A stretch of 64,000 nt of DNA from an uncultured Chthonomonas sp. (GTDB taxonomy: Bacteria > Armatimonadota > Chthonomonadetes > Chthonomonadales > Chthonomonadaceae): NCBI GenBank assembly GCA_903859705.1, contig CAIONQ010000061.1, positions 1 to 64,000 on the forward strand, given 5' to 3'. The translations under genes were made by a program, and so were the position numbers. Below the pieces are notes generated by a model that did not search any database, was not told the DNA's origin, and saw only the letters and a list, made by a program, of their open reading frames with translations. Numbering within the stretch: the first letter of the stretch is position 1; the number at the start of each line of letters is the position of its first letter. Shown here one piece after another: positions 1 through 64,000 of the stretch.

Positions 1-619
1 AATCCAGGGTGGCTATTTTACCCATGGCCGATATGGCCGCATCAGATACGCCGCCCGGCGTTTTGAGATAGTATTTGAGGATACCAGGTGAGCGCTGATC
101 CAGCCTGCGGCCCAGTGTGTTGATGATGCCTATTTGAATGGGGCCTGTGGTTTGTTGGGCTGCAAGGCGTAGGGCGCGCCCCGCCTCTGGCTCCGCGCAT
201 CCTTCCAACACTCCCCGCGCTAAGTCTGATGCTCTTGGCTCGAGAAGCAGTTTTGAAAGCACTGGCACACTGCGTGCCGTGCAGATAAGGCGCAGCAGGC
301 GGCTGCACTCTTGCATGCCGAAGGCTGTGGTGCCAGGATCGGCCAGTACGGCATCTAATTCGTCTTCAATCTTCTCCAGCTTCTGCACATCTGTGCCAGA
401 ACGCCGAATGGCTTCGGAAACCGCGTTGGAGGCGTATCTATCCTGATAATCCAGGTTTTTAAGGCGTGTAAACAGCGGTTCTGCTGGCAGCTGAGCATTG
501 GCAGGAGCCACGGCTGATAAGCAAACGGATGCAAGGATGCCACCGATTACAAGCGTGTATACGGTGCTGTTATTTTTGTTTTTGCTCCGAATCGAGGAGC
601 CTGTTTGTTTGCAATACAT
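1..619 (-). CDS. Secreted HEAT-like repeat protein, partial
   Basis: The reading frame stays open to the left edge, giving about 206 residues of N-terminal sequence. It opens with a basic stretch (RSKNKNN), a hydrophobic core (LVIGGILASVCLSAV) and a likely signal-peptidase site after PANA, so the product should be exported. The mature part is rich in Leu, Ala and Arg and has short amphipathic helix pairs (for example SVPVLSKLLLEP), resembling HEAT-type repeats. An in-frame ATG at 658 would add 13 residues; I prefer 619 because it gives a normal signal peptide. The gene follows the Gfo/Idh gene by some 40 nt and is probably co-transcribed with it. A structural or binding role is inference. Confidence 0.7.
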   Translation of the reverse strand, partial: MYCKQTGSSIRSKNKNNSTVYTLVIGGILASVCLSAVAPANAQLPAEPLFTRLKNLDYQDRYASNAVSEAIRRSGTDVQKLEKIEDELDAVLADPGTTAFGMQECSRLLRLICTARSVPVLSKLLLEPRASDLARGVLEGCAEPEAGRALRLAAQQTTGPIQIGIINTLGRRLDQRSPGILKYYLKTPGGVSDAAISAMGKIATLD

Positions 620-662
620 CAGATCACCAATGGCAGCGCCGATAGCCTGCCCTGCCATAAGG

Positions 663-1961
663 TTAGATGCGCCACGGGGAGCGCATGGGGGTTGAAAGCA
701 TAGAGGACGCCGAGGCATCTTCGAGGATATCTTCTGTTTGCGGGTTGAACCGAATTTTGCGGCCCAGCAGCATGGCTATCTGCCCGAGATGCCCGATAGA
801 TGCTGCACGGTGCGCGGTTTCGGCCGGACAGAGCGTTAAGTGGCGGCTTCTAACACAATCCAGAAACTCGCGCTGGTGCCCAGGGCTACGGTAGAACTGA
901 ACCTCATCTGGGCCAACTGCCTGGCTTAAGAGGCTTTTGGTGCTGGCATCGATTCCGCCGCGATCTACCCAGATCCAACTGCCACTCTGGCCGATCCAGC
1001 GTGTTCCACCACGCAGGCTACCTGTGGCGTTGCCAACTACCATCTCCACCCCGCCGTCATATTTTGCAGTAAAGCGGTACTCTGTGGCGGCATTCCAAAT
1101 CCCCTGCTCCGGGTAGCGTCCCCGGCCCTGTATCTCTACAGGCCCGGTGCTATCCCACCCCATGCCCCAGTTTGCGATATCGGCATGGTGGCCAATCCAA
1201 TCCATTAGTTGGCCGCCGCCAAAATCCAGCTGCCACCGCCAGTTCCAGTGCGTTCTCAAATCGCAGTAGGGGGCATAGCGAGAGGGGCCGAGCCAGAACT
1301 CATAATCCAGTTCCGGAGGTGGATCCTTAAACTGCACGGGCCCACTGGGGCTGCCGGTTGGCAGGCCAACCTCAACGCGCACCACTTTACCTATTCGGCC
1401 ATTGCGTACCAACTCACACGCCTGCCGAAAGTGTGCCTGAGAGCGCTGCCAGCTGCCGGTTTGCCACACGCGTGCATACCGCTTCTGCGTTTCTACGATT
1501 GAGCGTCCCTCTGCCAGACAGTGAGAAAGTGGCTTTTCGCCATATACATCCTTGCCAGATTTTAGCGCTGTAATAGCAGTAACAGCATGCCAGTGATCGG
1601 GAGTGGCCATCGAAACCGCATCAATATCTTTGCGGGCGCACAGCTCCCTGAAATCTGTGTAGGCGGAGCAGGTACCACTGTAGTGTTTCTCCACATCTGC
1701 CTTTGCGGTGGCAAGGTGGCTTTTATCCACATCACATACGGCAACTATCTGTGTATCTGGCTGACCCAGAAAGGCACGCATGTTGCTGGAGCCCTGACCA
1801 CCCATGCCTATGCAACCCAACACTATGCGGTTACTGGGCGCAACGTGGCCACCCCGGCCAAGCGCGGAGGCCGGGATAGCGTGAAAGAGTGAAAAGGCCG
1901 TTCCGGTTTGAACTGCAGAACGAAGAAACGCACGGCGGGTTTGTAGCGGTTTGTTGAACAT
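663..1961 (-). CDS. Tat-exported Gfo/Idh/MocA family oxidoreductase
   Basis: An NAD(P)-dependent sugar dehydrogenase-like protein. The N-terminus carries a twin-arginine signal (RRAFLRSAV) followed by a hydrophobic stretch, so it is probably folded with its cofactor and exported. A Rossmann fold follows (GCIGMGGQGSSN), then the family EKP motif (YGEKPLS) whose Lys is catalytic, and the alpha/beta C-terminal domain with a DWIGHHADI metal- or substrate-binding segment. The length of 432 residues fits the exported subgroup. It leads an apparent operon with the HEAT-like protein downstream. The substrate cannot be told; exported members are common in glycan degraders. Confidence 0.93.
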   Translation of the reverse strand: MFNKPLQTRRAFLRSAVQTGTAFSLFHAIPASALGRGGHVAPSNRIVLGCIGMGGQGSSNMRAFLGQPDTQIVAVCDVDKSHLATAKADVEKHYSGTCSAYTDFRELCARKDIDAVSMATPDHWHAVTAITALKSGKDVYGEKPLSHCLAEGRSIVETQKRYARVWQTGSWQRSQAHFRQACELVRNGRIGKVVRVEVGLPTGSPSGPVQFKDPPPELDYEFWLGPSRYAPYCDLRTHWNWRWQLDFGGGQLMDWIGHHADIANWGMGWDSTGPVEIQGRGRYPEQGIWNAATEYRFTAKYDGGVEMVVGNATGSLRGGTRWIGQSGSWIWVDRGGIDASTKSLLSQAVGPDEVQFYRSPGHQREFLDCVRSRHLTLCPAETAHRAASIGHLGQIAMLLGRKIRFNPQTEDILEDASASSMLSTPMRSPWRI

Positions 1962-2124
1962 CGGAAACAGAGCTCAGTGGCGCAGAGCGCGCCCTACGAA
2001 CAGATATGAGTGAATAGTGTTAAATTAGGTTCGAGTGCCCTGGCTTTAAATCCTACAGCAGGATAGATGGTGCCGTTCCCCGAATGCTGAATCAAAGTTT
2101 TGATTGGGCCTGGGGGTTACTATT

Positions 2125-3363
2125 GTGGGCGCTACTATTGGCAGAATTATTATAGCGGTGCTGGATGGCGTTGGCGCGGGAGAACTGCCAGATGCCGCTG
2201 AGTATGGAGATTGTGGCTCCAACACACTATCCAACACGGCCGCTGCGGTAGGCGGCCTTAGCCTGCCAGACATGGGTTCACTTGGGCTGGGCTGCATAAC
2301 GGAGATCGCTGGCGTTCCGCCAACAACAAACCCACTGGGGTGTTATGGCAAAATGCGCGAGGCCTCGGCAGGTAAAGATACCATTACTGGCCACTGGGAA
2401 ATTGCTGGCATTGTGCTCCCAAAGGCGTTCCCCACATACCCACAGGGTTTCCCACCCTTCATTATGGCCGAATTTGAGCGCCTTGCGGGCTGTGAGGCTC
2501 TTGGAAATAAGGCAGCATCTGGAACTGTTATTATTGATGAGCTTGGCAGAGAGCATGTGCTTAGCGGAAAACCGATTGTTTATACCTCTGCCGATAGTGT
2601 TTTTCAGATCGCCATGCACGAAACGGTGTGGCCTATTGAAAAGCAGTATGCGCTGTGCCAGGCCGCGAGGGAGATGCTTGTTGGCGAACATCAAGTAGGG
2701 CGCGTTATCTGCCGCCCATTTACCGGTGATGGGGGCGATGCCGAGGTTCGAGCCCGCCTGGATACGCTGGGTTACAGCGGTCCATCCGCGCCATTCAAAC
2801 GCACCGAGCGCCGTAAAGACTACCCGGTTAACCCGCCCAGGAATATGATTGATGATATCGCGGCTGCCGGGCTGCGCACCCATGCCATTGGTAAAATAAA
2901 TGAGATTTATGATGGTAGGGGCATTCAGAGCTTTGCCCATACCACCAACAACGCCGCTCATACAGGTGCTCTGCTAAAGGCCATAAAGGCTGAGGATGGG
3001 TGTGCTGAGCTTATATTTGCTAATCTAGAAGACTTTGATATGCTTTACGGGCACCGCAACGATGCACCGGGAATGGCGGCTGCACTGGAAACCTGGGACA
3101 GAGCACTTCCAGAAATCCGGGCTGCAATGCGGCCAGACGATATGCTGATTATTACTGCCGACCATGGCAATGATCCCACCACACCCTCCACAGATCACTC
3201 CAGAGAACACCCCTTCTTGCTGGTTTGGGGACCGAATATTCAGGCTGGCGTGAGCCTTGGAGCGCGGGCCACCTATGCGGATATCGCGGCCACGGTTCGT
3301 GAGGCATTTGGGTTGCCGGCAGGAGATGCCGGTGAGAGCTTTTTATCGCTGATCACCGGCTGA
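2125..3363 (+). CDS. deoB: Phosphopentomutase
   Basis: Interconverts ribose-1-phosphate or deoxyribose-1-phosphate with the 5-phosphate form, linking nucleoside salvage to the pentose phosphate pathway; cytoplasmic, Mn-dependent, alkaline phosphatase superfamily. Visible marks are the first metal Asp in VLDGVGAGELPDA near residue 14, the cap-domain signature ITGHWEIAG, and the C-terminal metal cluster ADHGNDPTTPSTDHSREHP. I choose GTG 2125 because a GGGGG run lies 8 nt upstream; a TTG at 2104 would add seven residues. The length of about 412 is slightly above the usual 390-400. The 3' end nearly touches the convergent molybdopterin gene, with 2 nt between them and no room for a terminator. 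Confidence 0.95.
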   Translation: MGATIGRIIIAVLDGVGAGELPDAAEYGDCGSNTLSNTAAAVGGLSLPDMGSLGLGCITEIAGVPPTTNPLGCYGKMREASAGKDTITGHWEIAGIVLPKAFPTYPQGFPPFIMAEFERLAGCEALGNKAASGTVIIDELGREHVLSGKPIVYTSADSVFQIAMHETVWPIEKQYALCQAAREMLVGEHQVGRVICRPFTGDGGDAEVRARLDTLGYSGPSAPFKRTERRKDYPVNPPRNMIDDIAAAGLRTHAIGKINEIYDGRGIQSFAHTTNNAAHTGALLKAIKAEDGCAELIFANLEDFDMLYGHRNDAPGMAAALETWDRALPEIRAAMRPDDMLIITADHGNDPTTPSTDHSREHPFLLVWGPNIQAGVSLGARATYADIAATVREAFGLPAGDAGESFLSLITG

Positions 3364-3365
3364 TA

Positions 3366-5528
3366 TCAGGCATCGGCCCGTGCGAACTGAACCAGGTTGG
3401 TGTGGAAGGTTGAGCCTCCGCCCATATCGGTTAATCTATCCGGCGTGAGCACGTTGATGCTCTTTTCCTGTGGGCTATCTCGGTGCCACCAGATAGAGGG
3501 AGACCATGCCACACCGGCCCGCACATTCTCGCCAACTACGGCGCGCAGCAGTGTTTCTCCCCTATCGTTCCAAACCCTCAGCATATCTCCATCTGTTATG
3601 CCCCGTTTCGCTGCATCGGCAGTGTTCACCCAGATGCGTGGCTCGCGTTCGCTTTTCATTAGCGATTCCACGTTAGAGAATGTGCTGTTCAGAAAGTGAT
3701 GGGCAGCGGGCGAAAGTAAATTAACCGGGTACCTAAAGGCCAGTTCCGGATCGGCCTCAGCGCTTTCTGCCGGAGGGTAGTAATCTGGCAAAGGATCGTA
3801 ACCATCGCGTTGGGCGCGCTGAGAGTAAAGCTCTATTTTGCCCGAACCGGTTCGGAACCCAAGTGATTTGCCGTGCTCTCCGTTTGCGGCCTCTGTGGGT
3901 GTTTGCACCGGTTCGGCATAGGGAATGTATGGGTTTGAAGTGGTTTTAAGCTTGGCGTACCCATGCTCTTGAAGGTACTCATAGGTAATGCCCGCCATCA
4001 ATGGGGAATCTGTATCCAGGGCCCCACGTATCACATCCTCGGCGGTTTCATCAAAAACCGGATCGGTGTAGCCCATGGCCTTCGCCAGGCTATTGAGAAC
4101 ATCGATGTTGGCTCTGGATTCGCCGAGTGGCGCGATGGCAGGGGTGCAGAGGTTGATGTAGAGCTGCCCGTAGGAGGTCATAAGATCCAGGCACTCCATC
4201 TGAGATGTGGCAGGCAGAATGATATCCGCGAGGCGTGCGGTATCCGTCATCATCTGCTCGTGCACAACGGTGAACAGATCCTCTCTGCGTAGCCCTTCCA
4301 TAACCAACGAAGAGTTAGGTGCCACCGCTGCCGGGTTGGAGTTGTATACATACAGTGCGCGGATAGGCGGATCGTTTAATGCAGTAAGGGCGATGCCAAT
4401 CTGGTTCATGTTAACCGCACGTGGCCGCTTGCGCCCCCATTTTACGGGGCTTTCATCATCCGGGCTGCGCATTAAATCCGGGCGTTTTACGCGCTGCCGG
4501 TTGATAGGGAAGTGTGCGCTTGCCGATAGCAGCAGGCCACTGCCAGGTTTTCCCCAGGCACCGATAACGGCAGGCAATGTAACAATGGCGCGAACCATGC
4601 CACCACCGTGGCTGGTGCGAGACATACCGTAGCCCAGGCGAATTGCGGAGGCACCGGAAGTTGCGTAGGCTCTGGCAAGTTCTGTAATTGTATCTTCAGA
4701 TAAGCCCGTTATCTGTGCGGTGCGCGCCAGCGGATATTCTAAGCAGCGATCACGAAAGGCGCGCCAGCCAATGGTGTGCTGCTCCAGAAACGCTTCATTG
4801 TGCAGGCCTTGTTGGAATATATAGGCTGCCATTCCCAGGGCGAGGGCAGCATCGGTGCCGGGGTTGGGCTGTATAAACCAATCGGCGGCCTGTGCCGTGC
4901 GCGTTCGGTAGGGATCGATGACTACAAAGCGAGCGCCTTTTGCCTGCGCTTCTCGGATTATGGGCATCAGGTGCACATTGGTGCTGCTGAGGTTGGTGCC
5001 CCAGGCGATTATGAATTTGCTGTTAGCAAACCCTTCCGGATCCATGCCACCGCTCCAGCCATTTACATAGCCGTACCCAGCCTCGGCTGCGGCAGAGCAG
5101 ATGGTGCGCAGAAGCTGGGACGCCCCCATCCGGCCCCAGAGCCTGCCATCGCAGGCACTCATGTTCACAATTCCCATGGTTCCGGCATAGGAGTATGGCA
5201 GGATGGCCTCTGGACCGCTCTCTTGAATTATCTGCCGCCATCGATCGGTTATTTCTGCTATCGCCTCATCCCATGAGATCTGCTTGAACTCGCTGGAGCC
5301 TTTTGGACCAGTACGGCGGAGTGGATGCAAAATACGATCTTTACTGTAAACCCGCTCCTCGTAGTGAGCCACCTTACGGCACAGGTTACCACGTGTAAAG
5401 GGGTTTTCAGGATTACCGGCAACGCGCGTAAGTGTGCCATCTCGAACGAAAGCAACCATGGAACAGGTATCCGGGCAATCGTGCGGGCATGCGGTTTTAA
5501 TCTGGATCTCTTCGGTAATTGGTGTCAT
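3366..5528 (-). CDS. Molybdopterin-dependent oxidoreductase (FdhF/BisC-type)
   Basis: A 720-residue member of the DMSO-reductase superfamily. The N-terminus has the 4Fe-4S ligand set C14, C18, C22 (CPHDCPDTC) and C50 (GNLCRK), followed by the molybdopterin oxidoreductase core and a C-terminal dinucleotide-binding domain (RIWVNTADAAKRGITDGD). There is no Tat signal, so it should act in the cytoplasm. The superfamily reduces or oxidises small molecules such as formate, nitrate or sulfoxides; the substrate is not readable from sequence. No partner electron-transfer subunit or cofactor-synthesis gene lies nearby, so the gene stands alone. The short gap to the AraC pseudogene downstream on the upstream side gives no strong operon evidence. 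Confidence 0.9.
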   Translation of the reverse strand: MTPITEEIQIKTACPHDCPDTCSMVAFVRDGTLTRVAGNPENPFTRGNLCRKVAHYEERVYSKDRILHPLRRTGPKGSSEFKQISWDEAIAEITDRWRQIIQESGPEAILPYSYAGTMGIVNMSACDGRLWGRMGASQLLRTICSAAAEAGYGYVNGWSGGMDPEGFANSKFIIAWGTNLSSTNVHLMPIIREAQAKGARFVVIDPYRTRTAQAADWFIQPNPGTDAALALGMAAYIFQQGLHNEAFLEQHTIGWRAFRDRCLEYPLARTAQITGLSEDTITELARAYATSGASAIRLGYGMSRTSHGGGMVRAIVTLPAVIGAWGKPGSGLLLSASAHFPINRQRVKRPDLMRSPDDESPVKWGRKRPRAVNMNQIGIALTALNDPPIRALYVYNSNPAAVAPNSSLVMEGLRREDLFTVVHEQMMTDTARLADIILPATSQMECLDLMTSYGQLYINLCTPAIAPLGESRANIDVLNSLAKAMGYTDPVFDETAEDVIRGALDTDSPLMAGITYEYLQEHGYAKLKTTSNPYIPYAEPVQTPTEAANGEHGKSLGFRTGSGKIELYSQRAQRDGYDPLPDYYPPAESAEADPELAFRYPVNLLSPAAHHFLNSTFSNVESLMKSEREPRIWVNTADAAKRGITDGDMLRVWNDRGETLLRAVVGENVRAGVAWSPSIWWHRDSPQEKSINVLTPDRLTDMGGGSTFHTNLVQFARADA

Positions 5529-5595
5529 AGTTTCATGCTCGTAGGGCCGCCGGAATGCGGGTAAATTGCATTATTGAACTGAGTGCGAGTGTACC

Positions 5596-6498
5596 CTAAT
5601 CCTGGCATGGGGCATCTGCTTGAAATCGTAAGTCTGAATTCACGAGAGATCTGTGCCGATACCTGAACACTCGCGGGGTGCATCCAGCATGTGCCTTAAA
5701 AACAGCATTAAAACGGCTGAGCGAACCGAATCCAGATTGGAGCGCCACATCCAAAACCGAACATTCGGTAGTGACAAGTAATCGCTGAGCATGTGTTATC
5801 CGATGGAGGGAGATGTACTGGTTTAACGTTGAACCCATGGTTTTTCAGAACAGTTCCATAGCGTAGTTGGGATGCAGGCCAACGCTTTCTGCAATTGATT
5901 TTACGGTGATAGCGGAAGTGTAGTTGCCGGCGATATAGCGAGTAATCTCTTCTACGTTACGGGAAGTAGTTGAGTTGATCACTGCTTGCTCAGATTCATG
6001 GCTACGAGGAAGTGAAACTTCTGCTGTTTGAAAAGCGAGCCTATGAAGGCGCGCCTCAATTTCCGTTAGGGCAAGAGCACGGATCACATCTGTGCCATCA
6101 GTAAAGTCGATCAGCCACTGTTGTATCAGGGCACTATCCAACACACTACGATCTGTTGAAGGTTCTGCCACCATATTGCCATTTAATAGTGTATGCAATA
6201 GATCTTCCGGTGGGCGAGAGGCCAGGAACCAGGCGAGGGGGAGCGTTAAAACGTGGTAGGGAACGTCGCTGGTGAACGCAATAATTTGATGCGGGATACT
6301 CGCCCAAAACACGCAGAGCCTGCCGCAAGGCACTTCGGCCAGTTTACCGCCTAACAGATAGGTAAGACTGCCCTGCGTAACAAAGTTGACTTCGATTTCA
6401 TTGTGCCTGTCCGGGCGCCTCATGTATGCCGGATTCCACAGCTCACAGGTGAAGCCATAGGGCGCAAACTCAGCTCTCCCCGGGTCAAATGCGTTCAT
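5596..6498 (-). pseudogene. AraC-family regulator broken by an in-frame TGA
   Basis: Two pieces of one AraC-type transcription factor lie in the same frame, separated by a TGA at 5845-5847. Upstream are the cupin-like sensor domain and the first helix-turn-helix (AESVGLHPNYAMELF). Directly after the stop comes KTMGSTLNQY and the second helix-turn-helix (SVLDVALQSGFGSLSRFN). Family members have Arg or Lys at the stop position, so a CGA to TGA change explains it. The start at 6498 has TAAGG upstream; an earlier ATG at 6555 is possible. It is divergent from the GH140-like/DUF1593 pair and probably once controlled it. A truncated product would lack the second DNA-contacting helix. Confidence 0.88.
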
Positions 6499-6614
6499 AA
6501 CCTTATTATACGATATGAAAGTAATGATATACAGGTGGAAATACCCAATATACATGCTGTAGTATTTGGCAAATATGCTGTGGGGAGTAATTGCACGCGC
6601 AGTTCAGGAGGCCT

Positions 6615-7964
6615 ATGTTAACACGAAGACAAACCTTAGCGGGGATTTGTAGCCTGGCTGGCACCTGTAGAGTGGGGCGGGGAGATAAGAGAACGATGCG
6701 TATTTGTGTTAGTGACAACCGCAGATTTTTGCAGTATGAAAACGGTAAGCCTTACTTCTACCTTGCCGATACCGCTTGGGAGCTATTTCACAGGCTTAAC
6801 CGTGAAGAGGCCGAATTCTACCTGAGCACAAGAGCAGCACAGGGCTTTACTGTAGTACAGGCCGCAGCACTTGCAGAATTGGATGGCCTGCATACACCTA
6901 ACCCGTATGGCGACTTGCCTTTGAAAGGCAATGACCCTAAAAAGCCCAATGATGCCTACTTCGCCCATATAGATTACATAGTAAACCGTGCTGAACAGCA
7001 CGGTATTACCATAGCTATGCTGCCCACATGGGGCGATAAGTGGAATAAAAAGTGGGGTGTTGGGCCAGAGGTATTTACGCCAGAGAACGCCTTAAGCTAT
7101 GGGGAATGGATTGGACGTCGGTATCAAGCCAACTCTATCATCTGGGTACTTGGTGGAGACCGAGCTCCAGAAACGCCCGGGCACTACGCCGTTACGCGTG
7201 CCCTTGCTCAGGGTATTCGGTTGTCTGTTGGCAGTTCACAGCTTATCTCATACCACTCCTGGGGCGGCACGAGTTCTGGAGATTACTTCCATTCAGAAGC
7301 CTGGCTCGATTTTAACATGTGCCAAACCGGGCACAAACGCAACCGAGAAAACTGGCGTAGCATAGCAGCAGATTATAGCCGAACGCCCGTTAAGCCTTGC
7401 ATGGATGCAGAACCCGGCTATGAAAATATCCCTGACGATTTTAAGGGTGTGGATTTGCGGCTTCAGGCACACCATTGCCGTAAATCGCTGTACTGGGCGC
7501 TGTTGAGCGGTGCGCATGGCCACACCTATGGCTGTAATGATATATGGCAGATGTGGACCCCGGAACGGAAGTCTACAATCTATGCCGATACTCCATGGCA
7601 AAAGGCTGTTCACTTCCCTGGTGCAGGGCAGATGCAATATGCGAAAAAGCTGCTGTTAACCAAGAACTATTTCTCAAGGGTACCGGACCAATCGATACTC
7701 ATATCGCCAGCTTACACCGAAGGAAATTACATATCTGCTGCCCGTTTTACCGATGGCACAGGAGCGATAGTATACTCGGCTGCCGGCCGGGCCTTTACCG
7801 TGGAACTAAGCAAATTATCTGGCCCCATACATGCACAATGGTACAACCCACGCACAGGGTCCTTATCTTCAGCAGGTAACTATTCTGCGTCTGGCAGTAC
7901 AGAATTTGTTCCGCCAACATCCGGAGACACCGAGGATTGGGCGTTAAGGTTGAGTGCAAGGTGA
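6615..7964 (+). CDS. DUF4038 (GH140-like) glycoside hydrolase with collagen-binding-like C-terminus
   Basis: A (beta/alpha)8-type hydrolase of the DUF4038 group, whose characterised GH140 members release apiose from pectic side chains. The core begins RRFLQYENGKPYFYLADTAW, the usual entry into this fold, and continues with IIWVLGGDR and the acidic segment KPCMDAEPGYEN, where the family has catalytic acids. The C-terminal beta domain (HAQWYNPRTGS) matches the putative collagen-binding module paired with DUF4038. The ATG at 6615 follows AGGAGG with a short 3-nt spacer, and a twin-arginine-like N-terminus (TRRQTLAG) suggests export. It is 11 nt upstream of the DUF1593 gene. The precise glycan is unknown. 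Confidence 0.85.
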   Translation: MLTRRQTLAGICSLAGTCRVGRGDKRTMRICVSDNRRFLQYENGKPYFYLADTAWELFHRLNREEAEFYLSTRAAQGFTVVQAAALAELDGLHTPNPYGDLPLKGNDPKKPNDAYFAHIDYIVNRAEQHGITIAMLPTWGDKWNKKWGVGPEVFTPENALSYGEWIGRRYQANSIIWVLGGDRAPETPGHYAVTRALAQGIRLSVGSSQLISYHSWGGTSSGDYFHSEAWLDFNMCQTGHKRNRENWRSIAADYSRTPVKPCMDAEPGYENIPDDFKGVDLRLQAHHCRKSLYWALLSGAHGHTYGCNDIWQMWTPERKSTIYADTPWQKAVHFPGAGQMQYAKKLLLTKNYFSRVPDQSILISPAYTEGNYISAARFTDGTGAIVYSAAGRAFTVELSKLSGPIHAQWYNPRTGSLSSAGNYSASGSTEFVPPTSGDTEDWALRLSAR

Positions 7965-7975
7965 GATTAGTTGCC

Positions 7976-9412
7976 ATGCGAGATCTGTACTATTCGGGTT
8001 GGAAACGCGCAGTTTGCATATTAGTATTCTCCGTAGGGGTATTGATATGCGCACACGTTGCCGGGAACACACAGAGAGCTGCAAAAAACAGCGGATCAGA
8101 TCGGCGAATTCGGGTTGTTGTGATGACCGACTTCCCACCGCTGGATGCAGTACCGGGTGGGGCCGGATACGGAGCACCAGAAAAAAGAAGTGATACCGAT
8201 GACCTGCAAAGTATGGTTCGGTTCCTGATGTACACAAACGATTTTGATGTTGAGGGACTGGTAGCAACAAGCGGTACATTTGCCAATATTGCCCGCAAAA
8301 CCAACATAATGAGCATATTAGATGCCTATTCTGATGTGTATGGCAACCTGCACCAACATGATGCACATTACCCTTCTCCTGCAGTCTTGAAATCAATAAC
8401 ATGGGAAGGCGCATCTGGCACTTATGGTAAGCCTGCTCGTGAGATAATGGGTGAAGGCAGGGACAGCGAAGCCTCCAACCAGATTGTTAGGCTACTGGCA
8501 AAGCCAGATACACGCCCAATATGGTTCTGCGTCTGGGGCGGTACCGCCGACCTAGCGCAAGCGATATGGAGAATACAATCAAGGTGCACAGCTAAAGCGG
8601 CATCTGAGATGCTATCCAAAATTCGAATTTATAGCATTGGGCTTCAAGACGGCACTGGTCAATGGCTTCTTGATACGTTCCCTGAGATGTTTATCATCGC
8701 TTCTACGGGCAACTACATGGGTATGTTTAATAGTGCAGTAGGCTCAGACCATAGTGTTTGTGACCTGGACTGGGTTAACAAATATATCCGAACCAATCAT
8801 GGCAAATTAGGACAGTGTTACCCTCGCAGTGGCTTTTACCCGGAAACGCCTGGTGTGTGGGAAGGTGACACCCCTTCAGTGCTATACCTGATAAGCGCAA
8901 ATCTGGGCTTAAACGATCCGGAGATGCCCAACGAGCCATCCTGGGGCGGGCGCTTTCAACGTGTATCGCAGAACACTAACCACTGGATAGATGCGCCAGG
9001 TGGGGCAAAAAACATTTGGATGTGGCGGGAAGCATTTCAGAATGACTTTGCGGCCCGGATGGAGTGTTGTGTGACCGGGGCACAAAATACCTCACGCCCC
9101 CCGCAGATTGCGTTAAGGTGTAAGAGACAACGTGAAGTTACAGTTGGAGACGTGATTGAACTCAGGGCCAGTGTAATTGGGGGCCGCCGAGATAATATTG
9201 TTAGCCGCTGGCGCATTGCAGACGAGTGCCTTCCATTGAGTTCTCCAGCGATCATAGACCATGCGGATTCTTGCGACCGTGCTGTGCTCCATGTGCCTAA
9301 CTTGCCTGGCACCAATATCAGGATATTACTGGAGGCAACCGCAACCCGCCTTGGCCAACCGACACTCACACGTTATGAGTACGTGAAGCTGACGATTAAG
9401 GGCATTAAATAA
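7976..9412 (+). CDS. DUF1593 nucleoside-hydrolase-like, Sde182-type protein
   Basis: The N-terminus has a basic patch and a hydrophobic signal or anchor (AVCILVFSVGVLICAHV). Next comes a nucleoside hydrolase-like fold with its Asp-rich entry motif (SDTDDLQSMVRFLMYTNDF then DVEGLVAT). The C-terminal 100 residues form an immunoglobulin-like beta domain as in the cellulose-binding protein Sde182. Family members sit in plant polysaccharide loci, and enzymatic activity is poorly documented. The start is chosen at ATG 7976 because AAGGTGAG lies about 9 nt upstream and the gene follows the GH140-like stop by 11 nt, implying a two-gene operon. Acting on glycosides of cell-wall glycans is inference. 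Confidence 0.85.
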   Translation: MRDLYYSGWKRAVCILVFSVGVLICAHVAGNTQRAAKNSGSDRRIRVVVMTDFPPLDAVPGGAGYGAPEKRSDTDDLQSMVRFLMYTNDFDVEGLVATSGTFANIARKTNIMSILDAYSDVYGNLHQHDAHYPSPAVLKSITWEGASGTYGKPAREIMGEGRDSEASNQIVRLLAKPDTRPIWFCVWGGTADLAQAIWRIQSRCTAKAASEMLSKIRIYSIGLQDGTGQWLLDTFPEMFIIASTGNYMGMFNSAVGSDHSVCDLDWVNKYIRTNHGKLGQCYPRSGFYPETPGVWEGDTPSVLYLISANLGLNDPEMPNEPSWGGRFQRVSQNTNHWIDAPGGAKNIWMWREAFQNDFAARMECCVTGAQNTSRPPQIALRCKRQREVTVGDVIELRASVIGGRRDNIVSRWRIADECLPLSSPAIIDHADSCDRAVLHVPNLPGTNIRILLEATATRLGQPTLTRYEYVKLTIKGIK

Positions 9413-9527
9413 GTGGATAGTTTGGTTTTTGATAGACACTGGGAAGGTAATTATGTAAAACATCCCTAAATTCTTCGGCGTAGCGTTCCAAAAGCGTGCC
9501 TTTTTCTTGCCAATGGAGGTTGCCGAG

Positions 9528-9971
9528 GTGGTACTTTCCAACCGAACTATGCGCTCGTTATTCTCAGCATTTCTTGCTTGCACCGGCCTTGTTGTGCTAG
9601 TGTGGTTTCTTGCCCACGAATTTCCACGGATGGAAGCCATAAAAGGCCCGAATGGGCGTACAACACAGGGCACAGTGGAGAGTGCTGTTGATCGGGTACA
9701 GCAGAATAAGCATATTCTTGAAGCGACAATTGTATTTACGGACGAGCATGGACAGGCGCATCAATTTACAGATAGCTTTGCACCTGAAGTTTGGGCGAAC
9801 CTATCTGCGGGGCAGGCAGTTGGCGTGCGGTATTTGATAACTGACCCTGAATTTGCGTACTGCACAACTTCCTATAAGGCAACTCGTAACCCACTGACTG
9901 TAGTGATAATGGGACTGCTACTGATGACAGTGGGCACCATTGCATGGGTAATTAGCCGTAGGATGCGGTGA
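9528..9971 (+). CDS. DUF3592 membrane protein
   Basis: A small protein of about 147 residues with one transmembrane helix at each end (LFSAFLACTGLVVLVWFLA and LTVVIMGLLLMTVGTIAWVI) enclosing a beta-rich domain. That domain reads like DUF3592: TQGTVESAV, then a run describing a YRVEV-type sheet, then VGVRYLITDPEFA. No catalytic residues are evident and the role is unknown. GTG 9528 is preferred because GGAGG lies 8 nt upstream; ATG 9513 and ATG 9549 are alternatives in the same frame. It follows the DUF1593 gene by about 115 nt and may be separately expressed. Confidence 0.75.
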   Translation: MVLSNRTMRSLFSAFLACTGLVVLVWFLAHEFPRMEAIKGPNGRTTQGTVESAVDRVQQNKHILEATIVFTDEHGQAHQFTDSFAPEVWANLSAGQAVGVRYLITDPEFAYCTTSYKATRNPLTVVIMGLLLMTVGTIAWVISRRMR

Positions 9972-9987
9972 TGTGGCCGAACTAACT

Positions 9988-10380
9988 TCAGCCCTCTATA
10001 TCCCATAATTTTGGCTCGGCAAACTCTAGCAGATTGCCAGATGGATCTGGAAAGTAGAGTGACCGGGCACCGTTTTCCCAGGTTATTTCCTGCAGTATTT
10101 CAATATTTGCAGCCTGCAGGCGCTGCTTCCAACTTTCAATATCCCCGGGGCCAGCTGCAAAGGCCATATGCCCCTGCCCGGTGCAGCCATGTGGAGGTAC
10201 ACCTGCGTCTGGAATTATTGTTTTTGTGGCTCGAAACAAAATAAGCACGCTGCCGGTGAGGCGTAAGAAAAGGCTGCGTTCCGGGTTGAAAGAGATAGCT
10301 TCCAACCCGAGCAGTTCTACATAGAAATGATGGGCGGCGTGCAGATCTTCGGCATACAGCACCGTTTCCAGGATTTTCAT
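9988..10380 (-). CDS. VOC (glyoxalase/bleomycin-resistance fold) protein
   Basis: A 130-residue vicinal-oxygen-chelate protein with two beta-alpha-beta-beta-beta modules. Candidate metal ligands are the His in AAHHFYVE, the His in QGHMAFA and the Glu in NLLEFAEP near the C-terminus; the strand RSLYFPDPSGN is typical. Members are dioxygenases, lyases, epimerases or binding proteins, and which one this is cannot be told. It is the last gene of the ROK - galT - phosphatase operon, 24 nt after the phosphatase stop, which hints at a role in sugar metabolism. Confidence 0.88.
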   Translation of the reverse strand: MKILETVLYAEDLHAAHHFYVELLGLEAISFNPERSLFLRLTGSVLILFRATKTIIPDAGVPPHGCTGQGHMAFAAGPGDIESWKQRLQAANIEILQEITWENGARSLYFPDPSGNLLEFAEPKLWDIEG

Positions 10381-10404
10381 GTGCCCTCCAGCTATGTATA
10401 GCTC

Positions 10405-11439
10405 TTAGATCAGGCCGCGCGAACTGAGTGCAACTTGCAGCAAAGGCTCTATAACCGCCTGAATTGAGCTGTTTGCATAGCCTGCCCATGCCACATCTGG
10501 AGCAACAGAGAGCTCTGCGGTAACGGGCCCGCCAGAAGGGTTGGTAACAATAACCCCGAGCTCCCTTGCAATCAGCTCAGTACACAGATCGTAAGGATGG
10601 CAGCATATGCCAAGAGCGGTGCCCCGGGCGGCAAGTAGCGGCTCCATGAAAGGGCGAATATCCGCAATAAACCGATCGTGGCCGCACATGATTTCATACA
10701 ACTGACCACCAGTGCAGGCATACTGATCCTCAAAACAGGCCGCCTTACCACGCTGAACCGGGCCGAGAGCGCCACGCACAATCTCTTCATCAATTGCGGC
10801 CAGCTCTTCACGAGCACCAGGGAAGAAGCGGGATATGCACGAATAGCCATGCCCGATATTTGATGCGCCAGATGGCCGCACTACAAGCGGCTGACTTACA
10901 CCGGTGATACGGTTGTACCGAACACCCTGCACGCCCTCGCCTTTTACTGCCCATACCGAATCGCTGAGATGCTGTTTTACGAGTGGTATCTCCGTTTGAA
11001 TAGCGAGCACGATATCCTGAAGGCCAGTTCCTGGACCGAGATTTGGAGCAACCCCGGTTAGTATCCAACCGGAGCGCTTTTGATACATAAGGCCACGCGT
11101 TCCATCAATAGGATCAACAATAATGCGCCACTGCGCATCCTCCTCGCGAATCCCCCGAGGCAGGGCGATCTGCCCGCCATGCAGCCCCTCTGCAATTAAG
11201 ATGAGGGGTGCCATTGGGGCAATTTCTGTTTCAAAAAGCTCCAGCAGCGTATCTTCACTTACTTTGTCCACCGCATAAATGGTGTCGCCATCCTCCTCTT
11301 CTTCCGCTATTTGCGAAAGATGATCGGAGTGAGACTGTGCGGCGGCTTCGCATGCGGCAACGACGGCAGAGCGAATGGAAGCGTGGACTCGTTGCAGTGG
11401 TTCGAGAAGAAACGTGGCATCTGGTAAAAGGGCAGACAT
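10405..11439 (-). CDS. Inositol monophosphatase family protein
   Basis: A Mg-dependent sugar or inositol phosphatase-like enzyme of 344 residues. Motif A is clear (VDPIDGT followed by RGLMY), an upstream acidic metal site is present in LIAEGLHGG, and the second metal region is [14 protein letters not shown] followed by GVIVTN. An unusual acidic stretch (EEEEDGD) lies near the N-terminus. The start is placed at ATG 11439 because AAGGAG precedes it and the galT stop is 10 nt upstream; the open frame extends further into galT but without support. Position in the galT operon suggests dephosphorylation of a galactose- or inositol-related intermediate, which is inference. Confidence 0.87.
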
Positions 11440-11449
11440 GCTGGGCTCC

Positions 11450-12508
11450 TTAAATAGGAATGGCTTCAGGGGCCGCAGAGAGCGAGCGAGCCAGCCTGTA
11501 ATGCACACAGGATTGGTTTCGCAACTCTGCCGCCTTATCCTCCGGCGCGGTATCAGAAAGAAAGCTTCCGCCACCAATCTCTGGACCAGCCAGATATTTC
11601 AGCAGATTTGGCTTGCGTAACGGCGGATGAAATTCGGCATGAAAGTGGAAGCCAGCGTGCTGCGCACCATCGGTTGGTGCCTGGTGCAATGCCATCACGT
11701 AGGGAAACGGCATTTGCCACAGGTTATCGTACTTCACAAGGACCGCCTGCATTGCTTCGCCGAAATCCTGAAGTTCCTGAGCACTAAGGCTTGCCAAACT
11801 GGGGTGTGTGGCCTTAGGAGCAACATACACTTCATAGGCGTAACGTGCAAAATAGGGCACAAATGCGATGGCACTGTTGTTTTCGAAGATAACACGCCGG
11901 CCATCCTGCTTTTCGGCCAGTATCACATCCTGAAAGAGCACCCGGCCCGTTTGACCAAGATGTTTTTGCCCGGCCTTAACCTCTGTTTCGATGTTCTTGA
12001 ATACAAAGTTGGTTCCGTAGATTTGACAGTGTGGATGTGGATTAGAAACGCCTACCACTTCGCCCTTATTTTCAAACGTTAGCACATGGGTAACTTCTGG
12101 GCGTGCACCAATATCCAGGTACTGATCTCTCCAAACGTGCATCAGAGCCATCATCTCTACAGGAGTAAGCTCTGCAAGCGTGGTGTTATGGCAAGGGGAG
12201 TAGCAAACAACGCGGGCTATGCCGTTTGCGGGGCGCGCGCGAAGCACGCCAGCGGCGGAAGAATGATTGGGTGCCGCATCGCCGACGCATGGGTGGTCGT
12301 TATCAAACACATAGGCTGTGCGGTACGTGGGGTTAACGGCGCCACTTATGCGGGAGTTGCCCGGGCACAGGTAACAATCATCAACATAACCGGGAATCGG
12401 GGCTTCTCTGCCGGCGAGCGTTTCGCCGGTCCACGGCCGATTTTGCCTGTGGGCGGCAACAATAACCCACTCTTCACGCAGAGGATGCCACCGTTCTTCC
12501 CAGGTCAT
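11450..12508 (-). CDS. galT: Galactose-1-phosphate uridylyltransferase
   Basis: Leloir-pathway enzyme exchanging UMP between UDP-glucose and galactose-1-phosphate; cytoplasmic, HIT superfamily. The active-site triad [10 protein letters not shown] lies near residues 155-162, the second His being the nucleophile that becomes uridylylated. The structural zinc site starts with C45 and C48 (DDCYLCPGN). The C-terminal domain carries [13 protein letters not shown], typical of GalT. Its start codon overlaps the ROK stop by 4 nt, so translation is likely coupled, and the phosphatase follows 10 nt later. No galK or galE is present in the window. The length of 352 matches the family. Confidence 0.95.
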
Positions 12509-13731
12509 AATACTCCTCCGGGTGGGCCGCCGGCTGCCTGCAATCCTGGCAGCCCCGATCCGGCCTCCCGTGCCTCTTCAGGCACGATTCCATCTACGAT
12601 ATGCTCAACAATTACAGCCACTGCGCCCTGGCGTTTGCTGCCACGTGCCAGTACGATGTTACAATCTGCACTGGAAGGGCCGAGCGCTCGCTGACGAGCA
12701 CGTGCCACAACGGCATCAAACAGCCCTGCATCCAGCTCAAACATCCGGCCATAAACGCATAGCAGGGCCGGGTTATACAGATTGATAACGGCAGCCAGCG
12801 CAACGGCGAGATACTCTTTAAGTGAGCGCAGTTCGGCATCGATCGTTAGCTCCCCGGCGCGAACCATTTCGACAATGTGCTCTATAGATACGGGCTGCTG
12901 CAGGCGCTTAGATATCTGGCGAGAAAGAGCGCTATCACAAGCAACTGTTTCCAGACAACCGTGGTTGCCGCATGCGCACACAGCGCCGGATAGCTCCACA
13001 GTTATGTGGCCGATTTCGCCCGCGAGGCCACTGTGCCCAAGTAGCGGTCGCCCGGCATTCATAACACCCAGCCCCACCCCCGTGCTTACATCCAGCATTG
13101 CAAAATCGCTCATACCCTTTGCGGAGCCGCAGAGCCTCTCGGCCAGACAGAGCGCATGCTCTTCCTGAGCCATCACGCAGGGGATATTTAGGCGCTCCTG
13201 CAGATCTGCTGCGGGGCTTTTTCCGTTGGTAATGGGCACGTTAGGTGACAGCACGCCGCGCATGTTGCGGTAATCTACCAGGCCAGGCACGCTGATGCCC
13301 ACGCCCTCGGTTTTAATGCCTTCTCTCTCAATAAGAGTGTGGGCATTGGAAACTGCCAGATCTAAAAGCGTTTCGTAGCGCTCTGGAGTGGCGAACTCCC
13401 GCGTTAGCGCAGGGTTGATAGCGCCATCCAGTGCGGAGGATACAATCCGGCAGCGATCCTTATCAATTACAAAACCGAGCACCTGTGCATTCCTTGAGGT
13501 GAGGCTGAGACGCTTGGCCGGGCGACCGAAGCCAGCGGCAGGCTCATTCTCTTCCAACAATCCTGCCAAAAGCAGAGATTCAACCGCCTTGGATACGGTT
13601 GGCGCAGCCATGCCAGTTAAGCGTGTAAGGTCTGCACGAGAACAGGCACCGCTAAATAGCAGGCTACGCAGTACCTGTCGCTCGTTGATGCGCCCAAGGA
13701 GGTTTGGCTGAACGGGTGATTTCGGTTTCAT
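12505..13731 (-). CDS. ROK-family transcriptional regulator
   Basis: A NagC/XylR-type repressor of 408 residues. The N-terminal winged helix ([20 protein letters not shown]) is followed by a sugar-kinase-like ROK domain. The ROK signature and zinc site are intact ([12 protein letters not shown] then [10 protein letters not shown]). ROK regulators sense a sugar or sugar phosphate and release operator DNA. It is first in the operon with galT, a phosphatase and a VOC protein, and an almost perfect palindrome overlaps its own promoter, so autoregulation of the whole operon is likely. The inducer is probably a galactose-related sugar by context only. Confidence 0.93.
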
Positions 13732-13776
13732 GATCTCTCACAGGTGCTGTGGTATGAACCAGCAGCTTTCGATTGC

Positions 13777-13805
13777 AGTATACTTCGGCAGGCACACTTT
13801 GTCAA
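13777..13805 (-). promoter_or_regulatory. Sigma-70-type promoter of the ROK-galT operon
   Basis: On the minus strand a perfect -35 hexamer TTGACA (13800-13805) and a -10 hexamer TATACT (13777-13782) are separated by 17 bp. The site lies about 50 bp before the ROK start codon, so it should drive the four-gene operon. Confidence 0.8.
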
Positions 13806-13826
13806 TATCACTTATTAAGTAATATT
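13804..13826. promoter_or_regulatory. Palindromic operator, probably for the ROK regulator
   Basis: A 23-bp dyad with arms AATATcACTTA and TAAGTaATATT around a central T; only one symmetric position pair mismatches. It overlaps the outer edge of the -35 box just upstream of the ROK gene, where a bound repressor would block polymerase. Assignment to the ROK protein is inference from position and symmetry. Confidence 0.6.
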
Positions 13827-13880
13827 TATAAAAAGACAATTGGTGCTACCCGGGTTTAAAGACGAGGTGAACAGAGGCAA

Positions 13881-13913
13881 ATAACCTGGCCACTTTGATG
13901 CTGGCCAGGTTAT
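13881..13913 (-). terminator. Hairpin downstream of the Gfo/Idh gene
   Basis: Twelve-bp perfect stem (ATAACCTGGCCA / TGGCCAGGTTAT) with a 9-nt loop, placed 20 nt after the stop of the minus-strand oxidoreductase. The T-tract on the minus strand is poor, so termination may be inefficient. Confidence 0.55.
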
Positions 13914-13933
13914 GGTAACAATATGCTCCGGGT

Positions 13934-14992
13934 TTATTCAAATGGGAAGCGAACGCGAGTGCCAGTTTCTGCAGATTGGTAACAGGCGAGCACCAGTTCG
14001 ATAGACACGCGCCCTTCTCTCGCTGTGCACATGGGTACACCGGCTTTCAGGGCATCAATAAATGGCCGTGCGACGCCATGGATGCGCTCTCCGTGCCCGG
14101 CAGGAATCGGCATGCCAAGATCCTGCCAGCCAAGTTCTGGCTTATCTGATTGAAATAGCTTGAGAGCAATCGCGCCGGGTGCCTTGATGCCACATGAGGG
14201 GGAATCGCCGTGATTCTGAATTATAACACCCTTATCTCCATAGATCTCCGTAGTATTTTCGGAGGCATGGGTAACGCTGGAGTTAAACACCTCGGCAAAT
14301 AGCCCGTCGTCATAACGGAAAATGGCTATACCGGTATCATCAGGCGCAACATCCGTTAACACATTATCAATTTCTGCAATAACGGAAACGGGCTTTCGGC
14401 CAAGGGTCCATAGCAGCCAATCGATAGGATGCGTGGCATCGTCGAAGAACATTCCTTTGTTGGCTTCGGCGCTGATGTGCCACTTGCTTGGCCCTTCTAC
14501 AAAAGCTTTGCTAAACAGAACCGGGATGCAGTGGCGGCGGCGGATGGCACCGATACGGCCAATGGCACCGGCCTCAATTAGTTCTTTCATTTTGATGTTC
14601 TGCGGATCACAGCGCATTTGAAAAGCCATACTAAACCACTGGCCGGTTCGATCAACGGCATCGATAATGCGATCACAATCTTCCAGAGTGATTGCCATTG
14701 GCTTTTGAAGCAGCACCGCTTTGCCCGCTTCCAGAGCTGCGATAACCAGATCGGCATGCCGATTGGTTTCTGAAGCCACCATGAAGCAATCGATGTCTGG
14801 CCTGGCAAGTATCTGGTTCAGCTCTGGAATGAAAGGAATACCGAAAGATTCGGCGTTTTTTTGTCCTCGTTCTGCATCGTGATCCCAGCATGCAATCAGT
14901 TCGGCATCTTCAAACGTTTTTATCTGATGCGCATAGGCGTTTACATGGCCATGAGCAAAGGATAGAATTCCGATTCGTTTAACATCTGACAT
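13934..14992 (-). CDS. Gfo/Idh/MocA family oxidoreductase (cytoplasmic)
   Basis: A 352-residue NAD(P)-dependent dehydrogenase-like protein without a signal peptide. The Rossmann entry is RIGILSFAHGHVNAYA, a variant of GxGxxG. The usual EKP motif appears as LLQKPMAIT, keeping the catalytic Lys but replacing Glu by Gln. The C-terminal domain carries the substrate-side His of DATHPIDWLLW. I start at ATG 14992 (MSDVKRIG); an in-frame upstream ATG adds 17 poorly conserved residues. It ends at a hairpin and is divergent from the DUF1501 gene. Its substrate is unknown. Confidence 0.92.
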   Translation of the reverse strand: MSDVKRIGILSFAHGHVNAYAHQIKTFEDAELIACWDHDAERGQKNAESFGIPFIPELNQILARPDIDCFMVASETNRHADLVIAALEAGKAVLLQKPMAITLEDCDRIIDAVDRTGQWFSMAFQMRCDPQNIKMKELIEAGAIGRIGAIRRRHCIPVLFSKAFVEGPSKWHISAEANKGMFFDDATHPIDWLLWTLGRKPVSVIAEIDNVLTDVAPDDTGIAIFRYDDGLFAEVFNSSVTHASENTTEIYGDKGVIIQNHGDSPSCGIKAPGAIALKLFQSDKPELGWQDLGMPIPAGHGERIHGVARPFIDALKAGVPMCTAREGRVSIELVLACYQSAETGTRVRFPFE

Positions 14993-15137
14993 GGGTATTA
15001 CGCTCCGATAAGGCGATTTTGCAATGCCGCACCAGTGCAGCATCGTGCTTTAAGAGCTAATTCACTTGTGGCGAACGCAGTTCCTGCGCTGTGCCAACGA
15101 GCCTAATGGCAACTGAGAGCTAAATAACTGACACAGG

Positions 15138-15166
15138 TTGCCCTGTGGTATGTCAAAACGTATTAT
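15138..15166 (+). promoter_or_regulatory. Probable promoter of the DUF1501 gene
   Basis: A TTGCCC -35-like box and a TATTAT -10 box are 17 bp apart, about 60 bp before the start codon; a shifted TATAAT overlaps the -10 at 20-bp spacing. Confidence 0.45.
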
Positions 15167-15225
15167 AATGAGGGATCAGCGTTGAAGAGTGGGCAGAGGC
15201 CCGGTTTCGCGGAGGAAGTGCAGCC

Positions 15226-16689
15226 ATGTCTGAGTTTGACCATAGTTCAAAGTGGCAGGATCGATTTCTAACCCGTCGCGAGATACTTAAGCGCATGGGC
15301 AACGGCTTTGCCGGCATTAGCCTTGCTGGCCTGCTGGATATGGATGCGAGGGCAGATCAGGCATCGGGCGCAGCCAACCGATCTTTAAATCCGCTGGCGC
15401 CAAAAGAGGCACCGCTACCATGCAAAGCAAAGCGTGTAATATTCCTGTTTCAGAATGGTGGCCCTTCGCATGTGGATACCTTTGATCCAAAGCCGAAGTT
15501 AACCGAGTACCATGGTAAGCCGCTTCCCTACTCCAACCTTGCCACTGAGCGCAAAACAGGCACATGCTTCCGCTCTCCGTTCATGTTTAAAAAGCATGGG
15601 CAATCTGGGCTGGAAGTAAGCGAGATATTCCCGCATATCGCAGAGAGCATTGATGAGATTGCGGTTATTCGCTCGATGCATGCCGATGTGCCCAACCATG
15701 AACCTTCATTGCTGCTGATGAACTGCGGAGATGGGCGCCAGGTGCGCCCCGCTATGGGCTCGTGGCTTACATACGGCCTGGGAAGCGAAAACCAGAACCT
15801 GCCGGGCTTTATTGCCATGTGCCCGAACGGATACCCCATTCAGGATACGCAGAACTGGCAATCGGGCTTTTTGCCAGGAGTGTATCAGGGAACCTACATT
15901 AACCCGGCACAGAACGACATAAAGAAGATTATTGAGCACATCAAGAATGTGTATACCGATGAGCGAGAGCAGCGAGCACAATTAGACCTGCTGCAGCAAC
16001 TGGATGCCCGCCATATGGCACAACATTCCAGAGATATGCAGTTGGAATCACGCATTCAGAGCTATGAACTGGCATATAGAATGCAAAAAGATGCCACCGA
16101 TGCTTTCGATATTACGAAAGAACCGCAGAACATCCGCGAGATGTACGGTACGGGCCAATACGCAAACCAGGTGCTCATTGCGCGCAGGCTACTGGAGAAG
16201 GGTGTACGCTTCATTCAGCTGTACCACGGTGCTGGCCAACCCTGGGATAATCACGACGATATTGAGGAAGGTCACAGACGGCTGGCCAGAGAATCCGACC
16301 AACCGATTGGTGCCCTGCTAAAGGACCTTAAGCAGCGAGGCATGCTGGATTCTACGCTGGTTATATGGGGTGGAGAGTTCGGACGCACGCCAGTTGTTGA
16401 ACTGCCAACTCCAGGATCCAACGCGGGTAAACAGAATGGCCGCGATCACAACCACCATGGCTTTACAGTTTGGATGGCTGGAGGCGGCGTGAAGGGTGGG
16501 CAGGCGTATGGGGCTACGGATGATTTCGGGTTCCATGCACAGGATAAGCCAGTGCATGTGCATGATCTGCATGCAACAATTATGCGCCTGATGGGCTTTG
16601 ACCATACGAAGCTTACGTACCGCTACGCTGGTAGAGACTTCCGACTTACAGACCTTTACGGAAATGTTGTTCAGGATTTGATTGCCTGA
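15226..16689 (+). CDS. DUF1501 protein, Tat-exported sulfatase-fold
   Basis: Exported protein of 487 residues with a twin-arginine signal (LTRREILKRMG). The fold belongs to the alkaline phosphatase/sulfatase superfamily: the first metal segment is FLFQNGGPSHVDTFDPK and later ones are YHGAGQPWDNHDD and WGGEFGRTP, followed by DHNHHGFTVWMAGGG. Function is undetermined. In Planctomycetes and Verrucomicrobia such genes are usually paired with DUF1549/DUF1553 cytochrome-like genes; none is adjacent here. GGAGGAAG lies about 7 nt before ATG 15226, supporting the start. A strong terminator follows, so it is probably monocistronic. Confidence 0.93.
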   Translation: MSEFDHSSKWQDRFLTRREILKRMGNGFAGISLAGLLDMDARADQASGAANRSLNPLAPKEAPLPCKAKRVIFLFQNGGPSHVDTFDPKPKLTEYHGKPLPYSNLATERKTGTCFRSPFMFKKHGQSGLEVSEIFPHIAESIDEIAVIRSMHADVPNHEPSLLLMNCGDGRQVRPAMGSWLTYGLGSENQNLPGFIAMCPNGYPIQDTQNWQSGFLPGVYQGTYINPAQNDIKKIIEHIKNVYTDEREQRAQLDLLQQLDARHMAQHSRDMQLESRIQSYELAYRMQKDATDAFDITKEPQNIREMYGTGQYANQVLIARRLLEKGVRFIQLYHGAGQPWDNHDDIEEGHRRLARESDQPIGALLKDLKQRGMLDSTLVIWGGEFGRTPVVELPTPGSNAGKQNGRDHNHHGFTVWMAGGGVKGGQAYGATDDFGFHAQDKPVHVHDLHATIMRLMGFDHTKLTYRYAGRDFRLTDLYGNVVQDLIA

Positions 16690-16718
16690 CCATTGCTGTG
16701 GCAGTAAGTAAAATATAT

Positions 16719-16763
16719 CAGCGCCAGATCCCCCAACTTATAGTATGGATCTGGCGCTGTTTT
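16719..16763 (+). terminator. Intrinsic terminator after DUF1501
   Basis: A perfect 13-bp stem (CAGCGCCAGATCC / GGATCTGGCGCTG) with a 15-nt loop is followed by TTTT. It sits between two convergent genes and may serve both. Confidence 0.88.
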
Positions 16764-16786
16764 AGTTTTCTCAATCGAGTAGGATT

Positions 16787-18187
16787 TTATCGGAAAGGAA
16801 TGGCTGCGGTTGCATCTGCCGGGGACACAGTGAGTACACTGGCAACATCCTTGCGCAGGTTGCGATGATCGGCAGTTTCATCAGAGCCTCCGCGTTTTGC
16901 CTTATCCAGGTCTTTGCCGGTAAACACTCCACCCCCCGTATCGGCATCCAACCCGAAACGATAAAGGGCTGCAGCGGCGGCCATGCGTACCGGGAACACG
17001 AGCTTGCGAGTTTTACTGCGCTCACCCCCCTCGGCATACTGCAGATAAGCTTTGTCTTTTGCGAGCTTCTGGAGGGTAGGCAACCAATCTGCCTCACCGG
17101 TTAAACCCATTGCAAGTGCGGCTGCAGCGCGGAGGCGATACTTATCACTGTTTGCGGCCTCGCGAATCTCACGCTCTACAAACTTGCGCTCACCTGCAGA
17201 TATACCAAACTCTCTTGGCTGCGAAAGAATGATTTTACTGGCCCAATCGGCAGGGTCTTTTGCCCGCGCCTGGTAGGCAACCATTCCCAGGCCGAGAATG
17301 GCACGTGAACGTAGATAGATATCGCTGGAATCTGCGAGCTGTAGCAAGAACGGAAATAGACGAGGGCTTGCGCGAAAAGCCATAAGATCGGCAGCGGCAT
17401 AGTAGTAAGAAGGCAATCCACGCAGCTTCTCAGGAGCCTGCAAAACTCCAAGTAACACCCTATCTATATCTACCCCAATGCGCTCAAGGTAGGCAATCTG
17501 CTTCATATCTGGCTGGGGAGCTTCGGAATCCGGATCTAATAGCAGCGATAGAGAAAAGGCAACGGCCTCCTTTTGCAGGCCAGCCCTCAGTGCAGACTCC
17601 AGTGCGGCCTCTCTAAACTTTCGGTTGTTTTCGGAGCTACGGGGTTCTGCGGGTGCCCCTTCGAATGGCGCCGCGAATATGGGAAAAGCCTGTTCTGGCT
17701 GCCCCAGAGCAAGCAAGCTACCGCCTACAGTCTCTTTAAGCTTAACATTGCAGCCAATTTCATCCAGTGAGTAGTTGGCCATAGCAACATCTACTGCTTT
17801 GCGGTAATTCCGGCTATCATACAGGCTACGCACTTCATTTGCAGCCGTTAAATCCAGTGTGGGCCTGGGACCGCCTTTTTTTCCCAGTCCCGGGATTTTG
17901 CGCATTTCGCCCCATGCAAGTGAAAACATCGTTTCCTTGCCCCAGGCAGGCTCCCAGGAAGCACCGGTAAGGGCAACGGCATAAATGGTATCCTCTGTAA
18001 GGCGCTCTCCATGCCACTTCAGCTTGACGCTGGCCATCTTCATCTCTTCTGAGAAGAGGCGATCTACTTCGTGAGATGCCCGACGCTGTTCTGGCGATTG
18101 CGGCTGCTGGCGCTGGGCGCATACAGGCAGCGCGGTGGCGATGCTAAGCGCTGTAAGGGCAATAGCGATACTAATACGGAAACGCAT
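16787..18187 (-). CDS. Secreted HEAT-like repeat protein
   Basis: A 466-residue exported protein with a clean signal peptide (RFRISIAIALTALSIATA, cleavage after PVCA). The mature part is nearly all helical with repeat-like units such as YLRSRAILGLGMVAYQA and YRLRAAAALAMGLTGEA, the HEAT or armadillo style found in exported scaffold proteins. No enzyme motif was seen. The start at 18187 gives a normal signal; two upstream in-frame ATGs (18211, 18262) are possible. It resembles in style, not necessarily in ancestry, the partial protein at the left edge. Scaffold or binding function is inference. Confidence 0.82.
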   Translation of the reverse strand: MRFRISIAIALTALSIATALPVCAQRQQPQSPEQRRASHEVDRLFSEEMKMASVKLKWHGERLTEDTIYAVALTGASWEPAWGKETMFSLAWGEMRKIPGLGKKGGPRPTLDLTAANEVRSLYDSRNYRKAVDVAMANYSLDEIGCNVKLKETVGGSLLALGQPEQAFPIFAAPFEGAPAEPRSSENNRKFREAALESALRAGLQKEAVAFSLSLLLDPDSEAPQPDMKQIAYLERIGVDIDRVLLGVLQAPEKLRGLPSYYYAAADLMAFRASPRLFPFLLQLADSSDIYLRSRAILGLGMVAYQARAKDPADWASKIILSQPREFGISAGERKFVEREIREAANSDKYRLRAAAALAMGLTGEADWLPTLQKLAKDKAYLQYAEGGERSKTRKLVFPVRMAAAAALYRFGLDADTGGGVFTGKDLDKAKRGGSDETADHRNLRKDVASVLTVSPADATAAIPFR

Positions 18188-18368
18188 ACGGGCAACAGGC
18201 TCCATGCACATTATGTCAAATCCTTGGAACGCCAGGGTGTGTACCTGCACATTATGACGCATTTTGCCGCCTGGAGTGACAGCCGAACACGCAATTACAG
18301 GCGGCGTGGAGTAGGAAACAGCGCCCTATTACACGAACATAGGCGAGAGTGTTTTTTGATTGGGAGTA

Positions 18369-19145
18369 ATGGAGTTGACTCAACAACGCATACTGGCCTT
18401 GATGCCTCATCCGGACGATATCGAAATATTGTGTGCCGGCACCCTTATTCGGCTAATACGAGCTGGCTGTGAAGTGCATGTTGCCACCATGACTGCAGGT
18501 GATAAAGGTTCCGACGTGCTGAGCCGCAAAGAGATAGCGGATATACGCAGGGAAGAGGCACGCCTTGGCGCTGAGGTGCTTGGTGCGGCATCCTACACCT
18601 GCCTTGAGTTTTCTGATCTTGAGATTGTGTTTGACAATGCTTCCCGGCGCCGGGTAACCGGGCTGATGCGCCGAATTGCCCCGGATGTTGTGTTTACGAC
18701 GCCACCTGTGGACTATATGTTCGACCATGAGATTACGTCTAAACTCGTGCGCGATGCCTGCTTTAACGCGGGATGCAGGAATTATGACACGGAAGGGGCA
18801 GATGGCCTGGAGCCATTGACCAGTGTGCCCGCACTGTTTTACTCCGACCCTGTTAGCGGACACGATCTTTTTGGAGTGGCTACTCCCGTGCACTGTGTAG
18901 TGGATATACAGAGTACTTTAGAAAAGAAGATAGAGGCTCTGTGCTGCCACGATAGCCAGCGTGCATGGCTTAAGCGCCAGCACGGCATGGACGATTATGT
19001 GCATTCTGTACGCGATTGGTCGGCCAGACGAGGAGCCCTCATTGGATCTCCCGCGGCTGAAGCTTTCCGACAGCATCTTGGGCACCCGCACCCGGCTGCC
19101 AATATTCTCTGTGAGCTCCTGGGAGCCACCGTACTATCTGAATAG
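18369..19145 (+). CDS. PIG-L/LmbE-family deacetylase
   Basis: Zinc-dependent N-deacetylase-like enzyme of 259 residues. The metal motif PHPDD lies at about residues 13-17 ([12 protein letters not shown]) and the third ligand is probably the His in [17 protein letters not shown] is the usual glycine turn. Members remove acetyl groups from N-acetylglucosaminyl compounds such as GlcNAc-PI or mycothiol precursors. It is followed 35 nt later by a NagB-like gene, so the two may process amino sugars. The start is ambiguous between TTG 18360 and ATG 18369; the nearest Shine-Dalgarno-like GGGAG is unusually close to the ATG. Confidence 0.9.
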
Positions 19146-19180
19146 CGCGCACCAGGTTGCGTGCATTAGGAGCTGTTTGC

Positions 19181-20110
19181 ATGGCAAGACCACTAAGTAA
19201 AATTGCCCCCGATTGGTGGGATTACACAACACTGGATCCGGAGTTGCTTAAAGAAGCTGCAGAGCTAACCCCTGAACGGCTTCTTTCGCTGAGCAGGCCG
19301 GGATTCCAGATACGCGTTTTTGATACTCTCGAAGAGTTTTATCTGGCTGAGGCTCTGGAGTATATAGATGCCTGGAAGCAATCTACCGATGATAACCCGG
19401 TTGGAATTTGTGGGCCTATTGGCCCAACGGAGCAGTTGCCACTGGTTGCTATTCTGGTAAATGCACTGGGCCTCAACCTGAAGTCGGCACACTTCTGGGG
19501 CATGGATGAGTGGTTTATGAATGGCGAAGCAGTAGCGGAAGATCACCCACTCTCGTTTGCCCGCGCAGACAAAGAGCTTTGCTTCAACCGTATTAACTCG
19601 GAATTAGCAATTCCAAATGCGAACCTTCACTTCCCGGGTACTGATGTGGCCGCTTATGAAAGCAGCTATAGCGGGGTTCGGTGCGCAGTGATGCAGGGCG
19701 GTCAAGGTGAGATAAAACACTGGGCGTTTAACGACCCGGTAAGGCGTACAGGCGCGTATAAAGACGCACCGCCAACGCCGGAAGAGTATCGCAAGCTGGG
19801 AACGCGCGCCGTTGAACTGCATCCGCTAACCCTGGTACAGAATGCCAGAACATCTGGCGCGGGGAACATTCCGCTGGTGCCAACACACGCACTCACCGTT
19901 GGCCCCGCGCAAACCTGGCAGGCAGAGAAAGTTTCTATATGGCACCCTGGGCATCACGACAACCCATTTGGAATGCGCCTTACTACACTGATGATTTCCA
20001 GAGGAATTGCGGATAGTTCGGTACCTATGTCGCTGATGGCAGATCACCCCAATGTTCAGTTCAGTTTCTATCGCGGCGGCATAGGCACGTGCGAAACTGA
20101 GATGCACTAA
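19181..20110 (+). CDS. NagB-like (glucosamine-6-phosphate isomerase/deaminase family) protein
   Basis: A cytoplasmic sugar-phosphate isomerase-fold protein of 309 residues. It keeps the base-bearing motif of NagB as FWGMDEWF (Asp72 in E. coli NagB). The second catalytic loop, normally GxGxDGHxAFNEP, reads [13 protein letters not shown], so the ring-opening Asp is replaced by Ile while the following His remains. Canonical deaminase activity is therefore doubtful, and a related isomerase or lactonase-like reaction is possible. ATG 19181 is preceded by AGGAG at 8 nt. It sits between the LmbE deacetylase and a Gfo/Idh gene on the same strand. Confidence 0.83.
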
Positions 20111-20180
20111 ACAGATAATCAGTGCGTTTGCTGGCGGCAGCAGATGCTTCTACACTACGGGATAACTGAAGGAGGAACTA

Positions 20181-21206
20181 ATGGGCGAGATTGGAATTGG
20201 CGTTTTCGGCACAGGCTGGGTGGCAGGAGAGCATATCAAATCCTTCCAGAAGGTAGAGGGCGTGCGTGTTCTGGGCCTTGGCAGCCGAACGGTTGAGGGC
20301 GCCAGAGCCAAAGCAGCAGAGGTGGGTGCCACCGATGCAAAGATATTCGCCACCTATGAGGAGATGCTGGCCGACCCGAGCATCCACGCCATTTCGCTCT
20401 GCTCTCCACCACACCTGCATCCAGAGCAGACTGTGCTGGCGGCCGAGGCTGGCAAACATATTTTGATTGAGAAGGCCGTTGCAAACGATGCCGCATCGCT
20501 TAGCAAAATGGTGAAAGCCGTTGAGAAAGCGGGCGTTAAGACAGTTGTAAGTTTTGTGCTGCGTTGGAACCCGGAGTTTCAGCTTATAAAGCAACTGCTG
20601 GCCGATGACACCGTTGGCAATATTTTTTATGCCGAGGTTGATTACTGGCACAATATTGGCCCACAGTATGGCCAGTACCGGTGGAATGTAAAGAAAGATA
20701 TAGCAGGCTCTTCATGGTTAAGCGCTGGCTGCCATGCTGTTGATGCAATGCGCTGGTTTGTTGGATCGGAGATTGCTGAGGTTACAGCGTACTCCAACAA
20801 AATCAATCAGGAGTATGAGTATGATACCAATGCCATCGCTGCCGTTAAGTTTGAAAGCGGTGCCATCGGCAAGCTATCAGTATCTTTTGATGTAAAAGCG
20901 CCATATGCCTTTAATGTCGACCTATTGGGAGATAAGGGCACGATCCGAGACAACCATGTGTACTCCAAGGCGAAGTTCCCTGGCCAAACTGATTGGTCGA
21001 CAATACCCACCATTCGGCCAGACAGTGGTGACGTTTCTCATCACCCATTTGACGGCCAGATAAGCCACTTCATAGATTGCATTCGAACAGGCGTAGAGTC
21101 ACATGTTAACCTTGCAGATGCTGCCAAGACTCATGCGGTTTGTTACGCCCTGGAAACGAGCGCAACGGAAGGACGGCAGGTTAAGCTCTCGGAGATAGTT
21201 TACTAG
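20181..21206 (+). CDS. Gfo/Idh/MocA family oxidoreductase
   Basis: Cytoplasmic 341-residue NAD(P)-dependent dehydrogenase-like protein. It shows a canonical nucleotide-binding turn (IGVFGTGWVAGEH), the catalytic-Lys motif as LIEKAVAN, and the C-terminal domain with WLSAGCHAVDAMRW, where the His is probably substrate-side. A strong ribosome site (AAGGAGGAA) precedes the ATG. It lies 70 nt after the NagB-like gene, completing an LmbE - NagB-like - Gfo run that suggests amino-sugar or aminodeoxy-sugar metabolism. The exact substrate is unknown. Confidence 0.92.
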   Translation: MGEIGIGVFGTGWVAGEHIKSFQKVEGVRVLGLGSRTVEGARAKAAEVGATDAKIFATYEEMLADPSIHAISLCSPPHLHPEQTVLAAEAGKHILIEKAVANDAASLSKMVKAVEKAGVKTVVSFVLRWNPEFQLIKQLLADDTVGNIFYAEVDYWHNIGPQYGQYRWNVKKDIAGSSWLSAGCHAVDAMRWFVGSEIAEVTAYSNKINQEYEYDTNAIAAVKFESGAIGKLSVSFDVKAPYAFNVDLLGDKGTIRDNHVYSKAKFPGQTDWSTIPTIRPDSGDVSHHPFDGQISHFIDCIRTGVESHVNLADAAKTHAVCYALETSATEGRQVKLSEIVY

Positions 21207-21223
21207 AACGGGTATCTCGGCCG

Positions 21224-22351
21224 CTACAACTGCAGCAGAGCATCAATATCTGGAGCAGGAATAAGCGGCAGAGGAATTCTGATACCCTCTTTTGCAGATA
21301 CAAAGGCGGCGTGTACCGCCTCCATGGCACCGCGGGCTGCCAGGAGGCGTTGCACGCCGTCCTCTTTATTTTTTAGCAATTGCAGCCCGGCGAGCAATGC
21401 TCTTTCGTTTCGGTACGAAGTGCTTTCAATATCCACTTCTGTGGAGTAGAGTGTTTTTGGCCGGGAACCTGTACGGTGAAGATATAACTCAGGGCCGTTA
21501 ACTGTAGCACCCGTTTCTCCATGGCTTAACACCATCTCAAGGATGCCGCGCTCACCAGCAAATAAGTAACGCTCGTAGGGATGTACAGACCGAGATAGCT
21601 TGAGTAGGTGTGTGCTTTGCCCATTATCGTGACCAGCAATGATGTTGGCAATGGGGTCTGTTTGCCGCCGCCCCACCATATCAGCATGCTGAGGCAGATC
21701 GAAGTCTGCATTTACTGATCTTGGTCCACCTAACACCTCCATGGCGTAATCCATTGAGCGGAAGGCAACTATCTGCAGCATATCGTACCAATCTGCACCC
21801 GTTGGAATCAATCCACTTTCAAGGCATGCCGCAGGATTTAGCGGCATACTGATTTCAGACTTCAAACGGAGTGGGGTGCCAATCGCCCCGGCTTCTATGG
21901 AACTCAGCGCAACCTTATACACCTCTTCGCACCTGTGCAGTAGCAGAGGCACAAGTGCAGCGGAGTTGGCGCGGCCGAGCATTGCAGCAGAATCAAGAGC
22001 GTTTAGTGAAACGGCGTTAGGAAACTCGGTAAGAACCGAAACACCCTCTTCCAAAAAGGTTTCTGCAACAGAAATGCGCTGTGAAAAGGCTGCAGAAACC
22101 ACAACTGCATCCAGCTGCGGTGCACCAAGCAGGAGCTGATCTGGCGTTGCAAATACCGGCGGTTTGCCCGGCAACTCGCGGGACCATGCCCTGCCGTTAC
22201 GCGCATCCTCATCCACAATACCGGCGATTTGTACCTGCCCTCCGGATATTAGAGACAGAGCACGGCCAAACCGTAACCGCGCCGCAGTAGCGCCAAAAAT
22301 CCCGATGTGCAATGGCCTATCTGGCAGTAATACTGAGCTGGAGATTGGCAT
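21224..22351 (-). CDS. Divergent Gfo/Idh-like protein with degenerate motifs
   Basis: A 375-residue protein with the overall layout of Gfo/Idh/MocA: N-terminal Rossmann-like fold (IGIFGATAARLRFGRAL) and an alpha/beta C-terminal domain. The nucleotide turn lacks the normal GxGxxG, and the EKP position reads TEFPNAVS, so the catalytic Lys is missing. It may bind a nucleotide sugar without redox chemistry, or be a regulatory or decayed copy; no stop or frameshift interrupts it. It is convergent with the preceding Gfo gene, with 17 nt between stops. No clear ribosome site was seen before ATG 22351. Confidence 0.72.
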   Translation of the reverse strand: MPISSSVLLPDRPLHIGIFGATAARLRFGRALSLISGGQVQIAGIVDEDARNGRAWSRELPGKPPVFATPDQLLLGAPQLDAVVVSAAFSQRISVAETFLEEGVSVLTEFPNAVSLNALDSAAMLGRANSAALVPLLLHRCEEVYKVALSSIEAGAIGTPLRLKSEISMPLNPAACLESGLIPTGADWYDMLQIVAFRSMDYAMEVLGGPRSVNADFDLPQHADMVGRRQTDPIANIIAGHDNGQSTHLLKLSRSVHPYERYLFAGERGILEMVLSHGETGATVNGPELYLHRTGSRPKTLYSTEVDIESTSYRNERALLAGLQLLKNKEDGVQRLLAARGAMEAVHAAFVSAKEGIRIPLPLIPAPDIDALLQL

Positions 22352-22420
22352 GTGAAGAGGTGCCTGAAAGAAATAACAGACAACACAGGCCGAAGTCTGC
22401 GTAAGAAGTTCTGACGGCTT

Positions 22421-23152
22421 TTAGCGCTTCTGGATGATGAGCCGGACAAAGCGCGGCAACAGCATCACTTTTGTTATCTTCTTAGGGTTGCTAAGCACAC
22501 GCCACAACCACTCCAGCGCAAGCTTTTGCATAATACGAGGTGCCCGACGTACTGTGCCGGAAAGGACATCCAAAGTGCCACCCACACCTATTAGCATGGA
22601 AGCATTCAGTTTGTCACGGTTAGCATCAATCCACTTTTCCTGACGTGGAATACCCATGGCAACTGCCACCACATCTGCCTGGCTGTCGCGGATCATTTGC
22701 ACGATAGAATCGGCTTCTGCTTCGGTATAAAAACCGCTGCGCGTGCCAACGATCTGAGCGCCGGGATACTTATTGCGCATGCACTCAGCTGCCTGATCGG
22801 CCACACCTGGGGCGGCGCCAAAGAAGAATATGCGATATCCATTGGCGGCAGAAAGGCGGCACAGGTTATCCACAATATCTACACCAGAAACGCGCTCTTT
22901 AAGTGTAGTTCCTTTGCGGCCAGCTGCCCAGAGTATTCCAACACTATCCGGAGTAACCAGATCTGCCTTGCCTATAATTCTGCGCAGATCAGGATCATCC
23001 TGAGCCATTACCAGCATAGAGGCATCGGCGGTGACCACGTGGTGCGGTGTTTTCGCCTTTATATATCCATCAATGGTATTCAGAGCCGATTCCATTGTGA
23101 CATCGTGGACGGGAACATCAAGAATTCGGACAGATGAGTTTGTGGTCGGCAT
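22421..23152 (-). CDS. WecG/TagA/CpsF-family glycosyltransferase
   Basis: GT26-type enzyme of 243 residues that transfers an N-acetylated aminosugar such as ManNAc or ManNAcA onto a lipid-linked acceptor in capsule, teichoic or enterobacterial-antigen synthesis; cytoplasmic and membrane-associated. The family marks are present: VTPDSVGIL, RVSGVDIV, FFFGAAPG, GIPRQEKW and GVGGTLDVLSG followed by RRAPR. The basic hydrophobic C-terminus (VMLLPRFVRLIIQKR) fits membrane contact. It is solitary, with no flippase or polymerase alongside, although the exosortase/EpsI pair lies about 4 kb away. Confidence 0.93.
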   Translation of the reverse strand: MPTTNSSVRILDVPVHDVTMESALNTIDGYIKAKTPHHVVTADASMLVMAQDDPDLRRIIGKADLVTPDSVGILWAAGRKGTTLKERVSGVDIVDNLCRLSAANGYRIFFFGAAPGVADQAAECMRNKYPGAQIVGTRSGFYTEAEADSIVQMIRDSQADVVAVAMGIPRQEKWIDANRDKLNASMLIGVGGTLDVLSGTVRRAPRIMQKLALEWLWRVLSNPKKITKVMLLPRFVRLIIQKR

Positions 23153-23361
23153 AAGCGTGGCGTAAGTTGAAATATTGCGGGGATGGGCTACCGGTGAAAT
23201 AGAGTGTCAACGAGCACATTTTTCGTGCCCCCCGCAAACCGAAGCCGAATCCCAATCTACGCAAGTATACCTCATTGGAGGTTCCGCTATAGGCAGTGAA
23301 AGGCAACCACATTATGTTGTTACTTACCGGGTTAAATTCGGTAATTCATGCTGGCAAACAA

Positions 23362-24375
23362 TCATAATTCGAGTTCGGCAAGGCTATTCGCCGAAATTAG
23401 CTTAACTGCAATGGTTTCCGCACGTTCTGTTGACAGTGCCATCACCTTGTCCTGAATATCCGGTGGCAATACGGCAAACTTGGAATTGATGAGCGCCAGT
23501 ACAAGGGAATGAAGAGCTTCCCTTCGGCCTTCTAGTTTGCCTTCCAGCTTGCCTTCCAGTTTGCCTTCCAGTTTGCCTTCTTCTCGCCCCTTTGCGATAT
23601 AACGCTTCTGCATTGGAGATAGAGTATCCATGGTATGTTGCTCCTCGTACAAACTTATCCTGGATTCGAATAGCGTTTCAAAATCTGAGTTTTGCGGCAT
23701 AAGCCAGTCGATAAATTGAATGAGCAGAGAAATACTTTCTGTCGAGTAACCCTTTGAATACAGCAGTTCAGCTATTCTCAACTTCCATTCGAGCCGTGTT
23801 TCAGGATTGCCATGCGTTTCGAGCGACTTCAGGTGCGCCATCACAACCACCGCGAAAGGGTTATCGCTCGACTCAAGCGTCGACCAGTGGTTCCCGTAAT
23901 CTAAGAGCTTGGCTATTGGAAATTGCATGTGGGAGCTGTAGTTTCCAAAAGTATAGCTATAGGCTGCCGGTTTCCAATCGGGACTGCTATCCCCAAGGAT
24001 TGCAAGTGTTGCCACTTGCTCTCGCAATATCGAGTAGATAGTCGTGTTGTAATTATACAACCGTTGAATGATATCTTGGTCCACTTGATGCTGGAACTCC
24101 ATGTGGATTAGTACCCTGGTTAATGTGCCATCCAACGTGCGTACCCTGGCCAATTTGTCCACGGAATTCTTGCCGATTTTAGCCTTGCGCTTAACCTGCC
24201 TGAACTCCTGTTCCAGAAACACAGCCGGGTAAGTCCAATCGATGAGAGCATGTATCTCTGGAAATAGCATCTGCATAAACGGGCCAAAGAACTGCTGAAT
24301 TGCTTCTTTCCACGCGCCATCCCAATCAACGCGGGGATCCTTTTCAGACTGTTTGCGCTGTGATCTTGAAGTCAT
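23362..24375 (-). CDS. Rpn-family recombination-promoting nuclease/putative transposase
   Basis: A PD-(D/E)XK nuclease-like protein of 337 residues related to the E. coli Rpn proteins and to the old transposase_31 group. The conserved start is DWDGAWKEAIQQFFGPFMQM, followed by the nuclease core with VLIHMEFQHQVDQD. The linker holds a tandem GKLE repeat, then a C-terminal helical tail like DUF4351 (LISANSLAELEL). Rpn proteins cut DNA and promote RecA-independent recombination, and are often lineage-expanded and horizontally acquired. ATG 24375 is chosen; an upstream TTG at 24420 would add 15 residues. No inverted repeats or partner gene mark a mobile unit. Confidence 0.85.
   Translation of the reverse strand: MTSRSQRKQSEKDPRVDWDGAWKEAIQQFFGPFMQMLFPEIHALIDWTYPAVFLEQEFRQVKRKAKIGKNSVDKLARVRTLDGTLTRVLIHMEFQHQVDQDIIQRLYNYNTTIYSILREQVATLAILGDSSPDWKPAAYSYTFGNYSSHMQFPIAKLLDYGNHWSTLESSDNPFAVVVMAHLKSLETHGNPETRLEWKLRIAELLYSKGYSTESISLLIQFIDWLMPQNSDFETLFESRISLYEEQHTMDTLSPMQKRYIAKGREEGKLEGKLEGKLEGKLEGRREALHSLVLALINSKFAVLPPDIQDKVMALSTERAETIAVKLISANSLAELEL
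23528..23575. repeat. 12-bp tandem repeat coding for GKLE units
   Basis: Four head-to-tail copies of a CCTTCCAGTTTG-like unit (two with single substitutions) plus a partial fifth, inside the Rpn-like gene. They keep the frame and encode four Gly-Lys-Leu-Glu repeats, probably a charged helix. Such repeats commonly change copy number by slippage. Confidence 0.9.
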
Positions 24376-24438
24376 CGGCCTGGATACCTTTGCATGCTGG
24401 GTGAAAATAGCTCGACGCAAATTGGAAAAGTATACTTA

Positions 24439-24491
24439 ATAACACATAATAAAGTCTACATAATTGGAATAGTCTATTTGTTATGTGTTAT
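24439..24491. repeat. Inverted repeat upstream of the Rpn-like gene
   Basis: Arms ATAACACATAA (24439-24449) and TTATGTGTTAT (24481-24491) are perfect over 11 bp with 31 nt between. It lies in the AT-rich spacer between the Rpn-like gene and nusB, and could be an operator, a hairpin or a mobile-element scar. The rest of this spacer up to nusB shows only a short GCCGC/GCGGC hairpin near 24690. Confidence 0.55.
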
Positions 24492-24732
24492 AGGTCGGTG
24501 TATAGATAGAAAATACAAGCACCACTATAGCTCGTGAATACAGTATGTATATGCGAAATGCCTGGATGACATGAGTGTTTCAGAACGGTGGGTAACCGCG
24601 CAATCCTGCTGAATGTTTACCAACCGCTATGCCTACCGTAAAAAGCGGACGCGCAAGGGCTGGAAATAGCGCATACTATACAGAAGGCCGCTAAAGCGGC
24701 GACAATGCTTTATTTGCTTGAAGGAGTATGTA

Positions 24733-25857
24733 GTGATCAGTTCGAGGCGCCTTGCCCGTGAATGGGCCCTCAAAATCCTGTATCAGGTTGACGTAGGTAA
24801 GGTATCGCTGCAAGAGGCCAGAGATAGCGCTATGGAGCGCCTCCGGATGGAGTTTGTGCAGCGTGGATCTCGTACCGCTTCTGGTTCAACAGCAGAACTG
24901 CTGAGCATCAGCCTGGTAACTGGTGCCCTGGTTCCTCACCTTACCCAGATGCGCCCGGCAGTAGAGCGTGCGATATTGCTTTCGATAGACAGGGCCTTTG
25001 AGGCACTCCCCTATCTGCAAGAATCTTACTTCGAAACCTCCTACCGCAATAAGGTTAAGGGCTCACGCCTTCAACCTTCTCACCTGTTGCTGCCCCCATC
25101 AGAGCAGCCAGTTTATGGCAAGGATGAGGCGACTGCAGCGGGTCTTACCGGTACTGAGCGCGGCCTGTTACAGGAGTTTATGCGAACGGTATCCGAAGGG
25201 TTACCCCCAATGATGCAGCGCGAAATGCGGCGTGCTGCACGCAGCACTGCAGGTGCGGTTTATCAGGATCGGTCTGAAGGTGACTATTCAGAGGCAACCT
25301 TAATTAGCCGAAGGCGCACACTTGTTTCAGAATCTCAAGAGCGCTGGGAAAAAGTATCCCAGCAGGTTCAGAAACAGGTTGCTGAGTGGCTGCACGTAGG
25401 TAGTTTCACGGTGCGCATTATTAATGCCATGGAGCAGAATCAGACGCAGGTAGATGAAGTACTGGAAGCACTCTCTTCCGGATGGAAGCTGGAGCGCCAG
25501 GTTGCGGTAGACCGCAATATCATGCGGCTTGCCGCGATGGAAATGCTTTGCTTGCCTGAGATCCCTGCCAGTGTATCCATCAATGAAGCCGTAGAGTTAG
25601 CTAAGAAGTACAGTACCTCTGAATCTGGCCGATTTGTGAATGGCGTGCTTGGCGCGCTCGAAGCTAGAACCGGCAGCAAAGTCGGCTTGCCGGTGGCAGG
25701 TGCAGACTTACTGCCAGATTTGGATGAACTTACAGACGATTTGATTGAGCTATCCGATGGCATGGATGACTATCTGGAGGCTGAAGCAGCTGTTTCTATT
25801 GAAGAAGCGCTTGCCGCCGCACAATCAGATTCCGATCCAGATTTAGATTCCGACTAA
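24733..25857 (+). CDS. nusB: NusB-family antitermination factor with large internal insertion
   Basis: NusB binds boxA RNA with S10 (NusE) in rRNA antitermination. The first helix (SRRLAREWALKILYQVD) and the C-terminal half (AVDRNIMRLAAMEML, then SINEAVELAKKYS and GRFVNGVLGAL) are canonical. Between them about 200 residues are inserted, roughly positions 25-225, and an acidic tail (DSDPDLDSD) ends the protein, giving about 374 residues against the usual 130-160. The inserted part is helical and charged and matches nothing I recognise. GTG 24733 is chosen because AAGGAG lies 6 nt upstream. folD follows. Confidence 0.87.
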   Translation: MISSRRLAREWALKILYQVDVGKVSLQEARDSAMERLRMEFVQRGSRTASGSTAELLSISLVTGALVPHLTQMRPAVERAILLSIDRAFEALPYLQESYFETSYRNKVKGSRLQPSHLLLPPSEQPVYGKDEATAAGLTGTERGLLQEFMRTVSEGLPPMMQREMRRAARSTAGAVYQDRSEGDYSEATLISRRRTLVSESQERWEKVSQQVQKQVAEWLHVGSFTVRIINAMEQNQTQVDEVLEALSSGWKLERQVAVDRNIMRLAAMEMLCLPEIPASVSINEAVELAKKYSTSESGRFVNGVLGALEARTGSKVGLPVAGADLLPDLDELTDDLIELSDGMDDYLEAEAAVSIEEALAAAQSDSDPDLDSD

Positions 25858-25968
25858 GTTGGCTGCAGGTTGCCTACCCGGATGCCGTTTGGCGCTGTAA
25901 CTGAGGAGGCGAAGTTGCCAATAATTGCGAGAGAGGCTACGGCCTCTCTGCGGACAGGAGACAACGAA

Positions 25969-26841
25969 ATGGAGAACGTAGAAAAGGGTGGCGCCATGAT
26001 TTTGGATGGTACTGCAACCGCCCGCGTTATCAGAACTGAGATTACAGAAGAGGTTGCCGCACTAAAATCGGCGGGTGGAATTACACCACATCTTGCCGCA
26101 GTGTTGATCGGCGCCGATCCCGCTTCGGAAACCTACGTTTCAATGAAGCAAAAGGCCTGTGGCTGGGTAGGCATGCGCTCTTCAGTTCACAGGTTGCCGG
26201 ATACCGCCACGCAAGAAGAAGCAGAAGCACTGGTGCACAGCCTTAACGCCGATCCGCACATAACCGGCATTCTGGTGCAGCACCCCATTCCCAAGCACTT
26301 GCATGAGCCCAGTGTTCTGGATCAGGTTTCACGGGAAAAAGATGTGGATGGTATTAGCCGCATGAGCCTCGGAGGCCTGATAAACGGCGAGCCAGCGTTC
26401 CCATCCTGTACTCCTGCGGGAATTATTGAGTTGCTAGATAGATACAACATCCCAATATCCGGCAAAAAGGCCGTAGTGGTTGGCAGAAGCATTATTCTAG
26501 GCAAGCCCGTTGCTATGATGCTGCTTAACCGAAATGCTACAGTGACTATCTGCCACAGCAAAACCGAGAATCTGGCAGAAGTAACTTTACAGGCCGATAT
26601 TGTGGTTGCAGCTGTTGGCCGCGCCGAATTGATCACTGGAGAAATGATCAAACCTGGAGCAGCAGTGTTGGATGCTGGCTACAACCGGGTTGTGGGAAAA
26701 GGCCATGATGTGGGTGATGTGGAGTACGACTCTGCATCAAAGGTTGCTGGCTGGATTACTCCTGTGCCGGGCGGCGTAGGCCCAATGACCATTGCCATGC
26801 TTCTGCGTAATACCCTTCTGGCTGCGCAAAACCGTTATTAA
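25969..26841 (+). CDS. folD: Bifunctional methylenetetrahydrofolate dehydrogenase/cyclohydrolase
   Basis: Converts 5,10-methylene-THF to 10-formyl-THF through the methenyl form, supplying purine and formyl-Met synthesis; cytoplasmic homodimer, NADP-dependent. Catalytic segment SETYVSMKQKA contains the Tyr and Lys pair, ILVQHPIP and KDVDGIS match the substrate site with slight changes (usually LPLP and GFH), and the Rossmann region VVGRSIILGKPVAMMLL and the end PVPGGVGPMT are standard. ATG 25969 has AGGAG 8 nt upstream; ATG 25996 is the other candidate. It lies about 110 nt after nusB, probably co-transcribed. Confidence 0.95.
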   Translation: MENVEKGGAMILDGTATARVIRTEITEEVAALKSAGGITPHLAAVLIGADPASETYVSMKQKACGWVGMRSSVHRLPDTATQEEAEALVHSLNADPHITGILVQHPIPKHLHEPSVLDQVSREKDVDGISRMSLGGLINGEPAFPSCTPAGIIELLDRYNIPISGKKAVVVGRSIILGKPVAMMLLNRNATVTICHSKTENLAEVTLQADIVVAAVGRAELITGEMIKPGAAVLDAGYNRVVGKGHDVGDVEYDSASKVAGWITPVPGGVGPMTIAMLLRNTLLAAQNRY

Positions 26842-27462
26842 TTAGCTGCCTTTTTTAATTGCATCTGCCAGGGCATCTGCAAACTGCTGAAGCAGCCCGC
26901 GGGCCCTGGCTCCTACAGTTGTGGGATGTAGTGGTATCCACGCATCGCATGTGTAAATAGGTTTACGGGTTGCAAGGGCTTTTAGTGCTAGCCCTGTTTT
27001 GTCTCTTGCCATCGGGTACGGATCGCCGCCTGGAGCCTGGCACCAGTGCACAACAATCACATCTCCCTCCACCCCCTGAACCAGGCTCAGGCTAAATGCC
27101 GGTTTGTCATCGTGCTTCAGGGTAACCATATTTAATGGGCTGATGCGGCCATCACTATCTGCAATGTATTTTTGAGGGGCGCGAAGGCCATTGATCGTTT
27201 GAATTTGAGCAAAATCCACATGAACAGGGTCTTGATTTCCATTGTGGTACTCAAACGAAATCTGGCGGGGGTAATCGCGCTGATTATCAGCCGGAGGCGG
27301 ATCACCAGGCGAAACCTTCCAATCGCCGATCTGTGTTGGAGGGGCGATAAACGGCGTGCTTCGCGAAACTAATTTGCCGGATGCATACAGGCCGCCTTCC
27401 AATATAAGAAGCACGGCAAGAAGCAGCGCTATCTGGCGACCCAGCGGTGTAATTTGACGCAT
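26842..27462 (-). CDS. EpsI-like exosortase-associated protein
   Basis: A 206-residue protein with one N-terminal signal or anchor helix (QIALLLAVLLILEGGLYASG) and an extracytoplasmic domain typical of the EpsI/exosortase C-terminal-type partner: IGDWKVSPG near the start, then VHWCQAPGGDPY. EpsI-like proteins accompany exosortases in exopolysaccharide-linked protein sorting; their biochemical role is unresolved. Its ATG lies inside the last 34 nt of the exosortase gene with GAGG upstream, so the two are translationally coupled. It converges on folD with abutting stops. Confidence 0.85.
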   Translation of the reverse strand: MRQITPLGRQIALLLAVLLILEGGLYASGKLVSRSTPFIAPPTQIGDWKVSPGDPPPADNQRDYPRQISFEYHNGNQDPVHVDFAQIQTINGLRAPQKYIADSDGRISPLNMVTLKHDDKPAFSLSLVQGVEGDVIVVHWCQAPGGDPYPMARDKTGLALKALATRKPIYTCDAWIPLHPTTVGARARGLLQQFADALADAIKKGS

Positions 27463-28514
27463 TTAAGTCCTCGTGCAATCAGGAAACAGCCAACAGAACC
27501 GATAATCGGCAGAAAGAACCGTGAAATCCCTTCCATGAATATGGCAAGATCTCGATCACTTGCCGCAACAGAGCACAGAAATACAAGGCGCAAGCCCGTT
27601 AGCACCACCAGCCACACCAGCGAGCCTGCCACAACAATCATCTTAGGTGCCGGATGCTTCATACGTACCAGCGATAGATAGCCAACCAGCAGCACCATAC
27701 ACAGCACAATTTCAGAGACACCCAGGCCGGCTTTTTCGGCAAACAGCCGGTACTCAACCCCTTTGGACGTGATTTTAAGGGGCTCACCTTCCAACGGGAT
27801 CTCAGCCTGGACACCCTGATTCGTCATGGCATGCTGCGCAAAACTAAGCACAGAAGGTTGGATTTTATCTTGCAGGGCATCCTGTACTACGCCTGGCATT
27901 GGAATCATTACAAACAGCATTAACAGAGGGTAGATGGCTGCCTGAATTACATACCATCCATGTCTGTACGCGATAATACCGGGCACCGTAAGTGCAAAGC
28001 CAAGCCCCAGCAACGTTGCATCACGAAACCAGAATGCAGGGATATCCACCAGGATTGCCAGGATCAGCAGCATAGACGACCGTGGATCAAGAACAGGCTT
28101 TTCGGTAATCAAAAACTGGAGTACCGTTTTATCCCGCTCTCCCAGCTTCTTTTCCTTAACCCGTGTTCGGCGCTCGTACCGAAGGTACTTTCGGATTGGG
28201 GGAACTTCCGGCAGGATGAGCTTATACCGGGCAAACCAGCACCAAATGAGCGAAATGGGCAGAACAAACACAGCATATGCCTGCATAGACCCATTCAGCA
28301 TCCAACGCCGATACCATATCTGGTAAGCAGGTGCAAATACCAGAACAAGCAGGCCAAGTACAATAATCCACTCAAGACGCAACTCTGGATTGTTGCTCAG
28401 GCGGTCGTAACGGATCTTGGCGAACTGCCACTCAGATACGAGTTGGTTCAGATCGACTTCGGCACGCGGCTTTTTGCGCCTCGAGGCCGTGTTAGAGGCG
28501 GGTGTGTTGGTCAT
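27429..28514 (-). CDS. Exosortase-like membrane protein lacking the catalytic Cys and His
   Basis: A 361-residue polytopic protein with about eight hydrophobic segments and a basic cytoplasmic N-terminus. Topology and the terminal region match exosortase/archaeosortase enzymes, which cleave PEP-CTERM-type sorting signals using Cys, Arg and His. The segment that normally reads EACSGLRS is EKAGLGVSE here, with no Cys; the Arg segment survives as LTGLRLVFL; the later HxxxG-like site is FMEGISRFF without His. It may be an inactive homologue or use another chemistry. The EpsI-like partner overlaps its 3' end. No PEP-CTERM protein was seen in the window. Confidence 0.75.
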   Translation of the reverse strand: MTNTPASNTASRRKKPRAEVDLNQLVSEWQFAKIRYDRLSNNPELRLEWIIVLGLLVLVFAPAYQIWYRRWMLNGSMQAYAVFVLPISLIWCWFARYKLILPEVPPIRKYLRYERRTRVKEKKLGERDKTVLQFLITEKPVLDPRSSMLLILAILVDIPAFWFRDATLLGLGFALTVPGIIAYRHGWYVIQAAIYPLLMLFVMIPMPGVVQDALQDKIQPSVLSFAQHAMTNQGVQAEIPLEGEPLKITSKGVEYRLFAEKAGLGVSEIVLCMVLLVGYLSLVRMKHPAPKMIVVAGSLVWLVVLTGLRLVFLCSVAASDRDLAIFMEGISRFFLPIIGSVGCFLIARGLKCVKLHRWVAR

Positions 28515-28721
28515 AAAAACGGTATGTAATGCGGGGTATTAGCTTGAGATTTGTTCTGGCGATACCGATATTCGGTAGTGCCATCGACATTATTACAATA
28601 CCTATATTGTACGTAATTAATCGCAATTCCGCCAGTGCACAGGCGGCAAGAGACATATTAATAATCGCCCGGCACCATAGTTACCGGGCGAATAACGTGC
28701 ACAAACGTTGTGATAGCGGTA

Positions 28722-29258
28722 TTAGAACAATATATCGGGAATATCTGCAAACACTGGCAGGTAGTTTCTCCAGATCTCATTCTTTCTACCGGTAACATAC
28801 TTTGTTAGGCTAATGTATGGAACATAGCGTGGACGGCGTGGTTGCCTACTTAACTTCATCCCTGCCTGATGTACCAACTTATCGCTCTTTTTTGTGTTGC
28901 ACCGTTTACAACAGCACACGAGGTTTTCCCAGGTTGCCTTGCCCCCAAGCCGCTTGGGTATTACGTGGTCAATCGTGAGATCCTTGGTTGAGGCCCCACA
29001 GTATTGACACATGTAACTATCCCGCGCAAACACAGTTCGGCGAGAGAGCTTTAGCTCTGGAAGCGGGCGTTTAACGTGGCCTCGCAGCTTCACTACAGAA
29101 GGCGCAGGCAGGCCGTCCCAAAGAGGCATTGTTTCTGCCGCTTCGTGCTCATGCAGAATGTCGGCTTTACCAAGATAGAGCAGTACGATGGCTCGGCGCA
29201 TACTGCACACGTTTAGCGGCTCATAGTCGCTGTTCAGGACCAGCACTTCCTGATTCAT
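28722..29258 (-). CDS. HNH endonuclease (McrA-like)
   Basis: A 178-residue nuclease of the common bacterial COG1403 type. The HNH core is complete: zinc Cys pair MCQYCGA, then TIDHVIPKRLGGKATWENLV (His as base, Asn structural), and a second pair CKRCNTKK. The N-terminal segment VLVLNSDYEPLNVCS is characteristic of the family. The cellular role is not established; members occur in restriction, mobile and housekeeping settings. ATG 29258 is chosen for the GGAGG 9 nt upstream. It lies downstream of the structured RNA and its terminator, so readthrough control is possible. Confidence 0.9.
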   Translation of the reverse strand: MNQEVLVLNSDYEPLNVCSMRRAIVLLYLGKADILHEHEAAETMPLWDGLPAPSVVKLRGHVKRPLPELKLSRRTVFARDSYMCQYCGASTKDLTIDHVIPKRLGGKATWENLVCCCKRCNTKKSDKLVHQAGMKLSRQPRRPRYVPYISLTKYVTGRKNEIWRNYLPVFADIPDILF

Positions 29259-29337
29259 ACAGAACAACCTCCCCTTTCGCGTAGTTACTGCCGCTGCCAA
29301 CTGCAATCGGCACTTTCCGTGTGTGTAAAGCTTACTT

Positions 29338-29374
29338 AAATAAAAACCGCCCTGTGCGTGTGTGCACAGAGCGG
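29338..29374 (-). terminator. Intrinsic terminator of the structured RNA
   Basis: Minus-strand stem CCGC.CTGTGC / GCACAG.GCGG with one internal mismatch and a 6-nt loop, followed by TTTTTATTT. Confidence 0.85.
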
Positions 29375-29642
29375 CGTTAATTCACTGTTCGAGAGCAGAC
29401 AGTCCGAGAGCATCTATCCGCATGCAAGAATACGGAGCAGCGCAAATTGCGCCTCTGGCTACAGCGGCCACTGAGCGGCGTTGCGGTCATCGTTACTTCT
29501 CGCAGAAGCAACGGTCCGGCGCCAGATCCGTTTATCTGATAAGTGCAGCACATAAGTACCGACAGACTCCAGACGCTGCAAGTTGCAGCCGCTACCTTTT
29601 CTGCCCAAGCATTTGCACAGCGGAATCACCCTGCCTGCAATT
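29338..29642 (-). ncRNA. Structured non-coding RNA of about 300 nt, class unknown
   Basis: A transcription unit without a credible gene: a consensus promoter at one end and an intrinsic terminator at the other. The RNA ends pair: GCAGGCAG (29631-29638) with CTGTCTGC (29395-29402), then TCCGC/TGCAA (29613-29624) with TTGCA/GCGGA (29417-29427). Inside are hairpins such as GCTGCAAC/TTGCAGC and CGTTGCTTCT/AGAAGTAACG. I found no RNase P, tmRNA, SRP or plain 6S signatures. It could be an independent small RNA or a regulated leader of the HNH gene 80 nt further on. Confidence 0.6.
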
Positions 29643-29648
29643 GGCGCA

Positions 29649-29677
29649 ATTATAGCAACAATTATTTAGTGTGTCAA
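29649..29677 (-). promoter_or_regulatory. Consensus sigma-70 promoter for the structured RNA
   Basis: Minus strand: TTGACA (29672-29677) and TATAAT (29649-29654) with a 17-bp spacer, all at consensus. The predicted start is about 29642. Confidence 0.88.
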
Positions 29678-29858
29678 GACACTTGTACCACTACATATAG
29701 TTGCATCGAAAAACGGTGAACTGATCGGATACCTCATTCGTCTGTATTTTTGCAGGAAGAGTAGTAAGATCCCTGCGGAAGATTTTAGCTCGCATAGCGG
29801 CGTGCTGCTGGAGCTGTGATGCTCTGGCAACTCATCCACTGTCAAGGAGACATCACAA

Positions 29859-30530
29859 ATGAATTGTTCCACAATCGCACGAATTTCTCTGTGTGCTCTT
29901 GGGTTGGCCCTGCTTAGCAGCGGCAATGTTCTGGCTCAGGCAGCGGCAACCGGGCAGGCTCCGGCTACTCCGGGCCAGGGTCAGGGCCAGCGTGGTGGCG
30001 GCCGAGCTGGAGTAAGCCTGGCTACATTGCCCGTTGCTGTTCTCGATTCCCTGGTTACACTGGATGCCGATCAGAAGACCAAGATTACCGCGATTCAGGC
30101 CACTCTGAAGACAGACACTGCTGCAGCAACGGGCGACCAGCAGAAGATGCGCGAACTGCGGACCAAGGCCAACACCGATGTTAAGGCTCTGCTGAAGGAA
30201 GATCAAAACAAGAAGCTTACAGAAGTACTGCCAGCACTTGGCCTGCTCGTGCAATCTCGCGCGGTTCCTATTGTTGTGCTTGTAGATGTGAAGCTTACAG
30301 CGGTTCAGTGGACCAAGATCAAGGCTGCAGCCAAGGATGTAGCCGAAAAAACCGCAGCCCTGCCGCAGGAAGATCGACGCGCAAAGCGCCCGGAGCTCGT
30401 AGCTGCATTCAAGACCGCTGTTGAAGCGCTTCTAACCGATGATCAGAAGAAGGTTATTGAGAAGGCGCCGAAGCCGGCTGCCCGTGGTGCAGCCGCAGCT
30501 GCCCCGGCCCCGGCCGCTGGCAACAACTAA
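29859..30530 (+). CDS. Secreted Ala/Lys-rich helical protein of unknown function
   Basis: A 223-residue exported protein with a signal peptide (ISLCALGLALLSSGNVLA) and AAGGAG just before the ATG. After a Gly/Gln-rich linker come two similar helical segments, each with a DAxQKTKI or TAVQWTKI turn and a LLKEDQNKKL or LLTDDQKKVI ending, suggesting an internal duplication. The pattern recalls LTXXQ/Spy-like periplasmic proteins that bind unfolded proteins or metals, but I do not see the LTxxQ motif exactly. It ends in an Ala/Pro-rich tail. Periplasmic location is well supported; function is open. Confidence 0.8.
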   Translation: MNCSTIARISLCALGLALLSSGNVLAQAAATGQAPATPGQGQGQRGGGRAGVSLATLPVAVLDSLVTLDADQKTKITAIQATLKTDTAAATGDQQKMRELRTKANTDVKALLKEDQNKKLTEVLPALGLLVQSRAVPIVVLVDVKLTAVQWTKIKAAAKDVAEKTAALPQEDRRAKRPELVAAFKTAVEALLTDDQKKVIEKAPKPAARGAAAAAPAPAAGNN

Positions 30531-30628
30531 ACGCTAACCTTTAGCGAAAAAGTATGGCGCGGGGCCCGGCAATTTGCTGTGCTTCGCGCCATTATGCGTT
30601 TGGCTGTAAATCTCGGCATAATAAGCAT

Positions 30629-32440
30629 ATGATAACCACAGAGTTTGAACGAATTCGCGATCTATACAAACAGAAGTACAATGCTCACCAGCGTGAGCTT
30701 GCATTGCTTAAGGGCAATCATAGAAGGTTTGGGACGGCAAAGCTTTTAGTTTTCGGGTTGTTTGTTACTTTACTGGTACTTACCAGCGGGCCACGTGGGC
30801 TTCCTAATTCGGCGCTGCTGGTGCCACCTGTACTGTTTATTGCTCTTGCCATACCTCATGAGCGCGTTATTAAACGCCTGCGCCGGGAGCAATCAGCATC
30901 CAAGCTCTACTACGATGCCGCCGATAGGATGGAAGGGCACTGGCACGGCAGAGGAGCGCAGGGAACTCAATTTCGATCTGCAAGCCACCTCTATTCTGAA
31001 GATTTGGATCTGTTTGGGGCAGGGTCCCTATTTGAGCGCCTATGTGCTGCCCGCACATCTGCCGGCGAGCAACGCCTGGCATCCTGGCTGCAGGAGCCTG
31101 CAACCACGGATGTGATTATAAACAGGCAGCAGGCAGCTCGTGAACTTGCAGAGAAGGTTGACCTTAGAGATAATATGGCTCTGCTCGGCGCGGATGCACC
31201 CGCAGCAGCAAACCTTACAAGCGTGGCGGCATGGGGTGCAGAAACGATGCCACAAATTGGTGCCTTGTACCCGGTAGTGCTGCGGTTAGTTACGGCTGCC
31301 ACGGTAACAGCCGCCATATTCGGGGTTATCACCGGCAACTGGATTGGGTGCCAGGTGCTGGTTGTGGTAGGGCAATTGGCTGCCGCCACGCAGGCAGGCG
31401 CATGCAAACAGATTTGCAAGGATCTGGATGCTGCAGGCAAAGATCTTGAAGTGCTATCTGAGCTGCTTAAGGCCATAGAACAGGAGGCACAAAACCTGCA
31501 ATCCCCGCTGCTTCAGGAGTTGAGCAAACGAATAACTGGCGATACCGTGAGTGCTTCAGCAGCAATCGGCAAACTTACTCAGATTATTGCCTGGCGAGAT
31601 TCAATGCGCAGCAGCCTCTTCAGCCTTATTGGCCTTGCCCTGATGTGGCCAACCCATTGTGCCCTGGCTCTGCGACTGTGGAGGCAAAGCCACGGCACAA
31701 AAATTGCGGAATGGATAGATGCCGTTGCAGAGCTGGAGGCCCTTGCCAGCCTCGCACGCTGGGCCTATGAGCGCCCGGATGCCTGCTGGCCAGAGATTGC
31801 TACCGGGGATACACCTGTTCTTGAGCTAACCGAAGCGGCACACCCATTGTTGCCGCCTGGCAGCGCCATCCCCAACACCCTACTGTTGGACAACGAAACG
31901 CGGATGCTAGTAATCAGCGGATCCAATATGTCTGGCAAAAGCACGCTATTACGTACCGTAGGTACCAGTGTAGTGCTTGCCCTTGCTGGAGCACCGGTTA
32001 CTGCCTCCGCAATGAAAACCAGCCACTTTCATACGGGAGCTTCGCTTTGCACCGGTGACTCGCTCAATGCAGGTGTTTCCCGGTTTTATGCTGAGATAAC
32101 CCGCTTAAAACATATTGTAGAGCTGGCAAAATCTAACCCACCCGCACTTTTCCTTCTGGATGAAATTCTGCATGGCACCAACTCTCACGATAGGGCTATT
32201 GGGGCGGAAGCTGTGCTGCGGACACTTGTAAATATTAATGCACTTGGCCTGGTTACCACCCACGATCTGGCACTGGCCCGCCTAGCCGATGCTCCGGGTA
32301 ACAGCCTACATGCAGTCAATTGCCATATGCAGGATGAGATGATTGACGGCCGGATGGTGTTTGACTATCGGCTGCGACCTGGCATTGTGCAGCACAGCAA
32401 TGCAATACCACTTATGCGTGCCGTTGGGTTGGATGTTTAG
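30629..32440 (+). CDS. Membrane-anchored MutS-like ATPase
   Basis: A 603-residue protein with MutS domain V at its C-terminus: Walker A GSNMSGKST near residue 430, Walker B LFLLDEILHGTNS near residue 506, and VTTHDLALA. The clamp-lever helical region precedes it, but the mismatch-recognition and connector domains of true MutS are missing. Two or more hydrophobic segments near the N-terminus (LLVFGLFVTLLVLTSG and LLVPPVLFIALAIP) and others in the middle predict membrane attachment. The group is often annotated as a mismatch repair protein, but DNA repair function is unproven. ATG 30629 is preferred over an upstream ATG that adds 25 implausible residues. Confidence 0.88.
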   Translation: MITTEFERIRDLYKQKYNAHQRELALLKGNHRRFGTAKLLVFGLFVTLLVLTSGPRGLPNSALLVPPVLFIALAIPHERVIKRLRREQSASKLYYDAADRMEGHWHGRGAQGTQFRSASHLYSEDLDLFGAGSLFERLCAARTSAGEQRLASWLQEPATTDVIINRQQAARELAEKVDLRDNMALLGADAPAAANLTSVAAWGAETMPQIGALYPVVLRLVTAATVTAAIFGVITGNWIGCQVLVVVGQLAAATQAGACKQICKDLDAAGKDLEVLSELLKAIEQEAQNLQSPLLQELSKRITGDTVSASAAIGKLTQIIAWRDSMRSSLFSLIGLALMWPTHCALALRLWRQSHGTKIAEWIDAVAELEALASLARWAYERPDACWPEIATGDTPVLELTEAAHPLLPPGSAIPNTLLLDNETRMLVISGSNMSGKSTLLRTVGTSVVLALAGAPVTASAMKTSHFHTGASLCTGDSLNAGVSRFYAEITRLKHIVELAKSNPPALFLLDEILHGTNSHDRAIGAEAVLRTLVNINALGLVTTHDLALARLADAPGNSLHAVNCHMQDEMIDGRMVFDYRLRPGIVQHSNAIPLMRAVGLDV

Positions 32441-32538
32441 GCCTGCAGGAACTGGCCGCTCAGGCAGAGAACTGGCACTTCAATAGCCGGGAGATACTGC
32501 CCCGGAGTTTGCCCGGTATGTGCAAGGAGTCACCGAAG

Positions 32539-33312
32539 ATGCTCGCATTGACGCCCGAAGAACTTGCCTTTTACAACGAAAATGGCTACATCCTGATGAA
32601 GGGCCTGATAAACCCGGAGGAGACGGCGCATTACCGCGCGGAAGCGCACAGCCTGATAGAGAGGCTGAGTGCCCAAACCAATGTGGATGCTACATGGGGT
32701 TCTGCCCGTTCAGGCGTTGCCGGGGCAGAAAACACACGTATCATGCACTGCCATAACGTACAGTTTTTCTCAGCGTGTTATACAAAGTTGCTGGTTAACG
32801 ATAGGCTCACTGCAGTAGCCTCAGATATCATTGGGTCGCCCAATGTGCAGTTACACCATACAAAGATGTTTATCAAGCCTCCAGAAAAGGGATCTCCCTT
32901 CCCCATGCACCAGGATGCCCCCTATTTCCCCCACGATAGGCATTCTATGATTGCTGCCATCTGCCACTTCGATGATGCCCCAGAAGAGAAAGGCTGCGTA
33001 CGCGTGGTACCCGGCAGCCACAAGCTTGGCATACTGGAGCACAGCCGTGAAGGCGGCTGGCATTTGCCTTTCGATCAGTATCCGCTGTCATCGGCCGTTG
33101 CCTGCGAAGCAAAGGCTGGCGACGTGCTGTTCTTTAACTACCTTACGATCCATGGCTCTGGAATTAACGTAAGCAAGGAAGCGCGCACAACGCTGCTGAT
33201 TCAGATGCGGGATCCAGAGGATCCACCCAGCATCAAAACCCACGAATCGCGCGGTCAGGGAATGATGCTGCGAGGTATTGACCCACTCTCAACTCCCAGA
33301 GGCGTGGAATAG
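32539..33312 (+). CDS. Phytanoyl-CoA dioxygenase (PhyH) family protein
   Basis: Fe(II)/2-oxoglutarate-dependent oxygenase of 257 residues, cytoplasmic. The facial triad is visible: His and Asp in MHQDAPYF near residues 124 and 126, and the distal His in IHGSGIN near 205, followed by the Arg in ARTTLLIQ that would hold 2-oxoglutarate. VRVVPGSHKLG is a family hallmark. Bacterial PhyH proteins hydroxylate diverse small molecules, so the substrate is unknown. ATG 32539 has AAGGAG 9 nt upstream. It stands alone, ending at a strong terminator. Confidence 0.92.
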   Translation: MLALTPEELAFYNENGYILMKGLINPEETAHYRAEAHSLIERLSAQTNVDATWGSARSGVAGAENTRIMHCHNVQFFSACYTKLLVNDRLTAVASDIIGSPNVQLHHTKMFIKPPEKGSPFPMHQDAPYFPHDRHSMIAAICHFDDAPEEKGCVRVVPGSHKLGILEHSREGGWHLPFDQYPLSSAVACEAKAGDVLFFNYLTIHGSGINVSKEARTTLLIQMRDPEDPPSIKTHESRGQGMMLRGIDPLSTPRGVE

Positions 33313-33334
33313 GGCAAACCAGCGTTTACAAATT

Positions 33335-33386
33335 GCGCTCCCGGTTCGGTACCACAACAGTGGCTGCCGAACCGGGAGCGCTTTTT
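33335..33386 (+). terminator. Intrinsic terminator after the PhyH gene
   Basis: Perfect 15-bp stem (GCGCTCCCGGTTCGG / CCGAACCGGGAGCGC), 17-nt loop, then TTTTT. It ends 3 nt before the convergent fucosidase stop and may act in both directions. Confidence 0.93.
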
Positions 33387-33388
33387 AC

Positions 33389-34810
33389 TTAGAACGAGAT
33401 TTGGAAGGTTATTGCGTGGCTGCAAGGCAAATGGCGGGGAGTTTGAATATGCAAACTATCGCCCTCTTGCTTCCACTTCAACTGTTCGGGGCTGCCAAGC
33501 ATGGTAACCTTTTTAATGGGCTTATCCAGATTACCAGCAGACTTCCCGAGGGATTTGATGTGAACATCCCCGGTGGGAGTGGTAAGGCAGATGGCATAAA
33601 TAGAATCTGCCTTTGCCGTAAAGCGGAAATCTTCTGCCGTAAACACCTGCTTGCGCTCTTCATTGGGATTTTTAGCCGCTGGCGTAGGCCCTTCGCCATG
33701 CACCTTCCAGGGTTGCGTGCCATAAATGGCATCGCCATTTATCTTAAGCCAGGCACCCATGTCTGAAAGCCGCTGTTCCATGATAACGGGTATGCGGCCA
33801 TCCCCGGTTGGGCCAACATCCAGCAGCAGGTTGCTTCCGCGGGATACAAGGTTGGCAAGCAAGCACACCAGCCCATAAGAGGTCTGGTAGTCGGTTAGTG
33901 TTTCATGCCGGTTGTAACCAAAGCTAGATCCTATGCCCCTGTCCTCTTCGGCAGGGTGTGTGTTGGCAAGCTTTTCGCCTCCGCCCACCTCTCCATACTC
34001 GGTGGTGAAGTAACCTCCGTGATGGCTTCGAGTTTCCTTGCCCCACCTGTCGTTAATCACCACATCGTTCTTGCTTGGAGATTCGTTAAAAAGCCACGCC
34101 AGCAAGCTTTCAGATTTCCACTCGGCACTGCTGTGCTCCCATTCGCCATCTGCAAAGATAATAGATGGGTGATACCGGTTTACGAGATCCTTAAACTGGG
34201 GCTGGAAATGCTCTGCAACATAGCGCGGAAAATCGGCTTTATAAGTAGGGTTGTACCACTCGTAGAGCGAGTAGTAAAAGCCCATTTTCATCCCTTTGGC
34301 GCGCACTGCCGTGGTGAGATCGCCACAAAGATCTCGATGTGGCCCAACATCCACACTGTTCCAGTTCCAAGAATCAGCGCTTGGCCACAAACAAAAGCCT
34401 TCGTGGTGCTTGGAGGTTAGCACCACATACCGCGCCCCGGCCCGCGCAAAGATATCTGCCCATTCATTGGGGTCGAAAAGCTCTGCCTTAAATTTTGGAG
34501 CAAAATCCTGGTACTTAAAACTCTCGCCATAGGTTTGCGCATGAAACTTCCAGGTATCGCCACTTTTGTTCTGCATGGCGTTCCAGTACCACTCCGCATA
34601 GGTACCACGTGGCCCCCAGGATGGTACAGAGTACACACCCCAGTGAATAAATATCCCGAACTTAGCATCCTGAAACCATGCAGGGGTTGGGCGCGTATCC
34701 AGGGAGTCCCACTTCGGTTCGTATTGTTTCTGCGCAGCAAGTGGCTGGCCAGCACATGCCGCAACGCTTGCAGCAATGGCAAGTGGCAACAGGTTTCGTT
34801 TACGTTTCAT
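33389..34810 (-). CDS. Secreted alpha-L-fucosidase (GH29)
   Basis: Retaining fucosidase of 473 residues that would cleave terminal alpha-fucose from glycans. The signal peptide (LLPLAIAASVAACAG, cleavage near PLAA) directs export. Family marks are WFQDAKFGIFIHWGVYSVP, SKHHEGFCLWPS and the nucleophile region IIFADGEWEH with the Asp near residue 219, and NLLLDVGPTGDG. ATG 34810 has AGGAG 10 nt upstream. A C-terminal beta domain completes the usual layout. It is divergent from the sulfatase gene; together they suit breakdown of sulfated fucose-containing polysaccharides, which is inference. Confidence 0.95.
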   Translation of the reverse strand: MKRKRNLLPLAIAASVAACAGQPLAAQKQYEPKWDSLDTRPTPAWFQDAKFGIFIHWGVYSVPSWGPRGTYAEWYWNAMQNKSGDTWKFHAQTYGESFKYQDFAPKFKAELFDPNEWADIFARAGARYVVLTSKHHEGFCLWPSADSWNWNSVDVGPHRDLCGDLTTAVRAKGMKMGFYYSLYEWYNPTYKADFPRYVAEHFQPQFKDLVNRYHPSIIFADGEWEHSSAEWKSESLLAWLFNESPSKNDVVINDRWGKETRSHHGGYFTTEYGEVGGGEKLANTHPAEEDRGIGSSFGYNRHETLTDYQTSYGLVCLLANLVSRGSNLLLDVGPTGDGRIPVIMEQRLSDMGAWLKINGDAIYGTQPWKVHGEGPTPAAKNPNEERKQVFTAEDFRFTAKADSIYAICLTTPTGDVHIKSLGKSAGNLDKPIKKVTMLGSPEQLKWKQEGDSLHIQTPRHLPCSHAITFQISF

Positions 34811-35018
34811 ATTGATAAACTCTCCTATAAGAAATGAGTATCCGGGGGCAAACTCTGGCATAAACAGGTAACGCCAATTGCCCCATTACAGGGATGCGTT
34901 TCTGCACAAGCCACTCAATTCCTGCTGATAAAGAAAAACAGGATGCAGATGCTCAGAGGAACGAAGCGGATAGGGAACGAACCTGCACAGCAACACATGT
35001 TTTGTAGAGAGACCAACC

Positions 35019-36536
35019 GTGAGCAAACCGAACATACTATTGATTACCAGCGATCAGCAGCACTGGACCACGCTTGGTGTTATTAACCCAAAGATCTCCA
35101 CACCCAATTTGGATAGGCTATGCCGAGAAGGTACACGATTTTCCAGAGCCTACTGCAATAGCCCCGTATGCTCGCCATCGCGCTCAACGATAATAACCGG
35201 GATGTACCCTGCATGGCATGGCTGCTGGACCATTGGTGTAAAACTTGCCGAGGATGTTCCCACCGTTGGTACAGAGTTTAGCAAAGCGGGATACAGCACA
35301 GCCCTTATCGGCAAAGCTCACTTTCAACCACTTGCATCCGATCCAGAAGGAGGGCAAACATCTCTGGAGTGCCAGCCAACCCTGCGTGATCTGGATTTCT
35401 GGCGCGGATTTTGTGGCCCATGGTATGGCTTCGACCATATAGAGGTATGCAGAAACCATGCCGATGAGTACCATGCCGGCCAGCACTATGCCATCTGGCT
35501 TGAAGAGCACGGGCTATCCAACTGGAGAGACTATTACCAGGAGTGGCCGCCAAATCCGGCCGCCACGGCGAGGGAATACACCTGGGATTTGCCCCAGGAG
35601 CTGCATTACACCGCCTGGACCGCCGAGCGGAGCGTTGCGGCAATCGATAAGAGCGTGCAGGAAGGCAAGCCGTTCTTCCTTTGGTCGTCTTTTCATGATC
35701 CGCATCCGCCCTATCTTGTGCCAGAACCCTGGGCCTCTATGTACGATCCGGCAGATATGGAGCCCGGTACACTCACACCCGGTGAGCTGGACCTCATGCC
35801 TCCACACTTTGCACTTACTCAGGAGGTTTCTCCAGATTACTCTGCATGGAAAGAAACCCGATTTGCCAACCATGGTTTTCACACTCACCTGATTTCTGAT
35901 GATAAGCTGCGCAAGAACATGGCCGTGTACTACGGCATGATTTCATTTATGGATGAACAGATCGGGCGTATTCTCAATCGCCTGGATGAACTGGGGATCG
36001 CAGAAAACACCCTGGTTGTGTTCTCAACCGATCATGGGCATTTTCTTGGGCAGCATGGCCTCAATGCGAAAGGTGCGTTTCATTACGAAGACCTTTTGAA
36101 GCTTCCCTTCATAGCCCGTTGGCCCGGGCAAATACCCGCAAATGTAGAAAACCAATCGCTACAGAGCCTCATAGATCTTGCCCCCACTTTCCTAACAGCG
36201 GCCGGCCTGGCAGTGCCAGGCGTAATGCAGGGCATAAGCCAGCTGAATGTGTGGAAGGGAGTGCAGCAGAGCGCACGGGATGTGGCAGTAACGGAGTTTC
36301 GGCACCAGCCCACCACGGTACATTTGCGCAGCTATATAGATAGCCGGTACAAGTTAACCGTTTATCGTGGGCATGATTATGGCGAGCTGTTTGATTTGCA
36401 AACAGACCCCGATGAGCGCCACAACCTGTGGAATAGCCCTGATCACGTCGCGTTAAAAGCACAATTACTACAGAACAGCCTGAATGCTGAGATGGTGCGA
36501 GAGCCCATGCGCTATTCAAGAATTGCTGGGGCATAA
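35019..36536 (+). CDS. Type I sulfatase, Cys-type formylglycine site
   Basis: Sulfate ester hydrolase of 505 residues in the alkaline phosphatase superfamily. The formylglycine site is CSPSR with the modifiable Cys at residue 51 (SPVCSPSRSTIITG); N-terminal metal ligands are in ITSDQQHW and the second pair in STDHGHFLGQHG. There is no signal peptide, so it should be cytoplasmic, unlike most glycan-degrading sulfatases. A maturation enzyme (FGE or anSME) is needed and none is in the window. The start is GTG with only a weak AGAGAG upstream. It is divergent from the fucosidase. Confidence 0.93.
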   Translation: MSKPNILLITSDQQHWTTLGVINPKISTPNLDRLCREGTRFSRAYCNSPVCSPSRSTIITGMYPAWHGCWTIGVKLAEDVPTVGTEFSKAGYSTALIGKAHFQPLASDPEGGQTSLECQPTLRDLDFWRGFCGPWYGFDHIEVCRNHADEYHAGQHYAIWLEEHGLSNWRDYYQEWPPNPAATAREYTWDLPQELHYTAWTAERSVAAIDKSVQEGKPFFLWSSFHDPHPPYLVPEPWASMYDPADMEPGTLTPGELDLMPPHFALTQEVSPDYSAWKETRFANHGFHTHLISDDKLRKNMAVYYGMISFMDEQIGRILNRLDELGIAENTLVVFSTDHGHFLGQHGLNAKGAFHYEDLLKLPFIARWPGQIPANVENQSLQSLIDLAPTFLTAAGLAVPGVMQGISQLNVWKGVQQSARDVAVTEFRHQPTTVHLRSYIDSRYKLTVYRGHDYGELFDLQTDPDERHNLWNSPDHVALKAQLLQNSLNAEMVREPMRYSRIAGA

Positions 36537-36628
36537 AGGCGTTATCTACGCTCGACATTGCCATTATCTATCAGGAGTTCTGAATTTTGGCGCTACCCCC
36601 AACGTATCCGCAGCGTTCGCATTCGCTA

Positions 36629-36904
36629 ATGAAAGCTGTACCACCACTATTAATTGCTCTCCGGGTAATGCTTGGGCCAGTACTTTTGGAGGCCGCCACA
36701 CACCCGGCTATGTACCTGTGGATTGTGCCGATACTTGTGCTTGCCACCTTATCCGACATATTTGATGGAGTAATTGCTCGCAAGATTGGCACAGCAACAG
36801 AGAGCCTACGTGTTGCTGATAGCCGTGCCGATTTCTGGTTTTACATGTGGGTGTGCGCGGTCGGCCAAAACCGGACGTGTGACGGCGGCGTTACCAGAGT
36901 GTGA
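36629..36904 (+). pseudogene. Truncated CDP-alcohol phosphatidyltransferase
   Basis: The first 70 or so residues match the CDP-alcohol phosphatidyltransferase family: an N-terminal membrane helix, then SDIFDGVIARKIG and RVADSRADFWFYM, a nearly complete DGxxAR...D...D catalytic motif. After WVCAV the sequence no longer resembles the family and stops at about 91 residues, whereas intact enzymes have around 200 with five more helices. A frameshift or deletion has removed the rest. No matching continuation was found in the other frames just downstream. Confidence 0.72.
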
Positions 36905-37690
36905 ATATTCTGTTACAGCCAGTCTTGCGGAAGGATTTGCGCGCTTAGTAAATTAAACAGGATGTTGAGTATGTGGAACAAACATAAGGGGGCATCTGGG
37001 GTTATTTTGTCTTGTATTCCGCCATCGTTGCGGAATTATATTGTTCTGCGAAGAAATCGCAACGCAGGAAGCAGCTGAGTATAATTGGGGCCAGAACTCT
37101 AGAGCTATTGCCTTATCAGGCATGTAAACCCCAGTTTAGGGCGGGCCTAAAGCCACGTGCTACTGATGCCATAATCAACCATCGGCTACTACATATGCCG
37201 ATAGGAACAATACGATTTTTGTGGTGCGAATGAATGATGTGCATTGCACATGCCTGGAAACGCTGGCACGCAGATATTTGAACGTGCTGCACAGCGAGGC
37301 TCATCTCACCAATTGCCCACAGGCAAGCTTTACACTGTGGTTGGTTAGCACTGTCAATGTTCCCATCCAGATCAAGCGGTAAGTTGGCTTGTTCAATGAA
37401 TTAGATGGACGCATGGCAGGTTGTTACAATGTGAGACGTGACCTGACTTGAATTATCACGTCTGCCAATACCGGTCCAGACAATCTGGAAGAATCCGGAA
37501 TACCCAAAACAAGTGTATCCAGGCCGTGCGCATGCATTGCGCCAGGCATCGTGCCTGCCCCAAAAAGGCTGTTAACCGCAGCTGGTAAGGCAAAGCCACT
37601 TCAATCGTCTCGAAGCGTACACGGCAAAGTTAGTTATGCCAGGTTGCAATATCCCGAACCTGAGCACTGTCTCGAAGCACAGGGAATACA
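36905..37690. other. Long intergenic stretch without a credible gene
   Basis: No convincing reading frame on either strand; it may hold remnants of the broken phosphatidyltransferase region. The only structure I see is a dyad AGACGTGA/TCACGTCT at 37434-37463 with a 14-nt centre and a TACAAT box just before it, which could mark control of the AAA/WD40 operon starting at 37691. Confidence 0.5.
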
Positions 37691-39253
37691 ATGGAAACTC
37701 AGCGCCTTGCGGTAGCACAATTGCAGTTCAGGCTGTTTGGAGCCTTTGAGGCACGCCTCAATGGGAACTTAATTGACGGTCTGCACAAACGAAAGTGTGA
37801 GCAACTGCTCGCCTACCTTATACTTGCTGGCCCACGATGGGTAGAAAAAGAAGAGGTTGCACGCGCGTTCTGGGATGGCGATATAATCGACGATCCAGAA
37901 GCCAACTTGCGGCAGAGCCTAACCTATTTGCGCGGACTGCTCGGCGAGGCGGCCACCTGCATAGAGAGCAGGGTGGGCGGTATCAGGCTTGTGATTAATG
38001 AGTGGCAGGCAGATACCCGCGAGTTTGAAGCAGCCTGTTTGCGAGGGGACGCACGATCTCTAGAACTTGCCAGATCGCTGTATGAAGAGGCCCTACTTAG
38101 TGGCTGGAACGAAGGCTGGATAGGCACCTACCGTGAAAAGCTGGAACGCAGACTGCGCTGCGCAGAAGAACGACTCCAACAGGTTGAGATCTTTAAGCAG
38201 CCTGCGGCCAGGCAACGTTCTACGCCCCCATCCCCTATTAGTAGCGGCTCTACCGGAGGCGCGTTACACCTGGACTCAGAGCGCTACGTTGTGCGGGAAG
38301 CCGATGCTGCCCTTATTGCTGCCCTCCAGAGCAAAGACAGTATAGTGTTGTTAAAAGGTGCCAGGCAAACAGGCAAAACCTCCATGCTGGCGCGTGGTTT
38401 ACATCATGCGAGAGAACAGAACTATTCTGTTTTCCACATTGATTGTTCCCAATTTTCAGAAGACGACCTGTCTACGCGCGATGGGCTTTACATCAACCTA
38501 CTTGGCCAGATTGCAGACCAGGGTGAGATTGACTTCAGCATGGAAACAGATTGGAAACCACACCTCGGAGCCAATGGCAACGTAGAACGATTTGTACGTA
38601 GGCGCCTGCTGGATGGCACACGGAAGCCCATATTGCTTGCATTAGATGGTGTGGATCGCCTATTCCGCACCACTTTTTACAACGATTTTTTTGCTCTGTT
38701 ACGCGGGTTTCATTCACGTAGAGCCACCGAACCCGGAGTGGGCTGGAGCCAGCTAACGGTTCTGATTGCTGCAGCCACAGAGGCACATCTTTATATATCA
38801 GACCTGAACCAGTCTCCGTTCAATGTTGGCACCCGCATTCCCCTGGGAGATTTCACACTCGCGCAGGCCACGGAACTCTGTGAACGCCACGGATTCGATA
38901 CCTGGAACGGACCAGACAGGCAGGTGCTTACCGACCTGATGGGTGGGCACCCCTACCTGCTTAGTAGAGCACTCGTGGAAATACAGGCGAGAAGTGCCAC
39001 TCCGCAGGAGTTCGCTTCCATTGCATCTGCTCCGGATGGTCCGTTTCATGATCACCTGCACTGCATTCTGAAGCATATCCTTGCAGACGATGGCCTGCGC
39101 ATTGATCTGCTGGCCACCCTTTCCGGGCAGCCCTGTTCTGAGCATGGCTTCTTTCGCCTGCGCAGCGCCGGTGTAATTTCTGGGGACTCTCCCAATGAGC
39201 CGCGTATGCGGTGCGGGTTATACAGCGCGTATTTCAGCCGCAATCTTATTTAA
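37691..39253 (+). CDS. SARP/BTAD-like DNA-binding domain fused to AAA_35 ATPase
   Basis: A 520-residue regulator. Residues 10-100 look like an OmpR/SARP-type winged helix (LFGAFEARLNG, KRKCEQLLAYLIL, NLRQSLTYLRGLLGE), followed by a short bacterial-activator-like helical part. The AAA_35 ATPase begins near 200: Walker A KGARQTGKTSML near 222; the Walker B strand reads LLALDGVDRLF near 315, with Gly where Glu is usual, so hydrolysis may be impaired. The sensor region FNVGTRIPLGDF and GGHPYLLSRAL is kept. It is 16 nt upstream of a second AAA_35 gene, clearly an operon, so the two may form a sensor pair. Confidence 0.82.
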   Translation: METQRLAVAQLQFRLFGAFEARLNGNLIDGLHKRKCEQLLAYLILAGPRWVEKEEVARAFWDGDIIDDPEANLRQSLTYLRGLLGEAATCIESRVGGIRLVINEWQADTREFEAACLRGDARSLELARSLYEEALLSGWNEGWIGTYREKLERRLRCAEERLQQVEIFKQPAARQRSTPPSPISSGSTGGALHLDSERYVVREADAALIAALQSKDSIVLLKGARQTGKTSMLARGLHHAREQNYSVFHIDCSQFSEDDLSTRDGLYINLLGQIADQGEIDFSMETDWKPHLGANGNVERFVRRRLLDGTRKPILLALDGVDRLFRTTFYNDFFALLRGFHSRRATEPGVGWSQLTVLIAAATEAHLYISDLNQSPFNVGTRIPLGDFTLAQATELCERHGFDTWNGPDRQVLTDLMGGHPYLLSRALVEIQARSATPQEFASIASAPDGPFHDHLHCILKHILADDGLRIDLLATLSGQPCSEHGFFRLRSAGVISGDSPNEPRMRCGLYSAYFSRNLI

Positions 39254-39269
39254 CTATAGGAGCCGCGTG

Positions 39270-42200
39270 ATGATACTAAATGGGCCAGACAGTTACTATG
39301 TGGCAGGCGGCACCCTGGCAGATAATGACCCAAGCTACGTGTTTCGGGAGGCAGATGCACAGCTAAACGCCTCACTCGAGGCCGGGCAGTTTTGTTACAT
39401 TCTGGATACCAGGCAGGTTGGCAAATCCTCTCTCATTGTGCGTGCCGCTTCCCACCTGCAGCAGTGCGGCCACCTTGCCAGCTTCATAGATTTAAGCACG
39501 TTGGGAGATGCCCCAACATCACAGCAGTGGTACAGCCGTCTTCTGCTCGATCTCGTGCGTGGCCTTGGTTTAGAGGACGAAATAGAGGCCTGCATCGAAG
39601 GAAACAGGCACATCAGCGCAGATCAGCTGTGGTTCACCGCATTACGAGATATCGTAATCCCCAGGCTTAGACAGCCTATGACAGTGTTTGTAGATGAGAT
39701 TGATGCGGTACGCAAGCTCCCTTTCAAAACGGATAATTTTTTTGCATCCATCAGGGCATTACACAATTTAAGGGCAATAGACCGCGATGCAACCAAGCTT
39801 ACCTTCTGCCTGGCTGGTGTGGCATCTCCTTCACACCTTATTCAAGATCTGCACACCACACCGTTTAACATCGGCAAACGAATAGAGCTAAGAGACTTTA
39901 CTGCAGCTGAAATGGCCCAGCTTGCCCCGGGGCTACACGGCACAGAGGAGCAGCGGCTCGCTCAGATAGCGCGGATTCATTACTGGACAAGCGGGCACCC
40001 ATTTCTTACACAACGGCTGTGTAAGGCAGTAGCAGCACGCGGAACCGAGTGCAGCAGGGCAGAGATTGATCAAATTTGTGAGCAAAGCTTCATTACCAGG
40101 CAGTCTCAAACCGAAGAGTACAATCTCCAGTTTGTAACGCGGCAGCTTGTGGACGTGCCAGAGCGAGATAGCATTCTTCAGCTGTTTCTAGGCATTGTCT
40201 GCGGTCGAAAAACAGTAGCAACAGCCGCAGATCCTCTCATCAGCCAACTCCTACTCTCCGGAGTGGCCTGCATAGACGCTGGTGCCGATCCGCCTATACT
40301 GCGCGTTCGCAATGCCATTTACGCAAGTGTTTTCACCCGCCGATGGGTAATTGAACACCTATCTGGTGCAGAAAAAACACGCCAACGGCGCGCTCTATGG
40401 ATAGGGTACATGCGGGCCAGCGCAGTTTGGACAGTACTGGCCGCCTCCATGCTTATTGCCTACACACGCCAGCAAGAGGTAGTTCGGCAACGTGGCGCCC
40501 TGGATGTGATGCAGGTTCAGATTCAGCAAGGCAATCACCAACTGGATGTATACCACCACGAAATTGAGTCTGCCCACACGGACAAGAAAAAACTCAAGCA
40601 CGACGAAGAAAAACTTCAGGCCAACATCGACAGGCAGAAGATTGAAACTGCGGAACTTACACAAACGTTGAAGCAACAGCTCAGTGCAAGTGCTTCGCTT
40701 TCTCGGCAGCAGGCAATCTCAAAGTATCAGTTGGAAGACAGAAATGCCCTGCTTAGCGAGGAGGCCCGTTCAGCCCTCCTGGATAGTCGGGCACAACAGA
40801 TCGCAACCGGTGCAGATCACGTCCACCCTGCTATTGATGTTGTTAAGCAGGCGCTCGAAGTTGTTGATAGCGCAAAGAAGTGGAACCACCCTGCTCCATC
40901 GCTTGCGTTAACTGCCCTCAGCACTATTATTAACGGCACACCGGCAAAAGTGCAGTCGCTAAAGCATAATTGGCCATTGCGCGATGCTGAGTATTCACCA
41001 GACGATAAGATTGTTGTTACGGCCGGCGACAGCCCATTTGTGACACTCTGGGATAGAATTGCCGGGAAGGTAATTGTTCAGTTTCGTGCCATTCCTGAAG
41101 GCACCCCGGGGCCCGCCATTTTACAGGCGGTATTTACGCCAAAGTCCGACGAAATTATAACTCTTGGCTCAGATCAAGTAATACGGGTATGGAGCCTAAG
41201 GTTATTGTTAGAAAAAAAAGTCGCAGAGCAGTGGTCATACCAGTGCGGACAGCCTGGCCTGGTTACTCCTCGCCTAAGATGTTCACGTTCCGGCGATCTT
41301 GTCGCAGTTTCTGCATCGGATAATAATCGTCCATATATCTTCGTCATTAACACACTAACACAAAAGTGCAACCTCCGGATACCTACAGGTTCGGAAGTGA
41401 GAAGCCTGGACATCAGCTCATATCAATTTGCATACCATGACCCACACCAATTGCCGTCAGAGCGATTCATTGCGTTTTGCATAAAGTCAGATGCTAATGT
41501 ACACGTATGGGACATGGCAATTAACCGCGAAATCGATAGATACCGTCCTCCGGGCAACTATCCAGAACAGGTTCTCTTCGGCGAGTACTCCGCTGGCATA
41601 TGGACGTCCTCCGACGATGGCACAACATCGTCTGAATTCTTGATGCAAACAACGAAAGGCGGCGATTACCGGGTTAATACTGGCAGCATCAACACCTATC
41701 TGGACATGAATGGCAAACAGGGCTTAATTGCAGCTTCAGGGTCTGGCCAGTTCTTCGCACGAGCCAGTACCAAAGAACATATGATATTGGTGTGGCCCAT
41801 AGCTTCACCTGCTATTGCATTGTTCCGCATTCCAGGCAACTCTAACTGGAGATCATTATCATTTGGACGTAATGATCGTCTTCTGTTAACTGCAACTGCT
41901 ACCGGGGAAGCAGAAGGTTGGTTGCTGGCAGAGGATCGCATCTATTCATGTGGCAACCCTCTCACAGCCATTGACATATCACCGAGCGGCCAAGAAGTGC
42001 TTGCGAGCACAATAGACAAGGTATCCATGTGGTACGAAGATTGGAGTAGTGAGTCGCGTGCGCGAAATGGATTTGCAAGCTGGGAGGCCCAGGCACTCGG
42101 GCAGAGCGGCAATCACCCTTACAATGGCCTGGTAATGCATACGGCCTTCTCACCAAATGGCAAGATGTTGGCTACTGCTGGCCAATCGGGTGATTTACGT

Positions 42201-43046
42201 ATTTGGTATGCACCCGATCCAAGGAATATACTGACAGAGGGAATTCGGCTTGTTGGACATTCAACCAATCGACCTGTAAACTGTTCTGTGTTCTCTCCAG
42301 ACAGCACGCGGATAATATCCGCAAGCGAAGATGGCACCGCAAGGCTGTGGGATACAAAGACTGGCAACTGTATCTTTACGTATACAGTTCCCAGTCAACA
42401 CTCAGGGTCAACAGCAGGAATTACATCGTGTTGCTTCACCCACAATGGCGAGCTTGTGGTGTTGGGGTGCAAGGATGGGGCAGTTAGGATATATCCCATT
42501 AACAACAAGGAGTGCGTTTTAACGCTTCAAGCACCAGGCAGGCGTAGTGGCGATTATGCTGTTCCATGGTCGTTGGATTGCTCACCGGACGGAAGATTCT
42601 TACTCTCAGCTGATGGTGATGGCAACTGCTACTTGTGGGATCTGCGAGCGGGAAAACTTACTGCATCGCTTAGCGCCTACCATGACATTGTATTCTGTGC
42701 CCGTTTTTCACCAGATGGAAAACGTATCTTGAGTGTAAATAAACAGGGCTTTGCAGACATCTGGCGCGTTGAATCGCCAGAGTACTATACACAGCACAGC
42801 TTTTTGAACCATCCCACCTACAGCATCCGCGTGTCTTTTAACCCGCTTTATGCAGGGCAGTTCAGCCCGGATGGCCACTTTATATATGTTGGTGGAAAGG
42901 ATGGCATCGTGCGTAAGATAGCTGTATCTGAGGAGGCATTGTTGCAGCGCGCCCGCTGGCTGCTGAGCCGAGATGCACAGATTTCCAGCTATCGTCCACC
43001 ATCTGGCCTCAAAGCATCATCCACGCTGCCGTTTCCGCGCTACTGA
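39270..43046 (+). CDS. AAA_35 ATPase - transmembrane - coiled coil - WD40 protein
   Basis: A 1258-residue protein. Residues 1-350 are an AAA_35 ATPase (DTRQVGKSSLIVRAA; Walker B VFVDEIDAV; TPFNIGKRIEL; WTSGHPFLTQRLC). A transmembrane helix lies near 385 (TVLAASMLIAY), then a charged coiled coil near 410-500, then from about 567 a chain of WD40 repeats, with clear ones such as VFSPDSTRIISASEDGTA, DCSPDGRFLLSA and FSPDGKRILS, probably forming two propellers. This layout is common in cyanobacteria and planctomycetes with unknown function. AGGAG lies 8 nt before ATG 39270. Unlike its partner, Walker B keeps DE. Confidence 0.88.
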   Translation: MILNGPDSYYVAGGTLADNDPSYVFREADAQLNASLEAGQFCYILDTRQVGKSSLIVRAASHLQQCGHLASFIDLSTLGDAPTSQQWYSRLLLDLVRGLGLEDEIEACIEGNRHISADQLWFTALRDIVIPRLRQPMTVFVDEIDAVRKLPFKTDNFFASIRALHNLRAIDRDATKLTFCLAGVASPSHLIQDLHTTPFNIGKRIELRDFTAAEMAQLAPGLHGTEEQRLAQIARIHYWTSGHPFLTQRLCKAVAARGTECSRAEIDQICEQSFITRQSQTEEYNLQFVTRQLVDVPERDSILQLFLGIVCGRKTVATAADPLISQLLLSGVACIDAGADPPILRVRNAIYASVFTRRWVIEHLSGAEKTRQRRALWIGYMRASAVWTVLAASMLIAYTRQQEVVRQRGALDVMQVQIQQGNHQLDVYHHEIESAHTDKKKLKHDEEKLQANIDRQKIETAELTQTLKQQLSASASLSRQQAISKYQLEDRNALLSEEARSALLDSRAQQIATGADHVHPAIDVVKQALEVVDSAKKWNHPAPSLALTALSTIINGTPAKVQSLKHNWPLRDAEYSPDDKIVVTAGDSPFVTLWDRIAGKVIVQFRAIPEGTPGPAILQAVFTPKSDEIITLGSDQVIRVWSLRLLLEKKVAEQWSYQCGQPGLVTPRLRCSRSGDLVAVSASDNNRPYIFVINTLTQKCNLRIPTGSEVRSLDISSYQFAYHDPHQLPSERFIAFCIKSDANVHVWDMAINREIDRYRPPGNYPEQVLFGEYSAGIWTSSDDGTTSSEFLMQTTKGGDYRVNTGSINTYLDMNGKQGLIAASGSGQFFARASTKEHMILVWPIASPAIALFRIPGNSNWRSLSFGRNDRLLLTATATGEAEGWLLAEDRIYSCGNPLTAIDISPSGQEVLASTIDKVSMWYEDWSSESRARNGFASWEAQALGQSGNHPYNGLVMHTAFSPNGKMLATAGQSGDLRIWYAPDPRNILTEGIRLVGHSTNRPVNCSVFSPDSTRIISASEDGTARLWDTKTGNCIFTYTVPSQHSGSTAGITSCCFTHNGELVVLGCKDGAVRIYPINNKECVLTLQAPGRRSGDYAVPWSLDCSPDGRFLLSADGDGNCYLWDLRAGKLTASLSAYHDIVFCARFSPDGKRILSVNKQGFADIWRVESPEYYTQHSFLNHPTYSIRVSFNPLYAGQFSPDGHFIYVGGKDGIVRKIAVSEEALLQRARWLLSRDAQISSYRPPSGLKASSTLPFPRY

Positions 43047-43087
43047 AGCACCTCATATACATCCACTCAATTAGATTTGCAAACGGA

Positions 43088-43114
43088 AGCCCGGCAGCGA
43101 GTAATGCTACCGGG
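43088..43114. terminator. Hairpin between convergent genes
   Basis: Stem GCCCGGCAGC / GCTACCGGGC with one bulge-like mismatch and a 7-nt loop, 40 nt after the WD40 gene stop. T-tracts are weak on both sides. Confidence 0.55.
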
Positions 43115-43158
43115 CATCGCTATTTCTTGCAGAGATATAGGCAATCACAAGATGCAGA

Positions 43159-43608
43159 CTACAGAGACATCGTTTGTGCTTTCTGCGTTTCATTCAAGAA
43201 AGGGGAGCTATGCACGGCAGAATCCAGGCTGGCTTTCAATATCTGCCCCTGTGCCGCAACCAGCGTACCGGCTATGTAGAACATAAGGCCCACAGAACCA
43301 CCAATAACCAGGCCTGCAACCATACCCCACGGGTTTTCCTGTGAGGAATACCCACCACCTTAATTGCGAAAGGTAGAACTCAAAATTGTCATTGCCACCC
43401 CGCCAAGAATGAGTCCGAAGATGCCACCCACCCACTTGATGGTTGCTCCCAGCCCGGTGGTTACGCGGGCCACCAGGTAGGCATCGCTGTAGCGGCGAGA
43501 GGCAGATCGCGAAACAATGCTCATATCTGCCGTCGTTTTCGCGGATTGGGGCGAGGTCTCGGCCTTAGTTTGCGAAATTCCAAGCAGGTCATCGAGGTCC
43601 GTAGCCAT
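43159..43608 (-). pseudogene. Two-helix membrane protein interrupted by an in-frame TAA
   Basis: One 150-codon frame is split by TAA at 43360-43362. Before it are a Ser/Ala-rich cytoplasmic part and a first helix (GGIFGLILGGVAM). After it the same frame continues with GGGYSSQENPWG, a second helix (VAGLVIGGSVGLMFYIAG) and a tail AQGQILKASLDSAVHSSPFL, the shape of a small membrane-protein family that ends in a NSSPFL-like tail. A CAA to TAA change would explain the stop. Its ATG overlaps the previous gene's TGA by one base, so it is coupled to it. As read, only an 82-residue product with one helix is made. Confidence 0.68.
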
Positions 43609-43817
43609 CAGTTGTTGTCCTTTCCTGCCTGTCGCAGCCGCAGAGCTAAGAAAAACCCAAAGAGTGAGCCGATAAAAGCAAGATCTATCAGGGTGAACAG
43701 GTTAAGGTTAGACCGGACGCTGTATCTAACTGCGGGAAAGAAGATCCAGTACATCGATGTTACCGCCTTGAGGCCGGTGCATATTAATGCAATCTGGGTT
43801 GCCGTTTTGATATTCAT
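43608..43817 (-). CDS. Small two-helix membrane protein
   Basis: A 69-residue protein with two hydrophobic segments (ATQIALICTGLKAV and LIDLAFIGSLFGFFLALRL). ATG 43817 has AAGGTGG a few nt upstream; a longer frame starts upstream but adds a Cys/His-rich stretch with no support. It sits between the exported 731-residue protein and the interrupted membrane protein, with a TGATG stop-start overlap to the latter, so the three form one operon. No family is recognised. Confidence 0.65.
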   Translation of the reverse strand: MNIKTATQIALICTGLKAVTSMYWIFFPAVRYSVRSNLNLFTLIDLAFIGSLFGFFLALRLRQAGKDNN

Positions 43818-43914
43818 TTTCCACCTTATAGAAGAGGAGAAGTACCAGTGGTGCTGTTCATGCTTCCAACCTCCGTACCTACTGCAGCTGCCACTCACCG
43901 CATGTGGGTTCTGC

Positions 43915-46110
43915 TCATTTTGCTGCAGCCGGACGCCATGTTTTCACCCGGACACCTTTCTTAACAGCCCCAATTTTCTTAGCTTCTGCGGCAGAAACAG
44001 GATAGCAATCTGCTGTTTTTGAATCCACAGCTATAACCTTGAAGATCACGCTCTCAAGAATTTCGGTGCGGATCACTTCTCCGGTTGTGGGATTTTTTAT
44101 CTCGCGTGTTCTCAACACCACCTGCACCCTGTCTCCCACTTGAATGTCCGTATCTGCATCACGCACAATAACTATCCGCTTGTCGCTTACATCGGCAACA
44201 ACGGGTCCGTTGCCAGCGGGTAGCGGTGCAGGCTTATCACCACCCTGTGGCAACCCGGTTCCTACGGTATTATCATCTCCCTCTTTGTTTGCAAAGCCAC
44301 CATTCTCTGGCACTGGTTTTACAGTAGGCTCTGGCTCACTGCCATTTGGCAACAACGCATGGCCGGCAAGATTGTTGATACCGCGCAGAACACTATCGGT
44401 GGCGGCGGCACGCTTGAGCTCAGGCGGGCATTCATCCGTATTTGCCGGGGCGGGCAATGCATCTGGAGTTTCCCCCAGGCGCACGGTTACAGAGTCGCTC
44501 TTGTAGTTTTGTGCTCCAGAAGTGGCGGCACCGTTCGTTTCAAGCTCCCACACCACTTCGGCTGCATGGGTGGCATCGCCCAACTTAACAAGCTGCAGAA
44601 TGCATCTGGCGCTGCCGGAAATTGTGCGTGTAATATTGCGGGAGTACTGCGCCGTCATGCGCTCCTGCTCTCGCTTTTCAAAGGCGGCTTTCTTACCTAG
44701 CCATACTCCATGCAGTATCTCCCACAGGGTGTGCTCGGTATTAATCCTGTTGCGTGTGGCCTGACTTTCGCCAATGATGTGCTCTGGCTCTGTGGGTTCC
44801 GGATCGCGCGGATGGGCATCTTCGTAAGTCTGAAACACATCCTCACGTATCACTTTATTTTCGGAGTTGTATATAGTGCCGCCTGTGTAATCCAGCATTC
44901 TTGCCAGCCATACGTAGTGCACCTTGTACCGCTGTTGCAGCCGCATAGAAACCCCACCATCCGCCTTCAGAGAGTCCAGAGTTACGTCGGATTGCAATCG
45001 GCCAAGCTCAACACTGTCTGCAATGCCAATAGAAGTCGCTTCCTTTACTTTTCGGGCAGTGTCTACCCGGATCGCCTCTCTATCCTCATCTGTAGGGCCT
45101 TCGCCAATCACAAACAGTGCGGTTTTTCCAATGTGGCGGAAGTCCTTGAGCTCTTCGGAGGTGACTCCAGACGGCAGTTTCTCCAGAGAAGCAAATTCTG
45201 TTGCCTGCCCGCCAAGCAAGTTGGCATTTGGAGCGCTAAACACCACTATTTGGGCATTGCGATCCGCATCAATTTTGTTAGCAAGAACGGTAGTGTCTTT
45301 CACTTTGAGGCCGTCATGCAGGTGTAAAGCCTGGGCAGCAGCAATATCTGCAGGGCGTGAGCGATCGATGAAATAGGCCTGATGCCAGCCCTTTAACTTT
45401 TCTGCTGGCAATTTTAGGCGCTCATCCAGGGTGTGCCACTCCTCTTTAGCCCAAATACCAATGTTGTTTACGGAGCCCCACTTTTCTGCAATGTCACGCC
45501 GGTCTTCATCCGAAAACCGCATTATTTGGTAACTAAGAAATGCCTCGGTAAGCCCGGAGGTCATGGCCGTGTAATCTGTATAAGTGCGGCCCGTTAACCT
45601 ATCAGTAAGGCGCTGCAGCCGTTCCGAGTCAATGGCAGACAATGCAATTGAAAACGAGAGACTCCCAGCTTTGGGGTTGAGGCAATCCGCTTTCATACGT
45701 GAGGCAGTGTCTTTATCTTCCAGCTCCAACTTGATAGGGCAAAGCGATTGCAGAGAGGCCGGAAGTGGTGCAGATCCTTCAGACCTTGTTAGAAAGAATA
45801 TCCGTGTGCCAGATGCAAACTTCGGATCGGAATCTGGCAGCGCAGAAGCCTCTACCGGGTTACACAGAATAATATCTTCAGGTTTGTGCTTATTATCTTT
45901 GTGCTTCAGCAACTGATCGCGGAAGCTTGAGGCAATCGCTGCGGCAGCAGGGCTATTAGAAACGAGGTAAACCCGGGGTTTATCTTTTGAAAGCTGCCGA
46001 ACAAAACCGGTAGGCACCTGCGTTCGGTACTGGGCATAAGCGGATGGCAATGCCGTGTTAGCAACCACAAGCAAACAGAGGGTTCCGCACCATCGTAAAT
46101 TCGCCGACAT
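43915..46110 (-). CDS. Large exported protein with FlgT_C-like C-terminal domain
   Basis: A 731-residue protein with a signal peptide (GTLCLLVVANTALPSAYA). The first 500 residues resemble nothing I can name: early alpha/beta part (RVYLVSNSPAAAA), later KVHYVWLARMLDYTGGTIY, which hints at a CsgG-like fold. A Pro/Gly/Glu-rich linker (about 600-650) leads to a C-terminal beta domain, RIVIVRDADTDIQVGDRVQV then NPTTGEVIRTEILESV, as in FlgT C-terminal and CsgG-associated domains. A periplasmic or outer-membrane assembly role is inference. It heads an operon with two small membrane proteins. Confidence 0.75.
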   Translation of the reverse strand: MSANLRWCGTLCLLVVANTALPSAYAQYRTQVPTGFVRQLSKDKPRVYLVSNSPAAAAIASSFRDQLLKHKDNKHKPEDIILCNPVEASALPDSDPKFASGTRIFFLTRSEGSAPLPASLQSLCPIKLELEDKDTASRMKADCLNPKAGSLSFSIALSAIDSERLQRLTDRLTGRTYTDYTAMTSGLTEAFLSYQIMRFSDEDRRDIAEKWGSVNNIGIWAKEEWHTLDERLKLPAEKLKGWHQAYFIDRSRPADIAAAQALHLHDGLKVKDTTVLANKIDADRNAQIVVFSAPNANLLGGQATEFASLEKLPSGVTSEELKDFRHIGKTALFVIGEGPTDEDREAIRVDTARKVKEATSIGIADSVELGRLQSDVTLDSLKADGGVSMRLQQRYKVHYVWLARMLDYTGGTIYNSENKVIREDVFQTYEDAHPRDPEPTEPEHIIGESQATRNRINTEHTLWEILHGVWLGKKAAFEKREQERMTAQYSRNITRTISGSARCILQLVKLGDATHAAEVVWELETNGAATSGAQNYKSDSVTVRLGETPDALPAPANTDECPPELKRAAATDSVLRGINNLAGHALLPNGSEPEPTVKPVPENGGFANKEGDDNTVGTGLPQGGDKPAPLPAGNGPVVADVSDKRIVIVRDADTDIQVGDRVQVVLRTREIKNPTTGEVIRTEILESVIFKVIAVDSKTADCYPVSAAEAKKIGAVKKGVRVKTWRPAAAK

Positions 46111-46214
46111 CCTGTTTTCCCCCGGGGCTGCAAACGTCTGCTGCCCTTGTCATCACCACTAACGCCCAGAGCAGATGTCTGGCCGAAAGCACCTATTTTC
46201 AGATGCTGAAGAAT

Positions 46215-46252
46215 TTCTGGATTGGGCCGTTCGCCGTCGGCCCAATCCAGAA
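46215..46252. repeat. Perfect 15-bp stem-loop
   Basis: Arms TTCTGGATTGGGCCG and CGGCCCAATCCAGAA with an 8-nt loop, about 105 nt upstream of the 731-residue protein. There is no T-tract. This 670-bp spacer contains no credible gene. Confidence 0.7.
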
Positions 46253-46451
46253 CCACGCAACGGCACATGTCCGTTCCGGCCACAAATAACAAGAATGAGG
46301 ATGCCGATTTGTGAACAGAGTGCTCCGTTGCGCTTTGCTGCGGATTATTGGCCGCAACATCAAGATTGTAGGCGCATCAATTGTTACAAGAGTGGTACCA
46401 GCACGTGAATTAAGCGTGAATTTACGTCATTAACAGTGTTTGGGGAGTTTG

Positions 46452-46488
46452 TTCAGCCGATCCCACAGGGCCTGCGGGATCGGTTGAA
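46452..46488. repeat. Stem-loop in the same spacer
   Basis: Arms TTCAGCCGATCCC and GGGATCGGTTGAA (13 bp with one G-T pair) and an 11-nt loop, no T-tract. It lies between the first stem-loop and the partial gene copy at 46572. Confidence 0.6.
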
Positions 46489-46571
46489 ACGCCTGGAACT
46501 CAGAACTTACTGCCAGCAAGAAGCTAACCCTGACTGGGTGCCACTTCCAGGGCATATATGGCACTCCACAA

Positions 46572-46706
46572 GTTACGGCACCACCGCCTCAGCTATGCCT
46601 ATGGCTGTGCCGCTTCATCAACCTTCTTTTTGGGTGCCTTTGCAGTAATGGGATAATCAATTAGAAAGGTGTTCAGCCCGTTGCCTATTGCGAGCATTGT
46701 GGCTGT
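46572..46706 (-). repeat. Partial copy of the 3' end of the CsgG-like gene
   Basis: These 135 bp match 49604-49739 in the same orientation with one substitution and one single-base indel. They correspond to the last 108 nt of the 49632 gene plus its downstream flank. The copy has no start and is a truncated duplicate. Together the two copies bracket the VWA and beta-rich lipoprotein genes. Confidence 0.92.
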
Positions 46707-46778
46707 TCTATGATAAGAGTGCCGCGGCTCATCCATACATTGAGTGTAGGCGCGGCACATCGGAACATCAGCCAATTG

Positions 46779-48254
46779 TCAGTAATGACCAGTAAAGTCC
46801 TTGTCGGCAACCGGTGAACCACTGAGGCTGATCACCATACGAATAGCATGATCAGTATTTGTGTGTATCGATCTGAAGCGAACAATATATCCGGCCAGTA
46901 TCGTTTTCTCGATATTTAGTGCGCTAAGATCCACCGAGCCATTTGTAGGCAACAGCGCTGCGATACCTCCTGTAGCATTTGCGACGGTGTCTATATCAGG
47001 GTAACCGCCACTTGATGCCCGTGTAGAGAAGATTATCGGCTGTTTGCTCGAAGCACTTGCTGCACGAGTGCCCATTGTAGAAACACTATCCAGGACGAAA
47101 TTACCTTTCTGCAGGGCAGTTATTACCTGAGCAATGCTGTATTTGGCAATGCCATCTCCATCGTTCAGGTAGTGCGTGGGTGCATCTGTGATGATTACCA
47201 GCACCTTGAGTGCGCCAGAGCGCCAGTGCAGGTTATTAACTGCAGTCATAATTGCGTCTACATCATTTTCCGGGATATCTCCACCACCGTATGACGATAG
47301 ACCGCTAACCCATTTGACAAAGTCTGACCCCTTGTTGGTGAATTGGAACGTGTCTCTTATCTCGTCTCCGAATGACACGCCGCCAAGCTGTACATCGTAA
47401 CCAGAAGCGGTCAGGTGATTTGCAAATGAAATAACACTGTCTCTAACTCCACCTATCTCTGGATCCATGCTTCCCGTGGTATCCATAATGAACGCGATGT
47501 CTGTTTTTGTTGCGGTTGTTGTGCTCCCTGAGGACTTTGCATCAATGATCGACCTGAATACGCCATCCTCATAAACAGTGAAATTGCTTGCTGTTAGGCC
47601 TGTTAGTGGCTTGCCATTTACTGGGTCCAGGAGTGCGTTCAAGCTAACATTGATCACAGAAGAGTCAATTGGATCAGGTGTTACAGCGCCGGACAGCTTG
47701 TAAATATCATTGCTGATCGGCGGGATAGTATCTGTAAGCGTAATCGCAATTGGGGTTGTAACCAAGGGAAGCAGCGTAATCGGTCCTACAGTTCCGCTGG
47801 ATAGGGAAGTGCCCTCGGACAATTGTGCATTGGATGGAGAGTTGTTTATGCCAGTTCCGGGAGCATTTACTTTCTTAGCTTCGGCGGTTATCAGTCGATT
47901 TTCGCCCGGCCAAACCCCATCTATGGTGTACTCAACAGTTCCGCCTGTTGCTGGTTTTTCAATCAATACAGCTTTACTGTCCTGAGAATTTGGTGCAATG
48001 ATCTGCACCACTATTCGGTTAGTATCTGCAGGTATTGAGCGGGAGACAGATTTTGGCCATGCGATTGAAATCTTGATAGTAGATTTCATCCCTGCGCTCT
48101 GCGTTTTAGGTGCAGAAGTTCCGCTGCCGCATCCGGCCAGTAATGTTCCTGCTGGACTTACCACTATTCCAACCAAAATGCAGGCAGTAAAGTATCTCGA
48201 TTTACGGTTTAGCCCGTGTGCGATTTGTTTAATATTTGAGCTAAGAAACCACAT
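46779..48254 (-). CDS. VWA-domain lipoprotein
   Basis: A 491-residue envelope protein with a lipobox (TLLAGCGSG) after a hydrophobic helix, so it is probably lipid-anchored. A beta-rich N-terminal part, with a TIDGVWPGENRL-like carbohydrate or surface-binding motif, is followed near residue 240 by a von Willebrand A domain. The metal-adhesion motif is DTTGSMD (a DxxGS variant), with further ligands probably in ITDAPTHYL. VWA domains mediate protein-protein contacts. The ATG is 1 nt after the upstream gene's stop, so the two are coupled. Function unknown. Confidence 0.85.
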   Translation of the reverse strand: MWFLSSNIKQIAHGLNRKSRYFTACILVGIVVSPAGTLLAGCGSGTSAPKTQSAGMKSTIKISIAWPKSVSRSIPADTNRIVVQIIAPNSQDSKAVLIEKPATGGTVEYTIDGVWPGENRLITAEAKKVNAPGTGINNSPSNAQLSEGTSLSSGTVGPITLLPLVTTPIAITLTDTIPPISNDIYKLSGAVTPDPIDSSVINVSLNALLDPVNGKPLTGLTASNFTVYEDGVFRSIIDAKSSGSTTTATKTDIAFIMDTTGSMDPEIGGVRDSVISFANHLTASGYDVQLGGVSFGDEIRDTFQFTNKGSDFVKWVSGLSSYGGGDIPENDVDAIMTAVNNLHWRSGALKVLVIITDAPTHYLNDGDGIAKYSIAQVITALQKGNFVLDSVSTMGTRAASASSKQPIIFSTRASSGGYPDIDTVANATGGIAALLPTNGSVDLSALNIEKTILAGYIVRFRSIHTNTDHAIRMVISLSGSPVADKDFTGHY

Positions 48255-48255
48255 G

Positions 48256-49530
48256 TTAGTTCTTTCCTTTCACACTCTTGATGGTAACATCAGCGCTGGA
48301 ATTTACGTCCCGATGGTACGTCTTCGACCAGAACTTTACATCAGCAAGCGTATGGCTGTAATCGAGTTTTTCACCGAGAATCGTGGTATGAAATCCAACC
48401 GTTCCTTCCGCACCTAAGGAAGCCGAAATGTCCATTGAGGGAGGCAACAACACAGCAGTTAGATCGCCCTGGAAGTAAGGTCCAGCAGATATTTCCGGCC
48501 CAACTAATCCGTAGAGTTTTGCCTGATAAGTTATGAGTGGCAGGTCTACCCTGCTGCTACCATTGATCTGACCAAACTTAAAATTAAAGTCGAGACCGCT
48601 GGAACTAAGCTCCTGGATGACATAACCATTTCCGCCACTGTATCCAGCGCCGATTCTTCCGCTCACGGAAGTTGTTAGGTGTGGGTTTAGGTCAGCGTCT
48701 AATGTGAGCTCGTAATGCAGTGAAAACGAGACAGTTTGCGAAATGACGACTGGCAAAACGCCGACGTCAAAGATGATTGGCTCGAGCTCAACCGTACCGA
48801 GCGAAATATCACCCTTTTTCTCAACTTTAAGTATGTCGCCGAGATCTCCACCAAGATCTTTGCCACGCTGAAGGTTTACGTCAACCCCTGCATCCAGGTT
48901 TAAGCCCGCCTCCACTTTTTGCAAGGACGGCCCCAGCAAGCTCCAATCTGCATCCACATTGAAGAACCCAGAAGGGTTAATATCCACAGTAGCAACAAGA
49001 TTAAGCTGATCATTCTTAGTAGATGAATTGCCGTCTCTGTCGTACAGCGTGTACAGTGGAACGTCAAAATGTAGAAGCGACTTTCCGGACGCTCGCCCCG
49101 CCGATTTGGTAATCCATGAGGCAGTTACTCCAGAACCAGTTGTTATCGATTTTGTATGGTCCTGAGAAATTGGTACGGTTAAGTGAGTATTCATCTTCTG
49201 CAGTGCATCGGCGAGATTTGCCGCCTGAACACCAACAGTAACACCCCCTGAAGTTGGCGCAACGGAAGTGGCTTTATACAAAGCACCTTCGCCCGCTGCC
49301 GATACGATGACGTCACCCACATTGATTGTAGGAACCCCTGTGCCAATGATTTTAAGGTGTGAACCGTCCAGCTTTGTAATTACAGCTGAACCGTCCCGCG
49401 GCAGAATCTTGGTTGTAGATCTAACTACCACGCTGTTTTGATAAACTGCTGGCGATCCATTTCCTCCGCCGCACCCGCTTGCCACTGTCAGCGCTAAAGC
49501 ACCAAGGAGTGACTGATATTTCCGACGCAT
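48256..49530 (-). CDS. Beta-rich lipoprotein of unknown function
   Basis: A 424-residue protein with a short signal and lipobox (ALTVASGCGGG), hence probably a lipoprotein. Most of the chain alternates hydrophobic and polar residues as in long beta sheets (VSFSLHYELTLDADLNPHLT then TSVSGRIGAGYSGG), which could form a barrel or beta-helix-like surface domain. No family was recognised. GGAGG lies 5 nt before ATG 49530; an ATG four codons upstream is possible. It is the first gene of a two-gene operon with the VWA lipoprotein. Confidence 0.78.
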   Translation of the reverse strand: MRRKYQSLLGALALTVASGCGGGNGSPAVYQNSVVVRSTTKILPRDGSAVITKLDGSHLKIIGTGVPTINVGDVIVSAAGEGALYKATSVAPTSGGVTVGVQAANLADALQKMNTHLTVPISQDHTKSITTGSGVTASWITKSAGRASGKSLLHFDVPLYTLYDRDGNSSTKNDQLNLVATVDINPSGFFNVDADWSLLGPSLQKVEAGLNLDAGVDVNLQRGKDLGGDLGDILKVEKKGDISLGTVELEPIIFDVGVLPVVISQTVSFSLHYELTLDADLNPHLTTSVSGRIGAGYSGGNGYVIQELSSSGLDFNFKFGQINGSSRVDLPLITYQAKLYGLVGPEISAGPYFQGDLTAVLLPPSMDISASLGAEGTVGFHTTILGEKLDYSHTLADVKFWSKTYHRDVNSSADVTIKSVKGKN

Positions 49531-49603
49531 CGTAGCCTCCATTTCCTAATCTTGTTGCTAACGACAAGAGACATATCGGTGAAGTTAAGATTTTTCAATT
49601 ATT

Positions 49604-49739
49604 GTTACGGCACCCACCGCCTCAGCTGTGCCTATGGCTGTGCCGCTTCATCAACCTTCTTTTTGGGTGCCTTTGCAGTAATGGGATAATCAATTAGAAA
49701 GGTGTTCAGCCCGTTGCCTATTGCGAGCATTGTGGCTGT
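49604..49739 (-). repeat. Source copy of the 135-bp direct duplication
   Basis: Includes the 3' end of the exported CsgG-like gene and 28 nt beyond its stop; a near-identical copy lies at 46572-46706. Confidence 0.92.
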
Positions 49740-50282
49740 GGTTTGCCGATCCATACCTTTATCAAGATAGGCCAGAAAACCGCTTGAGCTCTCCCCCTTT
49801 GCTTCTGATGCTACAAGCGACTCACCGGTTGCCGTTTTAAATAGCAAGACTCGTACGTGTGCGCGGCCATCTTGAGAACCGCCAACATACCCGGCAATTC
49901 CACTGTTGTTTACCGACGAATGTGAATCCAGAACTATTGCCAGTGCGATGATATCCGCATTCAGCTTCCTGGCAACTTGAATTATAGGTTCAACCTTCCA
50001 GGTCTCGCGTTCTTCAAAGCGGATTCCCAGATCTGCGGCAACCTTGCCACACTGATTGGTACCCAGTACTTTAAATCCCCGTATGCTAAACTGCTTTTCC
50101 AATGCTGCATTGGCTGCATCACGGTTCCTGGTGTTAAACTGCTGGCTAAGCTCACCAGACTTATTCACGACTGGCAATACCGCTACTACCGTTTTGCCCG
50201 GCTCCAGTTTCTGAGCAACGGCTCCCGTAGTGAAGCCGCACAATGCGATAGCAGCTGCGAATGTAGCTGTCCAAATCATCAT
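49632..50282 (-). CDS. Exported CsgG/TolB-N-like fold protein A
   Basis: A 216-residue periplasmic protein with a signal peptide (ATFAAAIALCGFTTGAVA). The mature part opens KTVVAVLPVVNKSGE, then a helix with VARKLNADIIALAIVL and a strand VRVLLFKTATGES, the alternating alpha/beta pattern of CsgG-type or DUF-like anticodon-binding-like folds in lipoprotein assembly genes. It resembles the next gene over its full length and follows it by 11 nt, so the pair arose by duplication. Its last 108 nt are duplicated at 46572. Role unknown. Confidence 0.78.
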   Translation of the reverse strand: MMIWTATFAAAIALCGFTTGAVAQKLEPGKTVVAVLPVVNKSGELSQQFNTRNRDAANAALEKQFSIRGFKVLGTNQCGKVAADLGIRFEERETWKVEPIIQVARKLNADIIALAIVLDSHSSVNNSGIAGYVGGSQDGRAHVRVLLFKTATGESLVASEAKGESSSGFLAYLDKGMDRQTTATMLAIGNGLNTFLIDYPITAKAPKKKVDEAAQP

Positions 50283-50293
50283 GGCTTCACTCC

Positions 50294-50908
50294 TTATTTC
50301 TTGGTTTCAGGATATGGCTTCAAGAATGCTGAAAACGCGCGCTTAACCGCATCTTCCACAGCCGAGTTACGGCGTGATCCGGCGGAACGTACACCCCCTG
50401 TGGCGCGACCGCGGGCTGCAAGATCCCCAATCAATGCCTTTCCCGTAGCCGTATCTACCAGCCATACTTCTATCTCAGCTTCACCAACATACTGGGATGC
50501 AAGCGGGTTGGATACAACTTTCTGGCGGGTTTGCTTTATTAGCACAAAGGCTGCAAGGTTGGCACCTGCCTGCTTACCAACGCGTGCAAAGTTGGCTTTG
50601 GTCCAGCTCTCCTCTTTGTTGAGATCTATCGTATTTGCCTTAGTCGCTACATCTACAGCCTCTTCGGTTACCTGTGCAAAGCCTCGCTTTTCAAAGAGGG
50701 TGTACACCGACTTTCGCGCTACAATCGACTCCTTGCCCTTCTGTTCCACCCACTTATCATCGCTAAAATTGGGTGCGAAGAGCACCGCGATGCTTGTTTT
50801 TGCGGGATCAAACACTGCTGCCGCCGATGGCTCCTGAGCCTGAACGCGCAATGTACAAAGTGAGCCGACGAGCGAAAGAAGGGTGAATGCGATAGCCCCG
50901 GGTTTCAT
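50294..50908 (-). CDS. Exported CsgG/TolB-N-like fold protein B
   Basis: A 204-residue exported paralogue of the neighbour downstream, with a signal peptide (IAFTLLSLVGSLCTLRVQA), the same opening (KTSIAVLFAPNFSDDKW), a conserved helix (VGKQAGANLAAFVLIK) and a strand (IEVWLVDTATGKAL). Duplication of one fold with divergence suggests a two-component complex. AGGAG lies 6 nt before ATG 50908. It is preceded by the outer-membrane barrel gene, about 95 nt away across an inverted repeat. Confidence 0.77.
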   Translation of the reverse strand: MKPGAIAFTLLSLVGSLCTLRVQAQEPSAAAVFDPAKTSIAVLFAPNFSDDKWVEQKGKESIVARKSVYTLFEKRGFAQVTEEAVDVATKANTIDLNKEESWTKANFARVGKQAGANLAAFVLIKQTRQKVVSNPLASQYVGEAEIEVWLVDTATGKALIGDLAARGRATGGVRSAGSRRNSAVEDAVKRAFSAFLKPYPETKK

Positions 50909-50945
50909 TAGCATCTCCTGAACAACTTAAACGCAGTACTGGCTG

Positions 50946-50991
50946 GAGCATTGCTATGCAGCTGTGCAAAGGCAATCACATAGCAATGCTC
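50946..50991. repeat. 13-bp inverted repeat after the barrel gene
   Basis: Arms GAGCATTGCTATG and CATAGCAATGCTC with a 20-nt centre, just past the stop of the outer-membrane barrel gene. It could end that transcript or attenuate readthrough into the paralogous pair; no T-tract in the minus direction. Confidence 0.65.
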
Positions 50992-51003
50992 AATTTGTTT
51001 GAA

Positions 51004-51645
51004 TTAGAACTTACCACCAAGCAGAAATACGAAGCCTGCGCTGGCTGCGCTGTCGCTGCCCAGATATCGTAGTTCGGTGTAGAATGCCTTTGATTCCCAA
51101 CCCAGGGTTACACCGTATGCGAGGTTTGATCCAATTGGGTTACTCCCCGAGCTGTCTCCCGTACTGACAAGAACTTGATTGTAACCAAGGGCTGGCCCAG
51201 CATAAAAGCCACCAGAAAACCGGTATTGATACTCAAATAGAAACGGCACCAGAATAACAGATGCGCTTCCACCGGAAGCTTTGTCTGTAAAATCGAAGCC
51301 GGTCATGCCTATCGTGAGCACAATATCGGCATTCTTCTGGCGTTTGGCAATTGTTGAATACAGCAAGCTAACTCCGGTGCTCGACGAACTACCTGTTGGA
51401 GTAAACAGGCCAATGCCCATTCTGTGCTTCTTACCAATCGGCTCCACATCTGCCGACTTATCCGCACCGCAGTTGGCGGCCACACGCACCGGCACCAGGG
51501 CGATGCCCTTGCTATCTTTCTCTGGTGCGGAGGCAAGCTTCGCATCGTAGCGGCGAGCAGTACCCGTTTCAGCATCTGCATGTGCCGTTCCGGCAAAAGC
51601 CAACGTAAGCGCTGCAATTGCGGCAAGCGTAAATTTTCGTACCAT
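51004..51645 (-). CDS. Outer-membrane beta-barrel protein
   Basis: A 213-residue exported protein with a signal peptide (KFTLAAIAALTLAFAGTAHA). The mature part alternates polar and hydrophobic residues with glycines (GIGLFTPTGSSSS, FGGFYAGPALGYNQVL-like strands, YGVTLGWESKAFYTELRY) and ends in a C-terminal aromatic (FVFLLGGKF), as outer-membrane barrels do. GGGAG lies 8 nt before ATG 51645. It implies a Gram-negative-type envelope. The partner pair of CsgG-like exported proteins lies directly downstream. Confidence 0.8.
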   Translation of the reverse strand: MVRKFTLAAIAALTLAFAGTAHADAETGTARRYDAKLASAPEKDSKGIALVPVRVAANCGADKSADVEPIGKKHRMGIGLFTPTGSSSSTGVSLLYSTIAKRQKNADIVLTIGMTGFDFTDKASGGSASVILVPFLFEYQYRFSGGFYAGPALGYNQVLVSTGDSSGSNPIGSNLAYGVTLGWESKAFYTELRYLGSDSAASAGFVFLLGGKF

Positions 51646-51905
51646 GGTGTTCTCCCTGTTCCAGTGCATCCTGTGGTGCCTGGTTCTATAATCTGCCGAT
51701 GATGGCTCCGGATAGTACAGCACCGGAGCCTCAAAATAATCATGGCAGGGCTATCCGCTACGGTTCTGGTACAGAAATGTGAATTTACTGTTAACGCAAA
51801 ATGAGGTTGTGGCCGAAACTTGTTACTGTTCTGTAACCATGTTGCGGCGCGTGCTCAGGCAGGCAGAAATCGCATTACAACAGCGTTACACCACGGGAAT
51901 CGCAT

Positions 51906-53036
51906 CTAAATAGTTAGCAGCAAAGTTCGGTACGCTGGTTCGAATGCCGCCTTATTTCGCTTTCGCTTGATGCTTGCCGTTCCTGCATGTTCGCGCTTTA
52001 GCAGGTTCATAGCGAAGTGCCGGGTGATTACCATGTTTTCTGGTGAATTGTCTTTACGGATTTTGCTATGATCTTCCCTGAAGGTAGTGTCCAGTACCCA
52101 GTGGAGGCTGTTCTCGACGCCCCAGTGGGATCGTATGGCTTTGCCTATCAATTTTGCTCTGGGTGGTAGGCTGCTGATGTAGTAGCGCCTCTCAGTTACC
52201 GTCTTACCATCCTTCGTAACCTGGCTTTCTACTGCTGCGACACTTGCCAGACCGGGCCATTTGTCACTTATTCCTGCCCACTCGATAGCATCAGCATTGA
52301 GGGCTACATATCGTCTAATTTCTAATCGACCATGCTGGTTGTCAAGGACACTCACAGCGCTGTGCTCGGGAGACTCGTGAGGTGTGTCCAGCGCAATATC
52401 CATTACAGATTTGACCGCATCGTGCAGTTCAGGCTGGTTAGCCTTCACCGCCAGTACGTAGTCGCCACCGCCATCGTGGATAGCTTGAGCTATCTTGCGC
52501 TGAGTTCCCATTGAATCTATGGCAATGGTTGCGCCTCGCAGATCCTGTCATGAGAGCAGTTCAGGAATAGCTGTGATTTCATTGGACTTTTCGTTCACTT
52601 TGATCTGGCCAGAGCACAAGCCCAGCTTCTACTGCCGCCGCATTACAGTATAAATTGCGCTTTGACCTGTCTCGCGGTCTTGAGAGCCCCTCAAACACTT
52701 CACATCGATGGCAATCACCTTGCCGGTAAGTTTCACCTGTAGTAATTCGAGGCAATCCTGAAATGCTTTAGATAGCTCCACCGGGTTCAACAGACGAAAG
52801 ACACGGGAGATTGTATCGTGCGAAGGAGCACCGTTACGCATATCCACGAACTGGCTCAGCCAATCGACCTGGCTCTCCATAAAATCGGCAGCCTCGACAT
52901 AACTATCACAACCACACAGTACAGCAGTAAGGGTTCCAACAAGTATCGAACACATGTTATGAGCCTTCGTTCGATCCAATCGAGCATCTGTCACAGAACC
53001 AGGTATCTGAACAACATCTGGCTGAAAATTTGCCAT
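51906..53036 (-). pseudogene. ISAs1-family transposase remnant
   Basis: The N-terminal DDE-associated domain (VDWLSQFVDMRNGAPSHD) and first catalytic Asp (VIAIDVKCLRGS; usually DGKTLRGS) are in one frame, and the C-terminal part (AIDSMGTQRKIA, then SHWGVENSLHWVLD with the catalytic Glu) in another. Between them, around 52510-52640, the sequence still encodes KVNEKSNEITAIPELL but needs at least two frameshifts and skips a TGA. It is inactive. I could not define terminal inverted repeats; a weak CATCTA/TAGATG pair flanks the gene. It separates the envelope region from the redoxin cluster. Confidence 0.88.
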
Positions 53037-53271
53037 TTGTGAGCTCCCACGTTAAAGTAGATGCTCGATATATTCACGAACGAATTACCAAATGACTCCT
53101 TACTGCAAACCAAACACCAGCCATACTATCTTCATTAAAAAGTGATAGCACTGTATTTTCAACAATTCAATATTGACAAATTCGGGTAGGATGTGTAAAG
53201 TTACAGAAGAGTGAGCCACCTGATTATTTGCATTCCAGTTCTGTCTTGCGTAAGTTTAGAGGAATAGAGCC

Positions 53272-53956
53272 TTGCAAAAACACTCAGATCCATTGCAGTC
53301 CCAATTAGCCGCTACAGATGAAGATAACAAGACCGCTGCCGTGACTCGTGAGAATGAACTCGCGCGGGGGGGGGGAAGCGCTCATTAGCTTCCATTCTTG
53401 CTCTCGTAGTACTTTTGCAAATCGCTTTACTCTTGTTTCTTATACGTAGAGATCCTTTATTCATGAATCGAATAGGGTCTGTTTTGCATCCGCCAAAAGT
53501 GCCTCAACATGTTGCCATTGATGCCAGAGAGTTTCGCAAAGACCCCAGGCCAGGTTATGTGATCCAGATTCTGGCGTCGGCCATACGCTTCGATTATCGG
53601 GTGGAAAGGCAGCAGCCTGCTTTTTGGTAGGGCCTATCGGCGATTGCGCTGGCTGTCTTGCAATAGACATCAAGGCATGGAATTCTGATGCGGTAAAGCG
53701 GGGAATTCCAATGATTCTGATTACCTCCGCCGACAAAGATAAGGCGCAGGAGTTCCGGACTCGCCTGAAATTACCAGTGCCAATTATCAGCGATATCAGT
53801 GGTAGTGTAATCACTCATCTTAACGTAGCATGGCCGGGACGAGCCTATGTATTCTCAAAGGATTGGCAGTTAATAGGATTGCAGCACGCGCAAGATCCTA
53901 ACTACAATCCGTTTAAGGATCGCGAATTCTCTGCGATTTTGGGAGGGGCGCAATGA
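53272..53956 (+). pseudogene. Membrane-anchored redoxin-like protein, twice frameshifted
   Basis: Three frames make one plausible protein. A hydrophilic N-terminus starts at TTG 53272 (GAGG upstream) and ends in a run of ten G (53366-53375); one more G, or two fewer, joins it to a membrane helix (SILALVVLLQIALLLFLI). After FRKDP a second one-base shift near a C4 run leads to a thioredoxin-fold domain with GPIGDCAGCLAIDI (a CxxC pair) and FSKDWQLIGL. The last part, from 53624, is intact and overlaps the prepilin gene by 4 nt (ATGA). It would be a thiol-disulfide protein facing outside; either decayed, phase-variable or misread. Confidence 0.65.
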
Positions 53957-54531
53957 TCAGATTACGTTCGGCTTTCACACTGGTTGAGGTATTGTTGGTT
54001 TTGGCGGTTCTTTTGCTTCTTGCAGCACTAATATTTGCCGCCTTAGGACCGTCACGCGAAAGCGCACGGCAGCGCGTTTGCGCTTCAAACCTTCATCAGC
54101 TTGGTGTGGCATTTAATATGTATCAACAGGATTACGATGGCAAGGAGGCCGTTGTAGGGCAGCCTGCACAATACTGGGAACTGGGGCTGCCAACTGCATC
54201 TATGGCTCCGGCTTTCCTGGCAGCATATGTTAAGGATAAGCAAGTTGTTAAATGCCCTGATTACCACGGAAGAGTGGCTGCAGACCGTATGTTGACCACC
54301 TACGCCTGGGGGCCGTCTGCCGACATACCTGGCCACGATTTTTATAGTTTTAGCAATGTGATAGCAAAACGAGGAGGTGAATTCCCTATACTCCAATGCG
54401 AGGAACATAATCCGCCACTTGATCCCGCAGTAGAACCGCGGTGGACTACGAAGACTGTAATCGTACTTCGGTTAAATCAGACCGTACAGACCAAAATCGT
54501 ACCACTGCGATCCGTGTTTGATACCTGGTAG
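53953..54531 (+). CDS. Type IV prepilin-like protein
   Basis: A 192-residue protein with a class III signal: short basic leader then SAFTLVEVLLVLAVLLLL, with Glu at position 5 of the processed form, as cleaved by a prepilin peptidase. The rest is a short globular part with ASNLHQLGVAFNMYQQDYDG and KCPDYHGRV, typical of the DUF1559-like prepilin group in planctomycete-like phyla. It could be a pseudopilin of a type II secretion-like system. The start overlaps the redoxin stop. No prepilin peptidase or ATPase gene is nearby. Confidence 0.88.
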   Translation: MIRLRSAFTLVEVLLVLAVLLLLAALIFAALGPSRESARQRVCASNLHQLGVAFNMYQQDYDGKEAVVGQPAQYWELGLPTASMAPAFLAAYVKDKQVVKCPDYHGRVAADRMLTTYAWGPSADIPGHDFYSFSNVIAKRGGEFPILQCEEHNPPLDPAVEPRWTTKTVIVLRLNQTVQTKIVPLRSVFDTW

Positions 54532-54563
54532 ATTTTCACTGAACGCAATACAAAGGAGCAACA

Positions 54564-54884
54564 ATGAAAACAAGATCATTCCGACGCCTCATTTTGGCTG
54601 GTAACCTGGCTGCACTATGCCTGATAGTATGGCAGACCGCTGCACTGGCGGATTGCTCTGCGGGCTACATTTGCCCGACTCCGGATGGCTGTACCCCCGT
54701 AATCGGAAGCGGTTACTATGCCTGCAGCACAGATGGGACTAACTGTTGCCAGTACCGCTTCCAACCCTGGACATACACCGGTTCAGGTTGTACGGCCTCA
54801 CCATGCACTGACCACAACTATACAAAGTCAATCATGAATAGCACATGTCAGGGAACTGGCCTTTGTACCGGATACACGCCCTAA
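54564..54884 (+). CDS. Small secreted cysteine-rich peptide precursor
   Basis: A 106-residue exported protein: signal peptide (AGNLAALCLIVWQTAALA) and a mature part of about 77 residues with ten Cys (an even number), including a CC pair, plus many Gly, Thr and Tyr. This is the pattern of a disulfide-stabilised secreted peptide. AAGGAG precedes the ATG. It comes 32 nt after the prepilin gene and behind a redoxin-type gene, so the cluster might export and oxidatively fold it, which is inference. I recognise no family. Confidence 0.72.
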   Translation: MKTRSFRRLILAGNLAALCLIVWQTAALADCSAGYICPTPDGCTPVIGSGYYACSTDGTNCCQYRFQPWTYTGSGCTASPCTDHNYTKSIMNSTCQGTGLCTGYTP

Positions 54885-54911
54885 TAAGGGATGCTGGCAT
54901 CTGCTGAAGCG

Positions 54912-54978
54912 GCACATCATTTCATATAAGGAGCCTAACCCACTATAAGATGACGCTCCCGGTTGTGGAATGATGTGC
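54912..54978. repeat. Inverted repeat downstream of the Cys-rich gene
   Basis: GCACATCATT and AATGATGTGC, 10 bp perfect, with a 47-nt centre, in the spacer after the peptide gene; possibly a weak terminator. No other structure was seen between 54885 and 55128. Confidence 0.45.
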
Positions 54979-55128
54979 TTATCTTGAATTGTGGCTGTAC
55001 CTGGCATGTTGTTTAATCTACCGCAACCGACCGAGCCTTTTTGAAGGTCAAGATGCCAATCTTCAATGTGGCGCACGTTGCATTCTTTACTATTGTATCA
55101 GTTCTCATGAGCATGCGCTCTCATACAG

Positions 55129-55716
55129 ATGGACAATACGGTGAGCATACTACAAAAACGCAGAATAAGAGTTGGGCTCGCATCATTAACCGTTCTTTTA
55201 TCAAGCTCCGTAATAGTTTTTCTTGCATTTCGGCCACTTTCCCCAGAGAGAATTCGCGACCGCGCAATTACCGCTCTGGAGCAGCACGATACTGCTACGC
55301 TCATTCGCCTTGCTGACCCTGAAGAGGTGAAACGCTTAAATCTCACCGAAAAAACTGTGTCTGAGATCCTGTACAAGACACTGTGGCAAGAACCACCGCT
55401 GAAAAATGCGTCCACTGGTCCACTATTGCGCAACCCGGTTGATGAGGACGTATGGGCAATTACATGGGCTAGTGACCCGCGTGGTAACAAAAACACTCTG
55501 GCGATCAATGTTCTTGACAGCCAGACTATAGGCTGGAAACTGAACCTGAGCTACATATTGTGGGGTTGTTGCTGGCGGCACAGCCACGGCCCATCAGGAA
55601 TGCGCGAGTATGTTACTCTTGCCCGAGAAGCTGGGATACCGGGTACCCGGCAGCAAGCAGGTAACTATGTTACTTTGGAAGCACTGGATAAAATGGCAAC
55701 CTCTAACGGGTATTGA
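55129..55716 (+). CDS. Membrane-anchored protein of unknown function
   Basis: A 195-residue protein with one N-terminal membrane helix (VGLASLTVLLSSSVIVFLAF) and an external domain of about 160 residues carrying TALEQHDTATLIRLADPEE near its start and ILWGCCWRHSHGPSG, with a CC pair, near the end. The ADPEE-like opening recalls NTF2-like or lumazine-binding stress domains, but I do not claim it. It is on the same strand as the prepilin/Cys-rich genes 245 nt upstream. No clear ribosome site; a GTG four codons later is possible. Confidence 0.65.
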   Translation: MDNTVSILQKRRIRVGLASLTVLLSSSVIVFLAFRPLSPERIRDRAITALEQHDTATLIRLADPEEVKRLNLTEKTVSEILYKTLWQEPPLKNASTGPLLRNPVDEDVWAITWASDPRGNKNTLAINVLDSQTIGWKLNLSYILWGCCWRHSHGPSGMREYVTLAREAGIPGTRQQAGNYVTLEALDKMATSNGY

Positions 55717-55858
55717 GCCATTTCGCTTACCGTTACCACACGCAGGTTGGTGAGCCCGAATTATTGCCGCCTTCCGGCGCATCGGTGGGTGTATATCTTC
55801 GATAGTTAGATGCTGCAATGCGGATATACCAGGATTGCCGCCAACGACCTATCATTTG

Positions 55859-55887
55859 TTGACAAAGCAAAGGGCACATGCGATAAT
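55859..55887 (+). promoter_or_regulatory. Promoter of the thrS leader
   Basis: TTGACA (55859-55864) and GATAAT (55882-55887) with a 17-bp spacer; start of transcription predicted near 55894, leaving a 290-nt untranslated leader. Confidence 0.8.
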
Positions 55888-55893
55888 ATCGCG

Positions 55894-56183
55894 TCAGAAC
55901 CTTTTCAGGCGATGAGGCATTTTTATGAGCGCACGCAACGCTAAATATCCTAGCCGAATATTCAGGGAGGCTTCGCCAGTGTCGGTTGATACCGCACAGG
56001 TGGCGTTTTGTTGCGTCCACCGGAACTCCTGACACCAGCCCTCATCGCTTCCGATCATCACGCAGCAATCGCCGGTTCCACAGTGTGGAATGCGGCGTTT
56101 TTGTTTTTACACCGGCGCACCGCAGCTGCCCGGGATGTGTTGTTTGGCCGGGCTTCCCGGCACTATTTTGAAGGAGTGAATCC
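55894..56183 (+). promoter_or_regulatory. thrS leader with attenuator
   Basis: Between promoter and thrS the RNA can form GGTGG/CCACC and a terminal hairpin followed by T's. This is the layout of transcription attenuation, as in T-box or leader-peptide control of aminoacyl-tRNA synthetases. I cannot find an exact T-box consensus (GGTGGxACC), although CAGGTGGCG resembles part of it; the sensing element is unproven. Confidence 0.55.
56072..56110 (+). terminator. Intrinsic terminator within the thrS leader
   Basis: Stem CGCCG + TTCCA / TGGAA + CGGCG with a small loop and mismatches between, followed by GTTTTTGTTTTT-like T-tract (56100-56110), about 75 nt before the GTG start codon. Confidence 0.8.
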
Positions 56184-57929
56184 GTGAGCGAAGTTGTGCA
56201 CGATGAGCTTTACGATCTGCGCCACAGCACGGCCCACCTGATGGCTCAGGCCGTTGGTGAGCTGTTCCCAGGCGTGAAATATGCCATTGGCCCTCCCATT
56301 GAGGATGGCTTTTACTATGATTTTGATCTACCGCGCCCTATCCGCGAGGAAGATCTGGCCGCCATTGAGGAGCGCATGCTGGAAATCTCCGCGCGCGATC
56401 TCACCATTGTGCGCCAGGAGCTCCCACGGGAAGAGGCCGTTAAACTGGAAGCCGATCTGGATCAGCCTTACAAGGTGGAGCTGATTAACGACCTGCCAGA
56501 AGGCGAAGTGATTTCGTTCTATCGCCAGGGCGAATGGGTAGACCTCTGCCGCGGCCCACATGTGCCCAGCACCGGCAAGCTTAAGCACTTCAAATTGCTG
56601 CACACGGCCGGCGCATACTGGCGCGGCAGCGAAAAGAACAAGATGCTTACCCGCGTATATGGCACGGCATGGTTCTCCAAAGCGGACCTTGAAGACTACC
56701 TGAACCGCGTGGAGGAGGCAAAGAAGCGCGATCATCGTATTCTTGGGCGCGAATTGGGCCTGTTCATGTTCTCGGAGGAAGTTGGCAAGGGCCTGCCACT
56801 GTGGCTGCCAAAGGGTGCCACTCTGCGCGATACACTCATTGACTTCATGAAAGCCGAACAGCTGAAACGTGGCTACCAGGGGGTGGTTACGCCCAATATC
56901 GGCTCCTCCAAGCTCTATGAGAAGAGTGGGCACCTGGTTACGTACCGATCCAAACTCTATCCACTAATGGAAGATCCGGAATCTGGCGAAACCTATGTGC
57001 TTAAGCCGATGAACTGCCCGCACCACATCATGATCTATGCCAACGAACTGCACTCCTACCGGGAGCTGCCTATTCGGCTGGCAGAGTTCGGCACGGTCTA
57101 TCGCTATGAGCAATCTGGCGAACTGACGGGCATGCTGCGCGTTCGAGGATTTACCCAGGACGATAGCCACCTGTTTGTTACCCCGGAACAGCTGGGCGAA
57201 GAGTTTAAGGGCGTTGTAGACCTGATGCTCTACACCCTTAAGCGCCTGGGCCTTACGGATTACCGCGTACGTATCGGCATTCGAGACCCGAAAGATTCCA
57301 AGTACATCGGCAGCGATGAGAACTGGGAAGCTGCTCAGAAAGCCATTATCGACGCTGTTGAAGAGCTCGGTATGGCTTACGAGATAGCAGAGGGCGATGC
57401 CGCATTCTACGGCCCCAAGCTGGATCTGCTTGTGCGGGATGCCCTGCGCCGAGAGTGGCAGATGGGTACCGTTCAGGTGGATTACAACCTGCCAGAGCGC
57501 TTTGAGCTGGAGTACATTGGCGAAGATGGCCAGCGCCACCGCCCAATCATGATCCATCGCGCGCCATTCGGTTCGTTGGATCGTATGATAGGGCTTCTGG
57601 TAGAGCACTATGCCGGTGCATTTCCGTTCTGGCTGGCTCCACAGCAGATTGCCATTATCCCTATTTCGGACAGGCACCACGCCTATGCCGAGCAGGTTAA
57701 TGTGGCGCTGCGCGAAGCAGGCTTCCGATCTGCTTTGGATTCTCGTAATGAGAAAATGGGCAAACGTATTCGGGAAAACGAGATGCAGAAGGTGCCCGTG
57801 ATGCTGGTGCTTGGCGACCGGGACGTGGAGAACAACACGGTTTCGGTTCGCCGCCGCGGCGAGGGAGATCTCGGCGCAAAAACTCTGGAAGAAGCAATTG
57901 CATACTTCAAAGAGTTAAGCGCCCAATAG
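56184..57929 (+). CDS. thrS: Threonyl-tRNA synthetase lacking the TGS domain
   Basis: Charges tRNA-Thr; class II, cytoplasmic. At 581 residues it starts directly at the editing domain (HSTAH at 14-18, then VKYAIGPPIEDGFYYDF; the zinc-like Cys-His site is VDLCRGPHVPS), so the N-terminal TGS domain of about 60 residues present in E. coli ThrRS is absent, as in several other bacteria. The catalytic core carries the zinc Cys of KPMNCPHH and motif 2 FGTVYRYEQSGEL, motif 3 MIHRAPFGSLDR, and a C-terminal anticodon domain. GTG 56184 has AAGGAG 8 nt upstream. A leader with an attenuator precedes it. Confidence 0.96.
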   Translation: MSEVVHDELYDLRHSTAHLMAQAVGELFPGVKYAIGPPIEDGFYYDFDLPRPIREEDLAAIEERMLEISARDLTIVRQELPREEAVKLEADLDQPYKVELINDLPEGEVISFYRQGEWVDLCRGPHVPSTGKLKHFKLLHTAGAYWRGSEKNKMLTRVYGTAWFSKADLEDYLNRVEEAKKRDHRILGRELGLFMFSEEVGKGLPLWLPKGATLRDTLIDFMKAEQLKRGYQGVVTPNIGSSKLYEKSGHLVTYRSKLYPLMEDPESGETYVLKPMNCPHHIMIYANELHSYRELPIRLAEFGTVYRYEQSGELTGMLRVRGFTQDDSHLFVTPEQLGEEFKGVVDLMLYTLKRLGLTDYRVRIGIRDPKDSKYIGSDENWEAAQKAIIDAVEELGMAYEIAEGDAAFYGPKLDLLVRDALRREWQMGTVQVDYNLPERFELEYIGEDGQRHRPIMIHRAPFGSLDRMIGLLVEHYAGAFPFWLAPQQIAIIPISDRHHAYAEQVNVALREAGFRSALDSRNEKMGKRIRENEMQKVPVMLVLGDRDVENNTVSVRRRGEGDLGAKTLEEAIAYFKELSAQ

Positions 57930-57941
57930 GCAGTTATGTGT

Positions 57942-57982
57942 AACAATGCCGGGCAGCCCAATTGGGCTGCCCGGCATTGTTT
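57942..57982. terminator. Bidirectional intrinsic terminator
   Basis: A perfect palindrome of about 40 bp (AACAATGCCGGGCAGCCCAA and its complement) between convergent thrS and the GNAT gene, ending in TT and AA so that it can act both ways. Confidence 0.92.
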
Positions 57983-57994
57983 GTGATTTGAATA

Positions 57995-58507
57995 TCAAAA
58001 GAAGGTTGGAGGATACACCAGGTATCCGCTGAAGTTACATGTCTCATCCAGTGGAAGAGCCATAAACACCGAATCTGGAACCGGGATGTTGCAGCTTATC
58101 CCGAACCGGCTGGCAGGCACAAAGCCAAAGCGTGGGTAATACTCAGGGTGGCCAATTACGGCTATCAGCCGATGCCTCTGTACTGTGCAGATGCGTATGC
58201 CTTCTCGGATAAGCGCACTGCCAACCCCAAGCCGCTGCATCTCAGGTGTTACCGCAACAGGGGCGAGGGCAATTGCAATCCATCTCTCCCCGCCAATTTC
58301 TACTGGCACTGCGCTAAACATGGCATGGCCAACAACCATTCCACCCACTCTGGCGATTAACGATAGCCCTGGCAAGAATCCAGGGGATGCCCGGACACGA
58401 TCCACAATATCCGCCTCGTCTGGCCGGCCAAAAGCGCGCTCGTTTACCTCTCGAATTGCATGTGCATCTGCGGGGCCTTCAGCGGTAACTTCTGTTTTCA
58501 TCTGCAT
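57995..58507 (-). CDS. GNAT family N-acetyltransferase
   Basis: Acetyl-CoA-dependent transferase of 170 residues, cytoplasmic. The acetyl-CoA loop is MQRLGVGSALIREGI, preceded by the strand IAIALAPVAVTPE and followed by AVIGHPEYYPRFGFVPAS, a hallmark of the subgroup related to YhbS. The substrate, probably a small amine or a peptide N-terminus, is unknown. The start is uncertain: 58507 (MQMKTEV) and 58531 both follow the carboxypeptidase stop, and neither has a clear ribosome site. It probably belongs to the same transcript as the M14 gene. Confidence 0.88.
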   Translation of the reverse strand: MQMKTEVTAEGPADAHAIREVNERAFGRPDEADIVDRVRASPGFLPGLSLIARVGGMVVGHAMFSAVPVEIGGERWIAIALAPVAVTPEMQRLGVGSALIREGIRICTVQRHRLIAVIGHPEYYPRFGFVPASRFGISCNIPVPDSVFMALPLDETCNFSGYLVYPPTFF

Positions 58508-58541
58508 GACTGAGTTACGTTTCGTTAGCATATGCTGGCGG

Positions 58542-60368
58542 TTATTTGAGGATGGCGGCAGCCAGTTGTGAGGCATTCAAGCGCAGTACAGGGTAGCGGT
58601 TGAGCGCCTTATCTGCATACTGTGAATGCTCATACAGAAAATCCAGTTTGGCCCGCGCATTCCCGGCAAACTCCGGCTTCTTCATTTGCTTATCAAACTC
58701 CGCTTTAAGCTCAGCGTTCTCTTCCAATAGCTTTGCGGCAATGGGCTCCAGAGCGTAAACCTCGTAGTACTCTTTGCGCTCAAATATAGCATTCATAAGG
58801 CCCCAGTGCACGAGCGAATCTGGTGCTTCGGGCTCAAGCAACTGCATAATTAGCCTGGCTCCTGTTTGTGCAACCGGCACAATTATGGTGCCTACCGGCA
58901 GCGCCCCGGCCTCCATAGCAGTGTGCATTTTGAACTGAGGTTGAAACCGCGATTCAAAAGGCTCCACGGGGAATTTAACGGTATCAAATCTGCTGGTTTC
59001 GAATCGGCCAATAATGGGCTTCTCCAGGCGCTTAAACGCGATTCCGTGAATCGTCAGCCTGTCGATGATTTCTTTCCACTCTGGCGGAATGGCGTAGGCA
59101 GCCGGCGCAGAAACAGTTAATCCTGGCACATATTGATCGCGAATGGTGGTCTCTGTATCTGCCGGGTTCTTGGTCCAGGCTGGTACCATGGTGCCGGTAA
59201 GCGCGCTCTTATAGGGCCGATACTCCAGCCCCTTAAAGGTGAATGGCCTGCTCTCTTTGCTAGTTTCGGCCGTTAGTACAACTGGGTCACCAGCTTTTAT
59301 GTGCTTCTCAGCGGCATCGGCGCGGTGGTTAGCGGCCTTTAGCTCCCGAGCAGTTCTGGCGGCGTATTCCATTACATGTAAATTGATGGAGTAGGTGGCT
59401 TCCACACGCTGCCTGTAAGATTTAAGCATATGCGTTTCCACCAGCATGCTCGGCCGATTGATGGCGGCAAGGTAGCCGGTGGAGTAGCGCGGGCCAAAAT
59501 CTGAGATGGTGAGGCCATCTTTAAGGCGGTTGTAGTTCACATCATCAAAGTAGGGCGCGGTAAGGTAGCCATCCTGCTCTACGCGGGGCAACGCGCCTTT
59601 CAGCATACCCTGTGCCCAATCCACACAGGGTTGAGCCAGTGTTTGTGCGGTTGGCACATCCAACTGTACGGTATATTGCCAGTCGGCACCATCGGTAGTG
59701 TGGTTATCAAAAAAGAAATCTGGCTTCCAGGTATGCAGCAAGCGCAGCATGGCGCGCATTTCATCGCTGTCTGCCTTCATCCAGTCTCTGTTCAGGTTCA
59801 GGTTCTGAGCGGTTGCACGCCAGCCCATCTGCTCTGGCCCATTTTGATTTATACGGTTGTAGGCCCCAAATCGCTCGTGGGCATCTACACTAAAAATAGG
59901 GATTATCAAGATGTTGACTTTATCCAGCAGGGCTGCGCGTTTGCGAGAAATAAGGATATCTCTCGCCAGAATCAAGTCTGCATCTTTGCCCTCAATTTCA
60001 CCACTATGAATACCGTTATTAATAATTATTAGTGGCCGCGCACTGGCAGATGCCTTTGCAGCAGTAAAGCTGTGATCGCCTGTTAGCAATAAAGCAATTA
60101 AATCTCGCCCACGCGGGCTTTTACCAAGAGATATTACGCGTGCCTTATCCGGGGCAGCAGCGGCAAGGCGGTTACAGTATTGCACCGCTTCGGCATAGCG
60201 CCCGGTACGTAAATAGCCAGATCTTTCGTATTCCGTTTTCCAGCCAGTAGCGGCTTTCTGGGCTGTTGCTGCCATTGGGGATACCAGCAGCGATAAACCC
60301 AATGTTAGTGCAACTGATATAGAGGCATAACGGCAGCGTTTATGTGATGATTTGGCCGATCGTTTCAC
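58542..60368 (-). CDS. Secreted M14-family zinc carboxypeptidase
   Basis: A 608-residue metallopeptidase with a signal peptide (ISVALTLGLSLLVS, cleavage near ATAQ). Zinc ligands are the HSGE motif near residue 119 (NNGIHSGEIEGKDA) and a His near 221 (FFDNHTTDG); the catalytic Glu is probably in VETHML near 310. M14 enzymes remove C-terminal residues; this long bacterial type has an extra C-terminal domain of about 200 residues with unknown role. It likely acts outside the cell. GTG 60368 and TTG 60374 are both possible starts. The GNAT gene follows downstream. Confidence 0.9.
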   Translation of the reverse strand: MKRSAKSSHKRCRYASISVALTLGLSLLVSPMAATAQKAATGWKTEYERSGYLRTGRYAEAVQYCNRLAAAAPDKARVISLGKSPRGRDLIALLLTGDHSFTAAKASASARPLIIINNGIHSGEIEGKDADLILARDILISRKRAALLDKVNILIIPIFSVDAHERFGAYNRINQNGPEQMGWRATAQNLNLNRDWMKADSDEMRAMLRLLHTWKPDFFFDNHTTDGADWQYTVQLDVPTAQTLAQPCVDWAQGMLKGALPRVEQDGYLTAPYFDDVNYNRLKDGLTISDFGPRYSTGYLAAINRPSMLVETHMLKSYRQRVEATYSINLHVMEYAARTARELKAANHRADAAEKHIKAGDPVVLTAETSKESRPFTFKGLEYRPYKSALTGTMVPAWTKNPADTETTIRDQYVPGLTVSAPAAYAIPPEWKEIIDRLTIHGIAFKRLEKPIIGRFETSRFDTVKFPVEPFESRFQPQFKMHTAMEAGALPVGTIIVPVAQTGARLIMQLLEPEAPDSLVHWGLMNAIFERKEYYEVYALEPIAAKLLEENAELKAEFDKQMKKPEFAGNARAKLDFLYEHSQYADKALNRYPVLRLNASQLAAAILK

Positions 60369-60490
60369 AGGCAATTATCCATTCTTAGTCGCGTTATTAG
60401 TGAGCAATTGTGACTCTGATAGGGATGCATACGCAGTTAATATATGCGATAATAGATACCTATCCCTTACCTATGGAGGTTTGCCCGCAT

Positions 60491-60778
60491 ATGATTCGAC
60501 GAACACTCGGTCTCACCGCTGTTGGCACCTTGCTCGCGTGCGCCGCTCTGGCGGGCCCGCCCTCAAAGAGCGACAGCAAAGTTGTTGCACTGCACACCTG
60601 CCCCATCACCAACGAAGCGGTGAAGGGTGCTGGCTCTGGTTCTGAGGTGGTTGGCAAGTACAAGGTTACCTTCTGCTGCGCCGGCTGCAAGCCTCAGTTT
60701 GACGCGAAGAGCGCCAAAGAGAAAGACGCCATCCTCGCAAAGATTGCGAAGGCGGAAGCCAGCAAGAAGAAGAGCTGA
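60491..60778 (+). CDS. Exported YHS-like metal-binding protein
   Basis: A 95-residue protein with a signal peptide (LGLTAVGTLLACAALA) and a compact Cys motif: LHTCPITNEAV, then VTFCCAGCKPQFD, matching the YHS domain pattern (C-P-x-T ... F-C-x-G-C ... F). YHS domains bind metals or sit next to heavy-metal ATPases and dehydrogenases. Start at ATG 60491 with GGAGG 11 nt upstream. It is followed by a terminator and convergent with two tiny c-type cytochrome-like genes. Confidence 0.82.
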   Translation: MIRRTLGLTAVGTLLACAALAGPPSKSDSKVVALHTCPITNEAVKGAGSGSEVVGKYKVTFCCAGCKPQFDAKSAKEKDAILAKIAKAEASKKKS

Positions 60779-60812
60779 ATCGCTCCTCTGGCTTACAGGT
60801 GGACATAAAATG

Positions 60813-60865
60813 ATTGCCCCGTTTCTATTGCGGATATCCGCAGAGAAACGGGGCAATTTCTTTTC
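60813..60865 (+). terminator. Intrinsic terminator after the YHS-like gene
   Basis: Perfect 14-bp stem (ATTGCCCCGTTTCT / AGAAACGGGGCAAT) with a 17-nt loop and a TTCTTTTC tail. Confidence 0.9.
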
Positions 60866-60880
60866 AAGAAGAAAAGAGGC

Positions 60881-61180
60881 CTATTCGGCTTTGCCCTGGC
60901 TCGGCTTCAGCTTGCTGGCCTTTTCGGCTGCCTTGATGATTGCCGGGGTGAGGGTCTTGGTCTTGCCAGCCTTCAGCTGGGTCTGGATGGCGGTGCCGTA
61001 GGCGGCCAGCTTGGGCGGAGCGCCGTCATGGCAGGACTGGCAGTTGATGCTGTCCTTCGGGTAGTTCTTCTTCAGAACGGCGACGTACGGCGGGCGAGCC
61101 ATAGCGGCCAGAGTTACAGAAAGGATGCCCAGCGTTGCAGTGCCGGACACGATGGCGCGAACGAGAGTGTTCTTGTTCAT
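60881..61180 (-). CDS. Small exported monohaem cytochrome c-like protein A
   Basis: A 99-residue protein with a signal peptide (AIVSGTATLGILSVTLA) and one haem-binding motif CQSCH at about residues 47-51. A Met ligand is not obvious, so the sixth ligand is unknown. It is a close paralogue of the next gene; both share RPPYVAVLKK before the haem site and a Lys-rich end. Such short single-haem proteins carry electrons in the periplasm or are precursors of larger assemblies. AAGGAGAG lies upstream of the ATG. Confidence 0.85.
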   Translation of the reverse strand: MNKNTLVRAIVSGTATLGILSVTLAAMARPPYVAVLKKNYPKDSINCQSCHDGAPPKLAAYGTAIQTQLKAGKTKTLTPAIIKAAEKASKLKPSQGKAE

Positions 61181-61326
61181 TGCTTCTCTCCTTGACAGAT
61201 TTGACAGATTGGCAATTGATCGGGCGGATAAAATTGCTCAGTTTATAATACCGGATGCGCATAGCATTTGTGACGCTTAATGCAGCATCTGTAGAGTTTT
61301 TTTAATTCAGCAAAGGGTTCATAAAG

Positions 61327-61363
61327 GAACCGCTGCCAAAGGCATTGCCTTGAACAGCGGTTC
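61327..61363 (-). terminator. Hairpin after cytochrome-like gene B
   Basis: GAACCGCTG / CAGCGGTTC, 9 bp, with a 19-nt loop, placed between the two cytochrome-like genes; the minus-strand tail CCTTTATG is only mildly T-rich. Confidence 0.6.
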
Positions 61364-61419
61364 AATAGAAGGACATCGCACAAAACAGGGCTGGCGTAGC
61401 CACCCCTGAAATGGGCAAG

Positions 61420-61716
61420 TTACTTCACGCCTTCCGGCTTGCAACCCTTTTTGCATAGGGCAAGAACCTGAGCGTCTGTAAGTGTCTTCTTGTCCTTGGA
61501 CTTGTCGAGCACGCCCTTGATCGCCTTGCCATACGCGTTGACGGCCGGTGGCTTGCCATCATGGCAGGACTTGCAGTTGATGGTTTCGGCCTTCGGGAAC
61601 GCCTTCTTCAATACCGCCACGTAGGGCGGGCGAGCGAAGGAGGACACACCGATGGAGAGAACTGCGAGGACGGCAGAGGTTGAAATCACTGCTCTGACGA
61701 TGCTGTTTCTGTTCAC
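61420..61716 (-). CDS. Small exported monohaem cytochrome c-like protein B
   Basis: A 98-residue paralogue of the preceding gene with the same design: signal peptide (AVISTSAVLAVLSIGVS), RPPYVAVLKK, haem motif CKSCH near residue 48, and a Lys-rich tail that here holds two more Cys (LCKKGCKP). The extra Cys pair is not in the neighbour and could form a disulfide or bind metal. GGAG precedes the ATG. Tandem arrangement suggests gene duplication. Electron-carrier function is inferred from the haem motif. Confidence 0.85.
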   Translation of the reverse strand: MNRNSIVRAVISTSAVLAVLSIGVSSFARPPYVAVLKKAFPKAETINCKSCHDGKPPAVNAYGKAIKGVLDKSKDKKTLTDAQVLALCKKGCKPEGVK

Positions 61717-61996
61717 GTAAATCTCCTTATTCGTGGGTGCAGACTTTCGTACGATTGTCTGCCGGTTTGCCTATGCAGTTGCGCAGGCATAGCGCCACAG
61801 AATCAAATATACTGGTATATCCGGCATGTATCCTCCCACCACACATGCAACTCTTTCGCAAGCACTCACAGTTATCCACAGATACCGGCAATTAGGGCTG
61901 CTGGAGCACAATTGAACATACAGAATTCACTTTGTGCGCCCTTTGAACCACGCGGGTACAATGGAGTTCCAATCAGCAAACAAGGAGCCAAAGTTC

Positions 61997-62290
61997 ATGG
62001 TTGAGCATATCGTTCTTTTTAAGTGGAAGCCCGAAGCAACGCAGGAGCAGATTGATGCAGCTATTGTGGGGCTGCGTGGTTTGAAGGAACAGCTGCCCTA
62101 TATTGTCGACCTATCAGTTGGCACCAACTACACCGATAGAGGCCAGGGCTTTACCCATGGCCTGGTAGTACGGTTTGCGGATAAGTCTGGTCTGGAGGCA
62201 TACGGCCCTTCGGATGAGCATCAGGCAGTGGTTAAAAACCTCATTGGCCCCATCCGAAGCGATGTGCTGGCTGTAGACTACGAGTTCTGA
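61997..62290 (+). CDS. Dabb (stress-responsive A/B barrel) protein
   Basis: A 97-residue single-domain protein with the ferredoxin-like barrel: start MVEHIVLFKWKPE, then LPYIVDLSVGTNYTDRGQGF and FADKSGLEAYGPSDEHQAV near the C-terminus, all hallmarks of the Dabb family. Members bind small molecules or act as cyclases; the ligand is unknown. AAGGAG lies 9 nt before ATG 61997. The class II aldolase follows 46 nt later on the same strand. Confidence 0.92.
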   Translation: MVEHIVLFKWKPEATQEQIDAAIVGLRGLKEQLPYIVDLSVGTNYTDRGQGFTHGLVVRFADKSGLEAYGPSDEHQAVVKNLIGPIRSDVLAVDYEF

Positions 62291-62336
62291 TTACGAATTG
62301 CACTGTGCGCCTGAAGCAAGATGGAGTGTTCGCATT

Positions 62337-63158
62337 ATGATTGAAGCGCCCTTTCCTTCCCTTTCAGAGCTCATCGGTTATGTGGGCGAGGCGGGACACC
62401 GCCTTGCCGAAATCGATGCAAGCGAAGGTGCTGCCGGCAATATATCCGTGTATATGGGTTGGGATGTGGATCCCACCAGCGTATTCCCGATTCAGGAAGA
62501 GATTGTGCTGCCCACCTCTGCAACCGAACTGGAAGGCGCAAACTTTCTGGTAACCGGATCTGGCAGGCGCCTGCGAGAAATACATCTGAATCCGGGAGCA
62601 AATCTGGGGTTTGTTCGTATTGGGGCAGGTGGCCGCAAGGCAACACTTTTCACATCCGAAGAACGAATTTTTCAGAAGCTCACATCTGAATTCAACTCTC
62701 ACCTTGCTGTTCATAGAGATCAGATAGCGCGTTCTGGCACAAACTTCCATGCGCTTATTCATGCGCAGCCTTTGCACCTGGTTTATCTCAGCCATATAAC
62801 CCGGTATCAGGATATGGGTTACTTTAGCCGGCATGTGCTGCGCTGGCAGCCAGAGTGCATAGTAAACCTGCCAGAAGGGATAGGGTTTGTGCCCTTCATG
62901 CTTCCCGGCTCTCCAGAGTTGATGCTTGCCAATGTGAAGACCATGCGCGATCATAAGATAGTGGTATGGGCGAAGCATGGCATCATGGCACGCTCCGAAA
63001 CTTCCGTAAAGAAGGCATGCGATGTGATAGAGTATGCTGAAACAGGTGCAAAATACGAGTATTTGAACCTTACGAACCATGGCCTGGCCGAGGGGCTAAC
63101 CGAACATGAGATTCGGATGATATGTGACTCGTTTGGAGTGCATCAAAGTTTGTTCTAA
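62337..63158 (+). CDS. Class II aldolase/adducin family protein (RhaD-like)
   Basis: A zinc-dependent aldolase-type protein of 273 residues, similar to rhamnulose-1-phosphate aldolase. GAAGNISVYMG holds the phosphate site, FHALIHAQPLHLVYL has the His pair that binds zinc, and AKHGIMARS the third His. RhaD would cleave rhamnulose-1-phosphate to dihydroxyacetone phosphate and lactaldehyde; fucose or other pathways are also possible. A fucosidase lies elsewhere in the window. ATG 62337 has GGAG 9 nt upstream. Confidence 0.87.
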   Translation: MIEAPFPSLSELIGYVGEAGHRLAEIDASEGAAGNISVYMGWDVDPTSVFPIQEEIVLPTSATELEGANFLVTGSGRRLREIHLNPGANLGFVRIGAGGRKATLFTSEERIFQKLTSEFNSHLAVHRDQIARSGTNFHALIHAQPLHLVYLSHITRYQDMGYFSRHVLRWQPECIVNLPEGIGFVPFMLPGSPELMLANVKTMRDHKIVVWAKHGIMARSETSVKKACDVIEYAETGAKYEYLNLTNHGLAEGLTEHEIRMICDSFGVHQSLF

Positions 63159-63372
63159 CTGGCCGCTTACGCTTCAATCTGGTACCCGCAAACGGCAATC
63201 AGAATCCACTGTACGCAATTGCCGTTTCGGGCCATAATGATTACTCTGTAGCCGGCTTAATACATAGCCGGTAAGAGGCCGGGAGTTATCCCGAGATGCT
63301 GCCCCGAAGTAAGTAAACGCCGCATCTGCGGCAGCGCGGCATCATATAAGATTTTCAGGAGATCGATCGCTC

Positions 63373-64000
63373 ATGGTAGCTACCCCCGTCATCAGCCGCG
63401 CGGCACTCAAAGCCGACTGCCCCCGTAAGGATCTATTTGAGGCGGTCCAGATAGTTGGCCATGCGGTTTCTGGCCGCAGCTCACTGCCGATACTGAGCCA
63501 CATCCTTATTCAGGCAGAAGGCGATGGCCTTCGGCTTGTTGCCACAGACCTGGAGCTTGGCATCTCCTGCCGCATTCCGGCATCCATAAGCGAACCGGGC
63601 GCGTTAACTGCACCATCGCGAACTCTTACAGAAGTGCTTGCTAACCTGCCAGATAAGGGCGAAGTTGCACTTTCAGTTGACAAAAGTCACACAGTGCGGG
63701 TTCATTGCCAGAAATCAGACTACAAGATTCTTGGATTGCCAGCAGAAGACTATCCCAGCCTGCCAGAAGTGCCAGATAGCGTAAGCTTCCGAATTCCACA
63801 GGCACGATTGCGGGAAATGATAAGGCACACACTGTTTGCGGTTTCTACCGATGAAACAAGGCAAATTCTTACGGGCGTGCTCATGGTGTTCGATGGTGCA
63901 TCTCTTCGCCTGGTAGCCACTGATACACATCGCCTCGCATCCATAGAATCGGTAGTGCTGGAAGGCCATGGCAGCCACAATGCCATTATCCCTTCCCGCG
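63373..64000 (+). CDS. dnaN: DNA polymerase III beta subunit (sliding clamp), partial
   Basis: The first 209 residues of the beta clamp, cut by the right edge. The start has KADCPRKDLFEAVQIVGHAV and SSLPILSHILIQAE (first clamp domain), then LVATDLELGISC, LPAEDYPSLP and the second domain with IRHTLFAVSTDETRQILTGV and LRLVATDTHRLA, all as in bacterial DnaN. The ring tethers replicative polymerase to DNA. AGGAG precedes ATG 63373. No dnaA is upstream; the neighbour is the aldolase gene, so the usual dnaA-dnaN arrangement is broken here. Confidence 0.95.
   Translation, partial: MVATPVISRAALKADCPRKDLFEAVQIVGHAVSGRSSLPILSHILIQAEGDGLRLVATDLELGISCRIPASISEPGALTAPSRTLTEVLANLPDKGEVALSVDKSHTVRVHCQKSDYKILGLPAEDYPSLPEVPDSVSFRIPQARLREMIRHTLFAVSTDETRQILTGVLMVFDGASLRLVATDTHRLASIESVVLEGHGSHNAIIPSR

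Follow-up and report, generated by a model that had tools for sequence, protein, structure and literature searches.

In Escherichia coli, termination at an intrinsic terminator fell from ~90% to <10% when a stop codon 28 bp ahead of it was shifted to 5 bp; the effect of stop position required translation and vanished beyond ~27 nt, and repression of termination was abolished when there was no translation (PMC4824070). Ribosomes also block the terminator of the pyr leader, and the pyrBI leader uses such coupling physiologically (PMC5021804). The leaders described here lie ahead of an HNH endonuclease gene in the phylum Armatimonadota. Since they have that stop geometry built in, the element is read as what is probably a translation-coupled transcription attenuator of the pyrBI type, the mechanism being deduced from sequence and from these precedents.

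The locus lies in the window, the 64,000-nucleotide stretch of an uncultured Chthonomonas sp. (Armatimonadota) contig that was analysed (Table 1). A first-pass annotation had reported a perfect TTGACA-17-TATAAT promoter followed by an intrinsic terminator, and both are confirmed. The promoter, on the minus strand, matches the consensus at 12/12 positions with a 17-nt spacer and is the sole site scoring above 10/12 within 5 kb; the terminator follows at a distance of ~270 nt. It is clear that both elements are real and far above chance. The start of the leader transcript was placed ~7 nt past the −10 box, and the HNH gene starts 87 nt past the terminator stem.

Table 1. Features of the leader and of the HNH gene in the window.
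Feature	Position	Strand	Basis
−35 box, TTGACA	29677-29672	minus	consensus match
−10 box, TATAAT, with TG ahead of it	29654-29649	minus	consensus match
Leader transcript, ~297 nt if terminated	29346-29642	minus	deduced from promoter and terminator
Leader frame, 58 codons from ATG (inner ATG: 37 codons), peptide end LRCSVFLHADRCSRTVCSRTVN	29553-29377	minus	by position
Intrinsic terminator (putative attenuator), 12 pairs, T-rich tail TTTTTATTT	29375-29346	minus	
HNH ribosome-binding site AAAGGGGAGG, strong	29268-29277	minus	sequence
HNH endonuclease gene, 178 aa	28722-29258	minus	PF14279, PF01844

An orthologue of the HNH gene was found in 37 of the 41 relatives and in 135/151 genomes sampled from the phylum Armatimonadota, as one copy per genome. 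Most of the ~80 Armatimonadota regions that were read have the same promoter-leader-terminator layout ahead of it. Of the 69 leaders whose terminator was scored, 56 have a promoter with 0-2 mismatches, which is perfect in 23, against an average of 3.75 mismatches in shuffled regions; the Fimbriimonadia have a clear terminator and a promoter that is not clear. Nearly all of the 20 genomes compared have different flanking genes while the unit itself is kept, which ties the leader to the HNH gene. The end of the terminator stem is 21-130 nt (median 54) from the HNH start, a gap that shrinks to just 21-35 nt in several genomes, and a consensus scan of this gap gave no promoter with ≤2 mismatches (0/69), no better than in shuffled sequence. 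Because there is no intervening promoter and the gaps can be so short, transcription of the HNH gene very probably depends on read-through of the terminator. The earlier suggestion that the leader might regulate the gene behind it is thus well supported, the unit being linked to an HNH gene without other promoter across the phylum. A promoter-terminator scan of ~15 loci with HNH homologues, from Chloroflexota, Cyanobacteria, Bacteroidota, Kapaibacteria and Actinomycetota, found no comparable unit.

The HNH protein family itself, whose members start VLVLNxDYEPLNVC, is widespread in Chloroflexota, Cyanobacteria and Bacteroidota, and the protein has distant HNH-domain similarity to IscB and PtuB. 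An IscB with its omega RNA was considered and rejected; the match reached 66 bits against a cut-off of 175 and covered the HNH domain only, and no HEARO match lies nearby. Adjoining the HNH gene in the window are an exosortase gene (EpsH-type, PF09721) and an overlapping downstream gene with no Pfam match (together 26842-28514, minus strand); among the genomes compared, the downstream neighbour is common only to the sister species. Elsewhere in the window a plus-strand gene (24736-25857) encodes a 373-aa protein in which NusB carries a long extension, the match to NusB being limited to residues 221-308.

Judged from the pattern of substitutions, what is conserved in the leader is a short protein-coding frame and not its primary sequence. 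In 20 independent genome pairs 259 of 495 substitutions (0.523) fall at third codon positions; the null, in which substitutions were randomly redistributed and the best-matching frame was chosen in the identical blind manner, gave 0.387 (sd 0.018, maximum 0.432). Peptide similarity over the same pairs was 2639, compared to 1533 (sd 102) for the null. Values of pN/pS were 0.14 for the pair G021/G029, 0.19 for both G006/G011 and G033/G103, and 0.25 for G013/G015. The family frame is under protein-level selection, and the statement in the first-pass annotation that there is no gene inside the transcript was wrong; the window has a 58-codon frame there, the equivalent of which in relatives is selected as protein.

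The leader peptides have ~35-90 residues. Their N-termini vary, and what they share is a C-terminal part with the motif LRxLxDSFxHxHxxH and variants of it. The motif, whose pattern was compiled by hand, varies strongly among families: LxDSFxHLHxLHH or LADSFEHVHLQ in Chthonomonadales, SLRxLEDGxCxxxHxxH in two other families, QQDxHWRHHRFGHVMR in one genus, RHRHALYH in another family and WRDTII in Fimbriimonadia. No motif is recognisable in ~24 regions, and ribosome-binding sites are weak in many of the leader frames. In 41 genomes, strong matches to a profile of the common form (E 1e-6 to 1e-10) were confined to sites immediately ahead of HNH genes, the next-best match being at E 0.019; because the matched genomes contributed to the profile, this shows specificity and not sensitivity. 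A search of the leader peptides against Pfam and NCBIfam returned nothing.

Some members have features of their own. In the Fimbriimonadia leaders L202, L204, L205, L212, L213 and L214 the form is WxDTII, often preceded by PP (e.g. WPPSWRDTIIR), and PP would be a natural site for ribosome slowing; where measured, WxDTII is ~35-40 nt ahead of the terminator, and a near-consensus promoter was not found at these loci. Leader L036, from genome G004, has a second terminator-like hairpin, GCGCGAGCCGTTCTATAGGACGGTTGGCGCTTTTT, within the leader frame, ~200 nt ahead of the HNH start; two genomes of the same genus (G013 and G015) have a differently paired hairpin at the corresponding position, a difference that resembles compensatory change.

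The position of the leader stop is unusual. With frames picked by the peptide motif, 42/52 leaders had their stop 0-4 nt short of the terminator stem, within it or past it (median 1 nt). As a control, 57 long genes with a terminator at the same loci had a median gap of 26 nt, and just 2/57 ended within 4 nt of the stem. The Fisher test of this contrast gives p = 4e-18, a value that is too small because related genomes are not independent; the contrast still holds across families. Furthermore, whatever the position of the stop, the Asp codon of the motif is in most cases 45-67 nt upstream of the stem: the motif is 10-27 codons away from the stop, and its spacing to the terminator is less variable.

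The following mechanism would fit this arrangement. The near-consensus promoter would start a short leader transcript carrying a frame that ends at, or runs into, the intrinsic terminator. Should RNA polymerase arrive there with no ribosome close to the frame's end, the hairpin would form and an RNA of ~200-330 nt would be released; a ribosome close behind would cover the 5' arm of the hairpin, which would then not form, and polymerase could read into the HNH gene. The peptide motif, encoded ~45-67 nt upstream of the stem, probably exerts its effect in the exit tunnel by holding the ribosome. The conservation at the peptide level suggests, speculatively, that it is the nascent chain by which the ribosome is held, in the manner of TnaC. 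In agreement with a pyrBI-type attenuator, the frame reaches the terminator, the consensus scan gives the HNH gene no other promoter, and there is no excess of antiterminator pairing (see below). A more specific form, in which a phylum-wide arrest peptide responds to a cellular signal by stalling the ribosome at a fairly constant spacing from the terminator and so switches on an orphan HNH nuclease conserved in most Armatimonadota, is doubtful; the conserved C-terminal motif it calls for is found in the family and is not recognisable in the window copy.

The window copy needs to be considered separately. Its frame was assigned by position and not by sequence similarity: its TAA stop abuts the terminator stem with a gap of 0, and a frame as long that ends ≤4 nt from the stem arose in 41/5000 shuffles (p = 0.008). 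The family profile does not recognise the peptide motif in it, its codon usage carries no gene-like signal (−0.20 bits per codon, compared to +0.25 for genes), and there is no clear peptide similarity to the sister species of the genus. In view of these three results the window copy may be strongly diverged or decayed. It is even conceivable, if somewhat unlikely, that it has lost its leader peptide through indels and that the remaining promoter and terminator simply lower expression of the HNH gene; the residues ALLRILA, encoded in another frame and followed by GCATGC, resemble a shifted remnant, but a frame of 58 codons that still stops exactly at the terminator argues the other way. The claim for the family is independent of the window copy.

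Selection on a coding frame is also what would be seen if the leader were a separate small-protein gene with its own promoter and terminator, with the HNH gene being leakily co-transcribed; it would then be the peptide, and not the position of the ribosome, that is selected. The very strong, conserved promoter would suit such a gene, as would the His-rich C-terminus of many members. However, the stop abuts or enters the terminator, unlike that of ordinary genes, the HNH gene would be left with no promoter of its own, and strong profile matches in 41 genomes lie before HNH genes only. The peptide also evolves very fast, with only ~10-25 C-terminal residues alike in most families. We consider a separate small-protein gene unlikely.

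The histidines, such as HLHHLHH in many of the Chthonomonadales peptides, recall instead a classical attenuator of the trp/his type, in which stalling at particular codons would switch between antiterminator and terminator hairpins. In one genus an 8-bp complement between the frame and the terminator, CGGACACG/CGTGTCCG, is identical in 8 genomes. Over 63 leaders, however, complementarity between frame and terminator is not above that of shuffled sequence (mean z −0.01), and several families have no His codons. With complementarity at the level of shuffles a switching antiterminator is therefore not supported, as would be expected for a pyrBI-type attenuator, and control of the trp/his type is very unlikely here.

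Finally, the leader could have been, as the first-pass annotation proposed, an independent structured non-coding RNA. Its failure to recognise any RNase P, tmRNA, SRP or 6S signature proved correct: no Rfam family matches the window at the gathering threshold, and a permissive search of the region to E 10 returned chance-level matches only. Both 6S RNA and RNase P RNA were rejected as identities; the genuine 6S RNA of this genome is on contig C80 and its RNase P RNA on contig C163. Beside the strong promoter and terminator, the stability of the predicted fold might seem to favour a structured RNA, since the window leader has a z of about −2.3 to −2.5 relative to shuffles and 56 leaders have a mean z of −2.54. 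Leaving out the terminator reduces these to −1.1 and −1.06, respectively, so that the excess is mainly because of the terminator; the residual mean of −1.06 would still speak for some structure. The pairing of the two ends that had been described is present in the predicted fold of the window leader (37 long-range pairs) and almost wholly lost in that of the sister species, which has 4. Folding in sliding windows for a conserved hairpin inside the leader gave a consistent signal at the terminator only. An alignment of 8 genomes from one genus gave a covariation term of +0.11, essentially no support for the compensatory changes that the annotation had put forward as a check, and a DNA/BLAST search for the leader in 41 relatives, the same genus included, found no homologous sequence. 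With no conservation of primary sequence, no consistent structure apart from the terminator, negligible covariation, and a conservation at the codon level that both explains what is shared and contradicts this reading, an independent structured RNA is highly improbable.

What appeared to be an unknown RNA thus becomes a family of unannotated leader peptides, linked to a single gene and found across a little-studied phylum. A literature search found no report of an HNH leader peptide, of a nuclease under nascent-chain control, or of small RNAs in Armatimonadota. Should the proposed control hold, the signal sensed by the leader would tell when cells want the HNH nuclease, which would give a handle on its function. 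The distance from stop to terminator is also a simple signature by which translation-coupled attenuators could be found in genomes for which there are no transcript data.

Several known systems share parts of this arrangement. Like 6S RNA (RF00013), the leader would give an RNA of ~180-300 nt whose ends are paired in the predicted fold, whereas the window leader has no match in Rfam. The trp and his attenuators also have a leader peptide, sometimes His-rich, and a terminator before the gene; they differ in that the Armatimonadota leader has neither a supported antiterminator nor universal regulatory codons, and its target is not biosynthetic. With TnaC, SecM and ErmBL it shares a short leader peptide, a conserved C-terminal stretch near the stop and putative control of a downstream gene; in the Armatimonadota leader, by contrast, the control point would be an intrinsic terminator, where stalling is putative, and a variable stretch of 10-27 codons separates the motif from the stop. 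In pyrBI/PyrL of E. coli the leader frame likewise reaches an intrinsic terminator, close translation suppresses termination and an alternative antiterminator hairpin is not needed (PMC4824070, PMC5021804). UTP-dependent pausing is a trait of pyrBI; what sets the Armatimonadota leader apart is its conserved peptide C-terminus, its near-consensus promoter and its target, an HNH nuclease.
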